The notes under the pieces are model-generated. The model worked only from the letters and a program-made list of their open reading frames with translations, did no database searches and was not told the origin of the DNA. Shown piece by piece: positions 1 through 64,000 of a stretch of DNA of 64,000 bases; the stretch's first letter is position 1, and every line of letters begins with the position of its first letter. Source of the DNA: Spirochaetaceae bacterium (GTDB lineage: Bacteria > Spirochaetota > Spirochaetia > Treponematales > Treponemataceae); assembly GCA_017614995.1 (NCBI GenBank), contig JAGAAX010000014.1, forward strand, positions 62,001 to 126,000, given 5' to 3'. Made by a program: the position numbers and the translations under genes.

Positions 1-771
1 TCCGTCTGCCCAGCGGCAGGCGTTTACAAAACTGTCGCGGTCTTCATCAGCAAGCTGCCTGAAAGTGCGGTTAGTTTCTTCTTCAGCAGAAAAACTCTGC
101 ACAACTTTTATGCCGGAAAAGTCTTCGCTTATGAATGCGCACATATTCGAGCACTTCTTTGAGTTTATCTTCCAATATTTGTGGCTGTTCCGCGAAACTA
201 CAGCGACACCAACAATAAGAATCGGCACACCGACAAGCGCGGCACATGCAAGCTGCGCGTTTTTCGAGAACATAATCGCGATAACAGCAACAATCGTTAT
301 AAAGTTTGGAATAAGGCTCGTGATTGTGTTCTCAAGCACATCTTTAAGCGAATTTACGTTGCCGACAATTCGGGCAAGAATCTTGCCGCTTGGTCTTGAG
401 TCAAAAAACGCAAGGTCAAGCTTCTGAATATGCTCGTAAAGTTCCTGTCTTATTTCCTGAATAACATGATTAGTCAGCTTTGACATTATGAGCATTCTGA
501 TTTTGATTGCGAGAACCATTACAAGGTTTAGCCCGACCGCAAATGCCATAAACATAAAAAAGCCTTTTATGTTCTTTACGGCAATGTATTTGTCTATTGC
601 TGTCTCTACAAAAATCGGGTTTACAAGCGAAACAAACGTGCCGATTGCCATAAGTCCCATTACAATCAGAATCTTCCATTTATATTTGAGAAGATAAGAC
701 AAAAGGCGCGTTATAGTCTTTATTTTTGGAACATCGCTTATCTGTTCGTCTTCTTTATATGAATTAGCCAT
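1..771 (-). CDS. ABC exporter half-transporter, partial (membrane domain only)
   Basis: The reading frame starts at ATG 771 and runs off the left edge of the window, so only the first 257 codons are present. They encode a short soluble N-terminus and then the hydrophobic helices of a type I ABC exporter membrane domain, ending before the nucleotide-binding domain. The start overlaps the stop of the upstream ABC gene by 8 bp, so the two are translationally coupled and probably form a heterodimer. The upstream partner has Asp in place of the catalytic Glu after Walker B. By analogy with known heterodimeric exporters, this subunit should carry the competent ATPase site, but that part is outside the window. 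Substrate is unknown. Confidence 0.85.
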   Translation of the reverse strand, partial: MANSYKEDEQISDVPKIKTITRLLSYLLKYKWKILIVMGLMAIGTFVSLVNPIFVETAIDKYIAVKNIKGFFMFMAFAVGLNLVMVLAIKIRMLIMSKLTNHVIQEIRQELYEHIQKLDLAFFDSRPSGKILARIVGNVNSLKDVLENTITSLIPNFITIVAVIAIMFSKNAQLACAALVGVPILIVGVAVVSRNSHKYWKINSKKCSNMCAFISEDFSGIKVVQSFSAEEETNRTFRQLADEDRDSFVNACRWADG

Positions 772-2506
772 TGTTTTCTCCGTATTGTGTCACGTATGTC
801 TCGTAGTACAAACCGCGGCGGGCAAGCAGCTCTTCGTGCGTGCCCTCTTCTGCTATGTGCCCGTCCTCAAGCACAATGATCTTGTCAGCTTTTTTTACTG
901 AACTTATGCGGTGCGCAATGATGATTTTCGTCATGCCTGTCATTTCGTTCAATGTATGCTGAATCTTCTTCTCTGTTTCTGCGTCAAGTGCCGAAGTTGA
1001 GTCGTCAAACACGATAATCGGCGCGTTTCTAGACATTGCGCGCGCCATTGTAAGACGCTGCTTCTGTCCGCCTGAAAGCCCGACACCGCGCTCGCCGACA
1101 ACCGTTTCTTCGCCGTCTTCCATTTTAGAAACAAACTCATTGCTTGCAGAATCTTCCATTGCCTTTTTGACGGCTTCTTCAAGCAGACTGTCTTTTTCAC
1201 CAAGCTTTACGTTTCCGTTTATCGTCTCTGAAAACAAGAATACGTCCTGCATTACTATAGAAACCGCGCGCCTAAGCTGCTTTAAGCTCATGTCGCGTAT
1301 GTCAATTCCGTCTATTGTAATTGAACCTGAACTTACGTCGTACATGCGCTTGAGCAGATTTACAAGCGTTGTCTTGCCGCTGCCTGTAGCGCCCATAATG
1401 CCGAGCGTCTGTCCTGCATCAATACTGAAACTTACGTCTTTCAGAATCGGCGTGCCTGTCTCTGAATTGAAGCAGACATGGTTATAGCTTATGCTGCCCT
1501 TGATTTCGGCGCATTTTCTGTCGAGTGCATCGGCTTTTTCTACAATCTGCGGAATTTCGTTATAGATTTTGTCAATGCGCTTAATGCTTGCCTTTCCCTG
1601 GCTGAATCCGCTCGTAAGCCAGCCGAGCATTTCCATTGGCCAGACAATGTTCATTGAATACTGAACAAAAGCCGTAAGCTCGCCGAGCGTCAGATTGTCA
1701 TTCATTACGAACATGCCGCCTGTAATGACAATCACAATTGGCACTAAGCATTTGAACATAACCAGCAGCGGATGATAGCGCACAAAAATGCGCGAAATCT
1801 TGTAGTTGAGCGAATAATACTTTGCATTGTGTATGCTGAACTTCTTGATTTCAAACGGCTCACGCACAAACGATTTTACGGTGCGCACAGCGTTCAAGTT
1901 TTCCTGCGCTGTATTGTTCAAAACCTGGGTTTCCTGCCCGATAGCCTCAAACACAGGGCCGAGGTGCTTTTCCATTGTAAGCGCGATAATTGCACAGATT
2001 ACCATAGAAACAGACGGAATAATCGCAAGCCGCCAGTTCATTCTGAACATGCAGAACATGATGAATGAAACATGCACAAGCACTTCGGTCAGAAGCATTC
2101 CGATGTAGGTGAAAAGCCCCCAAATGTTAGAGCCGTCGTCAAAGAGGCGCGACATAAGCTCGCCCGAATTCATCTTGTCAAAGAAATTTGCTGAAAGTGT
2201 CTGAATTTTGGTGAAAAAATCCTTGCGCACGTTCATGCCAATCTGGCTTCCTGCCCAGTCACAGCAGAATTCTCTTGTATAGCCAAGCAGTGCTCTTATA
2301 ACGCCGATTCCAAGCAGCGCAAAAAGGAAAAAGTCCAGATGAGTTGTGTCCTTTCCGATTAAAACGTCGTCAACAATGTGCATTGAAATCTGCGGCGAAA
2401 GCATATCAAGCCCGACAAACACAATGTTGATAAAAATCACGAAAATATAGAAAGGAAGCACCGGCTTCACAAACCTGAAAATGTCTAATTTAAGTTTTTG
2501 TTCCAT
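764..2506 (-). CDS. ABC exporter half-transporter with degenerate ATPase site
   Basis: This is a 580-residue ABC exporter subunit. A six-helix membrane domain comes first, then a nucleotide-binding domain with Walker A GATGSGKT, signature LSGGQKQR and Walker B IIVFDDSTSALD. The residue after the Walker B aspartate is Asp, not the usual catalytic Glu, which is typical of the degenerate half of heterodimeric exporters. The ATG at 2506 is preferred because an in-frame TTG at 2545 adds 13 non-conserved residues; neither has a clear Shine-Dalgarno. The stop overlaps the start of the next ABC gene by 8 bp. The transported substrate cannot be told from sequence. Confidence 0.9.
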   Translation of the reverse strand: MEQKLKLDIFRFVKPVLPFYIFVIFINIVFVGLDMLSPQISMHIVDDVLIGKDTTHLDFFLFALLGIGVIRALLGYTREFCCDWAGSQIGMNVRKDFFTKIQTLSANFFDKMNSGELMSRLFDDGSNIWGLFTYIGMLLTEVLVHVSFIMFCMFRMNWRLAIIPSVSMVICAIIALTMEKHLGPVFEAIGQETQVLNNTAQENLNAVRTVKSFVREPFEIKKFSIHNAKYYSLNYKISRIFVRYHPLLVMFKCLVPIVIVITGGMFVMNDNLTLGELTAFVQYSMNIVWPMEMLGWLTSGFSQGKASIKRIDKIYNEIPQIVEKADALDRKCAEIKGSISYNHVCFNSETGTPILKDVSFSIDAGQTLGIMGATGSGKTTLVNLLKRMYDVSSGSITIDGIDIRDMSLKQLRRAVSIVMQDVFLFSETINGNVKLGEKDSLLEEAVKKAMEDSASNEFVSKMEDGEETVVGERGVGLSGGQKQRLTMARAMSRNAPIIVFDDSTSALDAETEKKIQHTLNEMTGMTKIIIAHRISSVKKADKIIVLEDGHIAEEGTHEELLARRGLYYETYVTQYGENNG

Positions 2507-2557
2507 AATAGTTAGAAGTAAATCATATCTCAATCTAATTGGCAATAAAGTTACACT

Positions 2558-3142
2558 TTAAAAAGTGCGTTTTCTGCTAATTGAGATGCCGTCGCCGCGG
2601 CTGACAAATTCGGTTTCAAATTCGGTATTGTTCCGGAGAAATGCCGCATATTTCCGGATTTTCTTTACGAGCATTACTGTGTTCCGGTTGCACTGCAAAT
2701 GCGGGTCGTCCACCATGCCATGAAACGAGAGATTATCGCTTACGATTACGCCGCCCGGCGCAAGGTTGTGCTTGAATTTTTCAAAAAATCTGATGTACTG
2801 CGACTTTGCGGCATCTATAAAGATTAAGTCAAACTGTTTTTCAGTTTCAAAAATCAGCGCATCACACAAATGAATAGAAATGCGGTTTTCAAGGTTTTGC
2901 GCCTTTATATTCTGCACCGCCTGCTCATAGCGTTCTTTGTCAATTTCCACAGTCGTTACGTTTATATCATCAGCTACGCCCGCAAATTTTATTGCCGAAT
3001 ACCCGATTGCAGATCCAATTTCGAGAATGCGCTTTATTTTGTGTTCTTCTATATATTTGCAGATAAACTCAATGCCCTCATCTTTCATGATTGGCACCGC
3101 ATGTTCTCTTGCATATTCTTTGATTGGCGCTAACGACTGCAT
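2558..3142 (-). CDS. SAM-dependent O-methyltransferase (family 3, YrrM/TrmR-like)
   Basis: A 194-residue class I methyltransferase. SAM-binding motif I reads EIGSAIGYS at about residues 41-49, and the acidic loop TTVEID follows at about 69-74. The DLIFIDAAKSQY segment near 105-116 is typical of the O-methyltransferase family 3 fold. Family members include catechol-type O-methyltransferases and the tRNA hydroxyuridine methyltransferase TrmR (YrrM); sequence alone does not decide between them. It lies 51 bp ahead of the ABC exporter pair on the same strand and may be co-transcribed. The ATG has no Shine-Dalgarno, and a promoter is placed so that transcription would begin at the start codon. Confidence 0.85.
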   Translation of the reverse strand: MQSLAPIKEYAREHAVPIMKDEGIEFICKYIEEHKIKRILEIGSAIGYSAIKFAGVADDINVTTVEIDKERYEQAVQNIKAQNLENRISIHLCDALIFETEKQFDLIFIDAAKSQYIRFFEKFKHNLAPGGVIVSDNLSFHGMVDDPHLQCNRNTVMLVKKIRKYAAFLRNNTEFETEFVSRGDGISISRKRTF

Positions 3143-3149
3143 GGCATAA

Positions 3150-3178
3150 GTTATAGCACGCCGCCGCTTTTTTTTCGA
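3150..3178 (-). promoter_or_regulatory. Promoter of the O-methyltransferase gene, leaderless layout
   Basis: On the minus strand TCGAAA (3173-3178) and TATAAC (3150-3155) are separated by 17 bp. Only 7 nt lie between the -10 box and ATG 3142, so the predicted first base is next to the start codon. No Shine-Dalgarno is present. Confidence 0.5.
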
Positions 3179-3210
3179 TAGCTGTTTCAGCGCAAAAACC
3201 AGTTTTGCAT

Positions 3211-3242
3211 AAAAAAAGCCGGTGGGCTTTTAACCGACCGGC
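3211..3242 (-). terminator. Rho-independent terminator
   Basis: On the minus strand a stem of GCCGGT with ACCGGC (3218-3223 and 3237-3242) is followed by seven Ts (3211-3217). It lies just downstream of the secreted-protein gene at 3329-3952. Confidence 0.8.
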
Positions 3243-3328
3243 AAAACAAAGGCGGCATCTTAGATATTATAAATCAAAAACATAGACATAAAACTTTTAT
3301 GCCTATGTTTCATTGTACTTACAGGTCT

Positions 3329-3952
3329 TTATTGGATTATCTCCAAACCATTCAACAGCTCAAATACATTATCTTCTACTGTTGGATATAAGTCTTGAAT
3401 AACTCCTATAACAAATTGAACTGTTCCTGTATCACCTGTCCAGCAATAATAGTTATAAATTACATCTACATCCATTAATTTAGCTAAAGCATGTACACAA
3501 TACAATTCAGTTCCATTTACTATTTTCGTCGTTTCATCAGTTATCTCGAATTCGTCTGCGATTTGTTTTGCATTATATTCAATTGCGGTACGGAGCATTT
3601 TATTTGATACTTTGCCTTTTTCTGTAAGTAGAAAGGCTGAACATGAATTGTCATTATAATAAAAGCTTACTTCACTTGAATTAGAAAATTGTTCTTTTAT
3701 TCGCCATTTATCGGGATCATACCAGACATTTACAAAACCTAATTTGCTTTCATATTTCTTTGTTGCAGATTCTGGTTTGGATATTTTACTTTTTGATTCT
3801 GCCTTTTTTGTTTTTTTCTCTTCATATTGCCATGTACCGTCATCTTTAAGAATGACAGATTTTCCACTGCTTGTAGTTGCCTTAATATCCCTTGCAAAAA
3901 GAAAAGTAAAAACAAATAACAAATTTAAAACTATTAGAAATACTTTTTTCAT
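3329..3952 (-). CDS. Exported protein of unknown function with GK-V-L-DGTW motif
   Basis: A 207-residue protein with an N-terminal signal peptide (MKKVFLIVLNLLFVFTFLFA, residues 1-20). After it comes the segment SGKSVILKDDGTWQYEE, a short motif seen in many small exported bacterial proteins (DUF3157-like). A Lys/Ser-rich linker and an alpha/beta C-terminal region of about 130 residues follow; I do not recognise that region. ATG 3952 is chosen because AGAGAGG lies 5 nt upstream; a GTG six bases further out falls inside that Shine-Dalgarno. The gene stands alone, between two terminators. Likely periplasmic; function unknown. Confidence 0.8.
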   Translation of the reverse strand: MKKVFLIVLNLLFVFTFLFARDIKATTSSGKSVILKDDGTWQYEEKKTKKAESKSKISKPESATKKYESKLGFVNVWYDPDKWRIKEQFSNSSEVSFYYNDNSCSAFLLTEKGKVSNKMLRTAIEYNAKQIADEFEITDETTKIVNGTELYCVHALAKLMDVDVIYNYYCWTGDTGTVQFVIGVIQDLYPTVEDNVFELLNGLEIIQ

Positions 3953-4007
3953 AAACACCTCTCTTAATAAAACAAAGTTTATACTCTTTTAAGGGATAAT
4001 GTCAAAC

Positions 4008-4041
4008 AAAAAGCCGCTTGAGCTTTTTCTCAAACGGCTTT
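4008..4041 (-). terminator. Rho-independent terminator after the TPR gene
   Basis: An imperfect stem pairs AGCCG-CTTGAG with CTCAA-CGGCT around a T-rich loop, followed by five Ts on the minus strand (4008-4012). It lies downstream of the LamG-TPR operon. Confidence 0.75.
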
Positions 4042-4082
4042 TTATGAGTGCCGCAATTTGAGCGGCAAGGTATTTGATTGAA

Positions 4083-6773
4083 CTATAACTGAAGCTTTTC
4101 GGTATCGCAGCGCGCAAGAACGCGGCGCACTTTGGCATTCAGCGCAGAGACAAGGTCTTTGTCATCCATGTTGTCTTCTATCATGTTCTGAAGACACAAG
4201 ATTGTGCCGCTTATCTCTTCTTTTGAAGGCTTTGAATCTTCTGCTTCTGCTTCTGTTTCTTCAGCAGGAGCATCCGCGTCAGACGGTTCTTTTGAATCGT
4301 CTTTGTCTTCTTTTTCTTCGATAACTCTGCTTACTTCGGTTGTCTCGTTAAAAAGCCCCGGCGAACTCTTGAGCCTGTTGATTACATACTCAAGCTTAAC
4401 GCGTTCTTCACTTGAAAGGAAAAGCGACTTCTTCGGCTGCGGCAGATAATTGCACAAGCCGCGCATATAAGCAAACATATCGGCAATTGAAACATGTTCT
4501 GGAGAACGTCTTTCAATACTTGAATCTCTAAGCTTTTTAAGAGCTTCTCTAATAGCGGCGCGCAGTTCGCGGCGTTTTCTAGCTCCCGGTGTCTCAACCT
4601 CTTCAGAATTTTCGGCAAGGTTCATAAGCTTGCTGTCAATTGCCTGATTGAGCGCCGCATCAAGGGCAAGATTATCTTCTCTCGGGTCGGGCTTGCGCTT
4701 TTCAAAGTTTGGAAGCGGCGGAAGTGGCGGCAGCTTCTGTTCCTGCGGCGGATAGTATATCGGCTGAGGCGGATAATATGGAGGTGGAGGCGGCGGTGTA
4801 TAAGGCGGCTGCTGATCAGGCTTGCCGTCACCAAGCTCAAGCACCTCTTCTGATTCCATAACGTCATTAGGCTTTTTGCCGCCATTTCCAGACGAAAACG
4901 GATCATAAGAATCTTCTTCGGCGGCAGGATCGCTGTCAATCGGCACATCATCGCCTGAACCTAATACAAGCGAATCAAAATCATCTTCGTTGCTGTTAAA
5001 GTCTTCGTCTGAAACATCAAAATCTATTGGAGACGGTTCGTTTTCAGATTCATCTTTTCTTAAGGCGTCAAGTCCGTCGCCGCCACCAAGGAAAAGCTCG
5101 TCAGGAAATTCTTCTGGATCAACGTCCTCTTCGACTTCTTCGGTTTCAAGCGCATCAATCGGTTTTTCGTCAATCTGCTGGTTTTCATCTTCAACAAGGT
5201 CAGACAACGGCATAAGCTCGTCTTCGGAATCAAGAAGCTGAAGATTCTTCTCAACGTCCTCGTTTTCGGCATAGTCGCCGGTTGAGTTCTCGTAGGCGGC
5301 AATTGCCTCGCCAAGATTGTCAAGATCTGAATTTGAACCGCTTGCATCATTGAGAATGCTCTCAAAAAGCTGTGTAACCAATTCGTTTTCAGGATACTGC
5401 TTGTGAAGGCGCGTAACAGCCGACATAAGGGCAGGATTGTCTTTGTCGAGCGACTGCGCTTTTTTGAAAACCTTTACGGCGTTTTCAATTTCAGCAAGCT
5501 CGCTGTAAATAATACCGAGATAAATCCAAGCTTCGCAGTCTTCAGGCACAGAAGCAAGATAATAGCGCATCTCAAGCTCGGCAGCTTCAAAATTGCCAAG
5601 ATCAAAAAGATGGCGCGCAGCCTCAAAGCGGTATTTGATATTTTCAGGCTTAAGTTTTACGGCTTTTTCAAAACAATGCAGAGCCTTTGTGTCCTCGCCG
5701 TTGATAAGCAGATATTCGCCGAGAAGTGCAAGTGCATCGGCATTGTTCGGGTCTATGTCAAGAATCTTGCGGATGCGCTTTGACGATTCATTATATTTTC
5801 CTATGTTCATAAGGAAGTGGGCACACTGCAAGGTAAGATTTACATCGTCAGGGCCAATCTGCTCCATTTGAAGCAGCAGGTCATAAGCGTCATCTTTTCT
5901 GCCGAGTTTTTCAAGTGAAGAAATTTTTCCGCTCAAAGCATCGACAAATTCTTTGTTAAGAGAGAGAGCCTTGTCAAACTCGCTGCCGGCTTCTTCATAG
6001 CGTTCTTTATGCAGAAGCAAATTGCCCAACGCTGTATGAATTTCCGGGTTGTTGTAGGCAAGGTTTATAGCCTGACGCAGAATTTCTTCTGCCTGGTCGT
6101 CGTGACCGCAGACATGATGAAGCCTTGCAAGGCTCATCATCGCTTCAATCCAACCCGGCTTTTTGCGGAGCGCATTCTCGTAAGCTTCTTCTGCTTCTTC
6201 GTATTTGCCCAAAGCCTCGTAGCTTGTGGCTGAGTTATAGTGAATAATCGGGTGGTTTGCGTCAATGCGGAGAGCCTTGTTGAAAAGCTCAAGCGCTTTT
6301 TCGTGGTTGTTCTGAAGAGCGTAAATGCAGCCGAGATGGTTGTGTGCAAGAACATCGTTCGGGTTCTTTTCGAGAACGTGCTCAAAGCACTTGATTGCAT
6401 CGTCGTAGCGTTCCATTACCTTGTAAGTCTGACCGAGGTTGTAATAAGTGGCGATGGAATCCTTGTCTATTTCAAAAGCTTTATTAAGAATATCTACTGA
6501 ATCCTGATAGCGTCCGAGACGGCGGTAGATACTTCCGATATTGTCAATGGCGGTAAAATTCTTGTCGTCCAATTCAAGAACGCGGCTATAATATTTCAGA
6601 GCTTCTTCATCATTGCCAGAACCGACATAGACTTTGCCCATTTCAGAAAGAATCGAGATGTCGTCAGGCTCTTCCTGAAGACATTCTTCCAAAAGTTTTA
6701 CAGCCAACTCATAATCGTGTGAAAAATACGCATCTTTTGCACGGTTCAGTTGTGAATCAAAATTTGTGCTCAT
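4083..6773 (-). CDS. Large TPR protein with acidic and Pro/Tyr-rich tail
   Basis: An 896-residue protein without a signal peptide. Residues 1 to about 460 are roughly thirteen tandem tetratricopeptide repeats, recognisable from the recurring 34-residue pattern (for example YYNLGQTYKVMERYDDAIKC). A strongly acidic, Ser-rich low-complexity region spans about 490-680. A Pro/Tyr-rich stretch (YTPPPPPPYYPPQPIYYPP) comes next, then a charged helical C-terminus. The start codon overlaps the stop of the upstream LamG-like gene by 4 bp (ATGA), so the two are co-translated. TPR arrays bind proteins; the tail looks like a flexible spacer or scaffold. The partner is unknown, though coupling to an exported protein suggests an envelope-assembly role. 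Confidence 0.88.
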   Translation of the reverse strand: MSTNFDSQLNRAKDAYFSHDYELAVKLLEECLQEEPDDISILSEMGKVYVGSGNDEEALKYYSRVLELDDKNFTAIDNIGSIYRRLGRYQDSVDILNKAFEIDKDSIATYYNLGQTYKVMERYDDAIKCFEHVLEKNPNDVLAHNHLGCIYALQNNHEKALELFNKALRIDANHPIIHYNSATSYEALGKYEEAEEAYENALRKKPGWIEAMMSLARLHHVCGHDDQAEEILRQAINLAYNNPEIHTALGNLLLHKERYEEAGSEFDKALSLNKEFVDALSGKISSLEKLGRKDDAYDLLLQMEQIGPDDVNLTLQCAHFLMNIGKYNESSKRIRKILDIDPNNADALALLGEYLLINGEDTKALHCFEKAVKLKPENIKYRFEAARHLFDLGNFEAAELEMRYYLASVPEDCEAWIYLGIIYSELAEIENAVKVFKKAQSLDKDNPALMSAVTRLHKQYPENELVTQLFESILNDASGSNSDLDNLGEAIAAYENSTGDYAENEDVEKNLQLLDSEDELMPLSDLVEDENQQIDEKPIDALETEEVEEDVDPEEFPDELFLGGGDGLDALRKDESENEPSPIDFDVSDEDFNSNEDDFDSLVLGSGDDVPIDSDPAAEEDSYDPFSSGNGGKKPNDVMESEEVLELGDGKPDQQPPYTPPPPPPYYPPQPIYYPPQEQKLPPLPPLPNFEKRKPDPREDNLALDAALNQAIDSKLMNLAENSEEVETPGARKRRELRAAIREALKKLRDSSIERRSPEHVSIADMFAYMRGLCNYLPQPKKSLFLSSEERVKLEYVINRLKSSPGLFNETTEVSRVIEEKEDKDDSKEPSDADAPAEETEAEAEDSKPSKEEISGTILCLQNMIEDNMDDKDLVSALNAKVRRVLARCDTEKLQL

Positions 6774-8260
6774 TTTACTTTCCTCAGCGGGCGGGCGTAA
6801 ACTTCTTTTGAAAGAACACCCACGATTCGCTTATCCAACGAAGAATAAGCAGCAACCGCAAAATAATATATATTTCCGTTCTTTAAGCCGGTAAGCCTGT
6901 ACGACAGTGTATCGCCTACATCAATCGGAGAAGCACCTTCAACGGCAACACTTCCAAGATATTCGCCCGGGTGCTCGCCGTAATAAATGATATAGCCGCC
7001 AACAGAAAAATCTACAGAAGATGTCCAGTACAAATCAACAACGCCGTTTCCGGCTGTTGCCTTGATTGTTGCAGGCGGCAGAGGCGGTGTCGTTTCGTTA
7101 TAAGTGAGAACAACCTCTGAAACAGACGGTGTCTCGCCGCCGTTTCCGTCCGGGTAAAGCTCGGCTGCAAGCTGAAAATATCTGCCGCTTACGCCGCGGA
7201 TTTGTGTTCCGGGCACAACCGGCACCCATTCAGGGTATTCATCTGTCCACTCGTAGAAATTGTCGCCGCCGCGCACATAAAAAGCTACGTCAGTTTCTCT
7301 TGGAGTTGAATAAATTGCCTCAAGTCCGGTAAGTGCTGAATTGAATCCGCTTGAAGCAAGAGGCTGCGACTCAAAGCGGCCGCCCTTTCTTGCGTAAAAA
7401 TCGTGCAGGGTTGAACTTCTGGCTGTTCTTGAAATGCAGATTTCATCGATAAGGCCGCTGTATTTTGTGCAGAATTCTATATCAGCAGGAACGCCGAGGC
7501 GTGCGTTATAAACTTCGCCGGATTCGCGCTTTGTAGAAGTTACGTATCTTACAGCCTGAATCTTTCCGTCTATGCGGTATTCAATTAAGCCTGATTCGTC
7601 GTCATAAGTAATCTGATGATGTGCCCATTTTCTAGGAATTATGCTGTCTGTGCTTGTGATAATTACTTCAGACTCAACCTTGTTGCCTGCGCCAAAAATA
7701 TTGTTGAAAACCCACTCGACATGGTTGTTGAAGAAAGAAGCGCGTATATCCTGATAAAGAGGAGAGTCACCGACATTGCGTGAAGAACGCCAGTTGAAGA
7801 ACTGCTCGCCGCTTTCTGCAATTGAAGGGCAAAGCCAGAATTCAATGACAAAAGAGCCTGTAAGACCTGCGCCGCCAAAAATCGAATTCTTTGAGCCATG
7901 AAGCCTCAAGCCCATTTCTTTGCCGCGGCTAAGCCCGGCGGAGCTTCCCATAATAGTTTTATTGCTTATATCAAGATTGTTTACTGCAACAGAGTAATTA
8001 CCTGTGACATCAACGATATTTCCGTCTTCAAAAGAAATAAGAAGGTCTGTTTCGGACGTTACCCTGTGCTCGTCATTTGAAAGCAGGACAGATTCATAAC
8101 CAAAGCGGCCTGTACCGAACTCAACCGAATCCATTACAGACAGATTTGACCAGCCGTTTTTTCCGCCAAGTGTAATAGTTTTAGTCTGTGCGGCAACACT
8201 CTGTGCAGCACAAACCAGTAGACAAACCACAGCAAAAAAGGGTATGTGTTTCTTAAGCAT
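6770..8260 (-). CDS. Exported LamG/concanavalin-like and fibronectin-III-like protein
   Basis: A 496-residue protein with a signal peptide (hydrophobic core FFAVVCLLVCAA, cleavage after AAQSVAA). Residues of about 45-290 have the beta-rich pattern of a LamG/concanavalin A-like jelly roll, including GSFVIEFWLCPS and a WAHHQITYDD segment. A C-terminal domain of about 95 residues beginning near PATIKATAGNG fits a fibronectin type III fold. ATG 8260 is preferred over an in-frame TTG at 8272; a weak GGTAGA precedes it. The stop overlaps the TPR start by 4 bp. Probably a periplasmic or surface carbohydrate- or protein-binding protein; the ligand is unknown. Confidence 0.8.
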   Translation of the reverse strand: MLKKHIPFFAVVCLLVCAAQSVAAQTKTITLGGKNGWSNLSVMDSVEFGTGRFGYESVLLSNDEHRVTSETDLLISFEDGNIVDVTGNYSVAVNNLDISNKTIMGSSAGLSRGKEMGLRLHGSKNSIFGGAGLTGSFVIEFWLCPSIAESGEQFFNWRSSRNVGDSPLYQDIRASFFNNHVEWVFNNIFGAGNKVESEVIITSTDSIIPRKWAHHQITYDDESGLIEYRIDGKIQAVRYVTSTKRESGEVYNARLGVPADIEFCTKYSGLIDEICISRTARSSTLHDFYARKGGRFESQPLASSGFNSALTGLEAIYSTPRETDVAFYVRGGDNFYEWTDEYPEWVPVVPGTQIRGVSGRYFQLAAELYPDGNGGETPSVSEVVLTYNETTPPLPPATIKATAGNGVVDLYWTSSVDFSVGGYIIYYGEHPGEYLGSVAVEGASPIDVGDTLSYRLTGLKNGNIYYFAVAAYSSLDKRIVGVLSKEVYARPLRKVK

Positions 8261-8322
8261 TTTTTCTACCAAAGGCTTTTCTAACGCCGGAAGTTAAGAA
8301 AGCCGCCTTAAAGATTTATAAC

Positions 8323-10251
8323 ATGACCGATGCAGAATTAAACCGCAAACAGCTCCATGAAACCGCATTAAAAGCTCCGAAAAGCAGCGGAGTTTATCTC
8401 TGGCGTAACGCAGAATCTACAATTATCTACGTCGGCAAGGCAAAGAACCTCAAAAACCGCCTCTCGTCCTATTTTGCCGGCCGCAAGGACATCAAGACAA
8501 GAATTCTCGTTTCAAAAGCCCGCTCTATCGAGTATATCACTACCTCAAACGAATATGAAGCTCTACTTTTAGAAAATACGCTGATAAAGCAGCATAATCC
8601 AAGATACAACATAAACCTTAAAGACGGAAAGTCGTATCCTGTTCTGCGCATCACCAACGAAGACTTTCCCAAAGTATTTAAGACACGCCGCATTGTTCAG
8701 GACGGCTCGCAATATTTCGGGCCGTTTCCGAATGTAGGCGCGCTTGACACATTCATCGAGAGTCTCTATCGGCAATATAAAATCCGCCACTGCAAGAAAT
8801 TTCAGAAGCGCAAAAGCCCCTGCCTTTATTATCACATAGGCCAGTGCGCAGCGCCCTGCTGCGGCAAAATTTCGAAAGAGAACTATATTCAATATATCGA
8901 AGAAATTGAATCAATACTTGAGAGTGAAGACGAAACACAGATAAAAAACCTTGAAAACACAATGAAAGAAGCCGCCAAGCTTCTTCAGTTTGAAAAAGCC
9001 GCCCGCCTGCGTGACGGAATTGCGGCGATTAGAACTCTGCGCGAGCAGAATGCGGTAGAAGACTTTGACCCTGAATCGCGAGACTATGTAGAAAGCTACA
9101 GCGAAGGGCCGCTTGTTTCGTTCTGCGTGCTCAAAATGCGGAACGGCAAGCTTATTGCAAAAGACTGTTACCGCACAAAGTCTTTAAATGATGAAGATGA
9201 AACTACAAGCGAATTTCTGCGCGCCTATTACACCGACCCAAGCCAGATTCCGCCGCATATATTTGTCTCAAGCCGCGAAAACCTTGAGCTTACGCGACAG
9301 TTTTTCTCTGAGGTTTTAGGCGCACACACCGACATAAGCACAGTTGAGCCGGGCTCGCCGGGTGAAAAGCGCAATCTTGCCGCGCTTGAGATGGCGCGCC
9401 AGAACGCAAAAGAAGACATAATAAGGCGTATGCGCGAGCGCGGCGATATTCCTGCAATGGAAGAACTTATGCACGTACTGCATCTGCCTTCTCTGCCGGT
9501 ACGCATCGAAGGCTTTGATATTGCGCATATCGGCGGCAATTTTCCGGTTGCAAGCCTTATCAGCTTTTACAACGGAAACCCGGACAAAAAGAACTACAGA
9601 TATTTCAGGCTTAAAACGACAGACGGCATTATCGACGATTTTGCTTCTATGCAGGAAGCGACCCGCCGCCGCTATTCAAGGCTTTTAAGAGAACAGGCTG
9701 AAATGCCTGATTTAATCATGATTGACGGCGGCATCGGTCAGGTTAATGCAGTTCAGGCTGTGCTTGACGATTTAGGGCTTGATATTCCGATTGTAGGTCT
9801 TGCAGAGCGCTTTGAAGACTTGTACCTGCCGCACAACAGCACACCGATAAAGCTGCCAAAACGAAGCGAGGCTTTGAGGCTTTTGCAGCGCGTCAGAGAT
9901 GAAACGCACCGTTTTGCTACTTCTAAAAATCAGGCGCTGCGCACAAAAGCGAACACCACGCTGCAATTTGAGGCACTGCCGAACGTGGGCAAGGCTAGAG
10001 CTGCCGCGCTGCTTGAAAAATTCAAGTCAATAGACGAACTTGCCGTCGCCGAACCTGAGGCAGTCTATTCTGCGGCAAAATGTTCTATTGAACAGGCAAA
10101 AGACATTATAAACAGCGCAAAACAGCTTAAGGGCGCTTCTTCTGCGTCCGTAAAAGACGGTCTGCATGTGCGCGCCAATGCCGCAAAGCACACAGATTCC
10201 GCCACAAACAGCGACATTGCAGCACTCGCCAAGGCGGCTCTCGAAAAATAG
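8323..10251 (+). CDS. uvrC: Excinuclease ABC subunit C (UvrC)
   Basis: This 642-residue protein makes the dual incisions of nucleotide excision repair together with UvrA and UvrB. The GIY-YIG nuclease domain lies at about 17-95 (SGVYLW at 22-27, IIYVGKAKNL at 34-43). A cysteine-bearing segment at 157-180 and a UVR UvrB-binding helix pair at about 209-236 follow. The RNase H-like nuclease domain spans about 392-535, with FDIAHIGGN at 398-406, MIDGG at 466-470 and RDETHRFA at 525-532. A helix-hairpin-helix domain lies at about 550-600. The usual FDNSHIQG motif reads FDIAHIGG here. The length is close to the family norm. It is divergent from the LamG gene; the start has no strong Shine-Dalgarno. 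Confidence 0.97.
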   Translation: MTDAELNRKQLHETALKAPKSSGVYLWRNAESTIIYVGKAKNLKNRLSSYFAGRKDIKTRILVSKARSIEYITTSNEYEALLLENTLIKQHNPRYNINLKDGKSYPVLRITNEDFPKVFKTRRIVQDGSQYFGPFPNVGALDTFIESLYRQYKIRHCKKFQKRKSPCLYYHIGQCAAPCCGKISKENYIQYIEEIESILESEDETQIKNLENTMKEAAKLLQFEKAARLRDGIAAIRTLREQNAVEDFDPESRDYVESYSEGPLVSFCVLKMRNGKLIAKDCYRTKSLNDEDETTSEFLRAYYTDPSQIPPHIFVSSRENLELTRQFFSEVLGAHTDISTVEPGSPGEKRNLAALEMARQNAKEDIIRRMRERGDIPAMEELMHVLHLPSLPVRIEGFDIAHIGGNFPVASLISFYNGNPDKKNYRYFRLKTTDGIIDDFASMQEATRRRYSRLLREQAEMPDLIMIDGGIGQVNAVQAVLDDLGLDIPIVGLAERFEDLYLPHNSTPIKLPKRSEALRLLQRVRDETHRFATSKNQALRTKANTTLQFEALPNVGKARAAALLEKFKSIDELAVAEPEAVYSAAKCSIEQAKDIINSAKQLKGASSASVKDGLHVRANAAKHTDSATNSDIAALAKAALEK

Positions 10252-10259
10252 CGGTCTAC

Positions 10260-10304
10260 AAAATGGTACAAATCCAAAGTTCAACTTGAAATTTGTACCA
10301 TTTT
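10260..10304. repeat. 14-bp perfect inverted repeat between uvrC and the DUF4143 ATPase gene
   Basis: The arms AAAATGGTACAAAT (10260-10273) and its exact complement (10291-10304) enclose 17 nt that can extend the hairpin through AAGTT/AACTT. It begins 9 bp after the uvrC stop, so it could end uvrC transcription. Its right arm also fills most of the spacer of the downstream promoter, as expected of an operator. Confidence 0.8.
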
Positions 10305-10314
10305 AGCATACAAT
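10286..10314 (+). promoter_or_regulatory. Promoter of the DUF4143 ATPase gene, leaderless and overlapping a palindrome
   Basis: TTGAAA (10286-10291) and TACAAT (10309-10314) are 17 bp apart. The expected first transcribed base is 10321, which is the A of the start codon. There is no Shine-Dalgarno. Confidence 0.6.
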
Positions 10315-10320
10315 ATACCT

Positions 10321-11481
10321 ATGCAAGATATAAGCCGAAAAGCAGAAGCAGAGCTCAAGCGTTGCGCAGAATTTTTCCCTGTGGTAACTATTTTAGGACC
10401 GCGTCAGTCAGGAAAAACTACTCTCTCCAGAATGTTCTTCAAAGATTATGCGTATTACAATCTTGAAGAACCAGATTTATACTCGCTTGCCTCGTCCGAT
10501 GTAAACGCATTTTTCGATATGGTAAAAACGCCCTGCATAATAGACGAAGTTCAGCGCGTACCACAACTTCTGAATAAAATTCAAGTACTTGCAGACAAGA
10601 CAAAAACCAACGGACAGTTCATTATTACAGGCAGTTTTCAGCAGGGCTTAAAAGAAGCCATCTCGCAGTCACTTGCAGGACGCACAGCTATATTGAATCT
10701 GCTGCCGTTTTCTATTTCGGAGCTGAACGATGCCGGATTAGATTTTTCACGCGACGAGTTTTTATTTCAAGGTTTTATGCCACGCCTTTATGCAGAAGGA
10801 CAACCTGCCGATTTGCTTTACCGCTCGTATTTTCAAACTTACGTTGAGCGTGATGTTCAGTCTCTTTTGAATGTGAAAAATAAAGCTCAGTTTGAAATAT
10901 TCTTGCGTCTGCTTGCAGGAAGAATCGGTCAGGTAGTAAATTATGAGTCGCTTTCAAATGACACCGGCGTTTCTTCAACGGCTATTGCCGAATGGATTTC
11001 GGTTTTGGAATCTTCTTTTATCATCTTCAAGCTTGAGCCGTATTTTGAAAATTACACAAAACGCCTTATAAAGTCGCCGAAGATTTATTTTTACGAGCCA
11101 GGTCTTGTGGCTTATCTTCTTGGAATAAGAAATGCGGAACAAATTCCGCGTGACCCGCTTGTTGGCAATCTTTTTGAAAATATGGTAATTCTTGAATTAC
11201 TGAAAGCACAGTACAACAAGGGGTTGGAAAAAAGCTTGTACTACTTCCGCGACAGCAAAGGATTTGAAATAGACCTTTTAATCGCAGACGGCAGAAACGT
11301 AATACCGGTGGAAATAAAATCCGCATCAACCATAACACCGGACTTTTCCAGAAACTTAAAAAAATTCCGCAGCTTTGCAAAGAACACCGAATCGCCAGCC
11401 ATACTCTACAGTGGAAATCTTGAATATGAATCAGACGGAATCCGCTATATAAATTTTAAGCACAGTGGGAACCTTGTGTAA
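10321..11481 (+). CDS. AAA_14/DUF4143 family ATPase
   Basis: A 386-residue ATPase of the AAA_14-DUF4143 family. Walker A is GPRQSGKT at residues 26-33 and Walker B is CIIDEVQ at 72-78. The C-terminal half (about 200-360) is a DUF4143 domain that includes the typical FENMVILELLKA and the nuclease-like FEIDLLIADGRNVIPVEIK segment. The family is common in bacteria and archaea and mostly uncharacterised. The gene stands alone. No Shine-Dalgarno precedes ATG 10321, and its promoter lies partly within a perfect palindrome, so self-regulation or control by a dimeric repressor is plausible. Confidence 0.88.
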   Translation: MQDISRKAEAELKRCAEFFPVVTILGPRQSGKTTLSRMFFKDYAYYNLEEPDLYSLASSDVNAFFDMVKTPCIIDEVQRVPQLLNKIQVLADKTKTNGQFIITGSFQQGLKEAISQSLAGRTAILNLLPFSISELNDAGLDFSRDEFLFQGFMPRLYAEGQPADLLYRSYFQTYVERDVQSLLNVKNKAQFEIFLRLLAGRIGQVVNYESLSNDTGVSSTAIAEWISVLESSFIIFKLEPYFENYTKRLIKSPKIYFYEPGLVAYLLGIRNAEQIPRDPLVGNLFENMVILELLKAQYNKGLEKSLYYFRDSKGFEIDLLIADGRNVIPVEIKSASTITPDFSRNLKKFRSFAKNTESPAILYSGNLEYESDGIRYINFKHSGNLV

Positions 11482-11501
11482 AAAACGACATCTTTTTCTG
11501 C

Positions 11502-13403
11502 TTATTCTGCCCTTTCGGCGAGTTCTTCCCAGCGGTTTGTTTTTTGTTCTATTAAATTCGATATTTCATCGTAGCGCTGTGTTTTTTCTGCGGCGGAACC
11601 GTCTTTGGCAAAATCTGCGCTTGCAAACAATGCTTCAAGCTCAGCTTTTTCTTCTTCAAGTGAAGCAATTTCATCAAGCAGCCCGTCGAATTCCTGTTTT
11701 TCTTTGTACGACAGCTTCTTGGGTTTTTCTGTTTTTTTAGACGCATCCTCTACGCTTTTTTTAGCCTGAACAGCAGACTGCTCCGATTTTTTGGTTTCTT
11801 CGATGTAGGCGCGGTAATCGGCATAACCGCCTGCAAAATAGCTTATATTGCCTTTGCCGTCCAGAACAAACAAAAAATCGGTGACATTGTCCAGAAAAGC
11901 CCTGTCGTGCGAAACCGCAAGAATGCAGCCGCCAAAATCTTTTAGAAAATCTTCAAGCAGGCTGATTGTCTCAATGTCAAAGTCGTTTGTCGGTTCGTCA
12001 AAGAGCAGAAAATTCGGCGAATCCGCAAGAATTTGAATAAGCTGAAGCCGGCGCAGCTCTCCGCCTGAAAGATAAGAAAGCTGCTGATTGAACATTTCGC
12101 GCGGAAAGAGAAAGCGCTCAAGAAACTGCTCGATAGAGCATGTTGTTCCGTCTTTCAGATTTACGTGCTGACGGCGGCCTCGCATATACTCAAGCACTGT
12201 AAGATTTCGGTCAACAAATTTTGCAGTCTGGTCAAAATAGCCGAAAGCCGTATTCACGCTGCAATCGACAATACCGCCGTCAGGCTGAATGCGCGCGCTC
12301 ACAAGGTCTAAGAACGTAGATTTGCCCGACCCGTTCGGACCTATAACACCAATACGCTCGCCTTTTGTAAATTCATAAGAGAACGGCGCGATTACAGTTC
12401 TTCCGTCATAAGACTTTGTAATATTTTCAAGTTTAAGCACCTTGCCGCCAAGTCTTCTGCCCTGCACAGAAAAAGCTTCCATGTGCTCCTGCTGTTCGTG
12501 CCGTTCGGCAAGCATTGCTTCTATGCGCGCTTTTCTGTGGCTGTCTTTAAGAGAACGCGCTTTCGGGCCGCGCTTAAGCCATTCAAGCTCTACTGCAAGA
12601 ATAGACTCTCGCTTTGCATCGTGCCGCGCCTCTTCTTCGGCGCGCTCTTTGCGGCGGCGCAGATAAGTTGAGAAATTGCCTTCGTATTTGTTGATTTTCC
12701 GCCGGTCAATATCAAGCATTACATTGCAGACTGAATCCAGAAAATAGCGGTCGTGCGTAACAAGCACAAAACTGCCCTGAAAGCTTGAAAGGTGCTTTTC
12801 AAGCCATTCTATAGTTTCAATATCAAGGTGGTTTGTCGGCTCGTCAAGCAGCAACAGGTTAGAAGAAGCCGCAAAAGTCCGCGCGATTGCCGCCTTTTTC
12901 ACCATGCCGCCCGACATTGTACACATCTTCTGGTCAAGCCCGCGCCCCACGCCGCACACGCCAAGCTCTGTCAAAAAAGACTCATAAGTGTGCTCAATCG
13001 CGAATGCGTTTTTTTCTTCCATGCGCTGTGTAAGCGCGGCGAGCTTTTTTTGAATGCTTTCGGGCGCATTTTTCTGCTCCGAAGCTTTAAGACATTCAGA
13101 ATATTCACATGCCAGCGCAAGAACCGGGTCTGTTCCCTTGTACAAAAAAGACTTGAGCGTATCAGATTCATCAAAATGCGGGCGCTGCTCAAGTACGCTT
13201 ATGCTTACGCTTTTGTTAATGGAAATTGTGCCGGTGTCAGGCTGTGTTTCACCTAAAAGCAGACGCAAGAATGTAGACTTGCCCGAACCGTTAGGGCCGA
13301 CAAAGCCAATTTTCTCGCCGGAATCTATTCCGAAGCTTACGCCTGAAAACAGAGGAACTTCTTTTACATTTTTTGAGACATTATCAATTGAAACTAAATT
13401 CAT
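11502..13403 (-). CDS. ABC-F family ATPase (Uup/EttA-like ribosome-associated protein)
   Basis: A 633-residue protein with two nucleotide-binding domains and no membrane segments, the ABC-F layout. NBD1 has GPNGSGKST near residue 36 and signature SGGMVKK. A charged linker of about 70 residues (the ABC-F interaction region) follows, then NBD2 with GPNGSGKST and LSGGELRR. A C-terminal coiled coil of about 80 residues resembles the Uup tail. ABC-F proteins act on the ribosome or give antibiotic resistance by ribosome protection; which applies here is unclear. The start overlaps the stop of the upstream exporter by 4 bp (ATGA), making it the third gene of an exporter operon. Confidence 0.9.
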   Translation of the reverse strand: MNLVSIDNVSKNVKEVPLFSGVSFGIDSGEKIGFVGPNGSGKSTFLRLLLGETQPDTGTISINKSVSISVLEQRPHFDESDTLKSFLYKGTDPVLALACEYSECLKASEQKNAPESIQKKLAALTQRMEEKNAFAIEHTYESFLTELGVCGVGRGLDQKMCTMSGGMVKKAAIARTFAASSNLLLLDEPTNHLDIETIEWLEKHLSSFQGSFVLVTHDRYFLDSVCNVMLDIDRRKINKYEGNFSTYLRRRKERAEEEARHDAKRESILAVELEWLKRGPKARSLKDSHRKARIEAMLAERHEQQEHMEAFSVQGRRLGGKVLKLENITKSYDGRTVIAPFSYEFTKGERIGVIGPNGSGKSTFLDLVSARIQPDGGIVDCSVNTAFGYFDQTAKFVDRNLTVLEYMRGRRQHVNLKDGTTCSIEQFLERFLFPREMFNQQLSYLSGGELRRLQLIQILADSPNFLLFDEPTNDFDIETISLLEDFLKDFGGCILAVSHDRAFLDNVTDFLFVLDGKGNISYFAGGYADYRAYIEETKKSEQSAVQAKKSVEDASKKTEKPKKLSYKEKQEFDGLLDEIASLEEEKAELEALFASADFAKDGSAAEKTQRYDEISNLIEQKTNRWEELAERAE

Positions 13404-15313
13404 TGTATTTTAAGACCTGTGTAAAGCTGGTAATATCTGCCCTTCTTTGCGATTAACTCATCGTGGCTGCCACTTTCGATTATTCTGCCATGCTCAAGAA
13501 CCACAATTTTATCGGCGTTGCGTACAGTAGAAAGCCGGTGCGCAATTACAAAAACGGTGCGCCCCTGCATAAGGCTGTCCATGCCCTTCTCGATAAGTGC
13601 TTCGGTGCGCGTATCAATTGAGCTTGTTGCCTCGTCAAGAATAAGCACAGGCGGATTTGCAACAGCCGCACGCGCAATTGCAAGAAGCTGACGCTGTCCC
13701 TGACTCAAGCTTTCGCCGTCGCCTGTAATTACAGTCTCATAGCCCTGGTGCAAGTGCCTGATAAAATAATCTGCGTTTGCAAGTTTTGCGGCAGCCTCAA
13801 CTTCGTTAATAGAAGCATCAAGCTTGCCAAAGCGGATATTGTCGGCAATTGTGCCTGTAAACAGGTGCGTGTCCTGCAAAACCATACCGAGAGAACGGCG
13901 CAAATCAGCTTTTTTAATCTTGTTGATGTTTATGCCGTCAAAGCGGATTTTCGAGCCGCCCTCCAAATCTGTTGAAGCGTCATAAAAGCGGTTGATAAGG
14001 TTTGTTATTGTTGTCTTGCCTGAACCAGTTGAGCCGACAAGTGCAATTTTCTGCCCCGGACGTGCCGTCATGGTAATTTCATGCAGAACAGTCTTTTCTT
14101 TTTCGTAGCCGAAAGTTACGTTCTCAAACTGAACTTCACCTTTAAGCGGAACATACGAAATGCTGCCATCGTGGTGCGGATGTTTCCATGCCCACTGCCC
14201 GGTCGGCAAAAATGCTTCTGTAACTGTGCCGTCATCAAGAATATTTGCATTGACCAGTGTTACATAGCCGCTGTCAACTTCAGGCTCTTCGTCAATTACG
14301 GCAAAGACACGCTCTGCACCGGCAAGAGCGTTCAAAATGCCGTTGAACATCTGCGCCATCTGCGTAATCGGGTTCTTAAAGCTGCGCGAATATTCAAGGA
14401 AAGACGCGATTTTGCCCAAATTCATTTTGCCGGCAATAATCAGCATTACACCGGCAATTGCCGTAATTGCATAGCTTATGTGTCCCATGTTGTTCATAAG
14501 CGGACCGAGAATATTTGCAAGCGTATTCGCTCTTGTACCTGCGTTGCAGAGCCGGTCATTCAGGGCATCAAATTCGGTTTTAGAAATTTCCTCGCGGCAG
14601 AAAACCTTAACGACTTTCTGTCCTTCAATCATTTCTTCTATATAACCGTTTACTTTTCCGATTGCTTCCTGCTGCTCTCTAAAGGCTTTTGCCGAATGTT
14701 TGCCGACAATGCCTGTTACGGCAATCATCGCCACAACAGTAAGAACTACAAGCAGCGTCAGAAGCGGACTGAGCAAAAGCATCATCACAAAACAGGCAAC
14801 AACAGTCAGCAGCGAAGAAAAAAGCTGCGGCACAGCCTGGCTCAGCATGTCGCGGATTGTGTCAATGTCGTTTGTAAAGCGGCTCATAAGCTCGCCATGT
14901 GAATGGGCGTCAAAATAGCGGAGCGGCAGCGTTTCAAGATGATCAAAAAGTTCAGTGCGTATTCTATACAGCGTTTTTGACGAAATATGAAGCATTATGC
15001 GGCTGTTCACCCAGCCTGCAAATGCGCCTGCGACAAAAATGCAGAACATCATGCCCAAAAGCGAGATAAAGCCCGACAAATCCGGCGATTTTTTGCCAAT
15101 CATCGGAATTATGTAGTCATTCAGTACAGGCTGAAGAAAATAAGAGCTTGCAACGTTTGCGCCTGACGAAACGACAATGCACATAAATACAAAGACAAAA
15201 AGCAGCTTATAAGAAGCAAGGTATTTGACCAACCTTGCAATTGTTTTTTTTGCATTTTTAGGTTTCTGCATAGGGCGGCCATGTCCGCCCGGTCCTCTTC
15301 CTGGTCCCGGCAT
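13400..15313 (-). CDS. ABC exporter half-transporter, catalytic partner
   Basis: A 637-residue type I ABC exporter subunit with an unusual Gly/Pro-rich cytoplasmic N-terminus (MPGPGRGPGGHGRP). Six membrane helices follow, then an NBD with Walker A GSTGSGKTT, signature LSQGQRQL and Walker B VLILDEATSSID, including the canonical catalytic Glu. An insert of about 40 residues between membrane domain and NBD is seen in related Firmicute and spirochaete exporters. The start shares one base with the stop of the upstream partner (TAATG). Together they should form a heterodimeric exporter with one competent and one degenerate site. Substrate unknown; drug or lipid export is typical. Confidence 0.92.
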   Translation of the reverse strand: MPGPGRGPGGHGRPMQKPKNAKKTIARLVKYLASYKLLFVFVFMCIVVSSGANVASSYFLQPVLNDYIIPMIGKKSPDLSGFISLLGMMFCIFVAGAFAGWVNSRIMLHISSKTLYRIRTELFDHLETLPLRYFDAHSHGELMSRFTNDIDTIRDMLSQAVPQLFSSLLTVVACFVMMLLLSPLLTLLVVLTVVAMIAVTGIVGKHSAKAFREQQEAIGKVNGYIEEMIEGQKVVKVFCREEISKTEFDALNDRLCNAGTRANTLANILGPLMNNMGHISYAITAIAGVMLIIAGKMNLGKIASFLEYSRSFKNPITQMAQMFNGILNALAGAERVFAVIDEEPEVDSGYVTLVNANILDDGTVTEAFLPTGQWAWKHPHHDGSISYVPLKGEVQFENVTFGYEKEKTVLHEITMTARPGQKIALVGSTGSGKTTITNLINRFYDASTDLEGGSKIRFDGININKIKKADLRRSLGMVLQDTHLFTGTIADNIRFGKLDASINEVEAAAKLANADYFIRHLHQGYETVITGDGESLSQGQRQLLAIARAAVANPPVLILDEATSSIDTRTEALIEKGMDSLMQGRTVFVIAHRLSTVRNADKIVVLEHGRIIESGSHDELIAKKGRYYQLYTGLKIQ

Positions 15314-17106
15314 TACAAAGCCTCCTTTTTGGCGTGCGCTTCTGCGGCAGCCGAATCTCCGCCGCCGTCAAAGTCGCTGCCCCTCTGCTGAGATTCAAAC
15401 ACTTCGCGGTAAATCGCATTTGTCTGCATAAGCTCGTCATGCGTGCCTATGCCTGAAATTGCGCCTTCGTCAATTACAAAGATTCTGTCCGCTTCTTTTA
15501 CAGACGCAATGCGCTGAGCAATTATGATTTTGGTTGTTTCAGGCAGCGTGTTCTTCATGCCGTTTCTAATCATAGCGTCTGTAGCCGTATCAACCGCACT
15601 TGTAGAATCGTCAAGAATCAGAATCTTGGGCTCTTTAAGAAGCGCGCGCGCAATACAAAGGCGCTGCTTCTGTCCGCCAGAAAGATTTACACCGCCCTGC
15701 CCCAGCTCTGTCTCGTAGCCTTTTGGAAAAGACATGATGAAGTCATGGGCACAGGCTGTTTTGCAGGCAGCCTCAATCTGTTCGTCCGTAGCTTCAGGGT
15801 TGCCCCAGCGCAGATTGTCCTTAATTGTGCCCGAAAAAAGCACATTCTTCTGAAGCACCATCGCAACACTTTCGCGCAAAGCCTCAAGGTCATAAGCCTT
15901 TACGTCGCGGCCGCCCACCAGAACAGAACCGCTCAAAGTATCGTACAGGCGCGGAATAAGCTGCACAAGCGTAGACTTTGACGAGCCTGTTCCACCGATT
16001 ATGCCTATTGTCTCACCGCTCTTTATAGAGAACGAAACATCGTGAAGCACCGCGTTTCTTTCGGTTTTGTCATAGCTGAAAGACACATTCTTGAATTCGA
16101 TTGAACCGTCTTTTGGCGCAAGTGCCTCATCTGCAACAGGGTTCTTTACGTCGGGCACTTCGTCAAGCACCTCAATAATGCGCCCGATGCTCGCCTTAGA
16201 AATTACAATCATGATGAAAATCATCGAAAACATCATCAGCGAAGAAAGAATCTGAATCATGTATGTGATAAAGCTTATAAGCTCGCCGGTAAGCATTTTT
16301 TCACTTATGATAAGATTGCCGCCAAACCAGAGCAGTGCAATCAACGCAATGTACATAACAAGCATCATCAGCGGCATATTCAGAATGACGACTTTTTCAG
16401 CCCTAACCTGAGCATTGCGCACAGCATCAGCCGCACTGTCAAATTTGCTTCTCTCGTTGTCTTCGCGGACAAAAGCTTTTACCGCGCGTATTCCGATAAG
16501 GTTTTCCTGCACTTTGGCGTTCAGATTGTCATAGTTTTTCATCATTATCTGAAAACGCGGATGTGCTTTGCGCATAATTAAAACCATAGGAACTGCAATC
16601 AAAGGAATGCACACAACGAACACAAGCGAAAGCCTTGCATTCATATAGAACGCCATAATGATTGCGCTTATAAACATAAACGGCGCGCGCACACACATGC
16701 GTACAATCATCTGAAAAGTGTTCTGCGCGTTTGTTACGTCAGAAGTCAGGCGCGTTACAAGTGAAGCTGTACTGAATTTATCAACATTTGCAAAAGAAAA
16801 ATCCTGGACTTTGCCGAAAAGCCGGCGGCGCAGATTGCGTGCAAAACCCAAAGCGGCAACAGCAGCAAAACGCCCCGCAACAACACCGAAGGTCAGTGAC
16901 ATTAAAGCCGCGCCGACCATAAGGCAGCCCGTCTTAATTACATAAGCGGCATCTTTGTTAGCGATGCCCACGTCTATAATTTTAGCCATTATTAACGGGA
17001 TAAGCACTTCAAGAAGCACTTCTCCCATAATTGTTACAGGAGCTAAAACCGCGCTTGCCTTATATTTGCGCTCAAGCCCCGAAAGTATTTTCTTTACAGT
17101 AGACAT
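15313..17106 (-). CDS. ABC exporter half-transporter with degenerate ATPase site
   Basis: A 597-residue exporter subunit. The membrane domain lies at about 15-310 and the NBD at about 340-575. Walker A reads GGTGSSKST, the signature LSGGQKQR, and Walker B ILILDDSTSAVD with Asp in the catalytic Glu position. It is first in an operon with the canonical partner and an ABC-F gene, joined by a 1-bp and then a 4-bp overlap. ATG 17106 has no Shine-Dalgarno; a promoter places the transcript start at the ATG, so the operon may begin with a leaderless message. Confidence 0.92.
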   Translation of the reverse strand: MSTVKKILSGLERKYKASAVLAPVTIMGEVLLEVLIPLIMAKIIDVGIANKDAAYVIKTGCLMVGAALMSLTFGVVAGRFAAVAALGFARNLRRRLFGKVQDFSFANVDKFSTASLVTRLTSDVTNAQNTFQMIVRMCVRAPFMFISAIIMAFYMNARLSLVFVVCIPLIAVPMVLIMRKAHPRFQIMMKNYDNLNAKVQENLIGIRAVKAFVREDNERSKFDSAADAVRNAQVRAEKVVILNMPLMMLVMYIALIALLWFGGNLIISEKMLTGELISFITYMIQILSSLMMFSMIFIMIVISKASIGRIIEVLDEVPDVKNPVADEALAPKDGSIEFKNVSFSYDKTERNAVLHDVSFSIKSGETIGIIGGTGSSKSTLVQLIPRLYDTLSGSVLVGGRDVKAYDLEALRESVAMVLQKNVLFSGTIKDNLRWGNPEATDEQIEAACKTACAHDFIMSFPKGYETELGQGGVNLSGGQKQRLCIARALLKEPKILILDDSTSAVDTATDAMIRNGMKNTLPETTKIIIAQRIASVKEADRIFVIDEGAISGIGTHDELMQTNAIYREVFESQQRGSDFDGGGDSAAAEAHAKKEAL

Positions 17107-17112
17107 ATTTTT

Positions 17113-17141
17113 ACTATATCTGCATTTATGTTTAAATTCAA
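17113..17141 (-). promoter_or_regulatory. Promoter of the ABC exporter/ABC-F operon, leaderless layout
   Basis: On the minus strand TTGAAT (17136-17141) and TATAGT (17113-17118) are separated by 17 bp. Six bases separate the -10 box from ATG 17106, so the predicted first base is the start codon. Confidence 0.55.
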
Positions 17142-17153
17142 TTTAAAACTATG

Positions 17154-18170
17154 TTATTCAAACTTTATTTTGTACAGCTCAAGTGCCGCGTCTTGAAAAT
17201 CTGAAAAAACGAGCATGTCCTGATTTGGAGAGAGCGCAAGCCCTGTCGGCTGATTTCCGCCGGGTATTTCGCAAAGCTGTTTTTTTTCGGCTGTGTCAAT
17301 TAAGATTATCTTGCCGTTGACCGGGCTTCTTTTGGTGTAATCCTGCTTGTTGTTCGGGCCGCGGCACGAAACGCAAAGATAGCGGTCGCCCAGCAGGGCA
17401 ATCGTGTTCGGGTTGTTAAAGACGTGGTATTTCTTTTCTATCTTAAAGGTTTTCAAATTCAGTTCGAGCACATCGGCGTGGTACATGTCGCTAATCCAAG
17501 CCTTTGTTTTTGCTCTGTCGGTTACAATGTGGCGCATTGCGGCATTTTCAATATAAATTGAATCTATCAGCTCATAAGTTTTCATGCTGAATTTTTGAAT
17601 TGTGCCGCCGTCAAAAGAAAGCACTACAAGCGTTTCATCATCTTCGATAAAAGTCATGCCGCGCGGTGCAGCTTTTGTCTTTATCAGCTTTTTTACATTT
17701 CCGGTGCTGAAATCAATTACAGAAACGTCATTTGACACCCAGTTTGACACAACAAGCACATCATATTTCGGGTTATACGCAATAAATTTGCTCCATGTTC
17801 CTTTTGTGGCAATTGTGCGCCTGTACTCAAAGCCCGGATACGAATATTCATAGATATTGCCGGTCGTCATCTGCGAGACAAAAAAAGCCTGCTTTGACGG
17901 TACAAAAAGCCCTTCCGCAAAACCCAGCTTCTTGTGCTCCGGCGGCTCAATGCGCTTTATCACTTTTTTCTGTTCAATACTGAAAATGTCAAAGCCTTCG
18001 TCTTCTAGAAGCGGAAGAACAACAAACTTTGAGTCCGGGCTGAAAATAACCTGCTTCGGCTGTTTTCCGCATGAATAGACACCAATTTTTTCAAACACCG
18101 GTTTCTGATTCTGCGCGAAGCACATCAGAGCGGCAAAAACTAAAGACAGACAAATACAAAATCTTTTCAT
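17154..18170 (-). CDS. Exported YVTN-type beta-propeller protein
   Basis: A 338-residue protein with a signal peptide (MKRFCICLSLVFAALMCFA). The rest is a series of beta-propeller blades of the YVTN/YncE type, seen in recurring segments such as YDVLVVSNWVSNDVSVID and QPTGLALSPNQDMLVFSD. Such proteins are periplasmic or extracellular, usually bind partners or small molecules, and often lack enzymatic activity. It stands between the ABC operon and the accessory array, on the same strand. A weak AGAGATAAG precedes the start. Function not assignable. Confidence 0.8.
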   Translation of the reverse strand: MKRFCICLSLVFAALMCFAQNQKPVFEKIGVYSCGKQPKQVIFSPDSKFVVLPLLEDEGFDIFSIEQKKVIKRIEPPEHKKLGFAEGLFVPSKQAFFVSQMTTGNIYEYSYPGFEYRRTIATKGTWSKFIAYNPKYDVLVVSNWVSNDVSVIDFSTGNVKKLIKTKAAPRGMTFIEDDETLVVLSFDGGTIQKFSMKTYELIDSIYIENAAMRHIVTDRAKTKAWISDMYHADVLELNLKTFKIEKKYHVFNNPNTIALLGDRYLCVSCRGPNNKQDYTKRSPVNGKIILIDTAEKKQLCEIPGGNQPTGLALSPNQDMLVFSDFQDAALELYKIKFE

Positions 18171-18237
18171 AGGCTTATCTCTTAGAGGGTATGTGCAAAA
18201 ACTAATAAAAATATTATTAAAACAATTGGCAACTTTT

Positions 18238-18825
18238 TCATTTATTTAATGAAAATGTTCTTTCTTCTCCGTTTTTATAATATCTAAATTTATTGCCAGA
18301 ATCTAAAAATATTGGATTAAATCTTTTTCCGATTTGAGTGTCGATAGTTTTCTCTGTTCTATTCAAGAGATTGTAACAGATCAAATGAAATTCCATATCT
18401 TTTATTTCTTCTCTGTCGTATGCATCGTGTGGAATTATATAATCAGAATATACAAATAATCCTTTGTCTGCATTGAAGCAGTATTCGCCACAATGAAATT
18501 TCGGAGGATCATAATAATCAACTTGATTCTTCTTTACGTTATATTTTGCTATATAAGAGACATTCATAGGTGTTGCCGACCAGAACCAATAATCCGAAAA
18601 AGTACTGTTCCAGCCAAGCTCGTAAATCGTATCAGCGTTCTTATATTTTGATACAGCTTCTTTCCATGAGTATTCAAAGCATACAACTCCAGTTGAATCG
18701 TATATACGCAATGTACTTTGCTTTTCTATTTCGCTTCTGAAAGGAACAGATTCCTTTGTTTCTTTACCGGCACACACGATTGTGATTGCAAAAATCATGG
18801 TGACTGCTGCAATAATTTTTTTCAT
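18238..18825 (-). CDS. Small exported protein of unknown function
   Basis: A 195-residue protein that begins at ATG 18825, because GGAGG lies 5 nt upstream (18831-18835). It has an N-terminal signal sequence (MKKIIAAVTMIFAITIVCAG), cleaved either by signal peptidase I or, less likely, at the Cys as a lipoprotein. The mature part has aromatic-rich beta-strand segments (DYWFWSATPMNVSYIAKYNV). I recognise no family. It is AT-rich and is the last gene of the minus-strand accessory array; no attC-like site follows it, unlike the genes upstream. Confidence 0.7.
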   Translation of the reverse strand: MKKIIAAVTMIFAITIVCAGKETKESVPFRSEIEKQSTLRIYDSTGVVCFEYSWKEAVSKYKNADTIYELGWNSTFSDYWFWSATPMNVSYIAKYNVKKNQVDYYDPPKFHCGEYCFNADKGLFVYSDYIIPHDAYDREEIKDMEFHLICYNLLNRTEKTIDTQIGKRFNPIFLDSGNKFRYYKNGEERTFSLNK

Positions 18826-18839
18826 TTTTTCCTCCAAAT

Positions 18840-18880
18840 GCCCCAGTGCGGGCGTCTACAAGTTGCAAGCGCATGTTATG
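18840..18880 (-). repeat. Degenerate attC-like junction
   Basis: CATAAC on the minus strand (18875-18880) follows the stop of the YARHG gene by 3 bp, as in the other array junctions. A small GC-rich hairpin (GCCC at 18840-18843 with GGGC at 18850-18853) lies before the next Shine-Dalgarno. No matching second box was found, so if this is an attC it is decayed. Confidence 0.25.
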
Positions 18881-18883
18881 TGA

Positions 18884-19948
18884 TTATTCCCTATATTTAT
18901 CAAAAACAGTTTCTGGGGATTTGCCTTTTTCGGCTGCCTGTATCATTTCAATCAATATTTTTTCGTGTTTTTCTATTTTGATTTTATCTAAAGTCACAGA
19001 CTTGTCAGGAAGATAACATAGAGCTGAACTGAAAAAATTATTCAGGTAAGTATCTTTAAAAACATAATCATTTTTTGCATAAAATGAATTTCTGAATAAC
19101 CGCAACTGATTTTTATCCATTTGCTTTAAAAGTTCAATTAGTTCTTCAAAAGGTTCATGTTCGTAACCGCCTATCAGCTCATATTCAATTATTCTTGACG
19201 CTGTTGTGAATTCGTATATGTATTCTGTGGCAGACTGTATTTTTTTAGCACTATATGGTAATACTGGTAAACCGCTTCCACCACTATGACCATTATTAAG
19301 TGACGAGCATTTAATTGTAATGCCTAAATCCATTTTGCTTTTTGAAAACAAACTGCCAGACTTAAGAAAAAAAGTATTGCCGTCTTTTTTTCCGTTTCCA
19401 AGAATTGTAAATGTACCGTTTTCAACTTTAACATAACTATTAGTAATGCTTATATAAATATTTTCCTCATATTTATCTGAAAGTATCCATTTTTCTTCAT
19501 CTGTTTCTTGTATATAGCAAGTACTTGATCCGTCAAGGGAACTGCCATCATCATCCATAGAATAAGAAAGTTTAAAATGCCCTTTTGGCAGTTCAAATTT
19601 GTAATAAAAATCTATATAGCTATAATCATCTGTTTTCGTTTGAAAAGGTTTCAATTTCTTATTGTCTACATACATTGAAACGGAGTCTTCAGAAGGTTCT
19701 CTGTTATACAAACCTAATTCATAATGAAAAATAATAACAGCTTCGTTTTCTGAATTTGAATTGTTCAGCAAATCAAGTGTATTAGCGATATTAAAATAAC
19801 CCTGTATATTTACAGTTCGTCCGCAAAGAATTAGAGAATCTTTAGAAGATTCATCTGGATATACGGTAAATCTCCCTGCTGTTGTTCCCTGTGCGAAACA
19901 GTTAATACTTATAAGAGCAAAAAATAGTGTTACTAAAAGTTTTTTCAT
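18884..19948 (-). CDS. Exported YARHG-domain protein
   Basis: A 354-residue protein with a signal peptide (MKKLLVTLFFALISINCFAQ). The middle region (about 25-250) is beta-rich and unrecognised. Residues of about 275-330 match the YARHG domain, an extracellular module of unknown function in many bacteria: RNSFYAKNDYVF is followed by a tract ending in FFSSALCYLPD. The gene is AT-rich, lies alone in its unit, and is followed at its stop by a CATAAC box. The likely role is a periplasmic or surface protein; nothing more specific can be supported. Confidence 0.75.
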   Translation of the reverse strand: MKKLLVTLFFALISINCFAQGTTAGRFTVYPDESSKDSLILCGRTVNIQGYFNIANTLDLLNNSNSENEAVIIFHYELGLYNREPSEDSVSMYVDNKKLKPFQTKTDDYSYIDFYYKFELPKGHFKLSYSMDDDGSSLDGSSTCYIQETDEEKWILSDKYEENIYISITNSYVKVENGTFTILGNGKKDGNTFFLKSGSLFSKSKMDLGITIKCSSLNNGHSGGSGLPVLPYSAKKIQSATEYIYEFTTASRIIEYELIGGYEHEPFEELIELLKQMDKNQLRLFRNSFYAKNDYVFKDTYLNNFFSSALCYLPDKSVTLDKIKIEKHEKILIEMIQAAEKGKSPETVFDKYRE

Positions 19949-19986
19949 AATTTCTTCCTAAACTAGACGCAAACAGCGAACGACGC

Positions 19987-20051
19987 CATAACTACACACT
20001 TAAACAGCAAACCAACTTGGCTGGCTTGTCAGATTTGAACTGTATGTTATG
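19987..20051 (-). repeat. attC-like site (cassette recombination site candidate)
   Basis: A 65-bp imperfect palindrome bounded by CATAAC (19987-19992) and GTTATG (20046-20051). Its arms can pair along most of their length with bulges, through matching ACTTAAA/TTCAAAT and CCAA/TTGG segments. This is the layout of integron attC sites: conserved ends, non-conserved imperfect stem, extrahelical bases. It begins 2 bp after the stop of the gene at 20054-20500 on the minus strand. Confidence 0.5.
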
Positions 20052-20053
20052 TG

Positions 20054-20500
20054 TTATCTTAAGCTTTTACATTCATCAGATGTAAAAACATAACTCCAAT
20101 CTATAACCTTTCCATGATAGTAATCTATTACATCCTTAATATCTTTCATAAGCTCTGGAACAAATTTTGGAAGATAATATAGGTTCGATGAAAATTTCTT
20201 ACTTCCTAATTTAATTTGAAATATATTATATTCATTCCAATCAAGACCATTAATATTATTTGCTTGTAGTCTATATTTTTCCAGTATAGATTTTATAGAA
20301 TTAGCAAATTCTTCATTAGGAAATCGTATTTTTTCTACAGCATCAGGTTCATAACAGAGTGTCTGAACTTGACGTGTGAACAGCTCACCATCATTTGTTA
20401 TTGTTATATGATTTTGATAATCTTCGTCTAAGGATGTATAACTTTGATGAAATTCAAAAATAGTATTATCTTGTTGTTCTGAGTTAGATTCATTTTTCAT
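20054..20500 (-). CDS. Small cytoplasmic protein of unknown function (cassette gene)
   Basis: A 148-residue, AT-rich protein without signal peptide or membrane helices. It has a polar N-terminus, predicted beta-strands around HITITNDGELFTRQVQTLCY, and a helical region at about 60-80. No family is recognised. It starts 2 bp after the stop of the PD-(D/E)XK-like gene, with AGAGGA within that gene's 3' end, so the two form one unit and may work as a pair such as effector and partner or immunity protein. An attC-like site follows the stop. Confidence 0.65.
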   Translation of the reverse strand: MKNESNSEQQDNTIFEFHQSYTSLDEDYQNHITITNDGELFTRQVQTLCYEPDAVEKIRFPNEEFANSIKSILEKYRLQANNINGLDWNEYNIFQIKLGSKKFSSNLYYLPKFVPELMKDIKDVIDYYHGKVIDWSYVFTSDECKSLR

Positions 20501-20502
20501 TT

Positions 20503-21684
20503 TTATGATTCCTCTATTTTAATTTTTGCAGCCATAAATTCGTCAATAATTTTCAACCATTGTTCTTTGGATTTTAAATATTCAGAAATTTTTATATAAT
20601 TTCCATTGCGTTTTACACACCAAGACCATTCAGCATATCCCTTGAAATACTCACCTTTTAAGGCGATTGCTAGATCTGTTAGATACTTATCGCCAATTGA
20701 TTTATCACCAATTTTTTCAGCTTCATATAATACACCATAGAACTGAACATCACCATTTTCAATAATTCCTGCAAAATTGAAAATATCATCCTCCGTTTTT
20801 AAGTTCAACGATAATGTTTTTCCACGACCAAGTTTTGTTATTATACCATATCTAGCTTTTAATTCTGAAATAAAAGCTTTTAAATTATCTACGGTTTCTT
20901 TTCCAATATTATTTTCCAGTCTTTCATAGAATACTGATTCAGAAGGTGTTGTAACAATTTCCTTCTTATCGGTTATATTTCCATTATTCTTATCTTCAAT
21001 TGAAAGAACATTTCGTACAATTTCTACTGTTTTTACCAGAATTCGAGGTGCAACTATTAATGATTCTGTATTTTCGATTTTATAGATCGGTAGTTCTACG
21101 AGCGAAATTGTAAATGACAATTTTGAATAATCGTTCATAAATCGAACCATTTCTTCTGTATTTTCTCTTATTCCATCTCCAACAATAAGTAAAAGGAACC
21201 TACCTTTTTTTATATTCTTATATACATTATCAATGAATGTAGACTCATCTACATCAGGCGAATAATTATGAATTATTTCTATTAAACTTTTTTCACTTCC
21301 TTTACGACAAATCAATACATTTCTTTCAAAAGTTTCATAATCCCATGAAGCAAGGTCTTTTGCATAATCGATAATTTGACCAATAACTTTTCTTCTTGCC
21401 TCTGGATTTTTCCATAACTTACATTCTACTAAGGTAATTAATCCACTTTCGTTTATATATACAACATCACAAAATCCTGATGGCATTGATAACTCTCTAC
21501 ACAACGGAATCAAACCGTTGTAGATAGGTTCAATTTCTTCGACAGGGAGAAGACTCGTATTATTAAAACATAAGTCTTGAATAAAATCCTCTGAGAACTC
21601 CATTTTTCCAACAGGCATTATCTTTAGTTTTTGCGCTTTGTTGTTTTCGATATAAATTGGAGATGTACTTTGTTTCATTTGCAT
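20503..21684 (-). CDS. Putative PD-(D/E)XK-fold nuclease-like protein (cassette gene)
   Basis: A protein of about 393 residues. Residues of about 68-105 carry a nuclease-like core: GFCDVVY supplies Asp at about 73 and LVECKLW supplies the E-x-K pair at about 87 and 89, followed by a GQIIDYA helix. This spacing fits the PD-(D/E)XK superfamily; the assignment is from motif spacing only. The C-terminal half is unrecognised. ATG 21684 or ATG 21678 is likely the start (AAGGA just upstream); a GTG at 21699 falls in a hairpin. It is co-transcribed with the small gene downstream. The combination suggests a defence or conflict role, unproven. Confidence 0.65.
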   Translation of the reverse strand: MQMKQSTSPIYIENNKAQKLKIMPVGKMEFSEDFIQDLCFNNTSLLPVEEIEPIYNGLIPLCRELSMPSGFCDVVYINESGLITLVECKLWKNPEARRKVIGQIIDYAKDLASWDYETFERNVLICRKGSEKSLIEIIHNYSPDVDESTFIDNVYKNIKKGRFLLLIVGDGIRENTEEMVRFMNDYSKLSFTISLVELPIYKIENTESLIVAPRILVKTVEIVRNVLSIEDKNNGNITDKKEIVTTPSESVFYERLENNIGKETVDNLKAFISELKARYGIITKLGRGKTLSLNLKTEDDIFNFAGIIENGDVQFYGVLYEAEKIGDKSIGDKYLTDLAIALKGEYFKGYAEWSWCVKRNGNYIKISEYLKSKEQWLKIIDEFMAAKIKIEES

Positions 21685-21715
21685 TATTCCTTTTTCCACG
21701 TCAGTGGCGTATGAG

Positions 21716-21764
21716 CATAATTTGCGTTTTAAACCGTAAAAGCGGCTTTGAAAAACATGTTATG
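21716..21764 (-). repeat. attC-like site (cassette recombination site candidate)
   Basis: A 49-bp imperfect palindrome: CATAA at 21716-21720 and GTTATG at 21759-21764. The arms pair through GTTTT/AAAAC, AAA/TTT and CCG/CGG around a 6-nt loop, with unpaired bases mostly on one side. The CATAAC box overlaps the TAA stop of the upstream HNH gene. A CCAC/GTGG hairpin (21696-21707) lies between it and the next gene. Confidence 0.5.
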
Positions 21765-22341
21765 AGATTATTCCTTCTTCTACACATTTTTCCAATGCAC
21801 GATGCCATGATTTAAATGATGTATCAGATAAAGGAATATTTTTCCCTTTTATATAATTCAAATACCAATGTATCATTCCATCCCAATCAGCCATATCACC
21901 TGCAGGTTGAATTTTAAAGCCAATTTCCTCAAGAAGAAATCCAGATTTTGAAGAATTCATCATTTGTGAAGTTGTAACAATATTTGACGGTTCATCTTTG
22001 CCGCCTCTAGCAATTGGAACTATATGGTCATATGTTGGTAAAAATTCCCAGTATGCAATATGGCAATCTGACATTTTCCAATTTTTTTGATATGGGAATA
22101 CATCTCCAAGTTCCATTGATAAAATTCTAAGTACATTTGGAAAGAATAATTTTTTACCAGTATAGCGGTCGATAAATCCATCATTGATAAATATCTTAAG
22201 TTTTTCAAAATCAGACATCTTTCTTGAGTCTTTTTGAATAAAATTATGTCTATAATTGTTTAAAATGCATTGAACAGCGTTTTCCTTTTTGTTTTGAGAT
22301 AAATCCTCTAATGCCTTTAATAAAATTTCAGTATGATTCAA
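21760..22341 (-). CDS. HNH endonuclease (cassette gene)
   Basis: A 193-residue protein with an HNH nuclease motif in its second half: TYDHIVPIARGG at 103-114 (His106 the likely catalytic residue), then SNIVTTSQMMN at 119-129. The N-terminal 95 residues are helical and unrecognised. The start is TTG 22341, with ACGGAAAAAGA upstream; no ATG fits until residue 42. It lies 22 bp after the gene at 22364-23080, in one unit. The stop codon overlaps an attC-like box. HNH proteins of this size are found in restriction, toxin and homing systems; target unknown. Confidence 0.8.
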   Translation of the reverse strand: MNHTEILLKALEDLSQNKKENAVQCILNNYRHNFIQKDSRKMSDFEKLKIFINDGFIDRYTGKKLFFPNVLRILSMELGDVFPYQKNWKMSDCHIAYWEFLPTYDHIVPIARGGKDEPSNIVTTSQMMNSSKSGFLLEEIGFKIQPAGDMADWDGMIHWYLNYIKGKNIPLSDTSFKSWHRALEKCVEEGIIS

Positions 22342-22363
22342 TTCTTTTTCCGTTTACTTCTCT

Positions 22364-23080
22364 TCAAATATATTTGATATTATAAATTTTCAAGTCAACA
22401 AAGTAGTCTGAGCCATTTGTGTAACCGTCTGTTATTAATGTAAGACTTTTTTCAAAGAAAATTACTCTACAATTGCAATATTCATCTCCAGGAATGCTCT
22501 GTTGATGTAACAGCGCTTTATATGTACCAGAAATCGGCAAATTCTGTATTTTCAAACCAGATTTATCAATTTCAAATTTTACCTCATCTTCATCTAAAGT
22601 TTTTATCTTAATTTTTGTAAGACCAACTTGACATAAAGTGAGATTTATATCTTTTCTGTTTTTTTGCTCAAACAACCTTTTCTGTTCTTCGTGTTCTTCT
22701 AAATCATAATCAAATCGTTCTTTATTAAAAACAAACAAAGCCTTATCTTTATATTTCTGATATATTTCAATTGTTTTTAGCGTATTTGGAAAAATATCAG
22801 CATTTAATGTGAACTCTTCTACAAGTTTATAAAATTCTTCCTCTGTTACAGCATGGTCATTTAAACAATCAGTTACTTTTATACCAGGCATACCTGGGAA
22901 ATATCTTTTTAACTCAATATTTATATAAATCCAAGGACAATTATTGTAGAGTCCATGAGTACTTACATTTTTATAACCATTGTTTATTAGCCATTTATAT
23001 AATTCTGATTCTGAGAAATTTGAATTAATCTTATAGCTGCAAACTAATATAACATAGTTGCCACTGCCAATAGTTTCCAT
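22364..23080 (-). CDS. Unknown protein paired with an HNH nuclease (cassette gene)
   Basis: A 238-residue, AT-rich cytoplasmic protein. A mixed alpha/beta N-terminal part (about 1-75, with ELYKWLINNGYKN), a central charged helix (about 100-140) and a beta-rich C-terminus can be predicted. No family is recognised. AAGGTGA precedes ATG 23080 at good spacing. It is the first gene of a two-gene unit with the HNH nuclease 22 bp downstream, so it may be a specificity, immunity or regulatory partner; that is inference from position alone. Confidence 0.65.
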   Translation of the reverse strand: METIGSGNYVILVCSYKINSNFSESELYKWLINNGYKNVSTHGLYNNCPWIYINIELKRYFPGMPGIKVTDCLNDHAVTEEEFYKLVEEFTLNADIFPNTLKTIEIYQKYKDKALFVFNKERFDYDLEEHEEQKRLFEQKNRKDINLTLCQVGLTKIKIKTLDEDEVKFEIDKSGLKIQNLPISGTYKALLHQQSIPGDEYCNCRVIFFEKSLTLITDGYTNGSDYFVDLKIYNIKYI

Positions 23081-23105
23081 TTCTTTTCACCTTTTCAAAA
23101 CTTGC

Positions 23106-23146
23106 GCCCACTCCCTGTGCGGACGTCCATATAACTACATGTTATG
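23106..23146 (-). repeat. Short attC-like junction with GC-rich hairpin
   Basis: CATATAAC (23128-23135) and GTTATG (23141-23146) form a short inverted pair at the stop of mazF. A hairpin (23106-23113 with 23117-23124) lies before the next gene. It is too short for a full attC, so this is possibly a deletion derivative. Confidence 0.3.
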
Positions 23147-23147
23147 G

Positions 23148-23486
23148 CTATTCTTTTGTTACATAATCGATTTCAGCTTCAATCTTTTTCAAAATTTCTT
23201 TCGAAAGCTTTACGAGTTTATTTTCAAGTCGCATTTTATCCACAACAATAATCTGATGAATTAATGCAACTGAATCTTTGGAAAGTCCTGAATCTTTTTT
23301 AGGAATGAATACATTTCCTTTTAAATCTGCATTTATTGTATTTGAAGTAAGGGGAACAACAACTTTTGTATTAAGTCCATTCAAATTTTCTTTATCAGAC
23401 TGAATTATTACAACCGGGCGGCGCATTCCTGGTTCACTACCAAAGGGAATACCAAAATCAAGCATATAAACATCACCACGTGTCAT
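23148..23486 (-). CDS. mazF: MazF/PemK-family endoribonuclease toxin
   Basis: A 112-residue type II toxin. The N-terminal RGDVYMLDFG strand with the nearby GSEPGMRRPVVIIQSD segment is the hallmark of MazF/PemK mRNA interferases; the conserved Arg and the later PLTSNT and LIHQIIVVDK segments are present. It overlaps its antitoxin gene by 14 bp and is translated after it. The unit has its own promoter, as is usual for toxin-antitoxin cassettes within integrons. An attC-like junction follows its stop. Confidence 0.92.
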   Translation of the reverse strand: MTRGDVYMLDFGIPFGSEPGMRRPVVIIQSDKENLNGLNTKVVVPLTSNTINADLKGNVFIPKKDSGLSKDSVALIHQIIVVDKMRLENKLVKLSKEILKKIEAEIDYVTKE

Positions 23487-23679
23487 TTTTTACGCTCTCC
23501 CATACAGTTGAAAGGCTTGCCTCTCTCATTCTTTGCAAGGATTGTTCTTCGGTGTATTCATTATTTAGAATGGAAGTTTTTTTATTTATATTATCTGCGA
23601 TAAAATTGAGCAAATGAATTTGTTCTGCTAAAGTGAATGTTTGAACTTGTTCTTCTACATACGAAAGGGCATCAGACAT
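23473..23679 (-). CDS. Antitoxin of the MazF pair
   Basis: A 68-residue acidic protein encoded directly before and overlapping mazF by 14 bp. A helical N-terminal part (YVEEQVQTFTLAEQIHLLNF) and a disordered C-terminal half with QSLQRMREAS fit a small toxin-binding antitoxin. The DNA-binding class is not clear, and the sequence does not look like a standard MazE AbrB fold. GGAGG precedes ATG 23679. The pairing is the main evidence. Confidence 0.8.
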   Translation of the reverse strand: MSDALSYVEEQVQTFTLAEQIHLLNFIADNINKKTSILNNEYTEEQSLQRMREASLSTVWESVKNDTW

Positions 23680-23696
23680 ATCTTACCTCCAAATAG

Positions 23697-23724
23697 ATTA
23701 TAACATATTTAATTTGCTTTTGAA
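23697..23724 (-). promoter_or_regulatory. Promoter of the toxin-antitoxin pair
   Basis: TTCAAA (23719-23724) and a perfect TATAAT (23697-23702) are 16 bp apart on the minus strand. The message would start about 10 bases later, ahead of GGAGG. Confidence 0.65.
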
Positions 23725-23733
23725 TATGATATT

Positions 23734-24060
23734 TTATAACACTTGACTGGCGCGGGTCAGGTAAATGCTGCCGTTTTGCTTTAGCCAGGCGGAACATTCT
23801 TTGTATTTGGGGAACAATCTTAAAACTTCGGCGTAAAATGCTTTTGAGTGGTTCATGTGGCGGCGGTGGCAGAGCTCGTGGACAACAACGCTGTCGAGAA
23901 TTTCTGGCGGCATAACGGCAAGCAGACAGTTAAAGTTCAAGTTGCCGCGTTTTGCCTTGGGATTAATCTTTAGTTTTGGTTTTATCAAGCAAAACGCCAA
24001 GTTTTCGCTTCGCGTAAACTTGTAAATGGTGAACAAAGCGCACTTTTGGGGCTGATACAC
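23734..24060 (-). pseudogene. Remnant of a YgjP/DUF45 metallopeptidase truncated by a repeat element
   Basis: The open frame encodes the C-terminal zinc-peptidase part of a YgjP-like (DUF45, SprT-like) protein: GNLNFNCLLAVMPPEILDSV, the zinc motif HELCH, then NHSKAFYAEV. Intact family members are about 230 residues and carry a conserved N-terminal domain and RWGSCS motif just before this point. Here that part is replaced by residues read from a structured non-coding repeat (23948-24141). The N-terminal 35 or so codons therefore look accidental. It is most likely a broken gene, although a short zinc-binding product cannot be excluded. Confidence 0.7.
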
Positions 24061-24141
24061 ACAAGCTGCCGGTTTTGCGTAGGCAAAAGCGTCGTTTTTC
24101 GCCGGATAAGCTATTTTCGTGGATTGGACTACTGCGAAAAG
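23948..24141 (-). repeat. Structured dispersed repeat, copy 1
   Basis: Contains a 10-bp stem with one mismatch (CAAGTTTTCG 23998-24007 with CGTAAACTTG 24013-24022), an 8-bp stem (CGTTTTGC 23948-23955 with GCAAAACG 23989-23996), and a TTTTCGC/GCGAAAA stem (24096-24102 with 24134-24140). The same ordered stems occur at 45044-45132 and 63236-63460. This copy cuts into the YgjP gene and reaches the last codons of the HAD gene. Confidence 0.7.
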
Positions 24142-25004
24142 AGCTTTTCAGCGTCGCGGCGGTGCTTCTGCAGAAGGTTGTCAAAATCGTAGTCAGATTT
24201 TATCTTGTCGAGAATTACGGTGACAATGTTGTAGACTTCACCGTTAAGTTTGTAATTTGCAGGCGAAACAAAATTGACGCGGCCGTCTAAGATAAGCTGC
24301 TCTGCCTTGCGCTGCTTTTTCTCATCGTCTGGCTTATAAACCGCAACAGAATAGCCGCCGTTCTGCTTTACAAGCTTCATGCACGGAATGTCGGTCTCGC
24401 CGTCGCCGAAATAAATCATGCGCTTAAAAGGCACTGGCCGCTCGTTTTCGGGCACAAACTTGTTTATCTCAACCGAATCGCTTATCTTTTTAATGCCCTT
24501 GTTAATCTTGAAAATGAACTGCGTCTTTGTCGTGTAATCAATCGCGACGCCGGGCCATTCAGCGATTCCGTCTGAATTATATAGAAAAGAACACGCAAAA
24601 ATCTGCTCAAACTCTTTTGCAATCGACGTGCCCTCAATCATCTCCTTTAAGCCGGACGAGTTTATATAGTGCTTAATCTCAAGCCCTTTCGATTTTCCGT
24701 ATTCGTTTATAAGCTTGAACCAGTCTTTGACGCCCTCAAAAAGCTCAATTTCTCTGCCGAACTTCGTGAACGATGTGCGCGAAATCGAAATGTTGCGGTA
24801 TTTCGCCTCGTTGAGCATCGTCTTCATGTAACAGAGAATATTGCTCGCATCATTTTCCGTAGAAAGCTTGTCAGATTTTTCCCAGAAATCGCGCGCACTC
24901 ATGCCCAGAGCCTTTATAAAACTGAATTCCTGCATATTTCCGGGCGAAAGCGTACCATCAAAGTCATAAATCAGGGCAACAACCGGTTTGTTATTATTTT
25001 CCAT
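24129..25004 (-). CDS. HAD-superfamily phosphatase
   Basis: A 291-residue HAD hydrolase. Motif I is YDFDGTLSPG at about 13-22 with the nucleophilic Asp. Motif II is probably the Ser in HYINSSGL (about 113-120). Motif IV is FGDGETDIPCM at about 203-213. A helical cap of about 80 residues sits between motifs I and II. The substrate is unknown. The start at ATG 25004 has no Shine-Dalgarno. Its promoter lies inside a 40-bp sequence repeated 3.9 kb away, and its last codons run into the dispersed repeat, so both ends of the gene have been touched by rearrangement. Confidence 0.88.
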   Translation of the reverse strand: MENNNKPVVALIYDFDGTLSPGNMQEFSFIKALGMSARDFWEKSDKLSTENDASNILCYMKTMLNEAKYRNISISRTSFTKFGREIELFEGVKDWFKLINEYGKSKGLEIKHYINSSGLKEMIEGTSIAKEFEQIFACSFLYNSDGIAEWPGVAIDYTTKTQFIFKINKGIKKISDSVEINKFVPENERPVPFKRMIYFGDGETDIPCMKLVKQNGGYSVAVYKPDDEKKQRKAEQLILDGRVNFVSPANYKLNGEVYNIVTVILDKIKSDYDFDNLLQKHRRDAEKLFSQ

Positions 25005-25005
25005 A

Positions 25006-25045
25006 AGACCATGATACCGCGCTTACGCGATTTTTTCCATGATTT
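25006..25045 (+). repeat. 40-bp direct repeat, left copy (island boundary)
   Basis: Identical at 38 of 40 positions to 28869-28908 in the same orientation. It carries the promoter of the HAD gene on the opposite strand. The two copies bracket all the accessory genes between HAD and groL. Confidence 0.85.
25011..25039 (-). promoter_or_regulatory. Promoter of the HAD gene, leaderless layout
   Basis: TGGAAA (25034-25039) and TATCAT (25011-25016) are 17 bp apart on the minus strand, with 6 nt to ATG 25004. Confidence 0.45.
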
Positions 25046-25072
25046 TATTTGTTTAGGGAAAGAACCGGAAGA

Positions 25073-25103
25073 GCAATGATTTTTGAGGAAGTTGTGGTAT
25101 AAT
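25073..25103 (+). promoter_or_regulatory. Extended -10 promoter, copy 1, of the PIN toxin-antitoxin pair
   Basis: TGGTATAAT ends at 25103, an extended -10 element with a consensus hexamer. The 31-nt block matches 26130-26160 at 27 positions. Confidence 0.7.
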
Positions 25104-25127
25104 ACAAGACAACATTGGAGGTGCAAA

Positions 25128-25346
25128 ATGAGTTATGAAGTTTTAGAAAAGAATTACGAAACTCTAACGCCGGAACAACAGCTTATTGTCTATAATCTTG
25201 TTATTTCTCTTGGAAAATTAAATGCAAAACATAACGAAAAGCCGGATTCTGCCAAAAAGGAGAATCTTTCAGAATTTTTCGGTGCATTGAAAATTGACGG
25301 CGATCCACTTGCAATTCAAAAGGAAATGCGCGATGAATGGAATTGA
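25128..25346 (+). CDS. Antitoxin of a VapBC-like pair
   Basis: A 72-residue protein starting at ATG 25128, with GGAGGTG (25117-25123) 4 nt upstream. The N-terminal part is helical (NYETLTPEQQLIVYNLVISL), followed by a charged linker and a C-terminal FFGALKIDGDP segment of the kind that contacts PIN toxins. It overlaps the PIN-domain gene by 14 bp. Assignment as antitoxin rests on size, layout and partner. Confidence 0.8.
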   Translation: MSYEVLEKNYETLTPEQQLIVYNLVISLGKLNAKHNEKPDSAKKENLSEFFGALKIDGDPLAIQKEMRDEWN

Positions 25347-25710
25347 CTTTATCGCCGATACAAATGCACTGTTATACATATTCAAGAAAAATTCCTGTAT
25401 GTTGCCGTATTTGCAGAGTGCAATCGGTATATCTATAATTACAGAAATGGAATTGCTATCTTTTAATGGCATATCACCAGAAGAAGAAAACTTTTTTAAG
25501 CGAATGATTGATAAATGTACCGTAATTCCTTTGAACAATATCGTTAAAGACCAAGCAATTCATATCCGCCGCACATACGGCACAAAACTCCCAGATTCAA
25601 TCGTTGCTGCAACATCTTTAGAATGTGCCGTTCCGCTCATCACAGCAGATAAAGGCTTCAAGAAAATCTTAGAACTTGACATACGTCTTCTTGAGCCAGA
25701 TGCACAATAA
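25333..25710 (+). CDS. PIN-domain ribonuclease toxin (VapC-like)
   Basis: A 125-residue PIN-domain protein. The expected acidic residues are present: FIADTNALLY (Asp near 8), ITEMELL (Glu near 37), LPDSIVAAT (Asp near 86) and ITADKGF (Asp near 105). VapC toxins cleave tRNA or rRNA using a metal held by these acids. ATG 25333 overlaps the antitoxin gene by 14 bp and has AAGGAAA upstream. It lies just inside the left 40-bp direct repeat. Confidence 0.9.
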   Translation: MNGIDFIADTNALLYIFKKNSCMLPYLQSAIGISIITEMELLSFNGISPEEENFFKRMIDKCTVIPLNNIVKDQAIHIRRTYGTKLPDSIVAATSLECAVPLITADKGFKKILELDIRLLEPDAQ

Positions 25711-25755
25711 CAGCATATCGTCTATAACAATAAAAGTATACAGGAAGACTGAGAA

Positions 25756-26103
25756 ATGGCATTAACAGAATGGCAATTAGCAGAGATAAAAGTCGCTGCG
25801 GACAAATATCTTGGTAAAAGAAATGCAATGATAAGTGAATGGTCTGACCAAGAAAAATGTGAATACAGAATTGAAGGTTTGAGCGTCATTATTTTTGAAA
25901 GACGAAAAAGCTACATGGGCACTGGCTACGAAAACTTTGATGTAGCAAAAGCGACCTATCGTAAAACGTCAAATGACTGGAAACTTTTCTGTATGCGCCA
26001 AGATTTAAAATGGCATGGCTATGAATTAGATATTATTCATGACAATATAGAGAGCGTTTTTCGATGCGTAGACAAAGATGAATGCTGTGCGTTTTGGGGA
26101 TAA
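25756..26103 (+). CDS. DUF3024 family protein
   Basis: A 115-residue protein whose C-terminal half matches the DUF3024 pattern: DVAKATYRKTSNDWKLFCM, then RQDLKWHGYE, and a terminal acid-and-FWG segment (DKDECCAFWG). The function of the family is unknown; members are small, single-domain and scattered among accessory regions. It follows the PIN toxin pair by 45 bp, on the same strand, with AGGA upstream. Confidence 0.8.
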   Translation: MALTEWQLAEIKVAADKYLGKRNAMISEWSDQEKCEYRIEGLSVIIFERRKSYMGTGYENFDVAKATYRKTSNDWKLFCMRQDLKWHGYELDIIHDNIESVFRCVDKDECCAFWG

Positions 26104-26129
26104 GCTTGTTTTCTTTGGAAGCCGCACGC

Positions 26130-26160
26130 GCAGCGATTTTTGAAAAAGTTGTGGTATAAT
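26130..26160 (+). promoter_or_regulatory. Extended -10 promoter, copy 2, of the broken methyltransferase gene
   Basis: TGGTATAAT ends at 26160. The block is a near copy of 25073-25103. It now drives the methyltransferase stub and then the HNH gene. Confidence 0.65.
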
Positions 26161-26181
26161 ATACCTCACAAGGAATAACAC

Positions 26182-26229
26182 ATGACACAGATTGAACAGC
26201 AGAAAGCGGCGAAAAAGTTTGCGGAATAA
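26182..26229 (+). pseudogene. N-terminal stub of a class I DNA methyltransferase
   Basis: After AAGGA at good spacing, ATG 26182 opens a 15-codon frame reading MTQIEQQKAAKKFAE and then stops. This closely resembles the first residues of large class I SAM-dependent DNA methyltransferases of type II restriction-modification systems, which commonly continue with a W-x-GRGYEKGESQ-like segment. The frame ends exactly where the HNH unit begins. The matching C-terminal end lies at 27444-27629, so the middle of the gene has been replaced. Confidence 0.65.
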
Positions 26230-26254
26230 AAGTGCATATTGAAAAGATTTTTAT

Positions 26255-26267
26255 GTGGGCAGCCCAC
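26255..26267 (+). repeat. Perfect short palindrome before the HNH gene
   Basis: GTGGGC-A-GCCCAC, preceded by TTTTTATG. It has the same position and design as the GC-rich hairpins ahead of the minus-strand cassette genes. Confidence 0.55.
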
Positions 26268-26287
26268 TGAAACAACAGGAGAATAAA

Positions 26288-27433
26288 ATGGAAGCATTTG
26301 AAAACTTTGTATATACAATAATTCAGTCTCAAAAAATAAATGACATGATTCGCAATAATGAAAGTGAATATATTGAAAAGAAATTATGGCGAACTGCGTA
26401 TAGTTTTTTGCTTGAAGCAAAAAAGAAAAATCAAATTTTGTATTTAGTTTTAGCTCCTGCTGAATCAACTATATATCTCTATGCATACGCAAAAATTGAA
26501 AATATCGAAATATTAGATACTGAAAAATCAACAAAAATTACTTTTTCGGAATTACGAAGGTTTACAAACGAAGATATTCTCAAAACGGAACTTATAAAAA
26601 CAAATGGTGAACCTGTAGACGAAAATTATATTCGTCCTTATTTGTTGTGCAAAACATCATCTATAAAAAAATACATAGATGAGGAACCCAAGATACCAAT
26701 TTTAGATTTAACAGAAGAACAGTTTAGTTTGCCACTTGCAGATAAATCCTTTTTATCGGAAACAGAACTTAAAGCCATAGATTTTGCTTGTAGCAAAGAT
26801 GATTGTATTTTTAGTGCAAAAGAATTGGCTGATTATTTAAATTACAAAGATTATAATGCTGCCAATTTACTTATAGGCAACATAGGAAAAAAGATTGCAG
26901 ATTATTATTCGGTTGATTTATCACGAAAATCAAACAGTCCTGGTTGGTGGAGAGTTTTTTGTGATGGGGGCTATATAGATGGAGATGACGAGTTTCATTG
27001 GCAAATAAAAAATGAATTTCTCCAAGCTCTTACAAAAACAGATTGGATAGAAGATCCTGAAAATTTCATATCAGATAATGAAACAGAAGACGAAAATAAT
27101 GAATTGTTGCAAACAGAATTTGTTGAAGGCAGCAAAAAAACAACTTTAATCAATCGATACGAACGCAATAAAGATGCTCGACAAGCTTGTATAAAATATT
27201 ATGGTGCAGTTTGTTATGTTTGTGGCTTCGATTTTGAAAAATCCTATGGAGAAATTGGAAAGGGCTTTATTCATGTACATCATGAAGATGATATTTCTTT
27301 GATTGGCAATGAATATAAAGTTGACCCTATAAAAGATTTAAAGCCCGTTTGCCCAAATTGCCATGCAATGTTACATCAAAAAAGACCTGCATATACAGTT
27401 GAAGAATTGAAAAATACAATGAAAAACACATAA
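26288..27433 (+). CDS. McrA-like HNH endonuclease
   Basis: A 381-residue protein starting at ATG 26288 after CAGGAG. The C-terminal 90 residues are an HNH nuclease with zinc-binding cysteines: VCYVCGFDF, FIHVHHEDDIS (catalytic His), then PVCPNCHAMLH. A preceding domain (about 150-245, with FSAKELADYLNY and SPGWWRVFCDGG) is seen next to HNH domains in restriction-type proteins. The N-terminal 150 residues are unrecognised. Such proteins often cut modified DNA (type IV restriction). It sits between the two ends of a destroyed DNA methyltransferase gene, and its stop codon overlaps an attC-like box. Confidence 0.85.
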   Translation: MEAFENFVYTIIQSQKINDMIRNNESEYIEKKLWRTAYSFLLEAKKKNQILYLVLAPAESTIYLYAYAKIENIEILDTEKSTKITFSELRRFTNEDILKTELIKTNGEPVDENYIRPYLLCKTSSIKKYIDEEPKIPILDLTEEQFSLPLADKSFLSETELKAIDFACSKDDCIFSAKELADYLNYKDYNAANLLIGNIGKKIADYYSVDLSRKSNSPGWWRVFCDGGYIDGDDEFHWQIKNEFLQALTKTDWIEDPENFISDNETEDENNELLQTEFVEGSKKTTLINRYERNKDARQACIKYYGAVCYVCGFDFEKSYGEIGKGFIHVHHEDDISLIGNEYKVDPIKDLKPVCPNCHAMLHQKRPAYTVEELKNTMKNT

Positions 27434-27464
27434 CAAGTTTTTCAATAACGACAAGGCGGTTATG
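27429..27464 (+). repeat. attC-like junction after the HNH gene
   Basis: CATAAC (27429-27434) overlaps the HNH stop codon and GTTATG (27459-27464) lies within the surviving methyltransferase coding sequence. The inner stem is weak. If it is a recombination site, the right half is a secondary target in the methyltransferase gene. Confidence 0.3.
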
Positions 27465-27629
27465 CAGGCTTACGGCTTCAACCTAAAAATGACCGAAAGC
27501 GAATGTGTCGCCGAACTTTTCAAGCTGTATGAGAAATTAGCAAAACAAATCGTCATGATAACGATTGTTCACCCTGCACTTTTAAAACGTCATCATGACG
27601 TTACACTGCTGTACATTCTGAAAATTTAA
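27444..27629 (+). pseudogene. C-terminal remnant of the class I DNA methyltransferase
   Basis: An open frame without a start encodes NNDKAVMQAYGF, then MTESECVAELFKLYEKLAK. This closely matches the C-terminus typical of the same large DNA methyltransferase family whose N-terminus is at 26182-26229. The frame continues past the usual end for about 27 unrelated codons to TAA at 27627. About 850 central codons of the ordinary gene, including the SAM-binding and catalytic motifs, are missing. Confidence 0.65.
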
Positions 27630-27647
27630 CAATACGTTTACTTTTGT

Positions 27648-27676
27648 TTTACAATTTTAAATTTCTGTTTTATAAT
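27648..27676 (+). promoter_or_regulatory. Promoter of the RhuM gene
   Basis: TTTACA (27648-27653) and TATAAT (27671-27676) are 17 bp apart. Confidence 0.7.
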
Positions 27677-27694
27677 TAAGGTAACTTCATAAAT

Positions 27695-27725
27695 GCCAGT
27701 ATGTGCAGGAGATGCACATACTGGC
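27695..27725 (+). promoter_or_regulatory. 13-bp perfect hairpin in the RhuM leader
   Basis: GCCAGTATGTGCA (27695-27707) pairs exactly with 27713-27725 around the loop GGAGA. It lies about 12 bases into the transcript and has no T-tract, so it is not a standard terminator. The loop is Shine-Dalgarno-like and is followed by an ATG opening a six-codon frame within the stem. Confidence 0.75.
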
Positions 27726-27804
27726 GCATTGAAGCGAAAAAGTGAAAACCTTGTTGTTCCCAGACTATTTCAGTAGGATATGTTCAGAAGCAAGGAGCGT
27801 TACC

Positions 27805-28848
27805 ATGAAGAATATGAAAAATAAATCAGTTCCAACAATCCGGAGTTCTGCCGCAGAATATCTTACTTTTGTGGCTGCCACTGGTGACGACAGAAACAGC
27901 GTAGAAGTCCGCTATGAGGACGAAAATATCTGGATTACGCAGAAGATGCTTGCGGTTTTGTATGAGGTTGAAACAAATACAATAAACTATCATATCAAAA
28001 AGATTTTTGAAGATTCCGAATTGCAGGAAGATTCAGTTATTCGAAATTTTCGAATAACTGCCGCTGATGGAAAATCATACGATACAAAGCACTATAATCT
28101 CCAGATGATTATTGCGGTTGGCTTTAAGGTGAACAGCGAGCGTGCCGTTCAGTTCCGTAAATGGGTAAACAACATTGCAAAGGAATATACAATCAAAGGC
28201 TTTGCAATGGACGACGAGCGCCTCAAAAATGACGGTTCAATTCTTACAAAGAAATATTTTGAAGAGCAGTTGGAGCGAATCCGCGAAATCCGTTCCAGTG
28301 AGAGAAAGTTTTATCAAAAAGTCACAGATATTTATGCAACTGCCATTGATTACGACAAAGACGCTGCTTCTACAAAACGATTTTATGCGACAGTTCAAAA
28401 TAAAATGCACTACGCGGTTCATGGATATACCGCTGCCGAGTTAATTGTTGAGCGGGCGGACAGCACAAAAGAACACATGGGGCTCACAACCTGGCAGGAT
28501 GCACCAAACGGCAAAATAAAGAAAAGCGATGTTACGGTTGCAAAGAATTATCTTTCAGAGGACGAGCTTGGTCAGTTGAACCGCATGGTTTCGGCTTATC
28601 TTGATTTTGCGGAGAGCATGGCAAACCGTCACATTCCGCTTACAATGGCAGACTGGGAAAAACGCTTGAACGGCTTTATCGAAATGTTTGAATATGGGCT
28701 TTTGCAAGATGCCGGAAAAGTTACTGCTGAAATTGCAAAACTTCATGCTGAAACAGAGTTTGAAAAATACCGTATTGTTCAGGACAGGCTTTTTATGTCT
28801 GACTACGACAGGTTTATCGAAGAACTGGAGCAAAGGACGAAAGAGTAG
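27805..28848 (+). CDS. RhuM family protein
   Basis: A 347-residue protein of the RhuM (virulence RhuM) family. The typical N-terminal region VEVRYEDENIWITQKMLAVL and the NTINYHIKKIF segment are present, followed by the YNLQMIIAVGFKVNSERAVQ block. The C-terminal half is helical and contains a Fic/DOC-like DFAE segment. The family is frequent on genomic islands and its molecular role is unsettled. ATG 27805 is chosen because AAGGAG lies 7 nt upstream; the GTG at 27742 adds an unlikely extension. It is the last gene inside the direct-repeat island. Confidence 0.88.
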   Translation: MKNMKNKSVPTIRSSAAEYLTFVAATGDDRNSVEVRYEDENIWITQKMLAVLYEVETNTINYHIKKIFEDSELQEDSVIRNFRITAADGKSYDTKHYNLQMIIAVGFKVNSERAVQFRKWVNNIAKEYTIKGFAMDDERLKNDGSILTKKYFEEQLERIREIRSSERKFYQKVTDIYATAIDYDKDAASTKRFYATVQNKMHYAVHGYTAAELIVERADSTKEHMGLTTWQDAPNGKIKKSDVTVAKNYLSEDELGQLNRMVSAYLDFAESMANRHIPLTMADWEKRLNGFIEMFEYGLLQDAGKVTAEIAKLHAETEFEKYRIVQDRLFMSDYDRFIEELEQRTKE

Positions 28849-28868
28849 ATAAATCATCTTGCCACCAC

Positions 28869-28908
28869 AGACCATGATACCGCGCTTATTCGATTTTTTC
28901 CATGATTT
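28869..28908 (+). repeat. 40-bp direct repeat, right copy (island boundary)
   Basis: Matches 25006-25045 at 38 of 40 positions. It lies between the RhuM stop and the groL terminator. Confidence 0.85.
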
Positions 28909-28913
28909 AAAAC

Positions 28914-28944
28914 AAAAAAGAGCTGCCCAAACGGACAGCTCTTT
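28914..28944 (-). terminator. Rho-independent terminator of groL
   Basis: The GAGCTG/CAGCTC stem (28920-28925 with 28936-28941) is followed on the minus strand by six Ts. Confidence 0.88.
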
Positions 28945-28962
28945 GTGATTCAGCTAACTGGA

Positions 28963-30818
<1,856 letters not shown>

Positions 30819-31070
30819 ATGAAGACTATAACGGTTTGCATGGGCAGTTCATGTTTCAGCAGGGGCAATTCTGCAAATACCAAGATTATTCAGAATTTTA
30901 TAGAAGAATATAACTTGTCAGACTCTGTTCAAGTCCGGGGCTGCCTGTGCGAGGGCGAATGTAAGCATGGTCCGAATATCCGCATAGACGACAAGCTTTT
31001 TTCAAATGTCTATTCAGAAGGCTTAATAGATTTGCTTCAGCACGAACTTTTGCAGGAGAAACCTCAATGA
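30819..31070 (+). CDS. Thioredoxin-like [2Fe-2S] ferredoxin (NuoE/HydC-like)
   Basis: An 83-residue protein with the four-cysteine pattern of thioredoxin-fold [2Fe-2S] proteins: CMGSSC near the N-terminus and GCLCEGECKHGP near residues 41-52. Such proteins appear as the NuoE subunit of complex I and as small electron carriers with [FeFe]-hydrogenases. It is the first gene of the operon, and its stop overlaps the start of the sensory hydrogenase by 4 bp, so it probably exchanges electrons with that protein. Confidence 0.9.
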   Translation: MKTITVCMGSSCFSRGNSANTKIIQNFIEEYNLSDSVQVRGCLCEGECKHGPNIRIDDKLFSNVYSEGLIDLLQHELLQEKPQ

Positions 31071-32803
31071 ATTTTCTCTATCCAATTTATACAGAACAGA
31101 CAGAATGTCAGGACTGCTACAAATGCATCAGACAGTGCCCTGTTAAGGCTATACGCGTAGAGAACGGTCATGCGATGGTTGTTTCTGAGCTTTGCATTAT
31201 GTGCGGAAACTGCGTAATTAACTGTCCGGCAAAGGCAAAGCATGTCCGCGACGACATTCAAAAAGCAAAGCAGCTTATACGCCTAAGGAAGCGTGTAATT
31301 GCCTCACTTGCACCGTCTTTTGCTTCAGAATTTTCGGAATACTCGCCTGAGCAGATTGTTGCCGCACTAAAAAAGCTGGGCTTCTGGGGTGTTTCAGAAA
31401 CGGCGCTCGGCGCAGATTTTGTTTCTTCTCATCTTTCAGAAGAATTTAATAAAATGGAAAAAGACAAAAACGCTCAGAAGCTTTTTCTTTCTTCGGCGTG
31501 CCCTTCAGTTGTGGAATTTATAAAGCAGTACATGAGCAGCTACGCACCTTACATTACAGACTGCGCTTCGCCGCTTTTGGCACATGCACGCTACTTAAAG
31601 AAAATCTACGGCAGCGACATCGGCGTAATCTTTATTGGTCCATGTATCGCAAAAAAAGGCGAGGCAGACTCTTTTTCAGAGATTGACGCGGCGATAACTT
31701 TTGAAAACTTAAGAAAGTGGATCTCAAAAGAAGGAATCACGCCGTATAACTGTAGCCCCAAAGAGGACGACAGATTTATTCCGCAAAAAGCGGCACAGGG
31801 TGCGCTCTACCCTGTAGGCGGCGGCATGATTGCGTCTGTCAACAATTACGGCAACCCTATCCGCTCAATGTCAGTTTCCGGCATAGGCCTTATAAAAGAA
31901 GCCTTAGAAGGTCTTGATGTTTCAGGTTTGAAAGAGCCGCTTTTTATGGAGCTGCTTGCGTGCAAAGGCGGCTGCATAAACGGTCCTGTAACAAAGCAGA
32001 AAGCCGCATCTGCCCTGCGCCATGTTCAGCTTATGCAATACGCCGACAAAGTTGAAAAAACACTGCCGAAAGCTACGCTGCGCGACAGACCTGCGCTTCA
32101 GGGTACACTGCCTGTAAACGCAATTCCGAGAGCGGCACACACAGAAGAAGAAATACGCGACGCACTCCGCACAGTCGGAAAATATTCGTCAATTGACGAG
32201 GTAAACTGCGCAAGCTGCGGCTACGACACATGCCGCGCCTTTGCCGAGGCTATGCTCGACAACAGAGCCGAAAAGACAATGTGCGTTTCTTATATGCGGA
32301 AGCTTGCGCAAAAAAAGGCAAACGGACTTATACGCGCAATTCCGGGCGGCGTGGTTATTGCAGACAAAGACCTGAAAATAGTTGAATGTAACGAAAATTT
32401 TGCGCGTCTTTTGGGTTCAGACGTACTTGAAATGTACGAGATTAAGCCCGGCATGGAAGGCGCGGCTTTGGACAAGCTCACCGGTTTTGCGCGCTTCTTT
32501 TCAGACGTTATCTCGACAAACGGCCCTGATGTAATTGACCGCGACGTGCACGAAGGCAAAAAGATTTTTCATGTTTCAGTCTTTGCAATTGAAAAAGAAT
32601 CTATTGCAGGCGGCGTTATCGAAGATGTTACCGCCCCGGAAGTTCAGAAGCACAGAATTATAAGCCAGGCAAAAAAGGTTATAGACAAAAACCTGTCGGT
32701 TGTTCAGCAGATTGCGTTTCTGCTAGGCGAAAACGCCGCCGAATCAGAGTCCATTCTTAACTCAATTATCGAGTCGTTCTCAGAGGATGAAGATGAACAG
32801 TGA
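31067..32803 (+). CDS. Sensory [FeFe]-hydrogenase with PAS domain (group C, HydS-like)
   Basis: A 578-residue protein. Two [4Fe-4S] ferredoxin clusters come first (Cys14, 17, 20, 24 and 43, 46, 49, 53). The H-cluster domain follows, with SSACPS at 142-147, GPCIAKKGE at 191-199 and ACKGGC at 298-303. A four-Cys [4Fe-4S] motif lies at 381, 384, 389 and 406, and a PAS domain at about 418-530. The four H-cluster ligands are present (Cys145, 193, 299, 303), but the proton-relay Cys of catalytic enzymes is Ala144. Group C sensory hydrogenases are known for this domain order and for replacement of that residue. The role is presumably to sense H2 and pass a signal to the phosphatase encoded next. Confidence 0.9.
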   Translation: MNFLYPIYTEQTECQDCYKCIRQCPVKAIRVENGHAMVVSELCIMCGNCVINCPAKAKHVRDDIQKAKQLIRLRKRVIASLAPSFASEFSEYSPEQIVAALKKLGFWGVSETALGADFVSSHLSEEFNKMEKDKNAQKLFLSSACPSVVEFIKQYMSSYAPYITDCASPLLAHARYLKKIYGSDIGVIFIGPCIAKKGEADSFSEIDAAITFENLRKWISKEGITPYNCSPKEDDRFIPQKAAQGALYPVGGGMIASVNNYGNPIRSMSVSGIGLIKEALEGLDVSGLKEPLFMELLACKGGCINGPVTKQKAASALRHVQLMQYADKVEKTLPKATLRDRPALQGTLPVNAIPRAAHTEEEIRDALRTVGKYSSIDEVNCASCGYDTCRAFAEAMLDNRAEKTMCVSYMRKLAQKKANGLIRAIPGGVVIADKDLKIVECNENFARLLGSDVLEMYEIKPGMEGAALDKLTGFARFFSDVISTNGPDVIDRDVHEGKKIFHVSVFAIEKESIAGGVIEDVTAPEVQKHRIISQAKKVIDKNLSVVQQIAFLLGENAAESESILNSIIESFSEDEDEQ

Positions 32804-33995
32804 CAAGCCTTTTATCGAAGTAGCGCATTATCAGGTTTGCAAGCACAAACAGGGCGCGCCCGGTGACGTCTTTCTCTCACAGAAAAACCCGGCAGACGGC
32901 AGAGTTATCACCACGCTTTCTGACGGACTTGGTTCAGGCATTAAAGCCGGTGTGCTTGCCACGCTTACAGCCACAATGGCGACGCGCTTTGTCGCTTCTG
33001 ACATTCCGGTAAAGCGCGCTGCTGAAATTATAATGAACACGCTGCCTGTCTGCCAAAACCGCGGCATAAGCTACGCGACATTTACGCTTGTCGATATTGA
33101 ACCGAATTCGACTGTGCGCGTTGTTGAATACGACAATCCGCCGTATATTCTGGTGCGCGAGCAGACTGTTGTTGAGCCTTTAAAAGACATTTCGACTTTT
33201 GAGCGCAAGGACAAGTCTACTGCCCCAAAAATCGAGGCGCACCTGCATTATTCGCAGTACGAGGCAAGACCGGGCGACAGGCTTGTGTTCTTTTCTGACG
33301 GCGTAACGCAGGCAGGCATGGGCAGCGCGGCGTTTCCTTTTGGGTGGGGACTGGCAAACGTGCAGGACTTTATCTTGAAGAAGATTCTGCTTGACCCTCA
33401 GATAAGCGCGCGAGATCTTGCGCGGCTTGTAGTCTGCGAGGCTTTGTTTCACGACAGCCACAAAGCAAAAGACGACATAACCTGCGGCGTAATCTATTCA
33501 AGAAAGCCGCGCGACCTGCTCATTATTACAGGCCCGCCAATGCACAAAGAAAACGACACAAACATTGCGCGTATTTTCAGTCTTTTTGACGGTAAAAAAG
33601 CCGTATGCGGCGGCACGACAGCCAATATTCTTGCAAGGGAACTTAACAGGCAGATTAGGGTTCAGCTAAAAGACCCCGACCCGACAGTTCCGCCTTTTTC
33701 TGAAATGGACGGCGCAGACCTGATTACAGAAGGCATTATAACGATGGGCAAGGTCGCTGAACTGCTTGAAAAAGGCGAACAGCCGTCTTATACACGTGTG
33801 AATGCGGCGACAAAGCTTGTCGAGATGATTCTTGACAGCGACCGCATTCAGTTTGTAGTCGGCACAAAAATCAACGAGGCACATCAAGACCCAAATATGC
33901 CTGTTGAGCTTGAAATAAGACGGAATGTAATTAAAAAGATTGCGGCAATGCTCGAAGAGAAGTATCTTAAAGAGGTGCATATTCAGTTTTTTTAA
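32793..33995 (+). CDS. SpoIIE-type PP2C serine phosphatase
   Basis: A 400-residue cytoplasmic protein. Residues 1 to about 235 form a SpoIIE/RsbU-like PP2C domain with metal-binding motifs TLSDGLGSG, FFSDGVTQAG and AKDDITCGVI. A further 160 residues are not recognised, though LLIITGPP and AVCGGTTANILA look like an ordered alpha/beta domain. ATG 32793 is preferred because AGAGG ends 6 nt upstream; ATG 32787 is too close. The gene overlaps the sensory hydrogenase by 11 bp. In related clusters of other anaerobes a PP2C phosphatase accompanies HydS. The target phosphoprotein is unknown; no kinase is encoded here. Confidence 0.88.
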   Translation: MNSDKPFIEVAHYQVCKHKQGAPGDVFLSQKNPADGRVITTLSDGLGSGIKAGVLATLTATMATRFVASDIPVKRAAEIIMNTLPVCQNRGISYATFTLVDIEPNSTVRVVEYDNPPYILVREQTVVEPLKDISTFERKDKSTAPKIEAHLHYSQYEARPGDRLVFFSDGVTQAGMGSAAFPFGWGLANVQDFILKKILLDPQISARDLARLVVCEALFHDSHKAKDDITCGVIYSRKPRDLLIITGPPMHKENDTNIARIFSLFDGKKAVCGGTTANILARELNRQIRVQLKDPDPTVPPFSEMDGADLITEGIITMGKVAELLEKGEQPSYTRVNAATKLVEMILDSDRIQFVVGTKINEAHQDPNMPVELEIRRNVIKKIAAMLEEKYLKEVHIQFF

Positions 33996-34020
33996 ATCTA
34001 CAGGCAACAAAGGAGATTTT

Positions 34021-34275
34021 ATGGAAAAGATTAAGGTTTCAATTTGCACAGGAACAGCTTGTTTCGTTATGGGTGCATCAGAGATTATGCTTCTTGAAGA
34101 CAATCTGCCGCAAGATTTGCGCGGCAAAGTCGAAGTTGAGGGCATTCCATGTCTTGAAAAATGCAAGGACTCGTCCTGCGGCAAAGCTCCTTTTGTGCTT
34201 GTAGGCGGCGAGGTTCTGCCGCAGGCAACAGTAACCTCTGTTATAGAAAAAATAAGGACGAAAATAAATGCTTAA
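34021..34275 (+). CDS. Thioredoxin-like [2Fe-2S] protein
   Basis: An 84-residue protein with cysteines in CTGTAC (residues 9-14) and PCLEKCKDSSC (near 43-53), a variant of the thioredoxin-like [2Fe-2S] pattern. AAGGAG precedes ATG 34021. The stop overlaps the next gene by 8 bp. It is the second protein of this fold in the operon and probably serves the group B-like hydrogenase that follows. Confidence 0.87.
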   Translation: MEKIKVSICTGTACFVMGASEIMLLEDNLPQDLRGKVEVEGIPCLEKCKDSSCGKAPFVLVGGEVLPQATVTSVIEKIRTKINA

Positions 34276-35731
34276 TCTCAACAATAAAACAGCTTTTATC
34301 AAGCGTGAAATTCTTGTGCGCATTGCGAAGCTTCAGCTTGAAGGAAAACTTGAGTCGCAGGTTTACAAAATCCCTGCGGAAATGGCGCCTAAAGGTTCTA
34401 CACCGCACCGCTGCTGCATCTACCACGACCGCGAGATTCTGCGTATGCGCACTATGGCGCGTCTCGGTTTTTCAGTTGAAGACGCCGATGACGAAAAGCC
34501 TTTAAACGAATTTGCTTCAGAGGCTTTGGAACGGAAGTCTCCGACATGGCCGATGCTTACTGTTTTGGACGAAGCCTGCAACGCCTGTGTGCGCACACAT
34601 TATATGGTAACAAACGCATGTCAGGGTTGTCTTGCCCGCCCATGTATGATGAACTGCGGCAAAAAGGCAATCGAAATTAAGAACGGACGCGCCCACATTG
34701 ACGAAGAAAAATGCGTCAACTGCGGTTTGTGTATGCAGAACTGTCCGTACCATGCAATTATCAAGATTCCTGTGCCATGCGAAGAAGCCTGTCCGGTGGG
34801 CGCAATCAGCAAAAACGAGAACGGCAAAGAGCGCATTGACTACGACAAATGTATTTTCTGCGGAAACTGCATGAGAGAGTGCCCTTTCGGCGCGATGATG
34901 GACAAAAGCCAGCTTGTTGACGTGCTTAAGCATATTATGGCAGGCAAAAAAGTTGTCGCCATGTACGCGCCGGCGATAGCCGCTCAATTCAGGGCAGCAC
35001 CAGGTCAGCTTGAAAGCGCGCTTCTAAAAGCAGGTTTCAGCCGCGTCTGGGAAGTTGCAATCGGTGCTGACATCTGCGCTGACAAAGAAGCGCACGAGTT
35101 TGAAGAGCGCATGAAAAACGGCGAAAAGCTCATGACAACGTCGTGCTGCTCGGCTTATGTGCGCGCTGTGCGCATTCATGTGCCGGAACTTGTGCCATGC
35201 ATCTCTGACACAAGAAGCCCGATGCACTATACGGCAGAACTTGCTAAAAAAGAAGACCCTGACTGCATAAGCGTTTTTATCGGACCATGTCTTGCAAAAC
35301 GCCGCGAGGGCTTTGACGACGAGCTTGTGGATTATGTTCTTTCAGTTGAAGAAATCGGTGCGCTTTTTATCGCAAAAGAAATTGATATTGCCAAAGAACC
35401 GGCCGCCGAGCTTGACACAATTCCGACTGCTTCGGCACGTAATTTTGCTATTACAGGCGGTGTCGCCGAGTCTGTAAAAATCAGGCTCAAAGACCCGTCA
35501 ATTCTAAGACCGGCTGTAATCAACGGACTTAACAAAGCCGGAATGAAGCAGCTCGCCTCTTACGGCAAGATTCAGGCCGACGCTGTACAGCAGACTGAAA
35601 CAGACCCGAACCTTGTCGAAGTAATGGCATGTGAGGGCGGCTGTATTGCAGGACCGGGTGTTGTAACAAACCCGAAAGTTGCCGCAATTCAGCTTAAGAA
35701 ATACGTTGAAGCCGGAATTCAGAACAAATAA
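34268..35731 (+). CDS. [FeFe]-hydrogenase, group B-like
   Basis: A 487-residue hydrogenase. Three [4Fe-4S] clusters are suggested by cysteines at 118-130, 149-159 and 195-205. The H-cluster motifs are TSCCSAYV (291-298, Cys293 and Cys294), GPCLAKR (339-345, Cys341) and MACEGGC (453-459, Cys455 and Cys459). The proton-relay Cys293 is kept, so the protein could be catalytic. The L2 motif has Gly-Pro in place of Met-Pro. This set fits group B [FeFe]-hydrogenases, which are ferredoxin-dependent in the few known cases. Maturases (HydE, HydF, HydG) are not in the window. No NAD- or flavin-binding subunits are present, so it is not a bifurcating complex. Confidence 0.9.
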   Translation: MLNLNNKTAFIKREILVRIAKLQLEGKLESQVYKIPAEMAPKGSTPHRCCIYHDREILRMRTMARLGFSVEDADDEKPLNEFASEALERKSPTWPMLTVLDEACNACVRTHYMVTNACQGCLARPCMMNCGKKAIEIKNGRAHIDEEKCVNCGLCMQNCPYHAIIKIPVPCEEACPVGAISKNENGKERIDYDKCIFCGNCMRECPFGAMMDKSQLVDVLKHIMAGKKVVAMYAPAIAAQFRAAPGQLESALLKAGFSRVWEVAIGADICADKEAHEFEERMKNGEKLMTTSCCSAYVRAVRIHVPELVPCISDTRSPMHYTAELAKKEDPDCISVFIGPCLAKRREGFDDELVDYVLSVEEIGALFIAKEIDIAKEPAAELDTIPTASARNFAITGGVAESVKIRLKDPSILRPAVINGLNKAGMKQLASYGKIQADAVQQTETDPNLVEVMACEGGCIAGPGVVTNPKVAAIQLKKYVEAGIQNK

Positions 35732-35734
35732 AAA

Positions 35735-35932
35735 CGAAAGGGACTGTCTGACAAACTTAAGAAAGTGTCATTTTCGGGCTTGACCTGAAAATCTTTCAGG
35801 CAAGATTGTCGCATCAAGTGCGACAATGACACAGGGTCACTGAGCGAAGTCGAAGTGACCCTCACAAAAATTCTGGTGATTTCGACTACGCTCAATCACC
35901 GGAATTCGACAAAGTGATTTGACAGCCCCTTC
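35735..35932. repeat. Composite palindromic element of about 200 bp
   Basis: Outer imperfect inverted ends start with CGAAAGGGACTGTC (35735-35748) and end with GACAGCCCCTTCG (35921-35933). Inside are three stems: ATTGTCGCA/TGCGACAAT (35805-35813 with 35819-35827), GGTCACT/AGTGACC (35835-35841 with 35854-35860), and an 11-bp stem with one mismatch (35871-35881 with 35894-35904). No gene. It separates the hydrogenase operon from the convergent ABC operon and may end both transcripts. Confidence 0.7.
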
Positions 35933-35938
35933 GTTTCG

Positions 35939-36718
35939 TTATTCGATGTTCAGTTTGTAGCGCAGAATCAAGTAGCAGATGGTAAACCAGATTGCTGAAA
36001 AAATCAGCGGAACAGCGAATAATATAATCATATCACTACTGCTAAATCCGCCTAATGATTTACATACATTAGTTTCAATACACAGACCTACAACAACAAC
36101 CATAATTTCTGCGACACGCTTAAAATTGCTGACCACATGGCTTGTACACATCGCCACAAAGAAAAGCATAATTCCTGACGAAAGCCAGAATAAATAACCG
36201 AATACCATGCGCAATATGTCCAGAGATTTCTCATTTGAAAACCAAAAAAGAAAATCCTCCCAACCGTTCCATGCGGTAAAAGATGCTGAAAAACCGACGA
36301 TTGTACAAATTAGACCCCAGATAAGGCAGCTTACAAGCTTGCTTGCAAGATGGTTTGAAATTCCTACTGGAAGAGAAAAATTAAGATAAGCTTCTCTGCC
36401 AAAAAATGACTTCTTGAATCTTCCGCAAAGTATTACAATGCTTATACATACAGAAGCCGTAAGCAGACTGAAGCACACAAACGACATAATTCCTTCTGCT
36501 TCAAAAAAGAAGCTGCCTGAACTGTTTTCAAAAGCGACTTTGCTTGCAAGTGCAAAGCGTGTCAGTACACCAATAATCAGCACTGCGCAATAAATCGGTA
36601 CAAGCGTCCTGCATGAAGCAGAAAGTTCATATTTGAGCAGCTTGAAAAATCTGATAAACGAAAGCTTTAGATCAGCAAAAAAGTCTTTATTATTTTCAAG
36701 TTTTGTTTCTGTCAGCAT
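35939..36718 (-). CDS. ABC transporter membrane subunit (YtrC/D-like)
   Basis: A 259-residue integral membrane protein with about six hydrophobic helices and a short polar N-terminus. It overlaps the ATPase gene by 7 bp. With the ATPase and the GntR regulator it forms the layout of ytrABC-type operons, which respond to cell-wall-active compounds in Bacillus. No sequence motif is diagnostic; the call rests on topology and context. Confidence 0.8.
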   Translation of the reverse strand: MLTETKLENNKDFFADLKLSFIRFFKLLKYELSASCRTLVPIYCAVLIIGVLTRFALASKVAFENSSGSFFFEAEGIMSFVCFSLLTASVCISIVILCGRFKKSFFGREAYLNFSLPVGISNHLASKLVSCLIWGLICTIVGFSASFTAWNGWEDFLFWFSNEKSLDILRMVFGYLFWLSSGIMLFFVAMCTSHVVSNFKRVAEIMVVVVGLCIETNVCKSLGGFSSSDMIILFAVPLIFSAIWFTICYLILRYKLNIE

Positions 36719-37410
36719 TTGAATTCCTCCCTGAAAAGAGCGTCGATAGAAGTACCGGTTTGCTGTCTTATTTCGTCAACATCGCCGGAACGTACAATCG
36801 AGCCGTTTTTGATAAAGACTGCGTGTGTCAGAACCGGCTCTACGTCTGCAATCAAGTGCGTAGAGATAAGCACAGCAGCGTCCTCGTTATAATTGCCGAT
36901 TATCGTGTTTAGGATATAATCGCGGGCAGCCGGGTCTACGCCGCCAATCGGCTCATCAAGCAAATAGAGCTTTGCCTTGCGAGACATCGTAAGAATAAGC
37001 TGAACCTTTTCACGCGTGCCTTTTGAGAGCGCCTTCAACATGCTTTCCTTTTTGATGTCAAGCCGCTGAATCATGTCGTAGGCTTTTGCCTTGTCAAAAT
37101 CAGCGTAAAAATCTTCAAAAAGTTTCACAAGCTGGTTTACAGACATCCAGTCGTTAAGATAGTCGTGGTCAGGCAGATAAGACACAACTTCTTTTGTCTT
37201 TACGCCCGGTTTGTTGCCGTCAATCAGCACGCTTCCGCTTGTAACGGTGAGAAGCCCTGCCGCAATCTTTATAAATGTGCTTTTGCCTGAACCGTTCGGC
37301 CCAAGCAGCCCTATTACCGAACCGGAAGGCAGCTCCAAATCAACATTATTCAACGCTCTTGTGCTGCCATATTGTTTTGTCAAACCATGACAAGAAAGAA
37401 TTACTGACAT
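36712..37410 (-). CDS. ABC transporter ATPase (YtrB-like)
   Basis: A 232-residue ATPase with Walker A GPNGSGKS (about 36-43), signature LSKGTREK and Walker B KLYLLDEPIGGVD, followed by the switch His in STHLI. The signature LSKGxREK is typical of ATPases paired with YtrA-type regulators. It overlaps the regulator gene by 10 bp and the permease by 7 bp, giving a tightly coupled three-gene operon. Confidence 0.93.
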   Translation of the reverse strand: MSVILSCHGLTKQYGSTRALNNVDLELPSGSVIGLLGPNGSGKSTFIKIAAGLLTVTSGSVLIDGNKPGVKTKEVVSYLPDHDYLNDWMSVNQLVKLFEDFYADFDKAKAYDMIQRLDIKKESMLKALSKGTREKVQLILTMSRKAKLYLLDEPIGGVDPAARDYILNTIIGNYNEDAAVLISTHLIADVEPVLTHAVFIKNGSIVRSGDVDEIRQQTGTSIDALFREEFKC

Positions 37411-37781
37411 TTCTGCTCCTCCTGTTTAAGTGCTTTTTCTATAATGCTTAAAAGCGAGTTTTTGTCATAACCTAATTTTTCCATACGCTGAATAAAAGAC
37501 CTTATCTCAGCGTCAGCCACATCTTTCCTCATTTTTTCAATCTGTTCATTGTTGTCGGTTATAAACCTGCCGCTCGTCCTTTCTGTACGTACAAGCTCAA
37601 GCCGCTCAAGCTCCGCAAGAGCCTTCTGCATCGTGTTCGGATTTACACCGGCTTCTAAAGCCAAGTCTCTTACAGGCAGAACCTTGCTGTTCGGTGCAAG
37701 TTCACCCGAAAGTATGCTGCTCTTAAAAGACTCAACAATCTGAAGATAAATCGGTGAATTAGTATCAAACTGAAACTTCAT
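37401..37781 (-). CDS. GntR family repressor, YtrA subfamily
   Basis: A 126-residue regulator: an N-terminal winged helix (about 1-75, with SPIYLQIVESFKSSI and AGVNPNTMQKALAELERL) and a short helical tail, the compact form that defines the YtrA subfamily. A strong Shine-Dalgarno AGGAGG precedes ATG 37781. A 16-bp perfect palindrome lies over its own -10 box, so it very probably represses its own operon and is relieved by a ligand. Confidence 0.93.
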   Translation of the reverse strand: MKFQFDTNSPIYLQIVESFKSSILSGELAPNSKVLPVRDLALEAGVNPNTMQKALAELERLELVRTERTSGRFITDNNEQIEKMRKDVADAEIRSFIQRMEKLGYDKNSLLSIIEKALKQEEQKCQ

Positions 37782-37809
37782 AAAACCTCCTTCTGCTGTT
37801 GTTGTATTA

Positions 37810-37847
37810 CTGTACTGTTGTATTAAGTGAATAATACAACAGTACAG
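37810..37847. promoter_or_regulatory. GntR operator: 16-bp perfect inverted repeat
   Basis: CTGTACTGTTGTATTA (37810-37825) and its exact complement (37832-37847) are separated by 6 bp. The right arm covers the -10 box on the minus strand. A further half site (TTGTATTAC) lies just left of it. Confidence 0.88.
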
Positions 37848-37859
37848 CTAGCCTGTCAA
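37831..37859 (-). promoter_or_regulatory. Promoter of the GntR-ABC operon
   Basis: A consensus TTGACA (37854-37859) and TATTAT (37831-37836) are 17 bp apart. Confidence 0.85.
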
Positions 37860-37962
37860 CCTTTTCCTCGCTTTTCCTGCACAAAGTTAATGACACCAAA
37901 TATTAAAGTGCTGTAGTATATTTGTTGGACGCCAATTTAGGCGCATTTCAGGAAAACGGAAA

Positions 37963-38382
37963 ATGCTAAAAATAGAATATGTAACAGCAAAAGACAAAGC
38001 CTTTTGGTACACTCTCGACAAGCACCTGCCGGAAAGCGAATTTGAGAACAAGGTTCAAAATAAACAGGGCTATGTACTTTTTGCAGATGATAAGCCTGCC
38101 GGATTATTAAGGTATAATCTTTTCTGGGACAATACGCCGTTCTGTACCATGCTTTTTATTGAATGGAAGGAACAGCATAAAGGTTATGGAAAAAAACTGT
38201 TAAGCCACTGGGAACAAGACATGAAAACCAGAGGTTACGGAATGGTTCTGACATCAACACAAGTTGACGAAACCGCACAAAATTTCTACAGAGCAAATGG
38301 TTATAATGACTGCGGCGGTCTCATAATGAATATTCCCGGTTTTGAACAGCCAATGGAAATGTTTTTGAGCAAAGCGTTATAA
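37963..38382 (+). CDS. GNAT family N-acetyltransferase
   Basis: A 139-residue single-domain acetyltransferase. The acetyl-CoA-binding motif A is EQHKGYGKKLLSHW (about 69-82), preceded by the strand TMLFIEW and followed by the C-terminal QNFYRANGYNDCG motif B region. The substrate is not predictable. It stands alone, ahead of the NhaD-like operon, and its leader contains a small GCC/GGC hairpin. Confidence 0.87.
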   Translation: MLKIEYVTAKDKAFWYTLDKHLPESEFENKVQNKQGYVLFADDKPAGLLRYNLFWDNTPFCTMLFIEWKEQHKGYGKKLLSHWEQDMKTRGYGMVLTSTQVDETAQNFYRANGYNDCGGLIMNIPGFEQPMEMFLSKAL

Positions 38383-38436
38383 GCTTTGTTTAATGCTGCT
38401 TTTTCAAACGTAACAGAGCGCATATAATGCAAAATA

Positions 38437-38465
38437 TTGCATTGTTTTCAATTATTCGATATACT
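38437..38465 (+). promoter_or_regulatory. Promoter of the NhaD-like gene, leaderless layout
   Basis: TTGCAT (38437-38442) and TATACT (38460-38465) are 17 bp apart. Seven bases separate the -10 box from ATG 38473, and no Shine-Dalgarno exists. Confidence 0.55.
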
Positions 38466-38472
38466 TTGCGCC

Positions 38473-39822
38473 ATGTTAGCACAAATTTTAGCCGTTTCAA
38501 TTTTTGTTGTAATGTTCGTGCTCATCATCTTTGAGATTTTTGAGCGCCATTACATCACTTTAGTTTGCGGTGCACTGACACTGCTCCTGGTTTTCGGGCT
38601 CGGCATGAAAAGCATGACCGCAGTTATAGACACAATCAACTTCAAAAGCATTTTCACTTTAAGCTTTTGGTATGCCGCAGGACATGCAGAAGAATCTTCA
38701 AGCGGCATCAACTGGGCAACAATCATTTTTATTGCCGGAATGATGGTCATGGTTGAAGGCATGGCACGCGTAGGCTTTTTCAGATGGCTCTGTATGCTTC
38801 TTGCAAAAGCTGTAAAATATCAGATTCTGCCGATTTTTGTTACGTTCATGATTATGTCAGGCGTGCTTGCAATGTTCATCGACTCAATTACGGTTATTCT
38901 GTTTCTTGCAGCCGTTACTGTTGAGTTAAGCCAGCTCTTAAAGTTCAACCCGCTGCCGATGATTCTTTCTGAAATTTTCTGCGCCAACTTGGGCGGCAGT
39001 GCGACAATGTGCGGTGACCCGCCAAACATCATCATCGGAACTTCTTTCGGCTATTCATTTACAGACTTTATCTTGAACACAGGCGCAATTGCCGGTATCA
39101 GCATGATTTTCACGCTCTTGTTCTTCTATTTCTCTTTCCGCAAAGATTTGGCTACAAAAGAAACTGTAGATACTTCAGATTTTCCGACACCGGAAAGCGC
39201 AATTACAGACAAGAAAGGCTTTATCGTAAGCACAATCATCTTTCTTACAGCAATCGTGCTTCTTGTTACACACGCAACAACAGGGCTTACAGTTGCAACA
39301 ATCGGAACATTTATCGCAATTATCACACTGATTACTTCAGCAAAATATATACCCGAACTGATGTCAAAAGTCGATTACAAGACGCTTCTGTTCTTTATCG
39401 GGCTGTTCATCGTAGTCGGCGGTCTTGAGCAGACAGGAATTCTTGAAATTGTTGCAGGTTTTATTGGCAAAATTTCCGGCGGTAACGTATACTTAATGAT
39501 AGCCATTATCATCTGGGTTAGCGCAATCGCAAGTGCGTTTGTAGACAACATTCCGTTTGCAGCAACAATGATTCCGGTTGTGCAGTCACTTGCTGCTACA
39601 ACAGGCGTAAGCCTCCCGACAATGACTTGGGCTCTTGCAATGGGCACAGACATTGGCGGCAGTGCAACTCCAATCGGAGCAAGCGCAAACGTTGTCGGAA
39701 CTTCCGTTGCGGCTAAAGCCGGTTATCCTGTAAGCTGGGGACTTTACTGTAAAAAAGCAGTTCCAGCGACGATAATTGTAATGGCTATTAGTACAATCAG
39801 CATCTTTATAAGATATCTGTAA
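38473..39822 (+). CDS. ArsB/NhaD-type ion transporter
   Basis: A 449-residue membrane protein with about twelve helices. The motifs are those of the ArsB/NhaD permease family: GSATMCGDPPNIIIG (near residues 176-190), SAFVDNIPFAATMIP and the late repeat GGSATPIGASANVVG, which together form the two re-entrant ion-binding loops. It is likely a Na+/H+ antiporter or anion transporter; the family cannot be split further by eye. ATG 38473 is chosen over an in-frame TTG at 38437 because that TTG is the probable -35 box. A cytidylate-kinase-like gene follows 13 bp later. Confidence 0.88.
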   Translation: MLAQILAVSIFVVMFVLIIFEIFERHYITLVCGALTLLLVFGLGMKSMTAVIDTINFKSIFTLSFWYAAGHAEESSSGINWATIIFIAGMMVMVEGMARVGFFRWLCMLLAKAVKYQILPIFVTFMIMSGVLAMFIDSITVILFLAAVTVELSQLLKFNPLPMILSEIFCANLGGSATMCGDPPNIIIGTSFGYSFTDFILNTGAIAGISMIFTLLFFYFSFRKDLATKETVDTSDFPTPESAITDKKGFIVSTIIFLTAIVLLVTHATTGLTVATIGTFIAIITLITSAKYIPELMSKVDYKTLLFFIGLFIVVGGLEQTGILEIVAGFIGKISGGNVYLMIAIIIWVSAIASAFVDNIPFAATMIPVVQSLAATTGVSLPTMTWALAMGTDIGGSATPIGASANVVGTSVAAKAGYPVSWGLYCKKAVPATIIVMAISTISIFIRYL

Positions 39823-39835
39823 AAACGGGGAAATT

Positions 39836-40438
39836 ATGGGCAAACAAGTAATCATTTCTATCGGACGTGAATACGGAAGCGCAGGTCATTTGATTGCCGA
39901 AAAACTGGCAGCAAAACTGAACATGGATCTTTACGACAGAAACCTTCTTGATGAAGTTGCAGACGTCAAGCATGTTGATACAAACAATTTGTCAAAATAC
40001 GACGAAAAGCCGCACCGTCTTTTCGGCAGCAGAACAGTAAGGGGCTATTCAAATTCGCCAGAAGCAAATGTTGCGCAGCTTCAGCTTGCACTGCTTAAGT
40101 CAAAGGCAGCAGACGGAGATTCGTTTGTAATTGTCGGACGCTGTGCAGACGACATCTTTAGAGGAATGGAAAACTTCATTTCAATTTTTATTTATGCTGA
40201 CAGAGAAGCCCGCATAAAGCGCGTATTGGAACGCCATCCACAACTTGACGAAAAACAGGCTATCAAAAAGATTGAACGCCACGACAGAAACAGAGCAGCC
40301 TACCACAACTACTTTGCGAAAGGCGGCAAGTGGGGCGACAAGGCAAACTACGATTTGTGCGTAAACTCCACAAGACTTGGTCTTGAAGGCACAGTTGACT
40401 TTTTGTGCAAGTACATCGAGCAGCGGCTCGGCCACTGA
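39836..40438 (+). CDS. Cytidylate-kinase-like family protein
   Basis: A 200-residue protein of the cytidylate kinase-like (Cytidylate_kin2) family. The P-loop region is variant: ISIGREYGSAGHLIAEKL at residues 7-24. An FVIVGRCADDI segment and a lid region rich in Arg (RIKRVLERH, IERHDRNRAAYHNYF) follow. These proteins often sit next to transporter genes and the substrate is unknown. It is co-transcribed with the NhaD-like gene, with GGGGAAA as Shine-Dalgarno, and a terminator follows directly. Confidence 0.87.
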   Translation: MGKQVIISIGREYGSAGHLIAEKLAAKLNMDLYDRNLLDEVADVKHVDTNNLSKYDEKPHRLFGSRTVRGYSNSPEANVAQLQLALLKSKAADGDSFVIVGRCADDIFRGMENFISIFIYADREARIKRVLERHPQLDEKQAIKKIERHDRNRAAYHNYFAKGGKWGDKANYDLCVNSTRLGLEGTVDFLCKYIEQRLGH

Positions 40439-40446
40439 TAAGAAAG

Positions 40447-40483
40447 GCACTGTTTTGGTTTAACCGCCAGAACAGTGCTTTTT
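40447..40483 (+). terminator. Rho-independent terminator
   Basis: GCACTGTT (40447-40454) pairs with AACAGTGC (40471-40478), then five Ts. It ends the transporter/kinase-like operon. Confidence 0.88.
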
Positions 40484-40507
40484 CATTTTAAAGACAGTCA
40501 AAAAAAG

Positions 40508-40536
40508 TTGTATAAATACTCTTTATAGTCTATACT
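40508..40536 (+). promoter_or_regulatory. Promoter of the diguanylate cyclase gene
   Basis: TTGTAT (40508-40513) and TATACT (40531-40536) are 17 bp apart. Confidence 0.55.
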
Positions 40537-40596
40537 TTTTATAGTTGGTTGTTCCAACAAAAACACAAGAAGGAACATTCTAAAAAGTTGAAGCGC

Positions 40597-41643
40597 ATGA
40601 AAGACAAAAAATATTTTGACGAAAAATTTGTTTTCTATAAAAATCTTCAATTCTATACTATAGTAATAGCATGTCTTTCCAATGTAATGTATCTTTCATC
40701 TGATTTTGATATTTACGGCGGTTTTTCAATAAAGATTCTTATATGCCGTCTTATTCCAATGGTTTTTCTGCCTTTATATGTAAGCCTGTTTCAATTTTCA
40801 AATAAAACCCCGCATTTCAAGCAGTTTGCTTCGTTTTTTATGTTTCACATTCAGCATCTTACCACTATTGCAAGCTGCTACTTTTTAGCTCAGACAAATC
40901 ATGTATGCGAAGGCAACATGGTATTCATGATTGTCATTTTCATTCTTGGAATATGCAGCAGCCTGAACTACGCGCTTATAAGCATGTCACTGTTCTGGGC
41001 ATGTTTTCTGCTTTCGGGCTTCTTCATTCAATATGAGGAACTGTCCGTTGTCATTGTGAACATGCTGCCGGTTGCAGTCGGCACAATGATTCTGCTTATT
41101 CCGCTGAACAACACATACAAAAAGCAGTACGAATACCGTAAGCAGATAAATTTTCTCGCCTACCACGACTGGCTTACAAGGCTTTACAGCCGCAACGCCT
41201 TGCAGCTTTTCTGCTATGAAAATACGACAATTCTGACAAGACAGAATGTAAGCATTGCAATCATCGATATTGATAACTTCAAGAAAATCAACGACGCAAA
41301 AGGTCACTCTTACGGCGATAAATGTCTTGAACTTTTGGCTGACATAATCCGAAGCTGCCTTCTGAAAAATGACTTTGCAATGCGGTGGGGCGGCGAGGAG
41401 TTTGTGCTTGTAATAAACAGCAGCAACAATCCGGTTAGAATTATAGAAAACATCCGCGAGCAGATTCAGCTTCAGACAGACTTTACTGTTTCAATTGGCC
41501 TTACACATTACACAGGCAAAGAGCTTGAAACCGACGTAATGAAAGCCGGCGAAGCACTTCTGTACGCCAAAAAGCATGGCAAAAATAAGACTGTTGAATA
41601 TGAAAAAATTCACGACGCCAAACCAAAAGACCAAAGATACTAA
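40597..41643 (+). CDS. Membrane diguanylate cyclase (GGDEF domain)
   Basis: A protein of about 348 residues that makes the second messenger cyclic di-GMP. About six N-terminal membrane helices (about 15-175) are followed by a GGDEF domain from FLAYHDWLTRLYSRN onward; the active-site motif is RWGGEEF. The inhibitory RxxD site five residues upstream reads LKND, so product inhibition may be lost. The start is uncertain: ATG 40597, TTG 40588 or TTG 40549 are in frame, and AGAAGGA at 40568-40574 does not sit well for any of them. It stands alone, between a terminator and the gmd region. Confidence 0.87.
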   Translation: MKDKKYFDEKFVFYKNLQFYTIVIACLSNVMYLSSDFDIYGGFSIKILICRLIPMVFLPLYVSLFQFSNKTPHFKQFASFFMFHIQHLTTIASCYFLAQTNHVCEGNMVFMIVIFILGICSSLNYALISMSLFWACFLLSGFFIQYEELSVVIVNMLPVAVGTMILLIPLNNTYKKQYEYRKQINFLAYHDWLTRLYSRNALQLFCYENTTILTRQNVSIAIIDIDNFKKINDAKGHSYGDKCLELLADIIRSCLLKNDFAMRWGGEEFVLVINSSNNPVRIIENIREQIQLQTDFTVSIGLTHYTGKELETDVMKAGEALLYAKKHGKNKTVEYEKIHDAKPKDQRY

Positions 41644-41848
41644 AAATAATTCCGCTTATTATGCCTTCGGCTACGCTCAGCCACCACAATCTTAAAAACT
41701 CGAATTTCGGGCTAATAACCAAATTCTCCGCGTATTACTGCAAGCAAAGCCTAAACAACACCTTGCGTACCTTGTTGAGTAAATATCAAAAATAAGCTAT
41801 ATTTTTCTTTACCTATTATAGAACATCTTTTTTAAGGACATATTATAA
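41644..41848. other. Intergenic region upstream of gmd
   Basis: 205 bp. It holds part of a REP-like palindromic sequence (around GGCTACGCTCAGCC, 41670-41683) and an AT-rich promoter zone near 41800-41820 (TATTATAGA). AAGGA (41834-41838) is the gmd Shine-Dalgarno at long spacing. No gene is seen. Confidence 0.5.
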
Positions 41849-42928
41849 ATGAAAAAAATCGCATTGATTACAGGCATTACAGGTCAGGACGGTTCGTTTC
41901 TTGCAGAATTTCTGCTCGATAAAGGCTACGACGTTCACGGAATTATCCGCCGCTCTTCATCTTTCAACACAGGCAGAATCGAGCACCTTTACATCGACGA
42001 CTTAATTGAAGACATTCACAAAGACCGCCGCGTTCACCTTCATTACGGCGACATGACAGACTCAATGAGCATTACACGTCTTATCAGAGAGATTCAGCCG
42101 ACAGAAATCTACAACCTTGCGGCACAGTCTCACGTAAAAGTTTCATTTGAAGTGCCGGAATACACAGCCGATGCAGACGCAGTCGGCACTTTGAGAATTC
42201 TTGAAGCTGTGCGCTTCCTCGGTCTTGAAAAGAAATGCCGCATTTATCAGGCTTCTACTTCAGAGCTTTTCGGCAAAGTTCAGGAAGTTCCGCAAAAAGA
42301 AACAACACCTTTCTACCCTACTTCGCCTTATGCTGTTGCAAAGCAGTACGGCTTCTGGATTACCAGAAACTACCGCGACGCTTACGGCATGTTTGCCGCA
42401 AACGGCATTTTGTTCAACCACGAAAGCGAACGCCGCGGCGAGACATTTGTTACAAGAAAAATTACGCTTGCAGCTTCACGCATTGCACACGGCTACCAGA
42501 AAAAGCTTTATCTCGGCAACCTGAACGCACTGCGTGACTGGGGCTATGCAAAAGACTATGTAGAATGTATGTGGCTCATTCTTCAGCATGACAAGCCTGA
42601 TGACTTTGTTATTGCTACCGGCGAGCAGTATTCGGTACGCACTTTCTGCGAGCTTGCCTTCAAAGAAGCCGGAATTGAGCTTGAATTCAAGGGCGACGGC
42701 GTAAAAGAAAAGGGCTACAACAAAAAAACAGGCGAGGTGCTTGTTGAAGTTGATCCTGCATATTTCAGACCTTCAGAAGTTGAGACACTGCTCGGCGACC
42801 CGACAAAAGCCAAAAACGAGCTCGGCTGGAACCCGCGCAAAACCTCATTTGAACAGCTTGTAAAACTGATGATGAAACACGACATGGAATTTGTTAAAAA
42901 AGACCATGATTCAAAAGTAAAAGGCTAA
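41849..42928 (+). CDS. gmd: GDP-mannose 4,6-dehydratase
   Basis: A 359-residue short-chain dehydrogenase that turns GDP-mannose into GDP-4-keto-6-deoxymannose, the first step to GDP-L-fucose. The NADP-binding motif [16 protein letters not shown] lies at residues 8-23, with [15 protein letters not shown] after it. The catalytic Ser/Thr and Tyr-x-x-x-Lys are in [11 protein letters not shown]. The [18 protein letters not shown] segment is diagnostic. Length and motifs match the family. The fcl gene follows 4 bp later. Confidence 0.97.
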
Positions 42929-42932
42929 TAAA

Positions 42933-43913
42933 ATGGAAAAGAACGCTAAAATTTACGTTGCAGGACACCGCGGACTTGTAGGCTCTGCCATTGTAAGAAA
43001 CCTGACCCAGAAGGGCTATACAAATATCGTAACAAGAACTCACAAAGAGCTTGATCTTCTTAATCAAAGTGCTGTAAACGCATTTTTTGAGACTGAAAAG
43101 CCCGAATACGTTTTTTTGGCGGCAGCACATGTCGGTGGAATCGGTGCAAATTCGACCTACCCTGCCGACTTTATCTACCAGAATATGATGATTGGCTTTA
43201 ACGTAGTTGAAGCTGCGCGCAAGAACGGCGTTAAAAAGCTTATGAATCTCGGCTCAACGTGCATTTACCCAAAAATGGCACCGCAGCCAATTCAAGAAGA
43301 ATCGCTTCTTACAGGGCCGCTTGAACCGACAAACGACGCTTATGCCCTTGCAAAGATAAGCGTAATAAAGCTGTGCACAAGCTATAACAAGCAGTTCGGC
43401 ACAGATTTTCTCTCGGTAATGCCGACAAACCTTTACGGTCTTGAGGACAATTATGAGCTTCAGGGCTCGCATGTTCTTCCTGCAATGCTCCGCAAATTCC
43501 ATGAAGCAAAAGTCTCAAAAGCTGATGTTGTAGAACTTTGGGGTGACGGTTCTCCTTTAAGAGAGTTTCTCTACAGCGACGACCTCGCAAACGCCGTTGT
43601 TTATCTTATGGAAACAAAGCACGCCTCAGATTTGCGCACACCGACCGGCGATTTTGTAAACGTAGGTTCGGGCAAAGAGCTGACAATCAAACAGCTTGCT
43701 GAAACAATCAGAGACATTGTATACAAAGACGCACCCGGCAGAACCTGCAAAATCAACTGGAACACAGACAAGCCGAACGGCACACCGCGCAAGCTCTGCG
43801 ACATTACCCGTCTTTTGAATCTCGGCTGGAAACCGGAAGTTGAGCTCAAAGACGGAATTGAGCGCATATACGACTGGTACGTTAAAAACGAAAATTCTAT
43901 AAAAGGAAAATAA
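42933..43913 (+). CDS. fcl: GDP-L-fucose synthase
   Basis: A 326-residue epimerase/reductase that converts the Gmd product to GDP-L-fucose. The dinucleotide motif is [14 protein letters not shown] (residues 10-23). The [19 protein letters not shown] block and [19 protein letters not shown] are family hallmarks, and the catalytic Tyr-Lys is in [12 protein letters not shown]. It lies directly behind gmd, so the pair supplies fucose for surface glycans or glycoproteins. Confidence 0.97.
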
Positions 43914-43917
43914 CTTG

Positions 43918-44433
43918 ATGGAACAGCAGCTTTCGCTTTTTGAAAACACTAACAGCGTACAGGCTGATATTGTTGTCTATACTGACGGCGGCTGTTCCGG
44001 CAACCCGGGCGCAGGCGGCTGGGGCTGCGTAATAATTGATGAAGCCGCAGCCGCTTCAGGCAAAGCACCCAAAGAACAGTGTCTCTCTGGCGGCGAAAAA
44101 TGCACCACAAACAACCGCATGGAGCTTACTGCCGTAATTACGGCCTTGACCTTTATAGCTTCTTCACCCGAAAAACTTTCACGACCTGTTTCAGTTTACA
44201 CAGACAGCCAGTACGTCAAAAACGGAATTACTACATGGATTAAGGGCTGGAAACGCAACGGCTGGCGCACTGCCGACAAAAAGCCTGTAAAAAACCAGGA
44301 TTTGTGGGTTGCGCTTGACGAAGCCGTTTCAAAGCTTAATGTACGCTGGGTCTGGGTAAAAGGTCACGCCGGCATCAAATACAACGAACTTGTAGACTCC
44401 CTCTGCCAAGCAGAAATCAAAAAATACAAATAG
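43918..44433 (+). CDS. rnhA: Ribonuclease HI with N-terminal clamp-binding-like motif
   Basis: A 171-residue RNase HI that cuts RNA in RNA-DNA hybrids. The catalytic carboxylates are Asp23 ([11 protein letters not shown]), Glu69 (NNRMEL), Asp96 (YTDSQYV) and Asp160 (NELVDSL), with the active-site His150 in KGHAG. An N-terminal extension reads [14 protein letters not shown] at residues 4-8 is a perfect match to the bacterial beta sliding clamp-binding consensus QL(S/D)LF. ATG 43918 is used, with AAAGGA upstream. It lies 4 bp after fcl and is probably co-transcribed, though unrelated in function. Confidence 0.95.
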
Positions 44434-44449
44434 CGCCATTCCGAACAGA

Positions 44450-44468
44450 CCCTGAAACAAGTTCAGGG
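44450..44468. repeat. REP-like hairpin
   Basis: CCCTGAA-ACAAG-TTCAGGG is perfectly paired and lies between the convergent rnhA gene and the gene at 44506-44931. The same core with another stem recurs at 50714-50734. Confidence 0.7.
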
Positions 44469-44505
44469 TGACACACAACACCTTTGCGCAGCGAAGGCAA
44501 AACTG

Positions 44506-44931
44506 TCAGCTTTTCAGGCGGTTCATCTCGGAGCGGATAACGAGAAGGCGGCGGTGAAGTTCTTTTACCTGATTGAGGCTTGTCATGATTTTTGACTGCA
44601 TGTACACGTCTGTCAAAAAGCCGTCAAAGACAAAATCCGCAAAAGTAGCAAAGGTCGCATCGTTCATCGTAAAGTCGGCGGGCATAACTACATCGTTAAG
44701 CTCGCGCCGAAGCTGTTCAAGCAGCTCGTTTACGCGGCAAGAAACATCAGCAGCAGAGTTGAGCTTTGCGTGCTTTATAAGGTTTGTCAAAAAGCCGCCG
44801 CCTGCAATATCGATGAATCCCCAGTTCCGCGCGCTTCTAAAACTGTGCTCCATTTTTTCGACAAGCGGAATCAGCTCGTCTAAAACCCGCAGTACATCGT
44901 TTACTTCTTTTAAGTTTTTCTCGTCTGTCAT
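44506..44931 (-). CDS. Small helical protein of unknown function
   Basis: A 141-residue cytoplasmic protein, nearly all helical, with heptad-like patterns at both ends. The middle segment RNWGFIDIAGGGFLTNLIKHAK resembles a conserved block in uncharacterised proteins of clostridia and other anaerobes (written in two parts here: RNWGFIDIAGGG and FLTNLIKHAK). ATG 44931 (MTDEKNLKEV) is preferred over an upstream in-frame ATG, because a promoter is placed for a transcript that begins at this codon. No neighbours on its strand. Confidence 0.75.
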   Translation of the reverse strand: MTDEKNLKEVNDVLRVLDELIPLVEKMEHSFRSARNWGFIDIAGGGFLTNLIKHAKLNSAADVSCRVNELLEQLRRELNDVVMPADFTMNDATFATFADFVFDGFLTDVYMQSKIMTSLNQVKELHRRLLVIRSEMNRLKS

Positions 44932-44938
44932 AGCTGCA

Positions 44939-44967
44939 ACTATAATTCTTTGCACAATCTTCCGCAA
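44939..44967 (-). promoter_or_regulatory. Promoter with leaderless layout
   Basis: TTGCGG (44962-44967) and TATAGT (44939-44944) are 17 bp apart, with 7 nt to ATG 44931. No Shine-Dalgarno exists. Confidence 0.5.
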
Positions 44968-45043
44968 GCACAGCATGTACTGTCGATTATGGAGCACGAT
45001 TCAAAACCACGCCCTTGTACACCATCTCCCAACAAGTGCCCCC

Positions 45044-45132
45044 TTGTGCACCAGTTACAAGTTTGCGTTCTGCGCAAACTTGGCCGTTTTGCAAGATAAA
45101 GCCCATCCCGTAGATAAAGCTATTGCAAAACG
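45044..45132 (+). repeat. Structured dispersed repeat, copy 2
   Basis: A conserved head (TTGTGCACCAGTTACAAG, 45044-45061) leads into a 10-bp perfect stem CAAGTTTGCG/CGCAAACTTG (45058-45067 with 45073-45082). A second perfect stem, CGTTTTGCAA/TTGCAAAACG (45085-45094 with 45123-45132), has GTAGATAAAGC in its loop. The same order occurs in copy 3. Confidence 0.75.
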
Positions 45133-45147
45133 CAAACCCGGTACAGC

Positions 45148-45176
45148 TTGAGATTCGCGGCTAATTATGCAATAAT
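45148..45176 (+). promoter_or_regulatory. Promoter of the DUF3160 lipoprotein gene
   Basis: TTGAGA (45148-45153) and AATAAT (45171-45176) are 17 bp apart. Confidence 0.5.
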
Positions 45177-45202
45177 AGCCGTACTACTCACAGGAGAGTG
45201 AC

Positions 45203-48025
45203 ATGAAAAAGACTTGTTTATTCCTTTTGATTGCGGCTGCGGCAATGACCGCATTTACAGGCTGCAAAAAAGAAAACGCAAAAACAGAAGAAGCACCTTC
45301 AATTTCAACTGAAGAACTTGAAATGGCAGAAGTAAAGCTGCCTGAACCGGTAGCAGAGCTTGAAACTTCGGGCTTTACGCTTGACGACTTTAAGGCAAAC
45401 AAAGACGGCGTAAAAGCTGAAGCCCACAAGAAATATCTTACAGACACGCTCTCGTTTCTGCCAGTGCCAAAGCCTGTGCAGCAAAGCAGCAGCACAGCCG
45501 TTGTAGTATCAAACAAATGCAAGCTGTATCCTGTTCAGAACATTTCTACAGATAAAGAAGCCGAAAACCTGAAAGACGGAATAGAAATTCCAATCGGAAC
45601 AGTTTTGAATATTTCTTCCGCCGAAAATGACATAATCAGAGCAACCGATAAAGAAAACTGGTACAACGGTTTGTTCAAATTTGAGAACAACTGGAACTGG
45701 TTTTACAAGACAGAATACGAAGGTCAGAAAGGCATGGTATTCGGCGCAGACTTGTTTTTCGGCAACACAGACCGCAACAATATTCTCAGCCTCTTATACA
45801 AAAGCAATGGAAGATTCGACAATTTCTACCCGATCTGCGGTTACGACACACTTTCGCCGGAACTTCAGACTTCGCTTCATTCAAATAGAATTGCGCTTCA
45901 GGAAGTTGCAAAAGACGAATATGGGCTTAGCGCAGACAAGCCTGACGACATGCTTTCTTTGTACATGAATCATGCAAAGAACAATCCTTTCGGTTGGGCA
46001 TATTCATCTATGGGAAGCGGACTTACACCGCTTTTTATAACGACTGACCTTTTTGCACATTCGCAGCACCGTATTTTTGACGCGATGCTTCAGCATGTAG
46101 AAGAAACCGTTTTTATAGACAAGCTTATAAGCGTATGCGACAGCTATATTGCAAAACTCAACGAAATGCGCGATTCAACAATTGATTCGGCTGAAAACAT
46201 CAGCAAAAAATCAACAGACAAGGTGACAATCAACGACATCGTAATAAGCAGCGGTGAAACCGTAGAAAAAGCCATTCTCTATTTTCAGACAGCGCGCGCA
46301 CTTCTTGAACTTGCACCGCCAATTGTTGAAAAAAAGAACTATTACGGTGAAGACAAAGAAGAGCCAGAAGTAAACCAAGCCGCAATTCTTGCAAAATACC
46401 CGGAAAGCGTGCAGAAAGAAATCGAGCTCATGGATAAAGCAGTCGGATTTGACGAATCTTATGTCCTTACATTTTCAGACGGCATACGGTACAAAGAAGA
46501 TTATTCGCAATACAAGCCGCGCGGACACTACACAAAGAACGGACGCCTCAAGGCATATTTCCGCGCAATGATGTGGTTCGGCAGAATCAATTTTAATGTT
46601 GCCGACCCTGATTCACTCAAAGGCGACCCGGACACACCTTTAGACGACCCGCAAATTTTGGGGCTCCGCATGACACCGATTTCTCTGCTTGTTACAGATT
46701 TGACCGCAAAAGACGAAGCACTTTTTTCAACATGGCGCGATCTTTTTGAGCCTATAACAAGCTTAATCGGCAAATCTGACGACCTGAGCTTTTTAGACGT
46801 TATGCCTCTGTGGAAAGAAGAAAATGTCGCAGACGTTCTTTCATGGATTACAGACAAAGAGAATATCTTAAAATTTGCAGAAAAAGCACACAGCAGACTT
46901 GAACCGCCTGCAATTTCAGGCAACAGCATCTTTAAGGGAAATCAGGCTGACACAAGCGGCAACCCACCGATGGGCTGGCGGCTTTTCGGACAGCGTTTCA
47001 CTTATGATTCATGGATTCATCAGAAAGTTTCACCGCCGCGTCTTTTCTCAAGAGACATGGTTATGGGTCTTGATATTATGAAAGCATTCGGTTCGCACAC
47101 CGCAGACCTTTATCTCCGAAGCGAATACGAAGAGCACGATGAATTAAAGCCAAAACTCAACGAGCTTGAGCACTTCTTTGCAAGCCAGGACGAAAAATTC
47201 TGGACAGGCACATATTACAACATGATTCTGTTTGAGACGGCGGCTCAGTCACGCTTTGAGCCGGGCACAGGCTTTTACTTTACAGAAACCCCGAAATGGG
47301 CAGTCAAATCAATGCTTGCCTCGCATGGAACATGGGCAGAGCTAAGACACGACACAATTCTTTATGTAAAACAGGTTTACGGCGAGCGCGCAGGTGGAGA
47401 CGGAGACGCAGAGCCGACATACCGCGCAGAAAAGCTTCCGCAGACTGTGCACTATATCGAGCCGAACATTCCGTTCTTTGAAGGCTTCAAGCTTGCAAAT
47501 GCCCTGCTTGCAGAGACTTACGCTCATTACGGACTTTATGACGACAATGCTAAAGAAGCCATAAACGGACTTCAGAAGCTCGCCGACAGAGCGCTTGAAA
47601 TTGCAAAGCTCGAACTCAATGACGAGTCAGTGCCAGAAGCACAGCTCGCATGGATTGCAACAATTCCTTCGGAATTAGCAAAATATGTAATGGTTTACGA
47701 AGACCGCTTCGCCTATTCAGAGTCAGACGACCAGTTCAAAATGGCAGTAATCGCCGATGTCTATACAAATGCTGATGCCGAAGTGGTTCTCGAAACAGGC
47801 GTCGGCATTCCGTACCGCATTTACGTTGCGCTCAACGACGGTCAGGGCGGCAAGCGCATCGCAGTCGGCTACACTTTCAGCTACTATGAGTTTGCGCACC
47901 CGATGGACGACCGCCTCACAGACGAAGCTTGGAAAGAAGCTGTCTACAGCGGACAGTCACTAGACGCTTTCAAGCCGTTCTGGTGTCAGAACCAGACTTT
48001 AAGGGCTTCCGGCTTTGGTAACTAA
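45203..48025 (+). CDS. DUF3160 lipoprotein
   Basis: A 940-residue lipoprotein. The signal sequence ends in a relaxed spirochaetal lipobox (FTGC, Cys21). A short SH3-like segment at about 85-180 precedes the long, mainly helical DUF3160 region (about 200-930), with typical stretches such as LTPLFITTDLFAHSQHRIFD and PRLFSRDMVMGLDIMKAFGS. DUF3160 proteins are large exported proteins of unknown function, common in spirochaetes and clostridia. AGGAG precedes ATG 45203 at 7 nt. The Memo-like gene overlaps its 3' end by 11 bp. Confidence 0.88.
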   Translation: MKKTCLFLLIAAAAMTAFTGCKKENAKTEEAPSISTEELEMAEVKLPEPVAELETSGFTLDDFKANKDGVKAEAHKKYLTDTLSFLPVPKPVQQSSSTAVVVSNKCKLYPVQNISTDKEAENLKDGIEIPIGTVLNISSAENDIIRATDKENWYNGLFKFENNWNWFYKTEYEGQKGMVFGADLFFGNTDRNNILSLLYKSNGRFDNFYPICGYDTLSPELQTSLHSNRIALQEVAKDEYGLSADKPDDMLSLYMNHAKNNPFGWAYSSMGSGLTPLFITTDLFAHSQHRIFDAMLQHVEETVFIDKLISVCDSYIAKLNEMRDSTIDSAENISKKSTDKVTINDIVISSGETVEKAILYFQTARALLELAPPIVEKKNYYGEDKEEPEVNQAAILAKYPESVQKEIELMDKAVGFDESYVLTFSDGIRYKEDYSQYKPRGHYTKNGRLKAYFRAMMWFGRINFNVADPDSLKGDPDTPLDDPQILGLRMTPISLLVTDLTAKDEALFSTWRDLFEPITSLIGKSDDLSFLDVMPLWKEENVADVLSWITDKENILKFAEKAHSRLEPPAISGNSIFKGNQADTSGNPPMGWRLFGQRFTYDSWIHQKVSPPRLFSRDMVMGLDIMKAFGSHTADLYLRSEYEEHDELKPKLNELEHFFASQDEKFWTGTYYNMILFETAAQSRFEPGTGFYFTETPKWAVKSMLASHGTWAELRHDTILYVKQVYGERAGGDGDAEPTYRAEKLPQTVHYIEPNIPFFEGFKLANALLAETYAHYGLYDDNAKEAINGLQKLADRALEIAKLELNDESVPEAQLAWIATIPSELAKYVMVYEDRFAYSESDDQFKMAVIADVYTNADAEVVLETGVGIPYRIYVALNDGQGGKRIAVGYTFSYYEFAHPMDDRLTDEAWKEAVYSGQSLDAFKPFWCQNQTLRASGFGN

Positions 48026-49004
48026 GCTCAAAATTGCAGTGGTCTGCTTTGCGGCGGCCATTGCAATTCCGCTTATTCTATTCACTTTACATATAATAAA
48101 AACTGAAGCTACCGCTCCCAAGACACAGGCTGTAGCGGGGGCGGCTCTTTCAAAAGAAATAGCAGAATCTGCCAATTCAAGATTTTACTGCGACAACATA
48201 GACGAATCTCTGCTTGTGCCCACAAACAAAATCGAAAAAGAAAATTCACTAGCCCCAAATGCTGTGCCTGTTGCAGGCATTGTAAGCCACCACATTTTGG
48301 CACACACCCAGATTGACGGCTGGTTCGCAGAGCTTGCGGCGCACAGAAAAGACATATCTACATTTTTGGTTTTATCTCCCTCCCACTGGGATCTCTCGAC
48401 GGGCTTTTTCTCTGTTACTTTCGGTTCGTGGGTTGTTTCAGGCGGGGGTACAGGCACAGCAGACGGCGGCGCACCGCAGCTTGTCGCTACAGACTTTGAG
48501 ATTGAGAACAAACTTAAAGAAGCTTTAGACGCAACAATTGACGACACCGCCTTTGCAAGCGAACATGGCGTTTCGGCTCTTGCACCGTATATAAAGAAAT
48601 ATTTTCCAAATGCAAAGATTGCCGCCGTAATTTACAGCGGAGAACCGCCTGTAAACCAGCCGCTTGCAGAAAAGCTTTGCAGCGCCGTAAGCGGCTGCAC
48701 TGGTTCAGCCAGTCCAGAGAATGACGGCGTTTTTCTGCTTGTTTCGTCAGACTTTTCGCACCACCAGAATCTTGAAACCACAAAAGCGCGCGATGCCAGA
48801 AGCCGCCTGTTTTTAGAAAAACCGTCTGAACAGCCCTGGATTCTAGCCGTCTGCGACAACCGCCCGGCAATGTACACACTGCAAAAGCTTCTGCCGGAAA
48901 GCACCAGAACAACAATTCTGTGCAACACCAACTCTTACGAGCTTTGCAATGAAGGCGCCGACGACATAACAAGCTACTTCTTCTGCTTCTTCAGCAAACG
49001 CTAG
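48015..49004 (+). CDS. Memo-family (AmmeMemoRadiSam system protein B-like) membrane-anchored protein
   Basis: A 329-residue protein with one N-terminal membrane helix (about 5-27) and a Memo domain (about 80-325). The conserved GIVSHHILAH, VLSPSHW, EHGVSALAPYIKKYFP and LVSSDFSHH segments supply the histidines that bind metal in this family. Memo proteins resemble non-haem iron dioxygenases. The start is TTG 48015, which overlaps the DUF3160 stop by 11 bp and has AAGGG 9 nt upstream. The usual partners of the AmmeMemoRadiSam system are not adjacent. Co-translation with the lipoprotein suggests a joint envelope function. Confidence 0.85.
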   Translation: MVTKLKIAVVCFAAAIAIPLILFTLHIIKTEATAPKTQAVAGAALSKEIAESANSRFYCDNIDESLLVPTNKIEKENSLAPNAVPVAGIVSHHILAHTQIDGWFAELAAHRKDISTFLVLSPSHWDLSTGFFSVTFGSWVVSGGGTGTADGGAPQLVATDFEIENKLKEALDATIDDTAFASEHGVSALAPYIKKYFPNAKIAAVIYSGEPPVNQPLAEKLCSAVSGCTGSASPENDGVFLLVSSDFSHHQNLETTKARDARSRLFLEKPSEQPWILAVCDNRPAMYTLQKLLPESTRTTILCNTNSYELCNEGADDITSYFFCFFSKR

Positions 49005-49025
49005 AAAAGCATCAGCACGAAAAGG

Positions 49026-49625
49026 CTAATCTGTCAGGAATTCGCCGGTGGTTTTGGTGGTTCTGTTGCTTTCGTTATAATCAAGAATTTCAAGCTTCTT
49101 GATTCTGGCAACGTAATACTTTTTCGGTTTTGAGCGGGAAAGGTCATCGTCTACATAAGTATAGATTCTGTCCGTATAAATGTTGAAGTAGCCTACATAG
49201 CCTTTTGGAATCGTTTCTTCGATTTGCTTGAGCAGTTTCTTGCTTATAACAAAAAAGAGCGAGACTTTCTCATAAGGTTCTGCCCAAAATGTCGGGCGCT
49301 GCGTCAAAGACGAAACCGAAATGCGGTAATAGCCTTCAAAAGGCTCACCGGCTTCTGGCGAAATAGACGCATCAAGAATCTTTACTCTTTTTCCGTTATA
49401 CTTTTCATAGGAATTATAGAACTTGGTAAAAGAAACTTCTGAAATGCTGCTACGCTTTTCTTTTTCAAGCGCAAAAAGCACAGTCTGCAAGGTGTTTATT
49501 GTTTCTTGAATTTCACCTTCTTCATAAGAATCGCGCGCCTCGTCAAGCAAATCCATGATTTCATCTGCTGAAACTGTGTTCACAATAAAAACGGCCAAAA
49601 CTACAAGAAAAATCTTTTTTAACAT
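49026..49625 (-). CDS. Small exported protein of unknown function
   Basis: A 199-residue protein with a signal peptide (MLKKIFLVVLAVFIVNTVSA). A helical pair at about 20-55 (DEARDSYEEGEIQETINTL) resembles a single TPR-like hairpin. The remainder (about 65-185) is beta-rich with VKILDASISPEAGEPFEGYY, which may be an OB-like or similar fold. No family is recognised with confidence. GGAGG precedes ATG 49625; a longer in-frame start upstream is not supported. Confidence 0.75.
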   Translation of the reverse strand: MLKKIFLVVLAVFIVNTVSADEIMDLLDEARDSYEEGEIQETINTLQTVLFALEKEKRSSISEVSFTKFYNSYEKYNGKRVKILDASISPEAGEPFEGYYRISVSSLTQRPTFWAEPYEKVSLFFVISKKLLKQIEETIPKGYVGYFNIYTDRIYTYVDDDLSRSKPKKYYVARIKKLEILDYNESNRTTKTTGEFLTD

Positions 49626-49703
49626 ACTCCCTCCAAGGGTTAATTTGTTACATATAGTATCAACCATTTTTGCGCTAAAAGCAATCCACTTGAATTGAAA
49701 ATT

Positions 49704-50663
49704 CTAACGCAAATGGATTTCTGCTTTTAGAGGAAGGTGGTCTGACAAGCCTGTGCCGGTGTAAATCTTATAAGCGTTTGGTGTGCCGCCGGCGTGCACA
49801 AACATGCGCTTTCTTACTGTTCCGCACCTGCCGAAGCGGCAGTTATCTGAAAACAAAAAGATATGGTCAATCTGCTCCCAGTTGTCTCTAAAAAAGTACG
49901 AGCCTAAATCGCTGTCAGCCGTTTTAAGCCAGACAGATTCAGCCTCTTCGGCGAAATTTTTCCCACAGAAGAGCACACGACCGCCGCTTCCGGTTTCAAA
50001 TTCTCCTGTTGTCTGGTTAAAGTCGCCGGCAGCAACTATAAGCGTATTTTCAGCAGCTTCTTTTTTAAGCTGAAAAACACATTCTGCAAGCAGCCGGCTC
50101 TGACACTGCCGCACTACTTCACTTGTCTTGCCGCCAGAAGACTTTGACTTCCAGTGGTTCACAAAAACGGCAATATCTTTTCCGCCGGCATTTACATGAA
50201 CCTCGAGAACAGGGCGCAGACTTTCAGGCGCAATTTCCGGAAGCTGAATCTGGTGGGTTTTTGCACCTGTTATGGGATAGCGAGAAAAAACCAGAAGCCC
50301 GAGCGCACTGCCCGGCTGTTTTGCAAAAACCGCATAATGCAGTTTGGACGAAAACGGAAGCAGCTTTATAATGTCGTGTGCAACGTTTAAGTTTTCTATT
50401 TCTTCCAAAGCAATAATGTCGGCGTCTATTTCATGCAGCGCGTCAACAAGCCGCAAAAGCCTCACATAATATTTTTCGCTGTTCCAGCCGCTTTTCGAGC
50501 TTGAATATTCAGTATATTCTCCGCCCGAAAAATCAGCGTCAAAAAATGTCTGCGCGTTCCACGTTGCAATGCTTATCTTTTTCGGGTTTTTGTAGCACAC
50601 AAACTGAACCGCTTTGTAAACAAGCAGCAGCAGAACAAAAACCGCAACAAGCTTTTTCCTCAT
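49704..50663 (-). CDS. Endonuclease/exonuclease/phosphatase family protein, membrane-anchored or exported
   Basis: A 319-residue protein with an uncleaved or cleaved N-terminal hydrophobic segment (LVAVFVLLLLVYKAVQFV) and an EEP-family domain. The catalytic motifs are ATWNAQTF (Asn), ALEEIEN (Glu), VNHWKSK (His), AAGDFNQ (Asp, Asn) and GLSDHLPL (Asp, His). Members include DNases, sphingomyelinases and phosphoinositide phosphatases. Export suggests an extracytoplasmic nuclease or phosphodiesterase. GGAGGG precedes ATG 50663. Confidence 0.9.
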   Translation of the reverse strand: MRKKLVAVFVLLLLVYKAVQFVCYKNPKKISIATWNAQTFFDADFSGGEYTEYSSSKSGWNSEKYYVRLLRLVDALHEIDADIIALEEIENLNVAHDIIKLLPFSSKLHYAVFAKQPGSALGLLVFSRYPITGAKTHQIQLPEIAPESLRPVLEVHVNAGGKDIAVFVNHWKSKSSGGKTSEVVRQCQSRLLAECVFQLKKEAAENTLIVAAGDFNQTTGEFETGSGGRVLFCGKNFAEEAESVWLKTADSDLGSYFFRDNWEQIDHIFLFSDNCRFGRCGTVRKRMFVHAGGTPNAYKIYTGTGLSDHLPLKAEIHLR

Positions 50664-50674
50664 ATACCCTCCAG

Positions 50675-50751
50675 GCACTTTGTCATTGTCTGGCTTGACC
50701 AGACAATCTTGAGATCCCGAAACAAGTTCGGGATGACAATCTGGACAGTGC
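50675..50751. repeat. Nested REP-like palindromic element
   Basis: Outer arms GCACTTTGTC and GACAGTGC (50675-50684 and 50744-50751) enclose two perfect hairpins: TTGTCTGG/CCAGACAA (50686-50693 with 50699-50706) and ATCCCGAA/TTCGGGAT (50714-50721 with 50727-50734, loop ACAAG). No gene. Confidence 0.75.
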
Positions 50752-50797
50752 TTTAAGATATATTCGATTTATTTTCGTTTTTTTTGTGCTATTTAGG

Positions 50798-52990
50798 CTA
50801 TTTTACTAGAATTGTTATAAAAGTGCTTTCGCCGGTTTCAGAAACAGCCTCTAAACCATGTCTGCCCTGCTCCACAGGAATGTACCAGGAGAAAGGACGC
50901 TCAGAAACGCCGGACAGAACACCGTCTATATAAAGAGCGGCTGTGTTTCCATTTCCGCCTGTGACATCAATCTTAAGATTCTGCATTTCGCGGAGCGATT
51001 GGTCGTAAAGAAAAACGGCGTTGTCCTGCGGATATACAAACTCAAAAGCACCGCCGTAAGAAAGCGAGCCGTTCATGTTTTTGCCGCCAAACCAGCGCTG
51101 GTATTCATTCGGATAATTTATTTCGATTCTTCCGTTTCTTAAAACGTGATAACTGCATGATTCTGGCTTTGTACCTGCAAGCACAAACTCTTCTGCAAGG
51201 GCTGTGCAATATTCTGTGGGCGCCATGCCAGAAAGCGCACAGACTTTCTGTTTGACGTACTTTTCAGGCTTGTCGAATTCCATCTGCGCTTTTGAAGCAC
51301 TGCTCTGCTTTTCAAGACTGTCTAAAATATAGCGCACTACGCCAGCCGGAATTGAGCTGCCGGTCTCGCCGATTACGGTTTCGCCTGTTACGTTGCCCAT
51401 CCAGACACCGGCGGTATAACGCTTTGTTGAGCCGAGTGCCACAATGTTCTGAAACTGATTTGATGTGCCGGTCTTAAAAATTGCAGGATAAGGCGTGTCA
51501 AAAACTTTTGCAAAGCCAAAGCCCAAAGAGCGCGCGTTTCTGTCCGAGAGCATATCGCAGATTATTGCGGCTGTGTCTTTTGAATAGACTCTGACCGCCT
51601 GTTCTTCAGTGCCTTGTGAGTTTTCAGAAGCGCTTGCGGTAAAGCAGAGGTTGCGTACCGTTCCGCCGCGGGCAAAAACCGTAAAGCCGCGCACAAGCTC
51701 GTACAGAGGTACTTCACCGGCACCAAGCGCGAGCGAAAGCCCCAAATTGTTGCGCTGTTCATAAAGCGAATCAAAGCCCGCTTTTTGCAGAAGCTCTATA
51801 TAGCGGTCAATGCCGAGCCTGTAAAGCAGCGTAACAGCCGGAATGTTGAGGCTTGAAGCAAGGCAGACGCGTAAACGCTGCGGCCCGTTAAAGCGGTTGT
51901 TGAAATTCTGCGGAACATAAACTTCTGAACTGCCATAATCTGTTGGAACATCGGGCAGCACAGTCGTCGGCGGAAAACCGTTGTCCAAAGCCATTGCATA
52001 CAAAAAAGGCTTCATCGAACTGCCTGTCTGGTTTCTGACAAGCACGCCGTCAATCTGTCCTGTGTCCTCGCGGTAAAAATTTGTACTGCCGCACCAGACA
52101 AGAATTTCGCCGGTCTGGTTGTCTAAAACCAAAGCCGCACCGTCTGCAACGCGCGCGTCTGAATACATGTTCAAAGTCTGTTCAATGTGCTGCCTTACGT
52201 CCTCAGTAAATTCTGCGTCAACAGAAAGTCTTACATCAGGTGGAATAACGCCTTTATACTGGGTTTTAACCCAGTTCATAAAATGCGGCACTTCCTCTGG
52301 ATAATCAAAAGAAGTTGCTGATGGAACTTGGTTTATGTACAAGGCCGGCCGCCGCGGTATGAGAGAAAGAGCCTTTATCTGCTCATTGTTCAGTTCGTAA
52401 AGAGAAAGACCGTAAAAATTTCTTGCGGCACTTGTTATGCCTTCAGTTCTAAACCCAAAAGGCAGATTGTTCAAATAAAGCTCAAGAATCTGTTTTTTGC
52501 TTAATTTTGCTTCTATACGGAATGCAAGAAAAGCTTCTTTAATCTTGCCGCCGAATGTTGTGCGTTTAGAACCGCGCGGCACAACCATTCTTGCAAGCTG
52601 CATTGTAATTGTAGAAGCGCCGCTTACAGTGCGCCTGTTTTTTGCATTCTGCACAGCGGCACGCAAAATTGCAGGCAGATAAACACCATGGTGCTTGTAA
52701 AATGCGCTGTCCTCGGCTTCTATAAACACAGCCTGCACTTCTGGCGGAATCTTTTCGAGCGGCGTCCATTCGCGACGCAGACCGTCATCAAGAGCCATTA
52801 TCTCTACAAGATTGTTGTTGCGGTCGTAGAAGCGAGTGCTGTACTGGTGGTTTTTAAATTCAGTTAATGCTTTGAAAGGCAGAATCTTCAGTGCTAAAAA
52901 CAGAAGAAGCCAGACAAAAAAAGCGGCTGCCAAAACCTTGAGCACAAATCTCAAAGGTTTCGGCAGCTTTTTCCAGACAAACTTATTCAA
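50798..52990 (-). CDS. pbpC: Penicillin-binding protein 1C
   Basis: A bifunctional peptidoglycan synthase of about 730 residues. After one membrane helix comes a GT51 glycosyltransferase domain, with EAEDSAFYKHHGVYLPAI carrying the catalytic Glu. The transpeptidase domain has SxxK in GSSMKPF, SSLN and KTGTS. A C-terminal BiPBP domain completes the PBP1C layout. The start is uncertain: TTG 52990 overlaps the A2M stop by 8 bp and has AAGG upstream, while ATG 53035 would add 15 residues read from A2M coding sequence. The A2M-PBP1C pairing is a known bacterial arrangement. Confidence 0.95.
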   Translation of the reverse strand: MNKFVWKKLPKPLRFVLKVLAAAFFVWLLLFLALKILPFKALTEFKNHQYSTRFYDRNNNLVEIMALDDGLRREWTPLEKIPPEVQAVFIEAEDSAFYKHHGVYLPAILRAAVQNAKNRRTVSGASTITMQLARMVVPRGSKRTTFGGKIKEAFLAFRIEAKLSKKQILELYLNNLPFGFRTEGITSAARNFYGLSLYELNNEQIKALSLIPRRPALYINQVPSATSFDYPEEVPHFMNWVKTQYKGVIPPDVRLSVDAEFTEDVRQHIEQTLNMYSDARVADGAALVLDNQTGEILVWCGSTNFYREDTGQIDGVLVRNQTGSSMKPFLYAMALDNGFPPTTVLPDVPTDYGSSEVYVPQNFNNRFNGPQRLRVCLASSLNIPAVTLLYRLGIDRYIELLQKAGFDSLYEQRNNLGLSLALGAGEVPLYELVRGFTVFARGGTVRNLCFTASASENSQGTEEQAVRVYSKDTAAIICDMLSDRNARSLGFGFAKVFDTPYPAIFKTGTSNQFQNIVALGSTKRYTAGVWMGNVTGETVIGETGSSIPAGVVRYILDSLEKQSSASKAQMEFDKPEKYVKQKVCALSGMAPTEYCTALAEEFVLAGTKPESCSYHVLRNGRIEINYPNEYQRWFGGKNMNGSLSYGGAFEFVYPQDNAVFLYDQSLREMQNLKIDVTGGNGNTAALYIDGVLSGVSERPFSWYIPVEQGRHGLEAVSETGESTFITILVK

Positions 52991-55900
52991 TAGTCCAAAC
53001 CTTGCCGTTTGAACGTCCGAAAATTTCAGGCTCATACATACATTCTGCTGTAACAGAAGGTGTCTGATATGTGCCCGAGCGGACTGCTCTGAACAGGAAG
53101 TCTACTTCCTGTCTTCCGCGTCCCATATAGTTCCAGAAATATTGAACTTCGTTTTCGTAAATCGTTTCGTTAGACAATCTTGTGTAGTAGTCGTCCCACC
53201 ACCAGTCGCCGTCATTCTGCTTTTTGTCCTCCTCATATTCCTGGAATGAACCTGTTGTAACAAATGCGGCATTCTGAATTTCAGCACCGGCTGGAACAGG
53301 AACACGCAGAGCAACAAATGTGCGGTCTCTTGTTGTAGAGATAACTACATGAGCCTTGTAAGTCTTTCCTGCTACAAGCTTGTCGCCTGTAACAATCTGA
53401 CCTGTAGCAAGATCTTTGTATTCGCAGAATACGCTCAAGCCTTCGTCGCGCGCAAACTGCTTGTCTGCATTAACAGCGTATTTCATCGAGATTGTGTAGA
53501 ACAAATCTCCTGTACCGTTCTTAGAGAACTCAACAGGAAGCTCTTTATCTTTGGCAAGACCCTTAACAGGCTCTTCTGTCAAAGCACAGGTCTTTTCTAC
53601 AGGGTCAGCACCCAAGCCCTTGAATTTACCGTCAACAAATTTCTTGCCATTTATCAAAGCTTCAGCCGTAAAGTTGGTGTCCTCAAGGTTGTTTGCCTTA
53701 ATATATGTAGCAAACGCATCAAGAACACGCGCTGTTGTAGCAGTTGACTTCCAGTAACCACGGGAAGAACGCTGAAGCTGCAAAAGCTGATAAACAAGGC
53801 GGCCAACGTTGTCATTTTCAGGGTCGGCAACTGAATAGAACTTTAACGCAAGTGCATAAGGTTCTATTTCACCGCCGAAGAACTGCCAGTAAGACCAGCT
53901 CTGGTGAGTTATATCAATTCCGCGTGTAGTCGGGCGCATAAAGCTTGAAATCTTTTTCTGCACTTCTTTTACTTTGGCAGTCTGCTTGCGTTCCGCATAC
54001 ATAAGACCTGCGTAGCAAAGCTCTGAAACCGTAGCTTTCTCGTCGTTTACAATCGAGTCAATTGTAGAATCTTCTACATATTTGCCAAGACGGACAAGAA
54101 CATAGTTTACATAAGCCTTCATGTACAAAGACTGTGAATAATGCCTGTCAGAAATCAGTCTTGCATATTCAGATGAAATATAGCTTGCAAGCTTATTCGG
54201 GTTAATCTTAACGTCGTAGTCGTTCTCTTTTGCGGCTGCAACAATTTCACCGATGCGCACGCTTACAGGGAAAGATGCAACATTGCCGGTCGGCCAGTAT
54301 GGGAAGCTTCCGTCTGCACGCTGATAATTCTTCCATTTCTTAAGCTCGGCTTCTACAACTTTGCGCGGCTTCTTTACCTCGCTGTCGAGACCCAAAACTT
54401 TGATGTAGTCTGCGAAATAGACCATCGGCATAATTGCACTTGAACGCTGCTCAAGACAGCCGTACGGATAATGGAATACATAATCTACAGCTTCTTTCAA
54501 AACGCCGAGGCGTGTCGCATCAAGCGTTATCGAGATATTCCCCTGATTGTTGTCTGAATCACCAGGAATTACGAGAAGCTCTTTTGCAGAAGCGTTCTTG
54601 TCTTTGCCTGTTGAGCCGGTTGTTGTTACAGTCTCAAAAACATACGGACGTTCAATTTCAATAGGCTTCAAGATTCTCTCGTTAAGAATCTTTGAGCGTA
54701 CCGTAAACTGAACAGTAACAAAGCCTGCTTTTTCAGTTTTAAGCGGGAACATTACAATGCTTGTCGAATTTGCCTGAACGGTTATCGACTTCTTAGTTTC
54801 TTTTATAAGAGAAGCATGACCGACAGCTCTTTCAATGCCGTCAACCTCAACAGGCTGACCAGACTTTTCGATGCCGTCAAATATTTCGGCTTCAATATCC
54901 AAAGTCTGCGGTGTATCCTGAAGGTTAGAGATTACAAGACCTGCCTCGCTTATATCGTTCAGGCGCAAAGTTGAAGGCACAACGTCTCTGGCTGAAACTG
55001 GGTTGGCAACATTGACCTCGCTTTCAGAAATTGCAAATTTGTCGCCGTTTACGCCGACAGCCGTAATACGGTAAGCCGTCAGATTGTCCGGCCAGACAAA
55101 GGTGCACTCAACAGTACCGTCTGCGCCGGTTACAAGATAAGGCTCAAATACTGCGGTTGGGTCAAAATTCTTGCGCTCGTTCATCTTTTCAGAATCATCG
55201 CCCTCGGCATCGCCGCCGAACATGCGCTTTGCAGCGTAAACTACCGGGTCAATGAGCATTGAGCGTGAATCGCCGCCCCTTGTGCATATTGGATAGTGGT
55301 AATCTCTATAGAAATATCCGACTGGGTCTGGAACATGGTAGCCGACAAGGTCGATTACACCGCGGTCAACTGCCATAAACGAAATTTCTGCGCCAGATAC
55401 AGGCGAGCCGTTCTTTGTAGCCTTGAGCGTAAACTTTGCAGTTTCGCCCGGTCTGTAAGAAGATTTGTCGCCCTTTACAGCAATATCAAATTTGACAGAA
55501 TCTCTGTTTACGCGGATTGGTGTAAGACCAAAGTAGCCTTTAGGCTTGTTCATGTCAGGCGTGTCAAAGTCTTTGACAGGCTCGCCAGTACGTGTTGAAT
55601 ATGTCGAAAGTGTTACATAAGCAATCGGCAGATATTCAGCCTTAACAGGAATATCAAGTACAGTTACAGATTCTTTAATATCAAGAATTTCCTGATGGAA
55701 AACGCCCTCGCGTTCAACTGTAAGAAGATATCTGCCCTTTTCAAGCGGGCTCTGGAGCATAATCTGCGCCGTCTCGCCAATCGAATAAGAGTCTTTGTTG
55801 CATGTCAGTGTCAGCTCGTCTGTCTGGTCGCCGTACCAGTACCAGTCTGAACCGATTACATAGAATCTGCGCTCTGTTACAACGTCGCTGCCGTTTTTGT

Positions 55901-58805
55901 CTGTACTAGACAATCTGATAAGATAAGAACCGCTCTTTGACGGTGTAATGCTGAATGAACCGTCTTTATCAAGCGGCACAGTCATTGTCTGGTCTGTAAC
56001 CATATTGCGCACATATCTTGTGTTTACTGTGCCGTAAACGCCCATCTGCTGAACAAGGTTCCATTCTTCGCGCTGAAGCTCAACAGTAATAGAGCGTTTT
56101 GCCTTTGCTTTCGGTATAACGCTGTCTGAAACAGCCGAGCCGTCAGGTGTTACAGCCTGATATTTGAAATCGAGCTTGTCGCCTTTTTTGGCAAAACCTT
56201 TTATATTTGTCGGTGCGCTCAAGCCAATGTAATAAAGTGCCGGATGAACTACAACAGAGGCAGAAGCCGCAATCATCTGGTTGCTCTGGTCTGTTACGCG
56301 CACTTCGGAACGGTACTGATAAGCCATGCCTTTCAAAGATTCACCGCCAGAAGCAATTGAAGTTGAGCCTTTGCCTGTTACAGAAAGCGTACCTTGATCT
56401 CTGCCCAAATAAGAGCGGCTGTCATAGCCGAACATCGGCCCGAATTTGTAGCCGTCAAATTTTGCGCCGCTCAAGCTGAAACCGCAAGGTTCTCTGAACC
56501 ATGAAGTCTCAAAGCCACAGCCTGCAAGACTTCCGCCGCCAAGATATTCGGCTGAAACAGAAGCGTCGATGCGGTCGCCGCGTATGTATGTTATATTCGG
56601 TATAGAGGCAGAAGCCTGGAATCTGAGACGCTCAAAAAATGCAATCTGGAAATATTCGCTCTGTGTAGCTTCATTGCCGTTCGGCATTTTTCTTGTATAT
56701 CTGATAACGTAATCGCCCGGTTCAAGGTCTGAAGGCAGCGTAACTGTGTGGTAGAAACCGCCGGAAGCCGTAGTCTTGCCTTTGAATGTCTTAATAGGCT
56801 CTGCCTTCCATGCGTCCTCTTTTATTTCTATAGTATAGTCACCTACAAAAGGCTCAAGCTTGCCGAGCTTTTGCGTGCGGTCAATTCCGCGGAATGTAAG
56901 CTTTTCGCCAGGCTTGTAGAGCTTGCGGTCTGTAAACATAAAGACGCGCATCATTTCGTCCTCGGCGTACTGCGGCTCTGCAATACCGACTGTATCATAG
57001 CGCCACATGCTTGTAATGTCCGGGCCGAACACAACGCGGTCGCCCTGGCTTACAACTTCAATGTACATATTGTTTGATGTATTTTTCAGAGCCTTGCTCA
57101 AAGCGCCTTTTTCAAAATCAATTATGGCAAGACCGTTGCTGTCAGTTACCGCTTTTCCAAGTTCTGTATGTTTTCCGCCTTTAATGTCTTTGTTAAAAAG
57201 AGAAACACTATTGAGCATGTCATAGAAATAGCTGTTTGAGTTGTAATTAAGCTTGTACGCAAAAGCACCGACATTTGCGCCTGCAACAGGCTCGCCTGTC
57301 TTTAAAGACGTAACAAGAACAACAGCCTTGTTATAGCCGTAACGCACTGTAACGCCCAAGTCTGTAACCTGAATTGTCTGCGTATTAGACTGCGTATAAT
57401 ACTGGTCGTTCCATGAATTTTTTACAATCATGTCTGCATTAAAAAAGACATTGCCTACAGAAAGCCCGCCGCTCTTATGCAGGAAAGAGTCAAGGTCTAC
57501 AGTCTCAACTACAGCTTCGTTCTTTGGAATGTCGCCGTCGCCATAAGTCTTTGTAACAGCATCTTTTGTCCTTGAGCGCAAAGTATAGCTTGAACCAGAC
57601 GAAATATTCTGAAACTGGAAAGCAAGCTTTGGACTAAACTGCGCCTCAAGAATTCCAGTGCCGTAATCTTTAAATGTAGCCATACTTGCTGCAGCAGGAA
57701 CTTCAACATCAACGCTTATAGAAGATGGTGTTTTTCTTCCATATATATCGCTTATTCCTGCCGGCAGAACCATTGAGTAAGTTTCTTCGTAATTTACAGG
57801 CAGACCGAAAACAATAACGCGGCTGCCGGAAACTTCTACATTGTCTTTGGTTATTTTCATCGCCGGAGTTGTCTTGATGCCGCTTACGAGCATGTCAAGA
57901 TTTTTGGCGTCAAGCTGATGAGAGAAGTAAAAGTAAACAGGGTTTTTGTACTTTCCGTAGCTGTAGGCGTCTGTGTCTGTGTTGCGCAATGTAAGCGGCA
58001 GCAGTGTGTGGAAGCTCTGAATCTGGTCATTTTCAGTTTTAAGAGAGCCTTTCTGTGCCTGTGCCCCGCTTTTGAGAGCAATATCGATGCGCTTGTTTTC
58101 AGGCATTTTGTCTTTTATAGCAATAAGCACGCCGTTTGCGTCTTTTATCTTTGAAAAAGACGCATTGTAAGTGTTAGAATCTTCGTCATAGACAACAATT
58201 GAGCTTTTTACTACGTCTAAATCAACCGGATAATTGAAGAACACGCCGATGTCGCCGGCAGCAGCAACAGGAACATCATCACTGTCGATGTAAGGCATAA
58301 ATGCGTTCGGGTTTTCTTCTGTAAGCTTGCGTGCCGCGCCGTAACCGGGCACAACCGAAACAAGCTTGAGTTCTTCAGTCTTAAAAGAAAAGCTTGTTAT
58401 GCCGGTTAAGGCTGTTCCGTTTATAGACTTTACATTTGAATTGATTTTTACAACATATTCTGTCTGCGGAATGACTTCGTCGGCACATTCAAAGCTCAAA
58501 AGGCTTGTACCGTACCATCTGAAAACGCCTTTCAGAGCAGGCTCTATCGTAATAATATCAGATTTATCTGAAGGTTCGCCAAGCTTTGCAAGCGGCACAA
58601 CCGGCTCAGAAAACTGCACATATATAGAAGGATTTTTCACTTCATCCGGCAGTGTTCCGCTCGGTTCATAGCTTATAACGCAAAATTCCCCCGAGTCAGC
58701 GTTTGCATTTGAAGCTGCTTTGTTTTTGCCTTTACACCCGGCAGCCAAAACCGCCACAAGCAGCAAAGCAAACAACTTTCTTGCAAAACTTAAGCTCATC
58801 TTCAT
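52983..58805 (-). CDS. Alpha-2-macroglobulin family lipoprotein
   Basis: A 1940-residue periplasmic protease trap. The signal sequence ends at Cys24 (VLAAGC), which anchors it as a lipoprotein. A long series of beta-sandwich macroglobulin domains precedes the thioester domain, where YPYGCLEQ places the reactive thioester between Cys1450 and Gln1453. Bacterial A2Ms hold attacking proteases covalently through this bond and are usually encoded with PBP1C, thought to repair the cell wall after damage. GGAGG lies 5 nt before ATG 58805. It is the first gene of the pair. Confidence 0.95.
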   Translation of the reverse strand: MKMSLSFARKLFALLLVAVLAAGCKGKNKAASNANADSGEFCVISYEPSGTLPDEVKNPSIYVQFSEPVVPLAKLGEPSDKSDIITIEPALKGVFRWYGTSLLSFECADEVIPQTEYVVKINSNVKSINGTALTGITSFSFKTEELKLVSVVPGYGAARKLTEENPNAFMPYIDSDDVPVAAAGDIGVFFNYPVDLDVVKSSIVVYDEDSNTYNASFSKIKDANGVLIAIKDKMPENKRIDIALKSGAQAQKGSLKTENDQIQSFHTLLPLTLRNTDTDAYSYGKYKNPVYFYFSHQLDAKNLDMLVSGIKTTPAMKITKDNVEVSGSRVIVFGLPVNYEETYSMVLPAGISDIYGRKTPSSISVDVEVPAAASMATFKDYGTGILEAQFSPKLAFQFQNISSGSSYTLRSRTKDAVTKTYGDGDIPKNEAVVETVDLDSFLHKSGGLSVGNVFFNADMIVKNSWNDQYYTQSNTQTIQVTDLGVTVRYGYNKAVVLVTSLKTGEPVAGANVGAFAYKLNYNSNSYFYDMLNSVSLFNKDIKGGKHTELGKAVTDSNGLAIIDFEKGALSKALKNTSNNMYIEVVSQGDRVVFGPDITSMWRYDTVGIAEPQYAEDEMMRVFMFTDRKLYKPGEKLTFRGIDRTQKLGKLEPFVGDYTIEIKEDAWKAEPIKTFKGKTTASGGFYHTVTLPSDLEPGDYVIRYTRKMPNGNEATQSEYFQIAFFERLRFQASASIPNITYIRGDRIDASVSAEYLGGGSLAGCGFETSWFREPCGFSLSGAKFDGYKFGPMFGYDSRSYLGRDQGTLSVTGKGSTSIASGGESLKGMAYQYRSEVRVTDQSNQMIAASASVVVHPALYYIGLSAPTNIKGFAKKGDKLDFKYQAVTPDGSAVSDSVIPKAKAKRSITVELQREEWNLVQQMGVYGTVNTRYVRNMVTDQTMTVPLDKDGSFSITPSKSGSYLIRLSSTDKNGSDVVTERRFYVIGSDWYWYGDQTDELTLTCNKDSYSIGETAQIMLQSPLEKGRYLLTVEREGVFHQEILDIKESVTVLDIPVKAEYLPIAYVTLSTYSTRTGEPVKDFDTPDMNKPKGYFGLTPIRVNRDSVKFDIAVKGDKSSYRPGETAKFTLKATKNGSPVSGAEISFMAVDRGVIDLVGYHVPDPVGYFYRDYHYPICTRGGDSRSMLIDPVVYAAKRMFGGDAEGDDSEKMNERKNFDPTAVFEPYLVTGADGTVECTFVWPDNLTAYRITAVGVNGDKFAISESEVNVANPVSARDVVPSTLRLNDISEAGLVISNLQDTPQTLDIEAEIFDGIEKSGQPVEVDGIERAVGHASLIKETKKSITVQANSTSIVMFPLKTEKAGFVTVQFTVRSKILNERILKPIEIERPYVFETVTTTGSTGKDKNASAKELLVIPGDSDNNQGNISITLDATRLGVLKEAVDYVFHYPYGCLEQRSSAIMPMVYFADYIKVLGLDSEVKKPRKVVEAELKKWKNYQRADGSFPYWPTGNVASFPVSVRIGEIVAAAKENDYDVKINPNKLASYISSEYARLISDRHYSQSLYMKAYVNYVLVRLGKYVEDSTIDSIVNDEKATVSELCYAGLMYAERKQTAKVKEVQKKISSFMRPTTRGIDITHQSWSYWQFFGGEIEPYALALKFYSVADPENDNVGRLVYQLLQLQRSSRGYWKSTATTARVLDAFATYIKANNLEDTNFTAEALINGKKFVDGKFKGLGADPVEKTCALTEEPVKGLAKDKELPVEFSKNGTGDLFYTISMKYAVNADKQFARDEGLSVFCEYKDLATGQIVTGDKLVAGKTYKAHVVISTTRDRTFVALRVPVPAGAEIQNAAFVTTGSFQEYEEDKKQNDGDWWWDDYYTRLSNETIYENEVQYFWNYMGRGRQEVDFLFRAVRSGTYQTPSVTAECMYEPEIFGRSNGKVWTIE

Positions 58806-59025
58806 AAAAGCCTCCAGACAATCCTTAGTGGAAATACAAAAATATTATTGGAATATATTAACGCTTTTCAAGCTCTTCTACAAGTTTTGCATGCTTCATT
58901 TTTGAGCCATTGCGAGGCGCGGAGGGCATAAAAAAACCCGGTACTACTATGGAGGCAAAACCAGTACCGGGCCATAAACACAGGCATCTTAAAAGGAACA
59001 TTAAGATGCCCTCAGATTACAAGTT
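58806..59025. other. Intergenic region between the A2M and sugar-transport operons
   Basis: 220 bp. It holds the A2M promoter zone (AT-rich, 58830-58860, no clear boxes), the terminator of the sugar operon, and a second stem GGCATCTTA/TAAGATGCC (58983-58991 with 59002-59010) without a T-tract. Confidence 0.6.
58930..58971 (-). terminator. Rho-independent terminator of the sugar transport operon
   Basis: CCCGGTACT (58937-58945) pairs with AGTACCGGG (58963-58971), followed on the minus strand by seven Ts. Confidence 0.92.
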
Positions 59026-60273
59026 TTAGTTTGCGCGGCTGCGTTTCTTAGACAGAACGTCGAAGATAACTGCTGCAAGAAGAACAATACCCTTTACAGC
59101 GCGCTGCCAGTTCATATCAATACCAAGGATTGACATACCGTTGTTAAGAACACCCATGAAGATAGCACCAACAACAGCGCCGGTTACTGTACCAGTTCCA
59201 CCGTATGCAGAAGCACCACCAATGAAACATGAACCGATTGCGTCCATTTCATAGTTCTGACCGGCTGTCGGCTGAGCTGAATTCAAACGTGCAATTGTTA
59301 CCAAAGCTGCAACAGCTGCAATGAAGCCCATGTTTGTATAAGCAAAGAACATTACGTTGTCTGTGTTAACACCAGAAAGCTTGGCTGCTTTTGCGTTACC
59401 ACCAATTGCATAGAGGTAGCGGCCAGGAACAGTGTTCTGTGTAAAGTAAGAATAAGCTGCAATGATAACACCAAGAAGAATAAGTACAACCGGAAGACCG
59501 CGGTCACGTGCAAGGAACTGTCCCAAAATCATGATAACGATTGAGAGGAACACGAGCTTTGCAATGAATGAACCTGTTGAAGAAACTGTGTAGTTCTTCT
59601 TAATCTTGTTGCTGCGTGAAACAATTTCAAGCACAACAAAAACCAATACACAAATCAAAGAAATGATGAGTGTTGTTGTAAGAACATACTTGTCAACGAA
59701 TTCACCGAACAATGTAATTTCGCCGAACTTCTCTTTTGTAGCTTCGCTTGTACCAGGAATAAAGCTTTCAAAAAGGTTCAGGTATTTTGCTGGGAACGGA
59801 GCAATTGGTTTGCCGTCAAGAACGATTGTTGCAACACCGCGCCACAAAAGCATACCGGCAAGGGTTGTAATAAACGGCGGAATGTGGATATACGCAATGA
59901 AGAAGCCGTGGAAAGCACCAATCATTGTACCAATCAAAAGACATGCAACAATTGCCAGCCAAACCGGCCAACCCCAGTTAACGATGAAAACACCTGCCAA
60001 AGCACCAACAAGTGCAACAACAGAACCAACTGACAAATCGATGTTACCGCCAGTAAGAATACAACAAAGCATACCTGTTGCAAGAATAGCAACGTAAGCA
60101 TTCTGTCTGATAATGTTTGTAATATTTGCAGGTGCAAACAATGAACCGTGATTAGTTGCACGGATCATTATTTCGAAAAGTATCATAACACCGACGAGTA
60201 CAACAATCATCGTGTTGCTTTTTAATACAGATTTTAAACCACCTGAAGTTTTGTTTATTTTTGTATCTGCCAT
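59026..60273 (-). CDS. mmsB: Multiple-monosaccharide ABC transporter permease
   Basis: A 415-residue permease with about ten membrane helices, including the family segment GGNIDLSVGSVVALVGALAG and the late GGASAYGGTGTVTGAVVG. The length and the extra loop between helices match the MmsB/GguB/XylH group rather than the shorter RbsC type. ATG 60273 is chosen since GGAG lies 7 nt upstream; ATG 60285 overlaps that Shine-Dalgarno. It follows the ATPase gene by 12 bp and ends at a strong terminator. Confidence 0.95.
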   Translation of the reverse strand: MADTKINKTSGGLKSVLKSNTMIVVLVGVMILFEIMIRATNHGSLFAPANITNIIRQNAYVAILATGMLCCILTGGNIDLSVGSVVALVGALAGVFIVNWGWPVWLAIVACLLIGTMIGAFHGFFIAYIHIPPFITTLAGMLLWRGVATIVLDGKPIAPFPAKYLNLFESFIPGTSEATKEKFGEITLFGEFVDKYVLTTTLIISLICVLVFVVLEIVSRSNKIKKNYTVSSTGSFIAKLVFLSIVIMILGQFLARDRGLPVVLILLGVIIAAYSYFTQNTVPGRYLYAIGGNAKAAKLSGVNTDNVMFFAYTNMGFIAAVAALVTIARLNSAQPTAGQNYEMDAIGSCFIGGASAYGGTGTVTGAVVGAIFMGVLNNGMSILGIDMNWQRAVKGIVLLAAVIFDVLSKKRSRAN

Positions 60274-60285
60274 TTTAGTCTCCAT

Positions 60286-61836
60286 TTATTCTGTTACAAG
60301 ATTTTCAGATTTGCCGGAATTGATGATTTCCGCCATAATCTTTTCCTGTGTGGCTTCTTTGCCGTCCATTTCTGCAATCATTCTGCCTTCGTTCATAACA
60401 TAAATACGGTCGCACATTCCCAACAGCTCAGGCATTTCGGAAGAAATCATAATAACTGATTTGCCCTCCGCAACCATACGGTTAATGATACAGTAAATTT
60501 CGTACTTAGCACCAACGTCAATACCGCGGGTCGGTTCATCCAGAATGAGGATATCCGGTTCTGCAAACAGCCATTTGCCTACAAGAACTTTCTGCATGTT
60601 TCCGCCGGAAAGGTTTCCGACATCTTCCATTACAGTAGCGCATTTTGTATGCATCTCTTTGGCCATTTCTTCGGAATATGCACGTTCCTTATCAAAGTCT
60701 ATGATATAATTCTTTGATATTTTTTCAGGCTTTGCGGCTGTAGTGTTCTTACAGATTGACTCTGTAAGAATAAGGCCGTTGCCTTTTCGGTCTTCTGTAA
60801 CATATGCAAGACCTGCTTTAATAGCTGATTTTACGTTCGGGAATGAAACTTCTTTTCCGTTCATAAAAATCTGTCCGCGTATGTTTGTTCCGTAAGAGCG
60901 TCCGAAAATACTCATTGAAAGCTCTGTTCGTCCTGCACCCATAAGACCAGAAATTCCGAGAACCTCACCTTTTCTAAGGTTGAAGTTAACGTTGTCGCAA
61001 ACCTTAATGTCGTCAAATACAGGATGATCAACACACCAGTTCTTAACTTCAAAACAGATGTCGCCGATGTGCGACTCACGTTTCGGGAAGCGGTCTGTAA
61101 TGCTGCGTCCAACCATAGCAGAAATGATTGTATCTTCAGAGAAATCGTCTTTTTTCTTATCAAGCGAAGTTATAGAAGAACCGTCGCGAATAACTGTAAT
61201 TTTATCTGCGACATACGAAACTTCATTCAATTTATGTGAAATGATGATTGATGTCATACCCTGCTTTTTGAATTCAAGCAGAAGGTCAAGCAGATGTTTT
61301 GCTTCATTGTCATTAAGAGAAGCTGTAGGCTCATCAAGAATAAGAAGCTTTACATTTTTTCCAAGTGCTTTTGCAATTTCAACAAGCTGCTGTTTTCCGA
61401 CACCAATATCTTTGATTAATGTCTTTGATGAATCTTTCAGTCCAACCATGTTCAAAAGCTCGTCTGCTTTATCAAATGTTTCGGACCAGTTTATTTTTGC
61501 TTTTGTTCCTCTTTCGTTTCCAAGGAACATATTTTCACCGATGGTAAGAAGCGGAACTAATGCAAGTTCCTGATGAATAATAACTATACCTTTTGCTTCA
61601 CTATCTCTGATTGTTTGGAATTTACAGACTTCACCATTATAGATGATGTCGCCTTCGTATGTTCCATATGGGTAAATACCACTCAAAACATTCATCAGGG
61701 TTGATTTTCCGGCACCGTTCTCACCTACAATTGCGTGAACTTCGCCTTCCTCAACAACCAGATTAACATTGTCAAGAGCTTTTACACCAGGAAATACCTT
61801 GGTAATATTTTTCATTTCCAATAATGTTTTAGCCAT
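60286..61836 (-). CDS. mmsA: Multiple-monosaccharide ABC transporter ATPase
   Basis: A 516-residue fused double ATPase that powers sugar uptake. NBD1 has Walker A GENGAGKST and Walker B LLILDEPTASL; its signature is weak (VGKQQL). NBD2 has a degenerate Walker A (GLMGAGRTE) and a good LSGGNMQKV signature with ILILDEPTRGID. This asymmetry is normal for MglA/RbsA/GguA-type ATPases. AGAGG precedes ATG 61836. It lies between the binding protein gene and the permease gene. Confidence 0.96.
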   Translation of the reverse strand: MAKTLLEMKNITKVFPGVKALDNVNLVVEEGEVHAIVGENGAGKSTLMNVLSGIYPYGTYEGDIIYNGEVCKFQTIRDSEAKGIVIIHQELALVPLLTIGENMFLGNERGTKAKINWSETFDKADELLNMVGLKDSSKTLIKDIGVGKQQLVEIAKALGKNVKLLILDEPTASLNDNEAKHLLDLLLEFKKQGMTSIIISHKLNEVSYVADKITVIRDGSSITSLDKKKDDFSEDTIISAMVGRSITDRFPKRESHIGDICFEVKNWCVDHPVFDDIKVCDNVNFNLRKGEVLGISGLMGAGRTELSMSIFGRSYGTNIRGQIFMNGKEVSFPNVKSAIKAGLAYVTEDRKGNGLILTESICKNTTAAKPEKISKNYIIDFDKERAYSEEMAKEMHTKCATVMEDVGNLSGGNMQKVLVGKWLFAEPDILILDEPTRGIDVGAKYEIYCIINRMVAEGKSVIMISSEMPELLGMCDRIYVMNEGRMIAEMDGKEATQEKIMAEIINSGKSENLVTE

Positions 61837-61867
61837 TGGAACCTCTCTTTCTTTGCCTTAAATCGTT

Positions 61868-61902
61868 ATAAAAAAGAGGCTGTCCACAAGTGTTAGACAG
61901 CC
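61868..61902 (-). terminator. Attenuating terminator between chvE and mmsA
   Basis: GGCTGTC (61878-61884) pairs with GACAGCC (61896-61902), followed on the minus strand by a T-rich run (61868-61876). Its place inside the operon suggests partial termination, which would give more binding protein than membrane components. Confidence 0.8.
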
Positions 61903-61923
61903 CCTTTATCAAGTCAGTTCAAA

Positions 61924-63009
61924 CTACTTGAGCTGAGATTCTGTATAGTAACCAGAATCGATAAGCAATTCTTTGTAGTTTTCTTTTGAACCGTAAACTG
62001 GTTCACAAAGGAATGAAGGAACAACGCCTGTTCCGTTGTCATATGTCTTTGTATCATTTACAGGTGGTTCAGAACCTTTCATGATTGCATCAACCATTTC
62101 AACAACTTTAGAAGCAAGTGTACGTGTATCTTTGAAGATAGACATAGCCTGTGTTCCAGCGAGCATGTTCTTAACAGCTACGATATCACAGTCCTGACCA
62201 GTGATGATTGGGAAGTTAGAAGCATCGTAACCAGCAGAAATAAGAGCGTTTGTTACACCGTTAGCTGTTGAGTCGTTTGAACAGTAAACAGCATCAAGTT
62301 TTGTTCCTTTTGGACCATACTTGTTAGATGTAATAAGGTTTTCCATTCTCTTCTGTGCTTCTTCTGTAGACCAGTTCAATGTAGCACACTGAGCTTTTGC
62401 TGTCTGGCCAGATGGACAAACGATTACACCTTTGTCGAGATATGGCTTAAGAACGTCCATAGCACCGCCAAAGAAGAAGTTGATGTTGTTGTCACCTGGG
62501 TCACCTGTGAAGAATTCCATGTAAACAGGATCAGATGCTGAGCGTGATTTAAGACCAAGTTTGTCTACGAGGTAGTCGCCCTGGATTGTACCAACTTTGT
62601 AGTTGTCGAATGTTGCATAGTAAGAAACAGCTTTTGTGTTCATAATAAGGCGGTCATAAGCGATAACCTTAATATTCTTTTTCTGTGCTGATTCAAGAAC
62701 GTTAGAAAGTGAGTTACCGTCGATAGATGCGATAACGAGAACTTTACAACCACTTGTAATCATGTTTTCAAGCTGTGATACCTGTGTGTTGATATCGTTT
62801 GCTGCGAACTGAAGGTCTACTGTGTAACCAGCTTTTTCAAGCTGAGCCTTCATGTTTGAACCGTCCTGGTTCCAGCGCTGCAAGTCTTTTGTAGGCATTG
62901 AAACGCCAACTTTTGTTGAGCTAGAGCCACCGTTTTTGCCGCTACAGCTAACAAACAGACCTGTGAAGGCAATGCTCAAAACCAAAAGAGCACAAATAAT
63001 TTTTTTCAT
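61924..63009 (-). CDS. chvE: Multiple-monosaccharide substrate-binding lipoprotein (ChvE-like)
   Basis: A 361-residue periplasmic binding protein. The signal sequence ends in a relaxed lipobox (FVSC, Cys22). The mature part follows ChvE closely: VGVSMPTKDLQRWNQDG, VIAYDRLIMNT, FFTGDPGDNNINFFFGG and VNDTKTYDNGTGVVPS. ChvE binds several aldose sugars (glucose, galactose, arabinose, xylose). AAGGAG lies 9 nt ahead of ATG 63009. It is the first gene of the operon. Confidence 0.95.
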   Translation of the reverse strand: MKKIICALLVLSIAFTGLFVSCSGKNGGSSSTKVGVSMPTKDLQRWNQDGSNMKAQLEKAGYTVDLQFAANDINTQVSQLENMITSGCKVLVIASIDGNSLSNVLESAQKKNIKVIAYDRLIMNTKAVSYYATFDNYKVGTIQGDYLVDKLGLKSRSASDPVYMEFFTGDPGDNNINFFFGGAMDVLKPYLDKGVIVCPSGQTAKAQCATLNWSTEEAQKRMENLITSNKYGPKGTKLDAVYCSNDSTANGVTNALISAGYDASNFPIITGQDCDIVAVKNMLAGTQAMSIFKDTRTLASKVVEMVDAIMKGSEPPVNDTKTYDNGTGVVPSFLCEPVYGSKENYKELLIDSGYYTESQLK

Positions 63010-63039
63010 AAGAAAATCTCCTTTCCTTTTTTTGCAAAA

Positions 63040-63069
63040 ATCATAAAATTCATGTGCAAATCAGTACAA
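63040..63069 (-). promoter_or_regulatory. Promoter of the chvE operon
   Basis: TTGTAC (63064-63069) and TATGAT (63040-63045) are 18 bp apart on the minus strand, ahead of the AAGGAG of chvE. Confidence 0.45.
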
Positions 63070-63235
63070 AGCACACTCCTAAAATGATTTTTGTGTTTTT
63101 CTTGTTAAGTGTATTATGTAATGGAATTATTGATAAATCTTCGGATTTTTTTGCTGACTTTTAGGACAATTTTCTTTTTGAGAGCTTCTTTTTCAGCACG
63201 ACAAGGATTTTTTTGTGCTTGTATTTGTGCTAAAG

Positions 63236-63460
63236 TGTTTCGCATTAGACTTATCTACAATTATAGAATCATCTGGCGAAACGACCAAGTTTACGCAAGC
63301 GTAAACTTGTAACTGGTGCACAACGTCCATCTTTTCGAGGCTCTTTTCGCATAAGCTTTATCTACGAACAAAGTCTATCTGGCGAAAAGTGTCTGTTTTT
63401 GCTTTACAAAAACAGACAGGCTGTGTGACAAAACCGGCGGCTTGTATACACCGCCACCAT
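63236..63460 (-). repeat. Structured dispersed repeat, copy 3 (longest)
   Basis: Read on the minus strand, it has the same head as copy 2. Its stems are CAAGTTTACG/CGTAAACTTG (63286-63295 with 63300-63309), GTTTCGC/GCGAAAC (63236-63242 with 63276-63282), CTTTTCGC/GCGAAAAG (63343-63350 with 63382-63389), and an 11-bp GTCTGTTTTTG stem (63391-63401 with 63407-63417). Stem bases differ from copy 2 on both sides, so pairing is kept. Confidence 0.75.
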
Positions 63461-63487
63461 CATTAGGCAATCTACAACGGAAGGCTC

Positions 63488-64000
63488 TTATTTCTTCGGA
63501 GTGCCGAGGGGGGCAAAATCGTTTACGTCTATGCAGTAGGTAATGCCGATGCCCTTAGTCTGAAGACATGGCAGAGAGCGCACCGCATCAAGAATTGCGT
63601 CTGCCTTAGATTTTTCGGCAAGAATAAGAAGCATTTCTTTTTCAGGCACAATCGTAATGCCGAAGAATTTTGCGTCATCTTCTCTGCCTGTGCCGCGCGC
63701 ATTTATTATTGTTCCACCGCCGGCACCGGCTTTTCTTGTGGCTGCCATCGCGTCGTCTGCAAAACCTGCATTAACGATAATACTGATTAATGTGTGTGTT
63801 GCATCTGTCATACTGGAACCTTCCTTTTGAATGTTTATGCTTGAATTTTTAAGAAATTTCTCTACGTCAATTGTGAAAACAATGCCGAAACCGCTTTTTT
63901 CTTTTGCGGCTTCTTGAAGAACGGCTGCGCGCACCACGTCATACAGCTCATCGTCAAGAAGCATATAAATCAAATCTTTGCGGGTGTCACCCAAACCGAG
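63488..64000 (-). CDS. PII-like signalling protein with two domains, partial at the 5' end
   Basis: The frame is open to the right edge, so the start lies outside the window; at least 170 residues are present. The N-terminal visible part (KDLIYMLLDDELYDVVRAAV, KSGFGIVFTID) ends one PII-like ferredoxin-fold domain. The second (about residues 65-160) has GAGGGTIINARGTG, FFGITIVPEKEMLLIL and KGIGITYCIDV, the pattern of the P-II family regulators found next to DUF1538 membrane proteins. Such proteins sense nucleotides or metabolites and control a membrane partner; that partner would be beyond the window. Confidence 0.85.
   Translation of the reverse strand, partial: LGLGDTRKDLIYMLLDDELYDVVRAAVLQEAAKEKSGFGIVFTIDVEKFLKNSSINIQKEGSSMTDATHTLISIIVNAGFADDAMAATRKAGAGGGTIINARGTGREDDAKFFGITIVPEKEMLLILAEKSKADAILDAVRSLPCLQTKGIGITYCIDVNDFAPLGTPKK

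Follow-up and report, generated by a model that had tools for sequence, protein, structure and literature searches.

A spirochaete operon in which a group C3-type [FeFe]-hydrogenase very probably senses H2 and signals through an adjacent PP2C-type phosphatase

We have analysed a five-gene operon at positions 30819–35731 of the forward strand, within a window of 64,000 nucleotides of DNA from a gut-type spirochaete whose relatives are Treponema/Spirochaetales. Judging from the sequence, this operon very probably senses H2 and uses a phosphatase to adjust an H2-making enzyme. The five-gene arrangement is of an already known type, since HydDB names the C3 group "phosphatase-linked" and the hfsABCD cluster of Thermoanaerobacterium, which has been examined by genetics, shares the plan. 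What is new here is the C-terminal domain of the phosphatase, the tail of the sensor, and the occurrence of the same phosphatase beside PAS-plus-tail proteins that are free of any hydrogenase domain.

All five ORFs have been recovered. Two of them encode [2Fe-2S] proteins, one lying ahead of a PAS-bearing sensory [FeFe]-hydrogenase with a SpoIIE/PP2C phosphatase next in line, the other between that phosphatase and a group B hydrogenase. The genes are tightly packed, as the first-pass annotation had described, and both the ORFs and the Pfam domains agree with that description. Only one of the four junctions leaves a gap, of 25 nt; at the other three the genes overlap, by 4, 17 and 8 nt, with the 17 nt being shared by the sensor and phosphatase genes. 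About 33 nt upstream of the first start codon lies a promoter-like element, TTGCAG-17 nt-TAGAAT (30758..30786, + strand), which is kept in five same-genus loci with divergent surrounding DNA and scores under the threshold of a consensus scan. In addition, the genome encodes HydG (897 bits), a requirement for H-cluster assembly.

The second gene (P0002, 31067..32803, +) encodes a group C3-type sensory [FeFe]-hydrogenase of 578 aa, as assigned by PF02906 (177 bits), the alignment and its clade. Its Pfam content is Fe_hyd_lg_C, FeS and PAS_8, the latter two above their cut-offs. Along the protein (all on the + strand) we can observe two N-terminal [4Fe-4S] motifs (residues 14–57, 31106..31237; Fer4 families, with eight invariant Cys), the H-cluster domain (residues 75–307, 31289..31987; PF02906 and alignment columns), a C-terminal [4Fe-4S] motif (residues 379–407, 32201..32287; PF04060, 34.2 bits), a PAS domain (residues ~421–525, 32327..32641; PF13188, 23.2 bits against a cut-off of 21.8) and a conserved C-terminal tail with a VxQxIAxLLGExAAE-like pattern (residues ~530–575, 32654..32791; invariant alignment columns and tail profile). 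No substitution of the H-cluster ligands Cys145, Cys193, Cys299 and Cys303 occurs across an alignment of 18 C3 sequences, which indicates that the H-cluster is under selection. The proton-relay position is taken by Ala144, at least 90% conserved in the same 18 sequences; the alignment thus bears out what had been noticed in the single sequence, namely this alanine together with all four ligands. With alanine at this site, the C3 hydrogenase probably works slowly as a catalyst, which would suit a sensor.

In a tree of 152 hydrogenase rows, which is without T. maritima HydS, R. albus HydS and HfsB, the two hydrogenases of the operon fall in separate clades, the phosphatase-linked C3 clade and group B. 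The sensor clade consists of phosphatase-linked sensors and stands apart from the A3, B, C2 and C1-like rows, HydDB's own sequences not being among those rows. The first-pass annotation had read P0002 as a PAS-bearing group C sensor with a phosphatase and had proposed a phylogeny of the H-cluster domains as a check; the place of the sensor in the phosphatase-linked C3 clade, its domain content and its neighbourhood, together with published precedents, support this reading well.

The third gene (P0003, 32787..33995, +) encodes a SpoIIE/PP2C-type Ser/Thr phosphatase of 402 aa (PF07228, 59.6 bits). Its active site is complete, with D27, D46, D171, D229 and D230 invariant in 87 aligned sequences, and the best Foldseek matches of its structure model (pLDDT 88) are the PP2C/SpoIIE structures 3pu9, SpoIIE and Rv1364c (E 1e-13 to 2e-12). 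Since P0003 is without an N-terminal sensory domain of its own, sensor and phosphatase would act as a PAS-phosphatase split in two. The remainder of the protein, residues 240–402 (~160 residues; 33504..33992, +; model pLDDT 90), forms an undescribed domain with invariant positions at GGT (275–277), E315-G316, D352 and N363 among the same 87 sequences. For this domain a Pfam search gave no family, a comparison with solved structures by sequence gave no match, and Foldseek returned nothing under E 0.001. By VIA-align, chain F of FhcABCD shows a Z of 9.4 (rmsd 3.4, 116 aligned, 11% identity), and formylmethanofuran dehydrogenase B and NuoG give similar Z; because such scores barely exceed the usual background, we call the domain only Rossmann-like. 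It is probably the seat of substrate or ligand specificity. The first-pass annotation mentioned neither this domain nor the tail that follows the sensor's PAS domain, nor the sensor's [4Fe-4S] motif at residues 379–407.

The last gene (P0005, 34268..35731, +) encodes a group B [FeFe]-hydrogenase of 487 aa. Formerly called only group B-like, it can now be assigned to group B itself, as it scores 541.4 bits with TIGR04105 (curated cut-off 450) and lies inside the B clade with an SH-aLRT of 98. It is the probable catalytic and regulated enzyme of the operon, and is likely ferredoxin-linked and H2-releasing.

Two small [2Fe-2S] proteins, both thioredoxin-like, complete the operon. The first (P0001, 83 aa, 30819..31070, +; PF01257, 27.5 bits) matches residues 570–639 of 7p5h chain A (E 4.5e-9), which form the [2Fe-2S] domain at the C-terminus of the alpha subunit in an [FeFe]-hydrogenase. 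The second has 84 aa (P0004 minus its first two residues, 34021..34275, +; PF01257, 28.3 bits), starting from the ATG at 34021 with AAGGAG upstream. The earlier proposal of a separate [2Fe-2S] partner for each hydrogenase is misleading: where a sensor is linked, a P0004-type gene lies upstream of the group B gene (20 of 21 loci), but it is missing beside all nine sensor-less group B genes. We have therefore rejected P0004 as a general group B partner; it is the sensor module, rather than the group B enzyme, that this gene accompanies.

The phosphatase adjoins the sensor at 79 out of 80 C3 loci, which span many phyla, so that a chance association is excluded. Within Spirochaetota, 12 of the 13 complete C3 loci also have the group B hydrogenase, whereas outside this phylum a NuoE-NuoF-HydA set often replaces it. 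Seven further genomes have this type of phosphatase next to PAS-plus-tail proteins without a hydrogenase domain, in three cases inside a CO-dehydrogenase/acetyl-CoA-synthase cluster, and P0001-type [2Fe-2S] genes also accompany such hydrogenase-free pairs. A tail profile built from C3 sensors only and searched against 3081 ORF fragments matches, in all variants, only proteins encoded immediately upstream of the phosphatase, with E of ~1e-12 for PAS-only proteins and ~1e-10 for Cache-HAMP-REC-PAS proteins. The variant with Cache, HAMP and receiver domains comes from certain genomes in the phylum to which Desulfobulbus belongs. Thus the sensing end is the H-cluster domain in C3, nothing in the PAS-only proteins (those of the CO dehydrogenase/acetyl-CoA synthase clusters) and Cache-HAMP-receiver in the third variant; a literature search found no [FeFe]-GGDEF-EAL fusions.

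These relatives suggest that the sensing end is swappable while the phosphatase end is constant. It seems somewhat probable that the constant unit is PAS, tail and PP2C with its C-terminal domain, in most cases joined by a small [2Fe-2S] protein, and that C3, with its exchangeable sensing end, is one version of a wider redox-signalling family of anaerobes.

Overall, we consider an H2-responsive signalling operon to be the best explanation, and a fairly probable one. H2, or the electron balance set by H2, would alter the redox state of the C3 H-cluster, and the signal would reach the PAS domain, and with it the C-terminal tail, by way of both the N-terminal and the C-terminal [4Fe-4S] clusters. 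The tail may then regulate the adjacent phosphatase, possibly by direct contact, as linkage and conservation suggest. The phosphatase would remove phosphate from some Ser/Thr-phosphorylated protein, and this could turn the group B hydrogenase up or down, in expression or in activity, and possibly fermentation genes too.

As to the output step only, and compatible with an H2-responsive operon, the phosphatase might act on a distant STAS anti-anti-sigma protein against an RsbW-like kinase, freeing a sigma factor or another regulator; we regard this as possible but doubtful. SpoIIE-type phosphatases are typical of partner-switching pathways, and the genome has nine SpoIIE-domain, six STAS and five HATPase_c_2 places, yet several of the STAS and RsbW-like genes adjoin other SpoIIE genes, and the dedicated extra domain of C3 phosphatases may indicate a different substrate. 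The RsbU/RsbW/RsbV arrangement, with kinase and STAS protein co-encoded with the phosphatase, is not seen here, as the operon encodes no kinase, STAS protein or transcription factor. Using the genome's own RsbW-like and STAS proteins, phmmer detected no relative hidden in or beside the C3 cassettes, though distant kinases could escape such a search. The lack of a kinase that the first-pass annotation had pointed out holds for this operon but, to judge from that search, is general among C3 loci rather than peculiar to this one; kinase and STAS genes do occur elsewhere in the genome.

An explanation that we find unlikely is that C3 responds to the redox state of ferredoxin or NADH by means of the small [2Fe-2S] protein and its own [4Fe-4S] clusters, the H-cluster being an outlet for electrons or a point of redox poise and not an H2 receptor. 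Pairs of PAS protein and phosphatase that have such a [2Fe-2S] protein but no H-cluster do occur in CO dehydrogenase/acetyl-CoA synthase clusters, which likewise handle ferredoxin and NADH, so the module can work without H2 binding at an H-cluster; the invariance of the four ligands in C3, however, and published expression changes that track the H2 level (PMC6776011) argue for H2. That C3 does no more than catalyse slowly as a hydrogenase, while the phosphatase does housekeeping on the operon enzymes and no H2 is sensed, is very improbable given the PAS domain, the conserved tail and the near-universal phosphatase linkage, even though the related TmHydS, with Ala at the equivalent site, keeps measurable activity (PMC10055695).

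The comparison gives two handles on C3 signalling, namely the sensor tail as the probable phosphatase contact and the phosphatase C-terminal domain. For telling H2 sensing apart from control of the phosphatase, the PAS-only and Cache variants offer natural controls. Regulation of fermentation by H2 is relevant to H2 release in gut and rumen and to the ethanol yield of engineered thermophiles.

Among known systems, RsbP of Bacillus subtilis likewise has a PAS domain controlling a PP2C phosphatase, but as one fused protein without an H-cluster, against two proteins here. HydDB labels group C3 "phosphatase-linked (putative)" (PMC5037454), and its features, an H-cluster domain with all four Cys ligands, a PAS domain in the same protein and an adjoining Ser/Thr phosphatase gene, are all found here, without a defining difference; the part of that source describing C3 mentions neither the phosphatase C-terminal domain nor the sensor tail. 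The hfsABCD cluster of Thermoanaerobacterium saccharolyticum and T. thermosaccharolyticum has the same gene plan, namely a small protein, a PAS sensory hydrogenase, a serine phosphatase and a ferredoxin-linked hydrogenase (PMC5707799, PMC11837493), the last assigned to group B (PMC8924675). Here too sensor, phosphatase and group B hydrogenase come in that order, all on a single strand, with one extra gene, the second [2Fe-2S] protein upstream of the group B gene. HfsA has been described as partly matching [FeFe] hydrogenase large subunits (PMC11837493), and P0001 compares with this description in that its own match is the C-terminal domain of a subunit of this type. Deletion of hfsB alters hydrogenase activity and adhE expression (PMC5707799); since in T. 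thermosaccharolyticum hfsD alone yields much of the hfsB-deletion phenotype (PMC11837493), this effect may be partly catalytic rather than regulatory. The HydS/HydA2 cluster of Ruminococcus albus also combines a group C PAS sensor, a phosphatase and a linked ferredoxin-only hydrogenase, but comprises eight genes, an alcohol/aldehyde dehydrogenase among them, and the source assigns its hydrogenase to group A1; the group C gene is co-transcribed with a hydrogenase and an alcohol dehydrogenase, and when an H2-consuming organism is co-cultured the cluster drops 111-fold (PMC6776011). For this sensor a neighbouring kinase has been proposed, as quoted in PMC5707799. In Vallitalea guaymasensis L81, peg.96 (C3) and peg.98 (B) are nearly adjacent as here, the pair being described by HydDB class without detail of gene order (PMC6163223). 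Precedents in anaerobic Firmicutes, of which the first-pass annotation had spoken, therefore do exist, but such clusters are not confined to Firmicutes, as the host here is a spirochaete.

Re-examination of the ORF positions has borne out the five genes of the operon (30819-35731, plus strand) as placed by the first-pass annotation, and each assignment is backed by Pfam and NCBIfam. The genes all lie on the same strand; three junctions overlap (by 4, 17 and 8 nt) and the remaining one is a 25-nt gap, a spacing that suggests one transcript for all five. Their flanking genes, all on the minus strand, are a divergent groEL (28963-30603) on one side and a convergent membrane/ABC pair (35939-37410) on the other. 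A promoter-like element, TTGCAG-17-TAGAAT (30758-30786), falls below the threshold of the consensus scan; it is kept in five same-genus loci, with variable adjacent bases. Elsewhere in the window, we have identified by eye a 1940-residue bacterial alpha-2-macroglobulin-like protein adjoining a penicillin-binding protein 1C-like gene (50798-58805, minus), a known gene pairing.

In the sensor, P0002, a pair of N-terminal [4Fe-4S] motifs is followed by the H-cluster domain, then by a single C-terminal [4Fe-4S] motif, a PAS domain and a conserved tail. Its H-cluster ligands (Cys145, 193, 299 and 303) are invariant in the alignment. The proton-relay Cys is replaced by Ala144, a common substitution, since ~43% of HydDB sensory sequences have Ala there (PMC10055695). 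The closest named relative is from an uncultured Spirochaetales bacterium (92% identity), followed by Treponema and Spirochaetaceae. A phylogeny of H-cluster domains had been proposed as a check; in our tree of 152 domains (short search, SH-aLRT support only), the sensor falls inside an 87-row clade of phosphatase-linked sensors and the group B enzyme of the window inside a 29-row B clade (SH-aLRT 98). A3 (99), C2 (99) and C1-like (100) domains form separate groups, while a few divergent phosphatase-linked sensors are placed outside the 87-row clade. The label C3, HydDB's phosphatase-linked group, rests on architecture and on clade membership in this tree, from which HydDB reference sequences are absent.

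The host assembly (3.05 Mb, 64 contigs) has six H-cluster domain genes, two of them in the operon. It also encodes HydG, so the host can probably assemble H-clusters. Outside the operon there is a group A-type HydA on contig C9, and two H-cluster proteins (G000:C37:751-1443 and G000:C16:74109-74801) are fused to MCP chemotaxis signalling domains, which is the HydDB chemotactic C2 type. Another gene outside the window (G000:C16:118267-118920 plus flanks, minus) joins an H-cluster domain, an FeS motif, GGDEF and EAL in one 865-residue frame; this fusion would tie cyclic di-GMP to the sensing of H2 or redox state, and our literature search found no [FeFe]-hydrogenase fused to GGDEF/EAL.

Among 80 named C3 loci from many phyla, the phosphatase adjoins the sensor in 79, and a gene like P0001, the first [2Fe-2S] protein, lies immediately upstream in 64. 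For the 49 loci with enough flank, a group B gene occurs in 21, a NuoE-NuoF-HydA set in 16 (one locus has both) and neither in 13; for Spirochaetota, a group B gene is found in 12 of 13. The second [2Fe-2S] gene precedes the group B gene in 20 of 21 sensor-linked loci and is missing from all 9 treponeme loci with group B but without the sensor. These counts come from related, non-independent genomes and carry no significance test, but the direction is clear, that is, this gene goes with the sensor-linked set. Relatives of the host RsbW-like or STAS proteins were not found in the C3 cassette loci. In some Riflebacteria and Marinifilaceae, a second sensor-phosphatase pair stands right behind the first cassette (L081 11052-13945, L112 11652-14548, L073 10037-13355, L093 9952-13278).

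The predicted structure of the phosphatase, P0003 (pLDDT 88), resembles PP2C/SpoIIE structures, and across an alignment of 87 sequences its metal-binding Asp residues do not vary. In the model, residues 240-402 fold as a domain of their own (pLDDT 90), with GGT, EG, D and N positions invariant in the same alignment; it has no Pfam family. The modelled fold is Rossmann-like, with weak structural similarity to domains of formylmethanofuran dehydrogenase B and NuoG. In the host phylum, 18 of 198 genomes have this domain, one copy each, in frames of ~390-490 residues. The neighbouring gene is a C3 sensor in 15 of them (for the host genome, the window itself), and no C3-like sensor was found in ten sampled genomes of the phylum without the domain.

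In the remaining three genomes (G061, G096 and G117), which belong to one family, the phosphatase stands beside a PAS protein that is 173-186 residues long, has no hydrogenase domain and is preceded by a P0001-like [2Fe-2S] gene. This [2Fe-2S]-PAS-phosphatase triad (L137 935-12211, L138, L139) sits within a CO dehydrogenase/acetyl-CoA synthase cluster; in L137, the sole fully annotated one, CO dehydrogenase (TIGR01702, 682 bits) and acetyl-CoA synthase alpha/beta (1018 bits) are encoded together with a CooF-like ferredoxin, NuoE and NuoF. The phosphatase domain also occurs in 20 of 395 genomes from the phylum of the Desulfobulbus genome, and in four of these (G387, G614, G670, G596) the gene next to it encodes a Cache-HAMP-receiver-PAS protein 766-805 residues long (L164 6704-10428, L165, L166, L167), with a small [2Fe-2S] gene in front in three. 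At L166 and L167, the upstream flank includes a CoA-enzyme activase-like gene (BadF/DUF2229).

We have made a tail profile from C3 sensors alone and run it against 3081 ORF fragments. It matches the PAS-only proteins (E ~1e-12) and the Cache proteins (E ~1e-11 to 1e-10), and every match is the gene immediately 5' of the phosphatase. Since both variants fall between C3-linked branches of the phosphatase tree (SH-aLRT 90 to 100), it seems from these sequences that the H-cluster input has been exchanged at least once, in an order made uncertain by long branches.

In the simplest reading, the phosphatase would have PAS and tail as its standing regulator, with the H-cluster region as one kind of input to this unit, so that sensor and phosphatase would be a PAS-phosphatase divided over two genes. 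The phosphatase is without an N-terminal sensory region (its modelled fold begins at residue 9), and its control would therefore have to come from outside. A regulatory role fits the published genetics: deletion of hfsA or hfsB in the Thermoanaerobacterium operon of the same plan raised ethanol yield and adhE transcripts, deletion of hfsB also raised hydrogenase activity, and deletion of hfsC or hfsD gave no rise in ethanol yield (PMC5707799). In Ruminococcus albus, expression of the cluster that holds the group C gene dropped 111-fold when an H2 consumer was grown alongside (PMC6776011).

No mention of the sensor tail, of the dedicated phosphatase domain or of the hydrogenase-free versions turned up in the literature searched, which covered few subscription journals, and the novelty of all three is provisional. 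The operon of the window itself adds a member to a kind already known, that of HydDB C3 and of the hfs operon.
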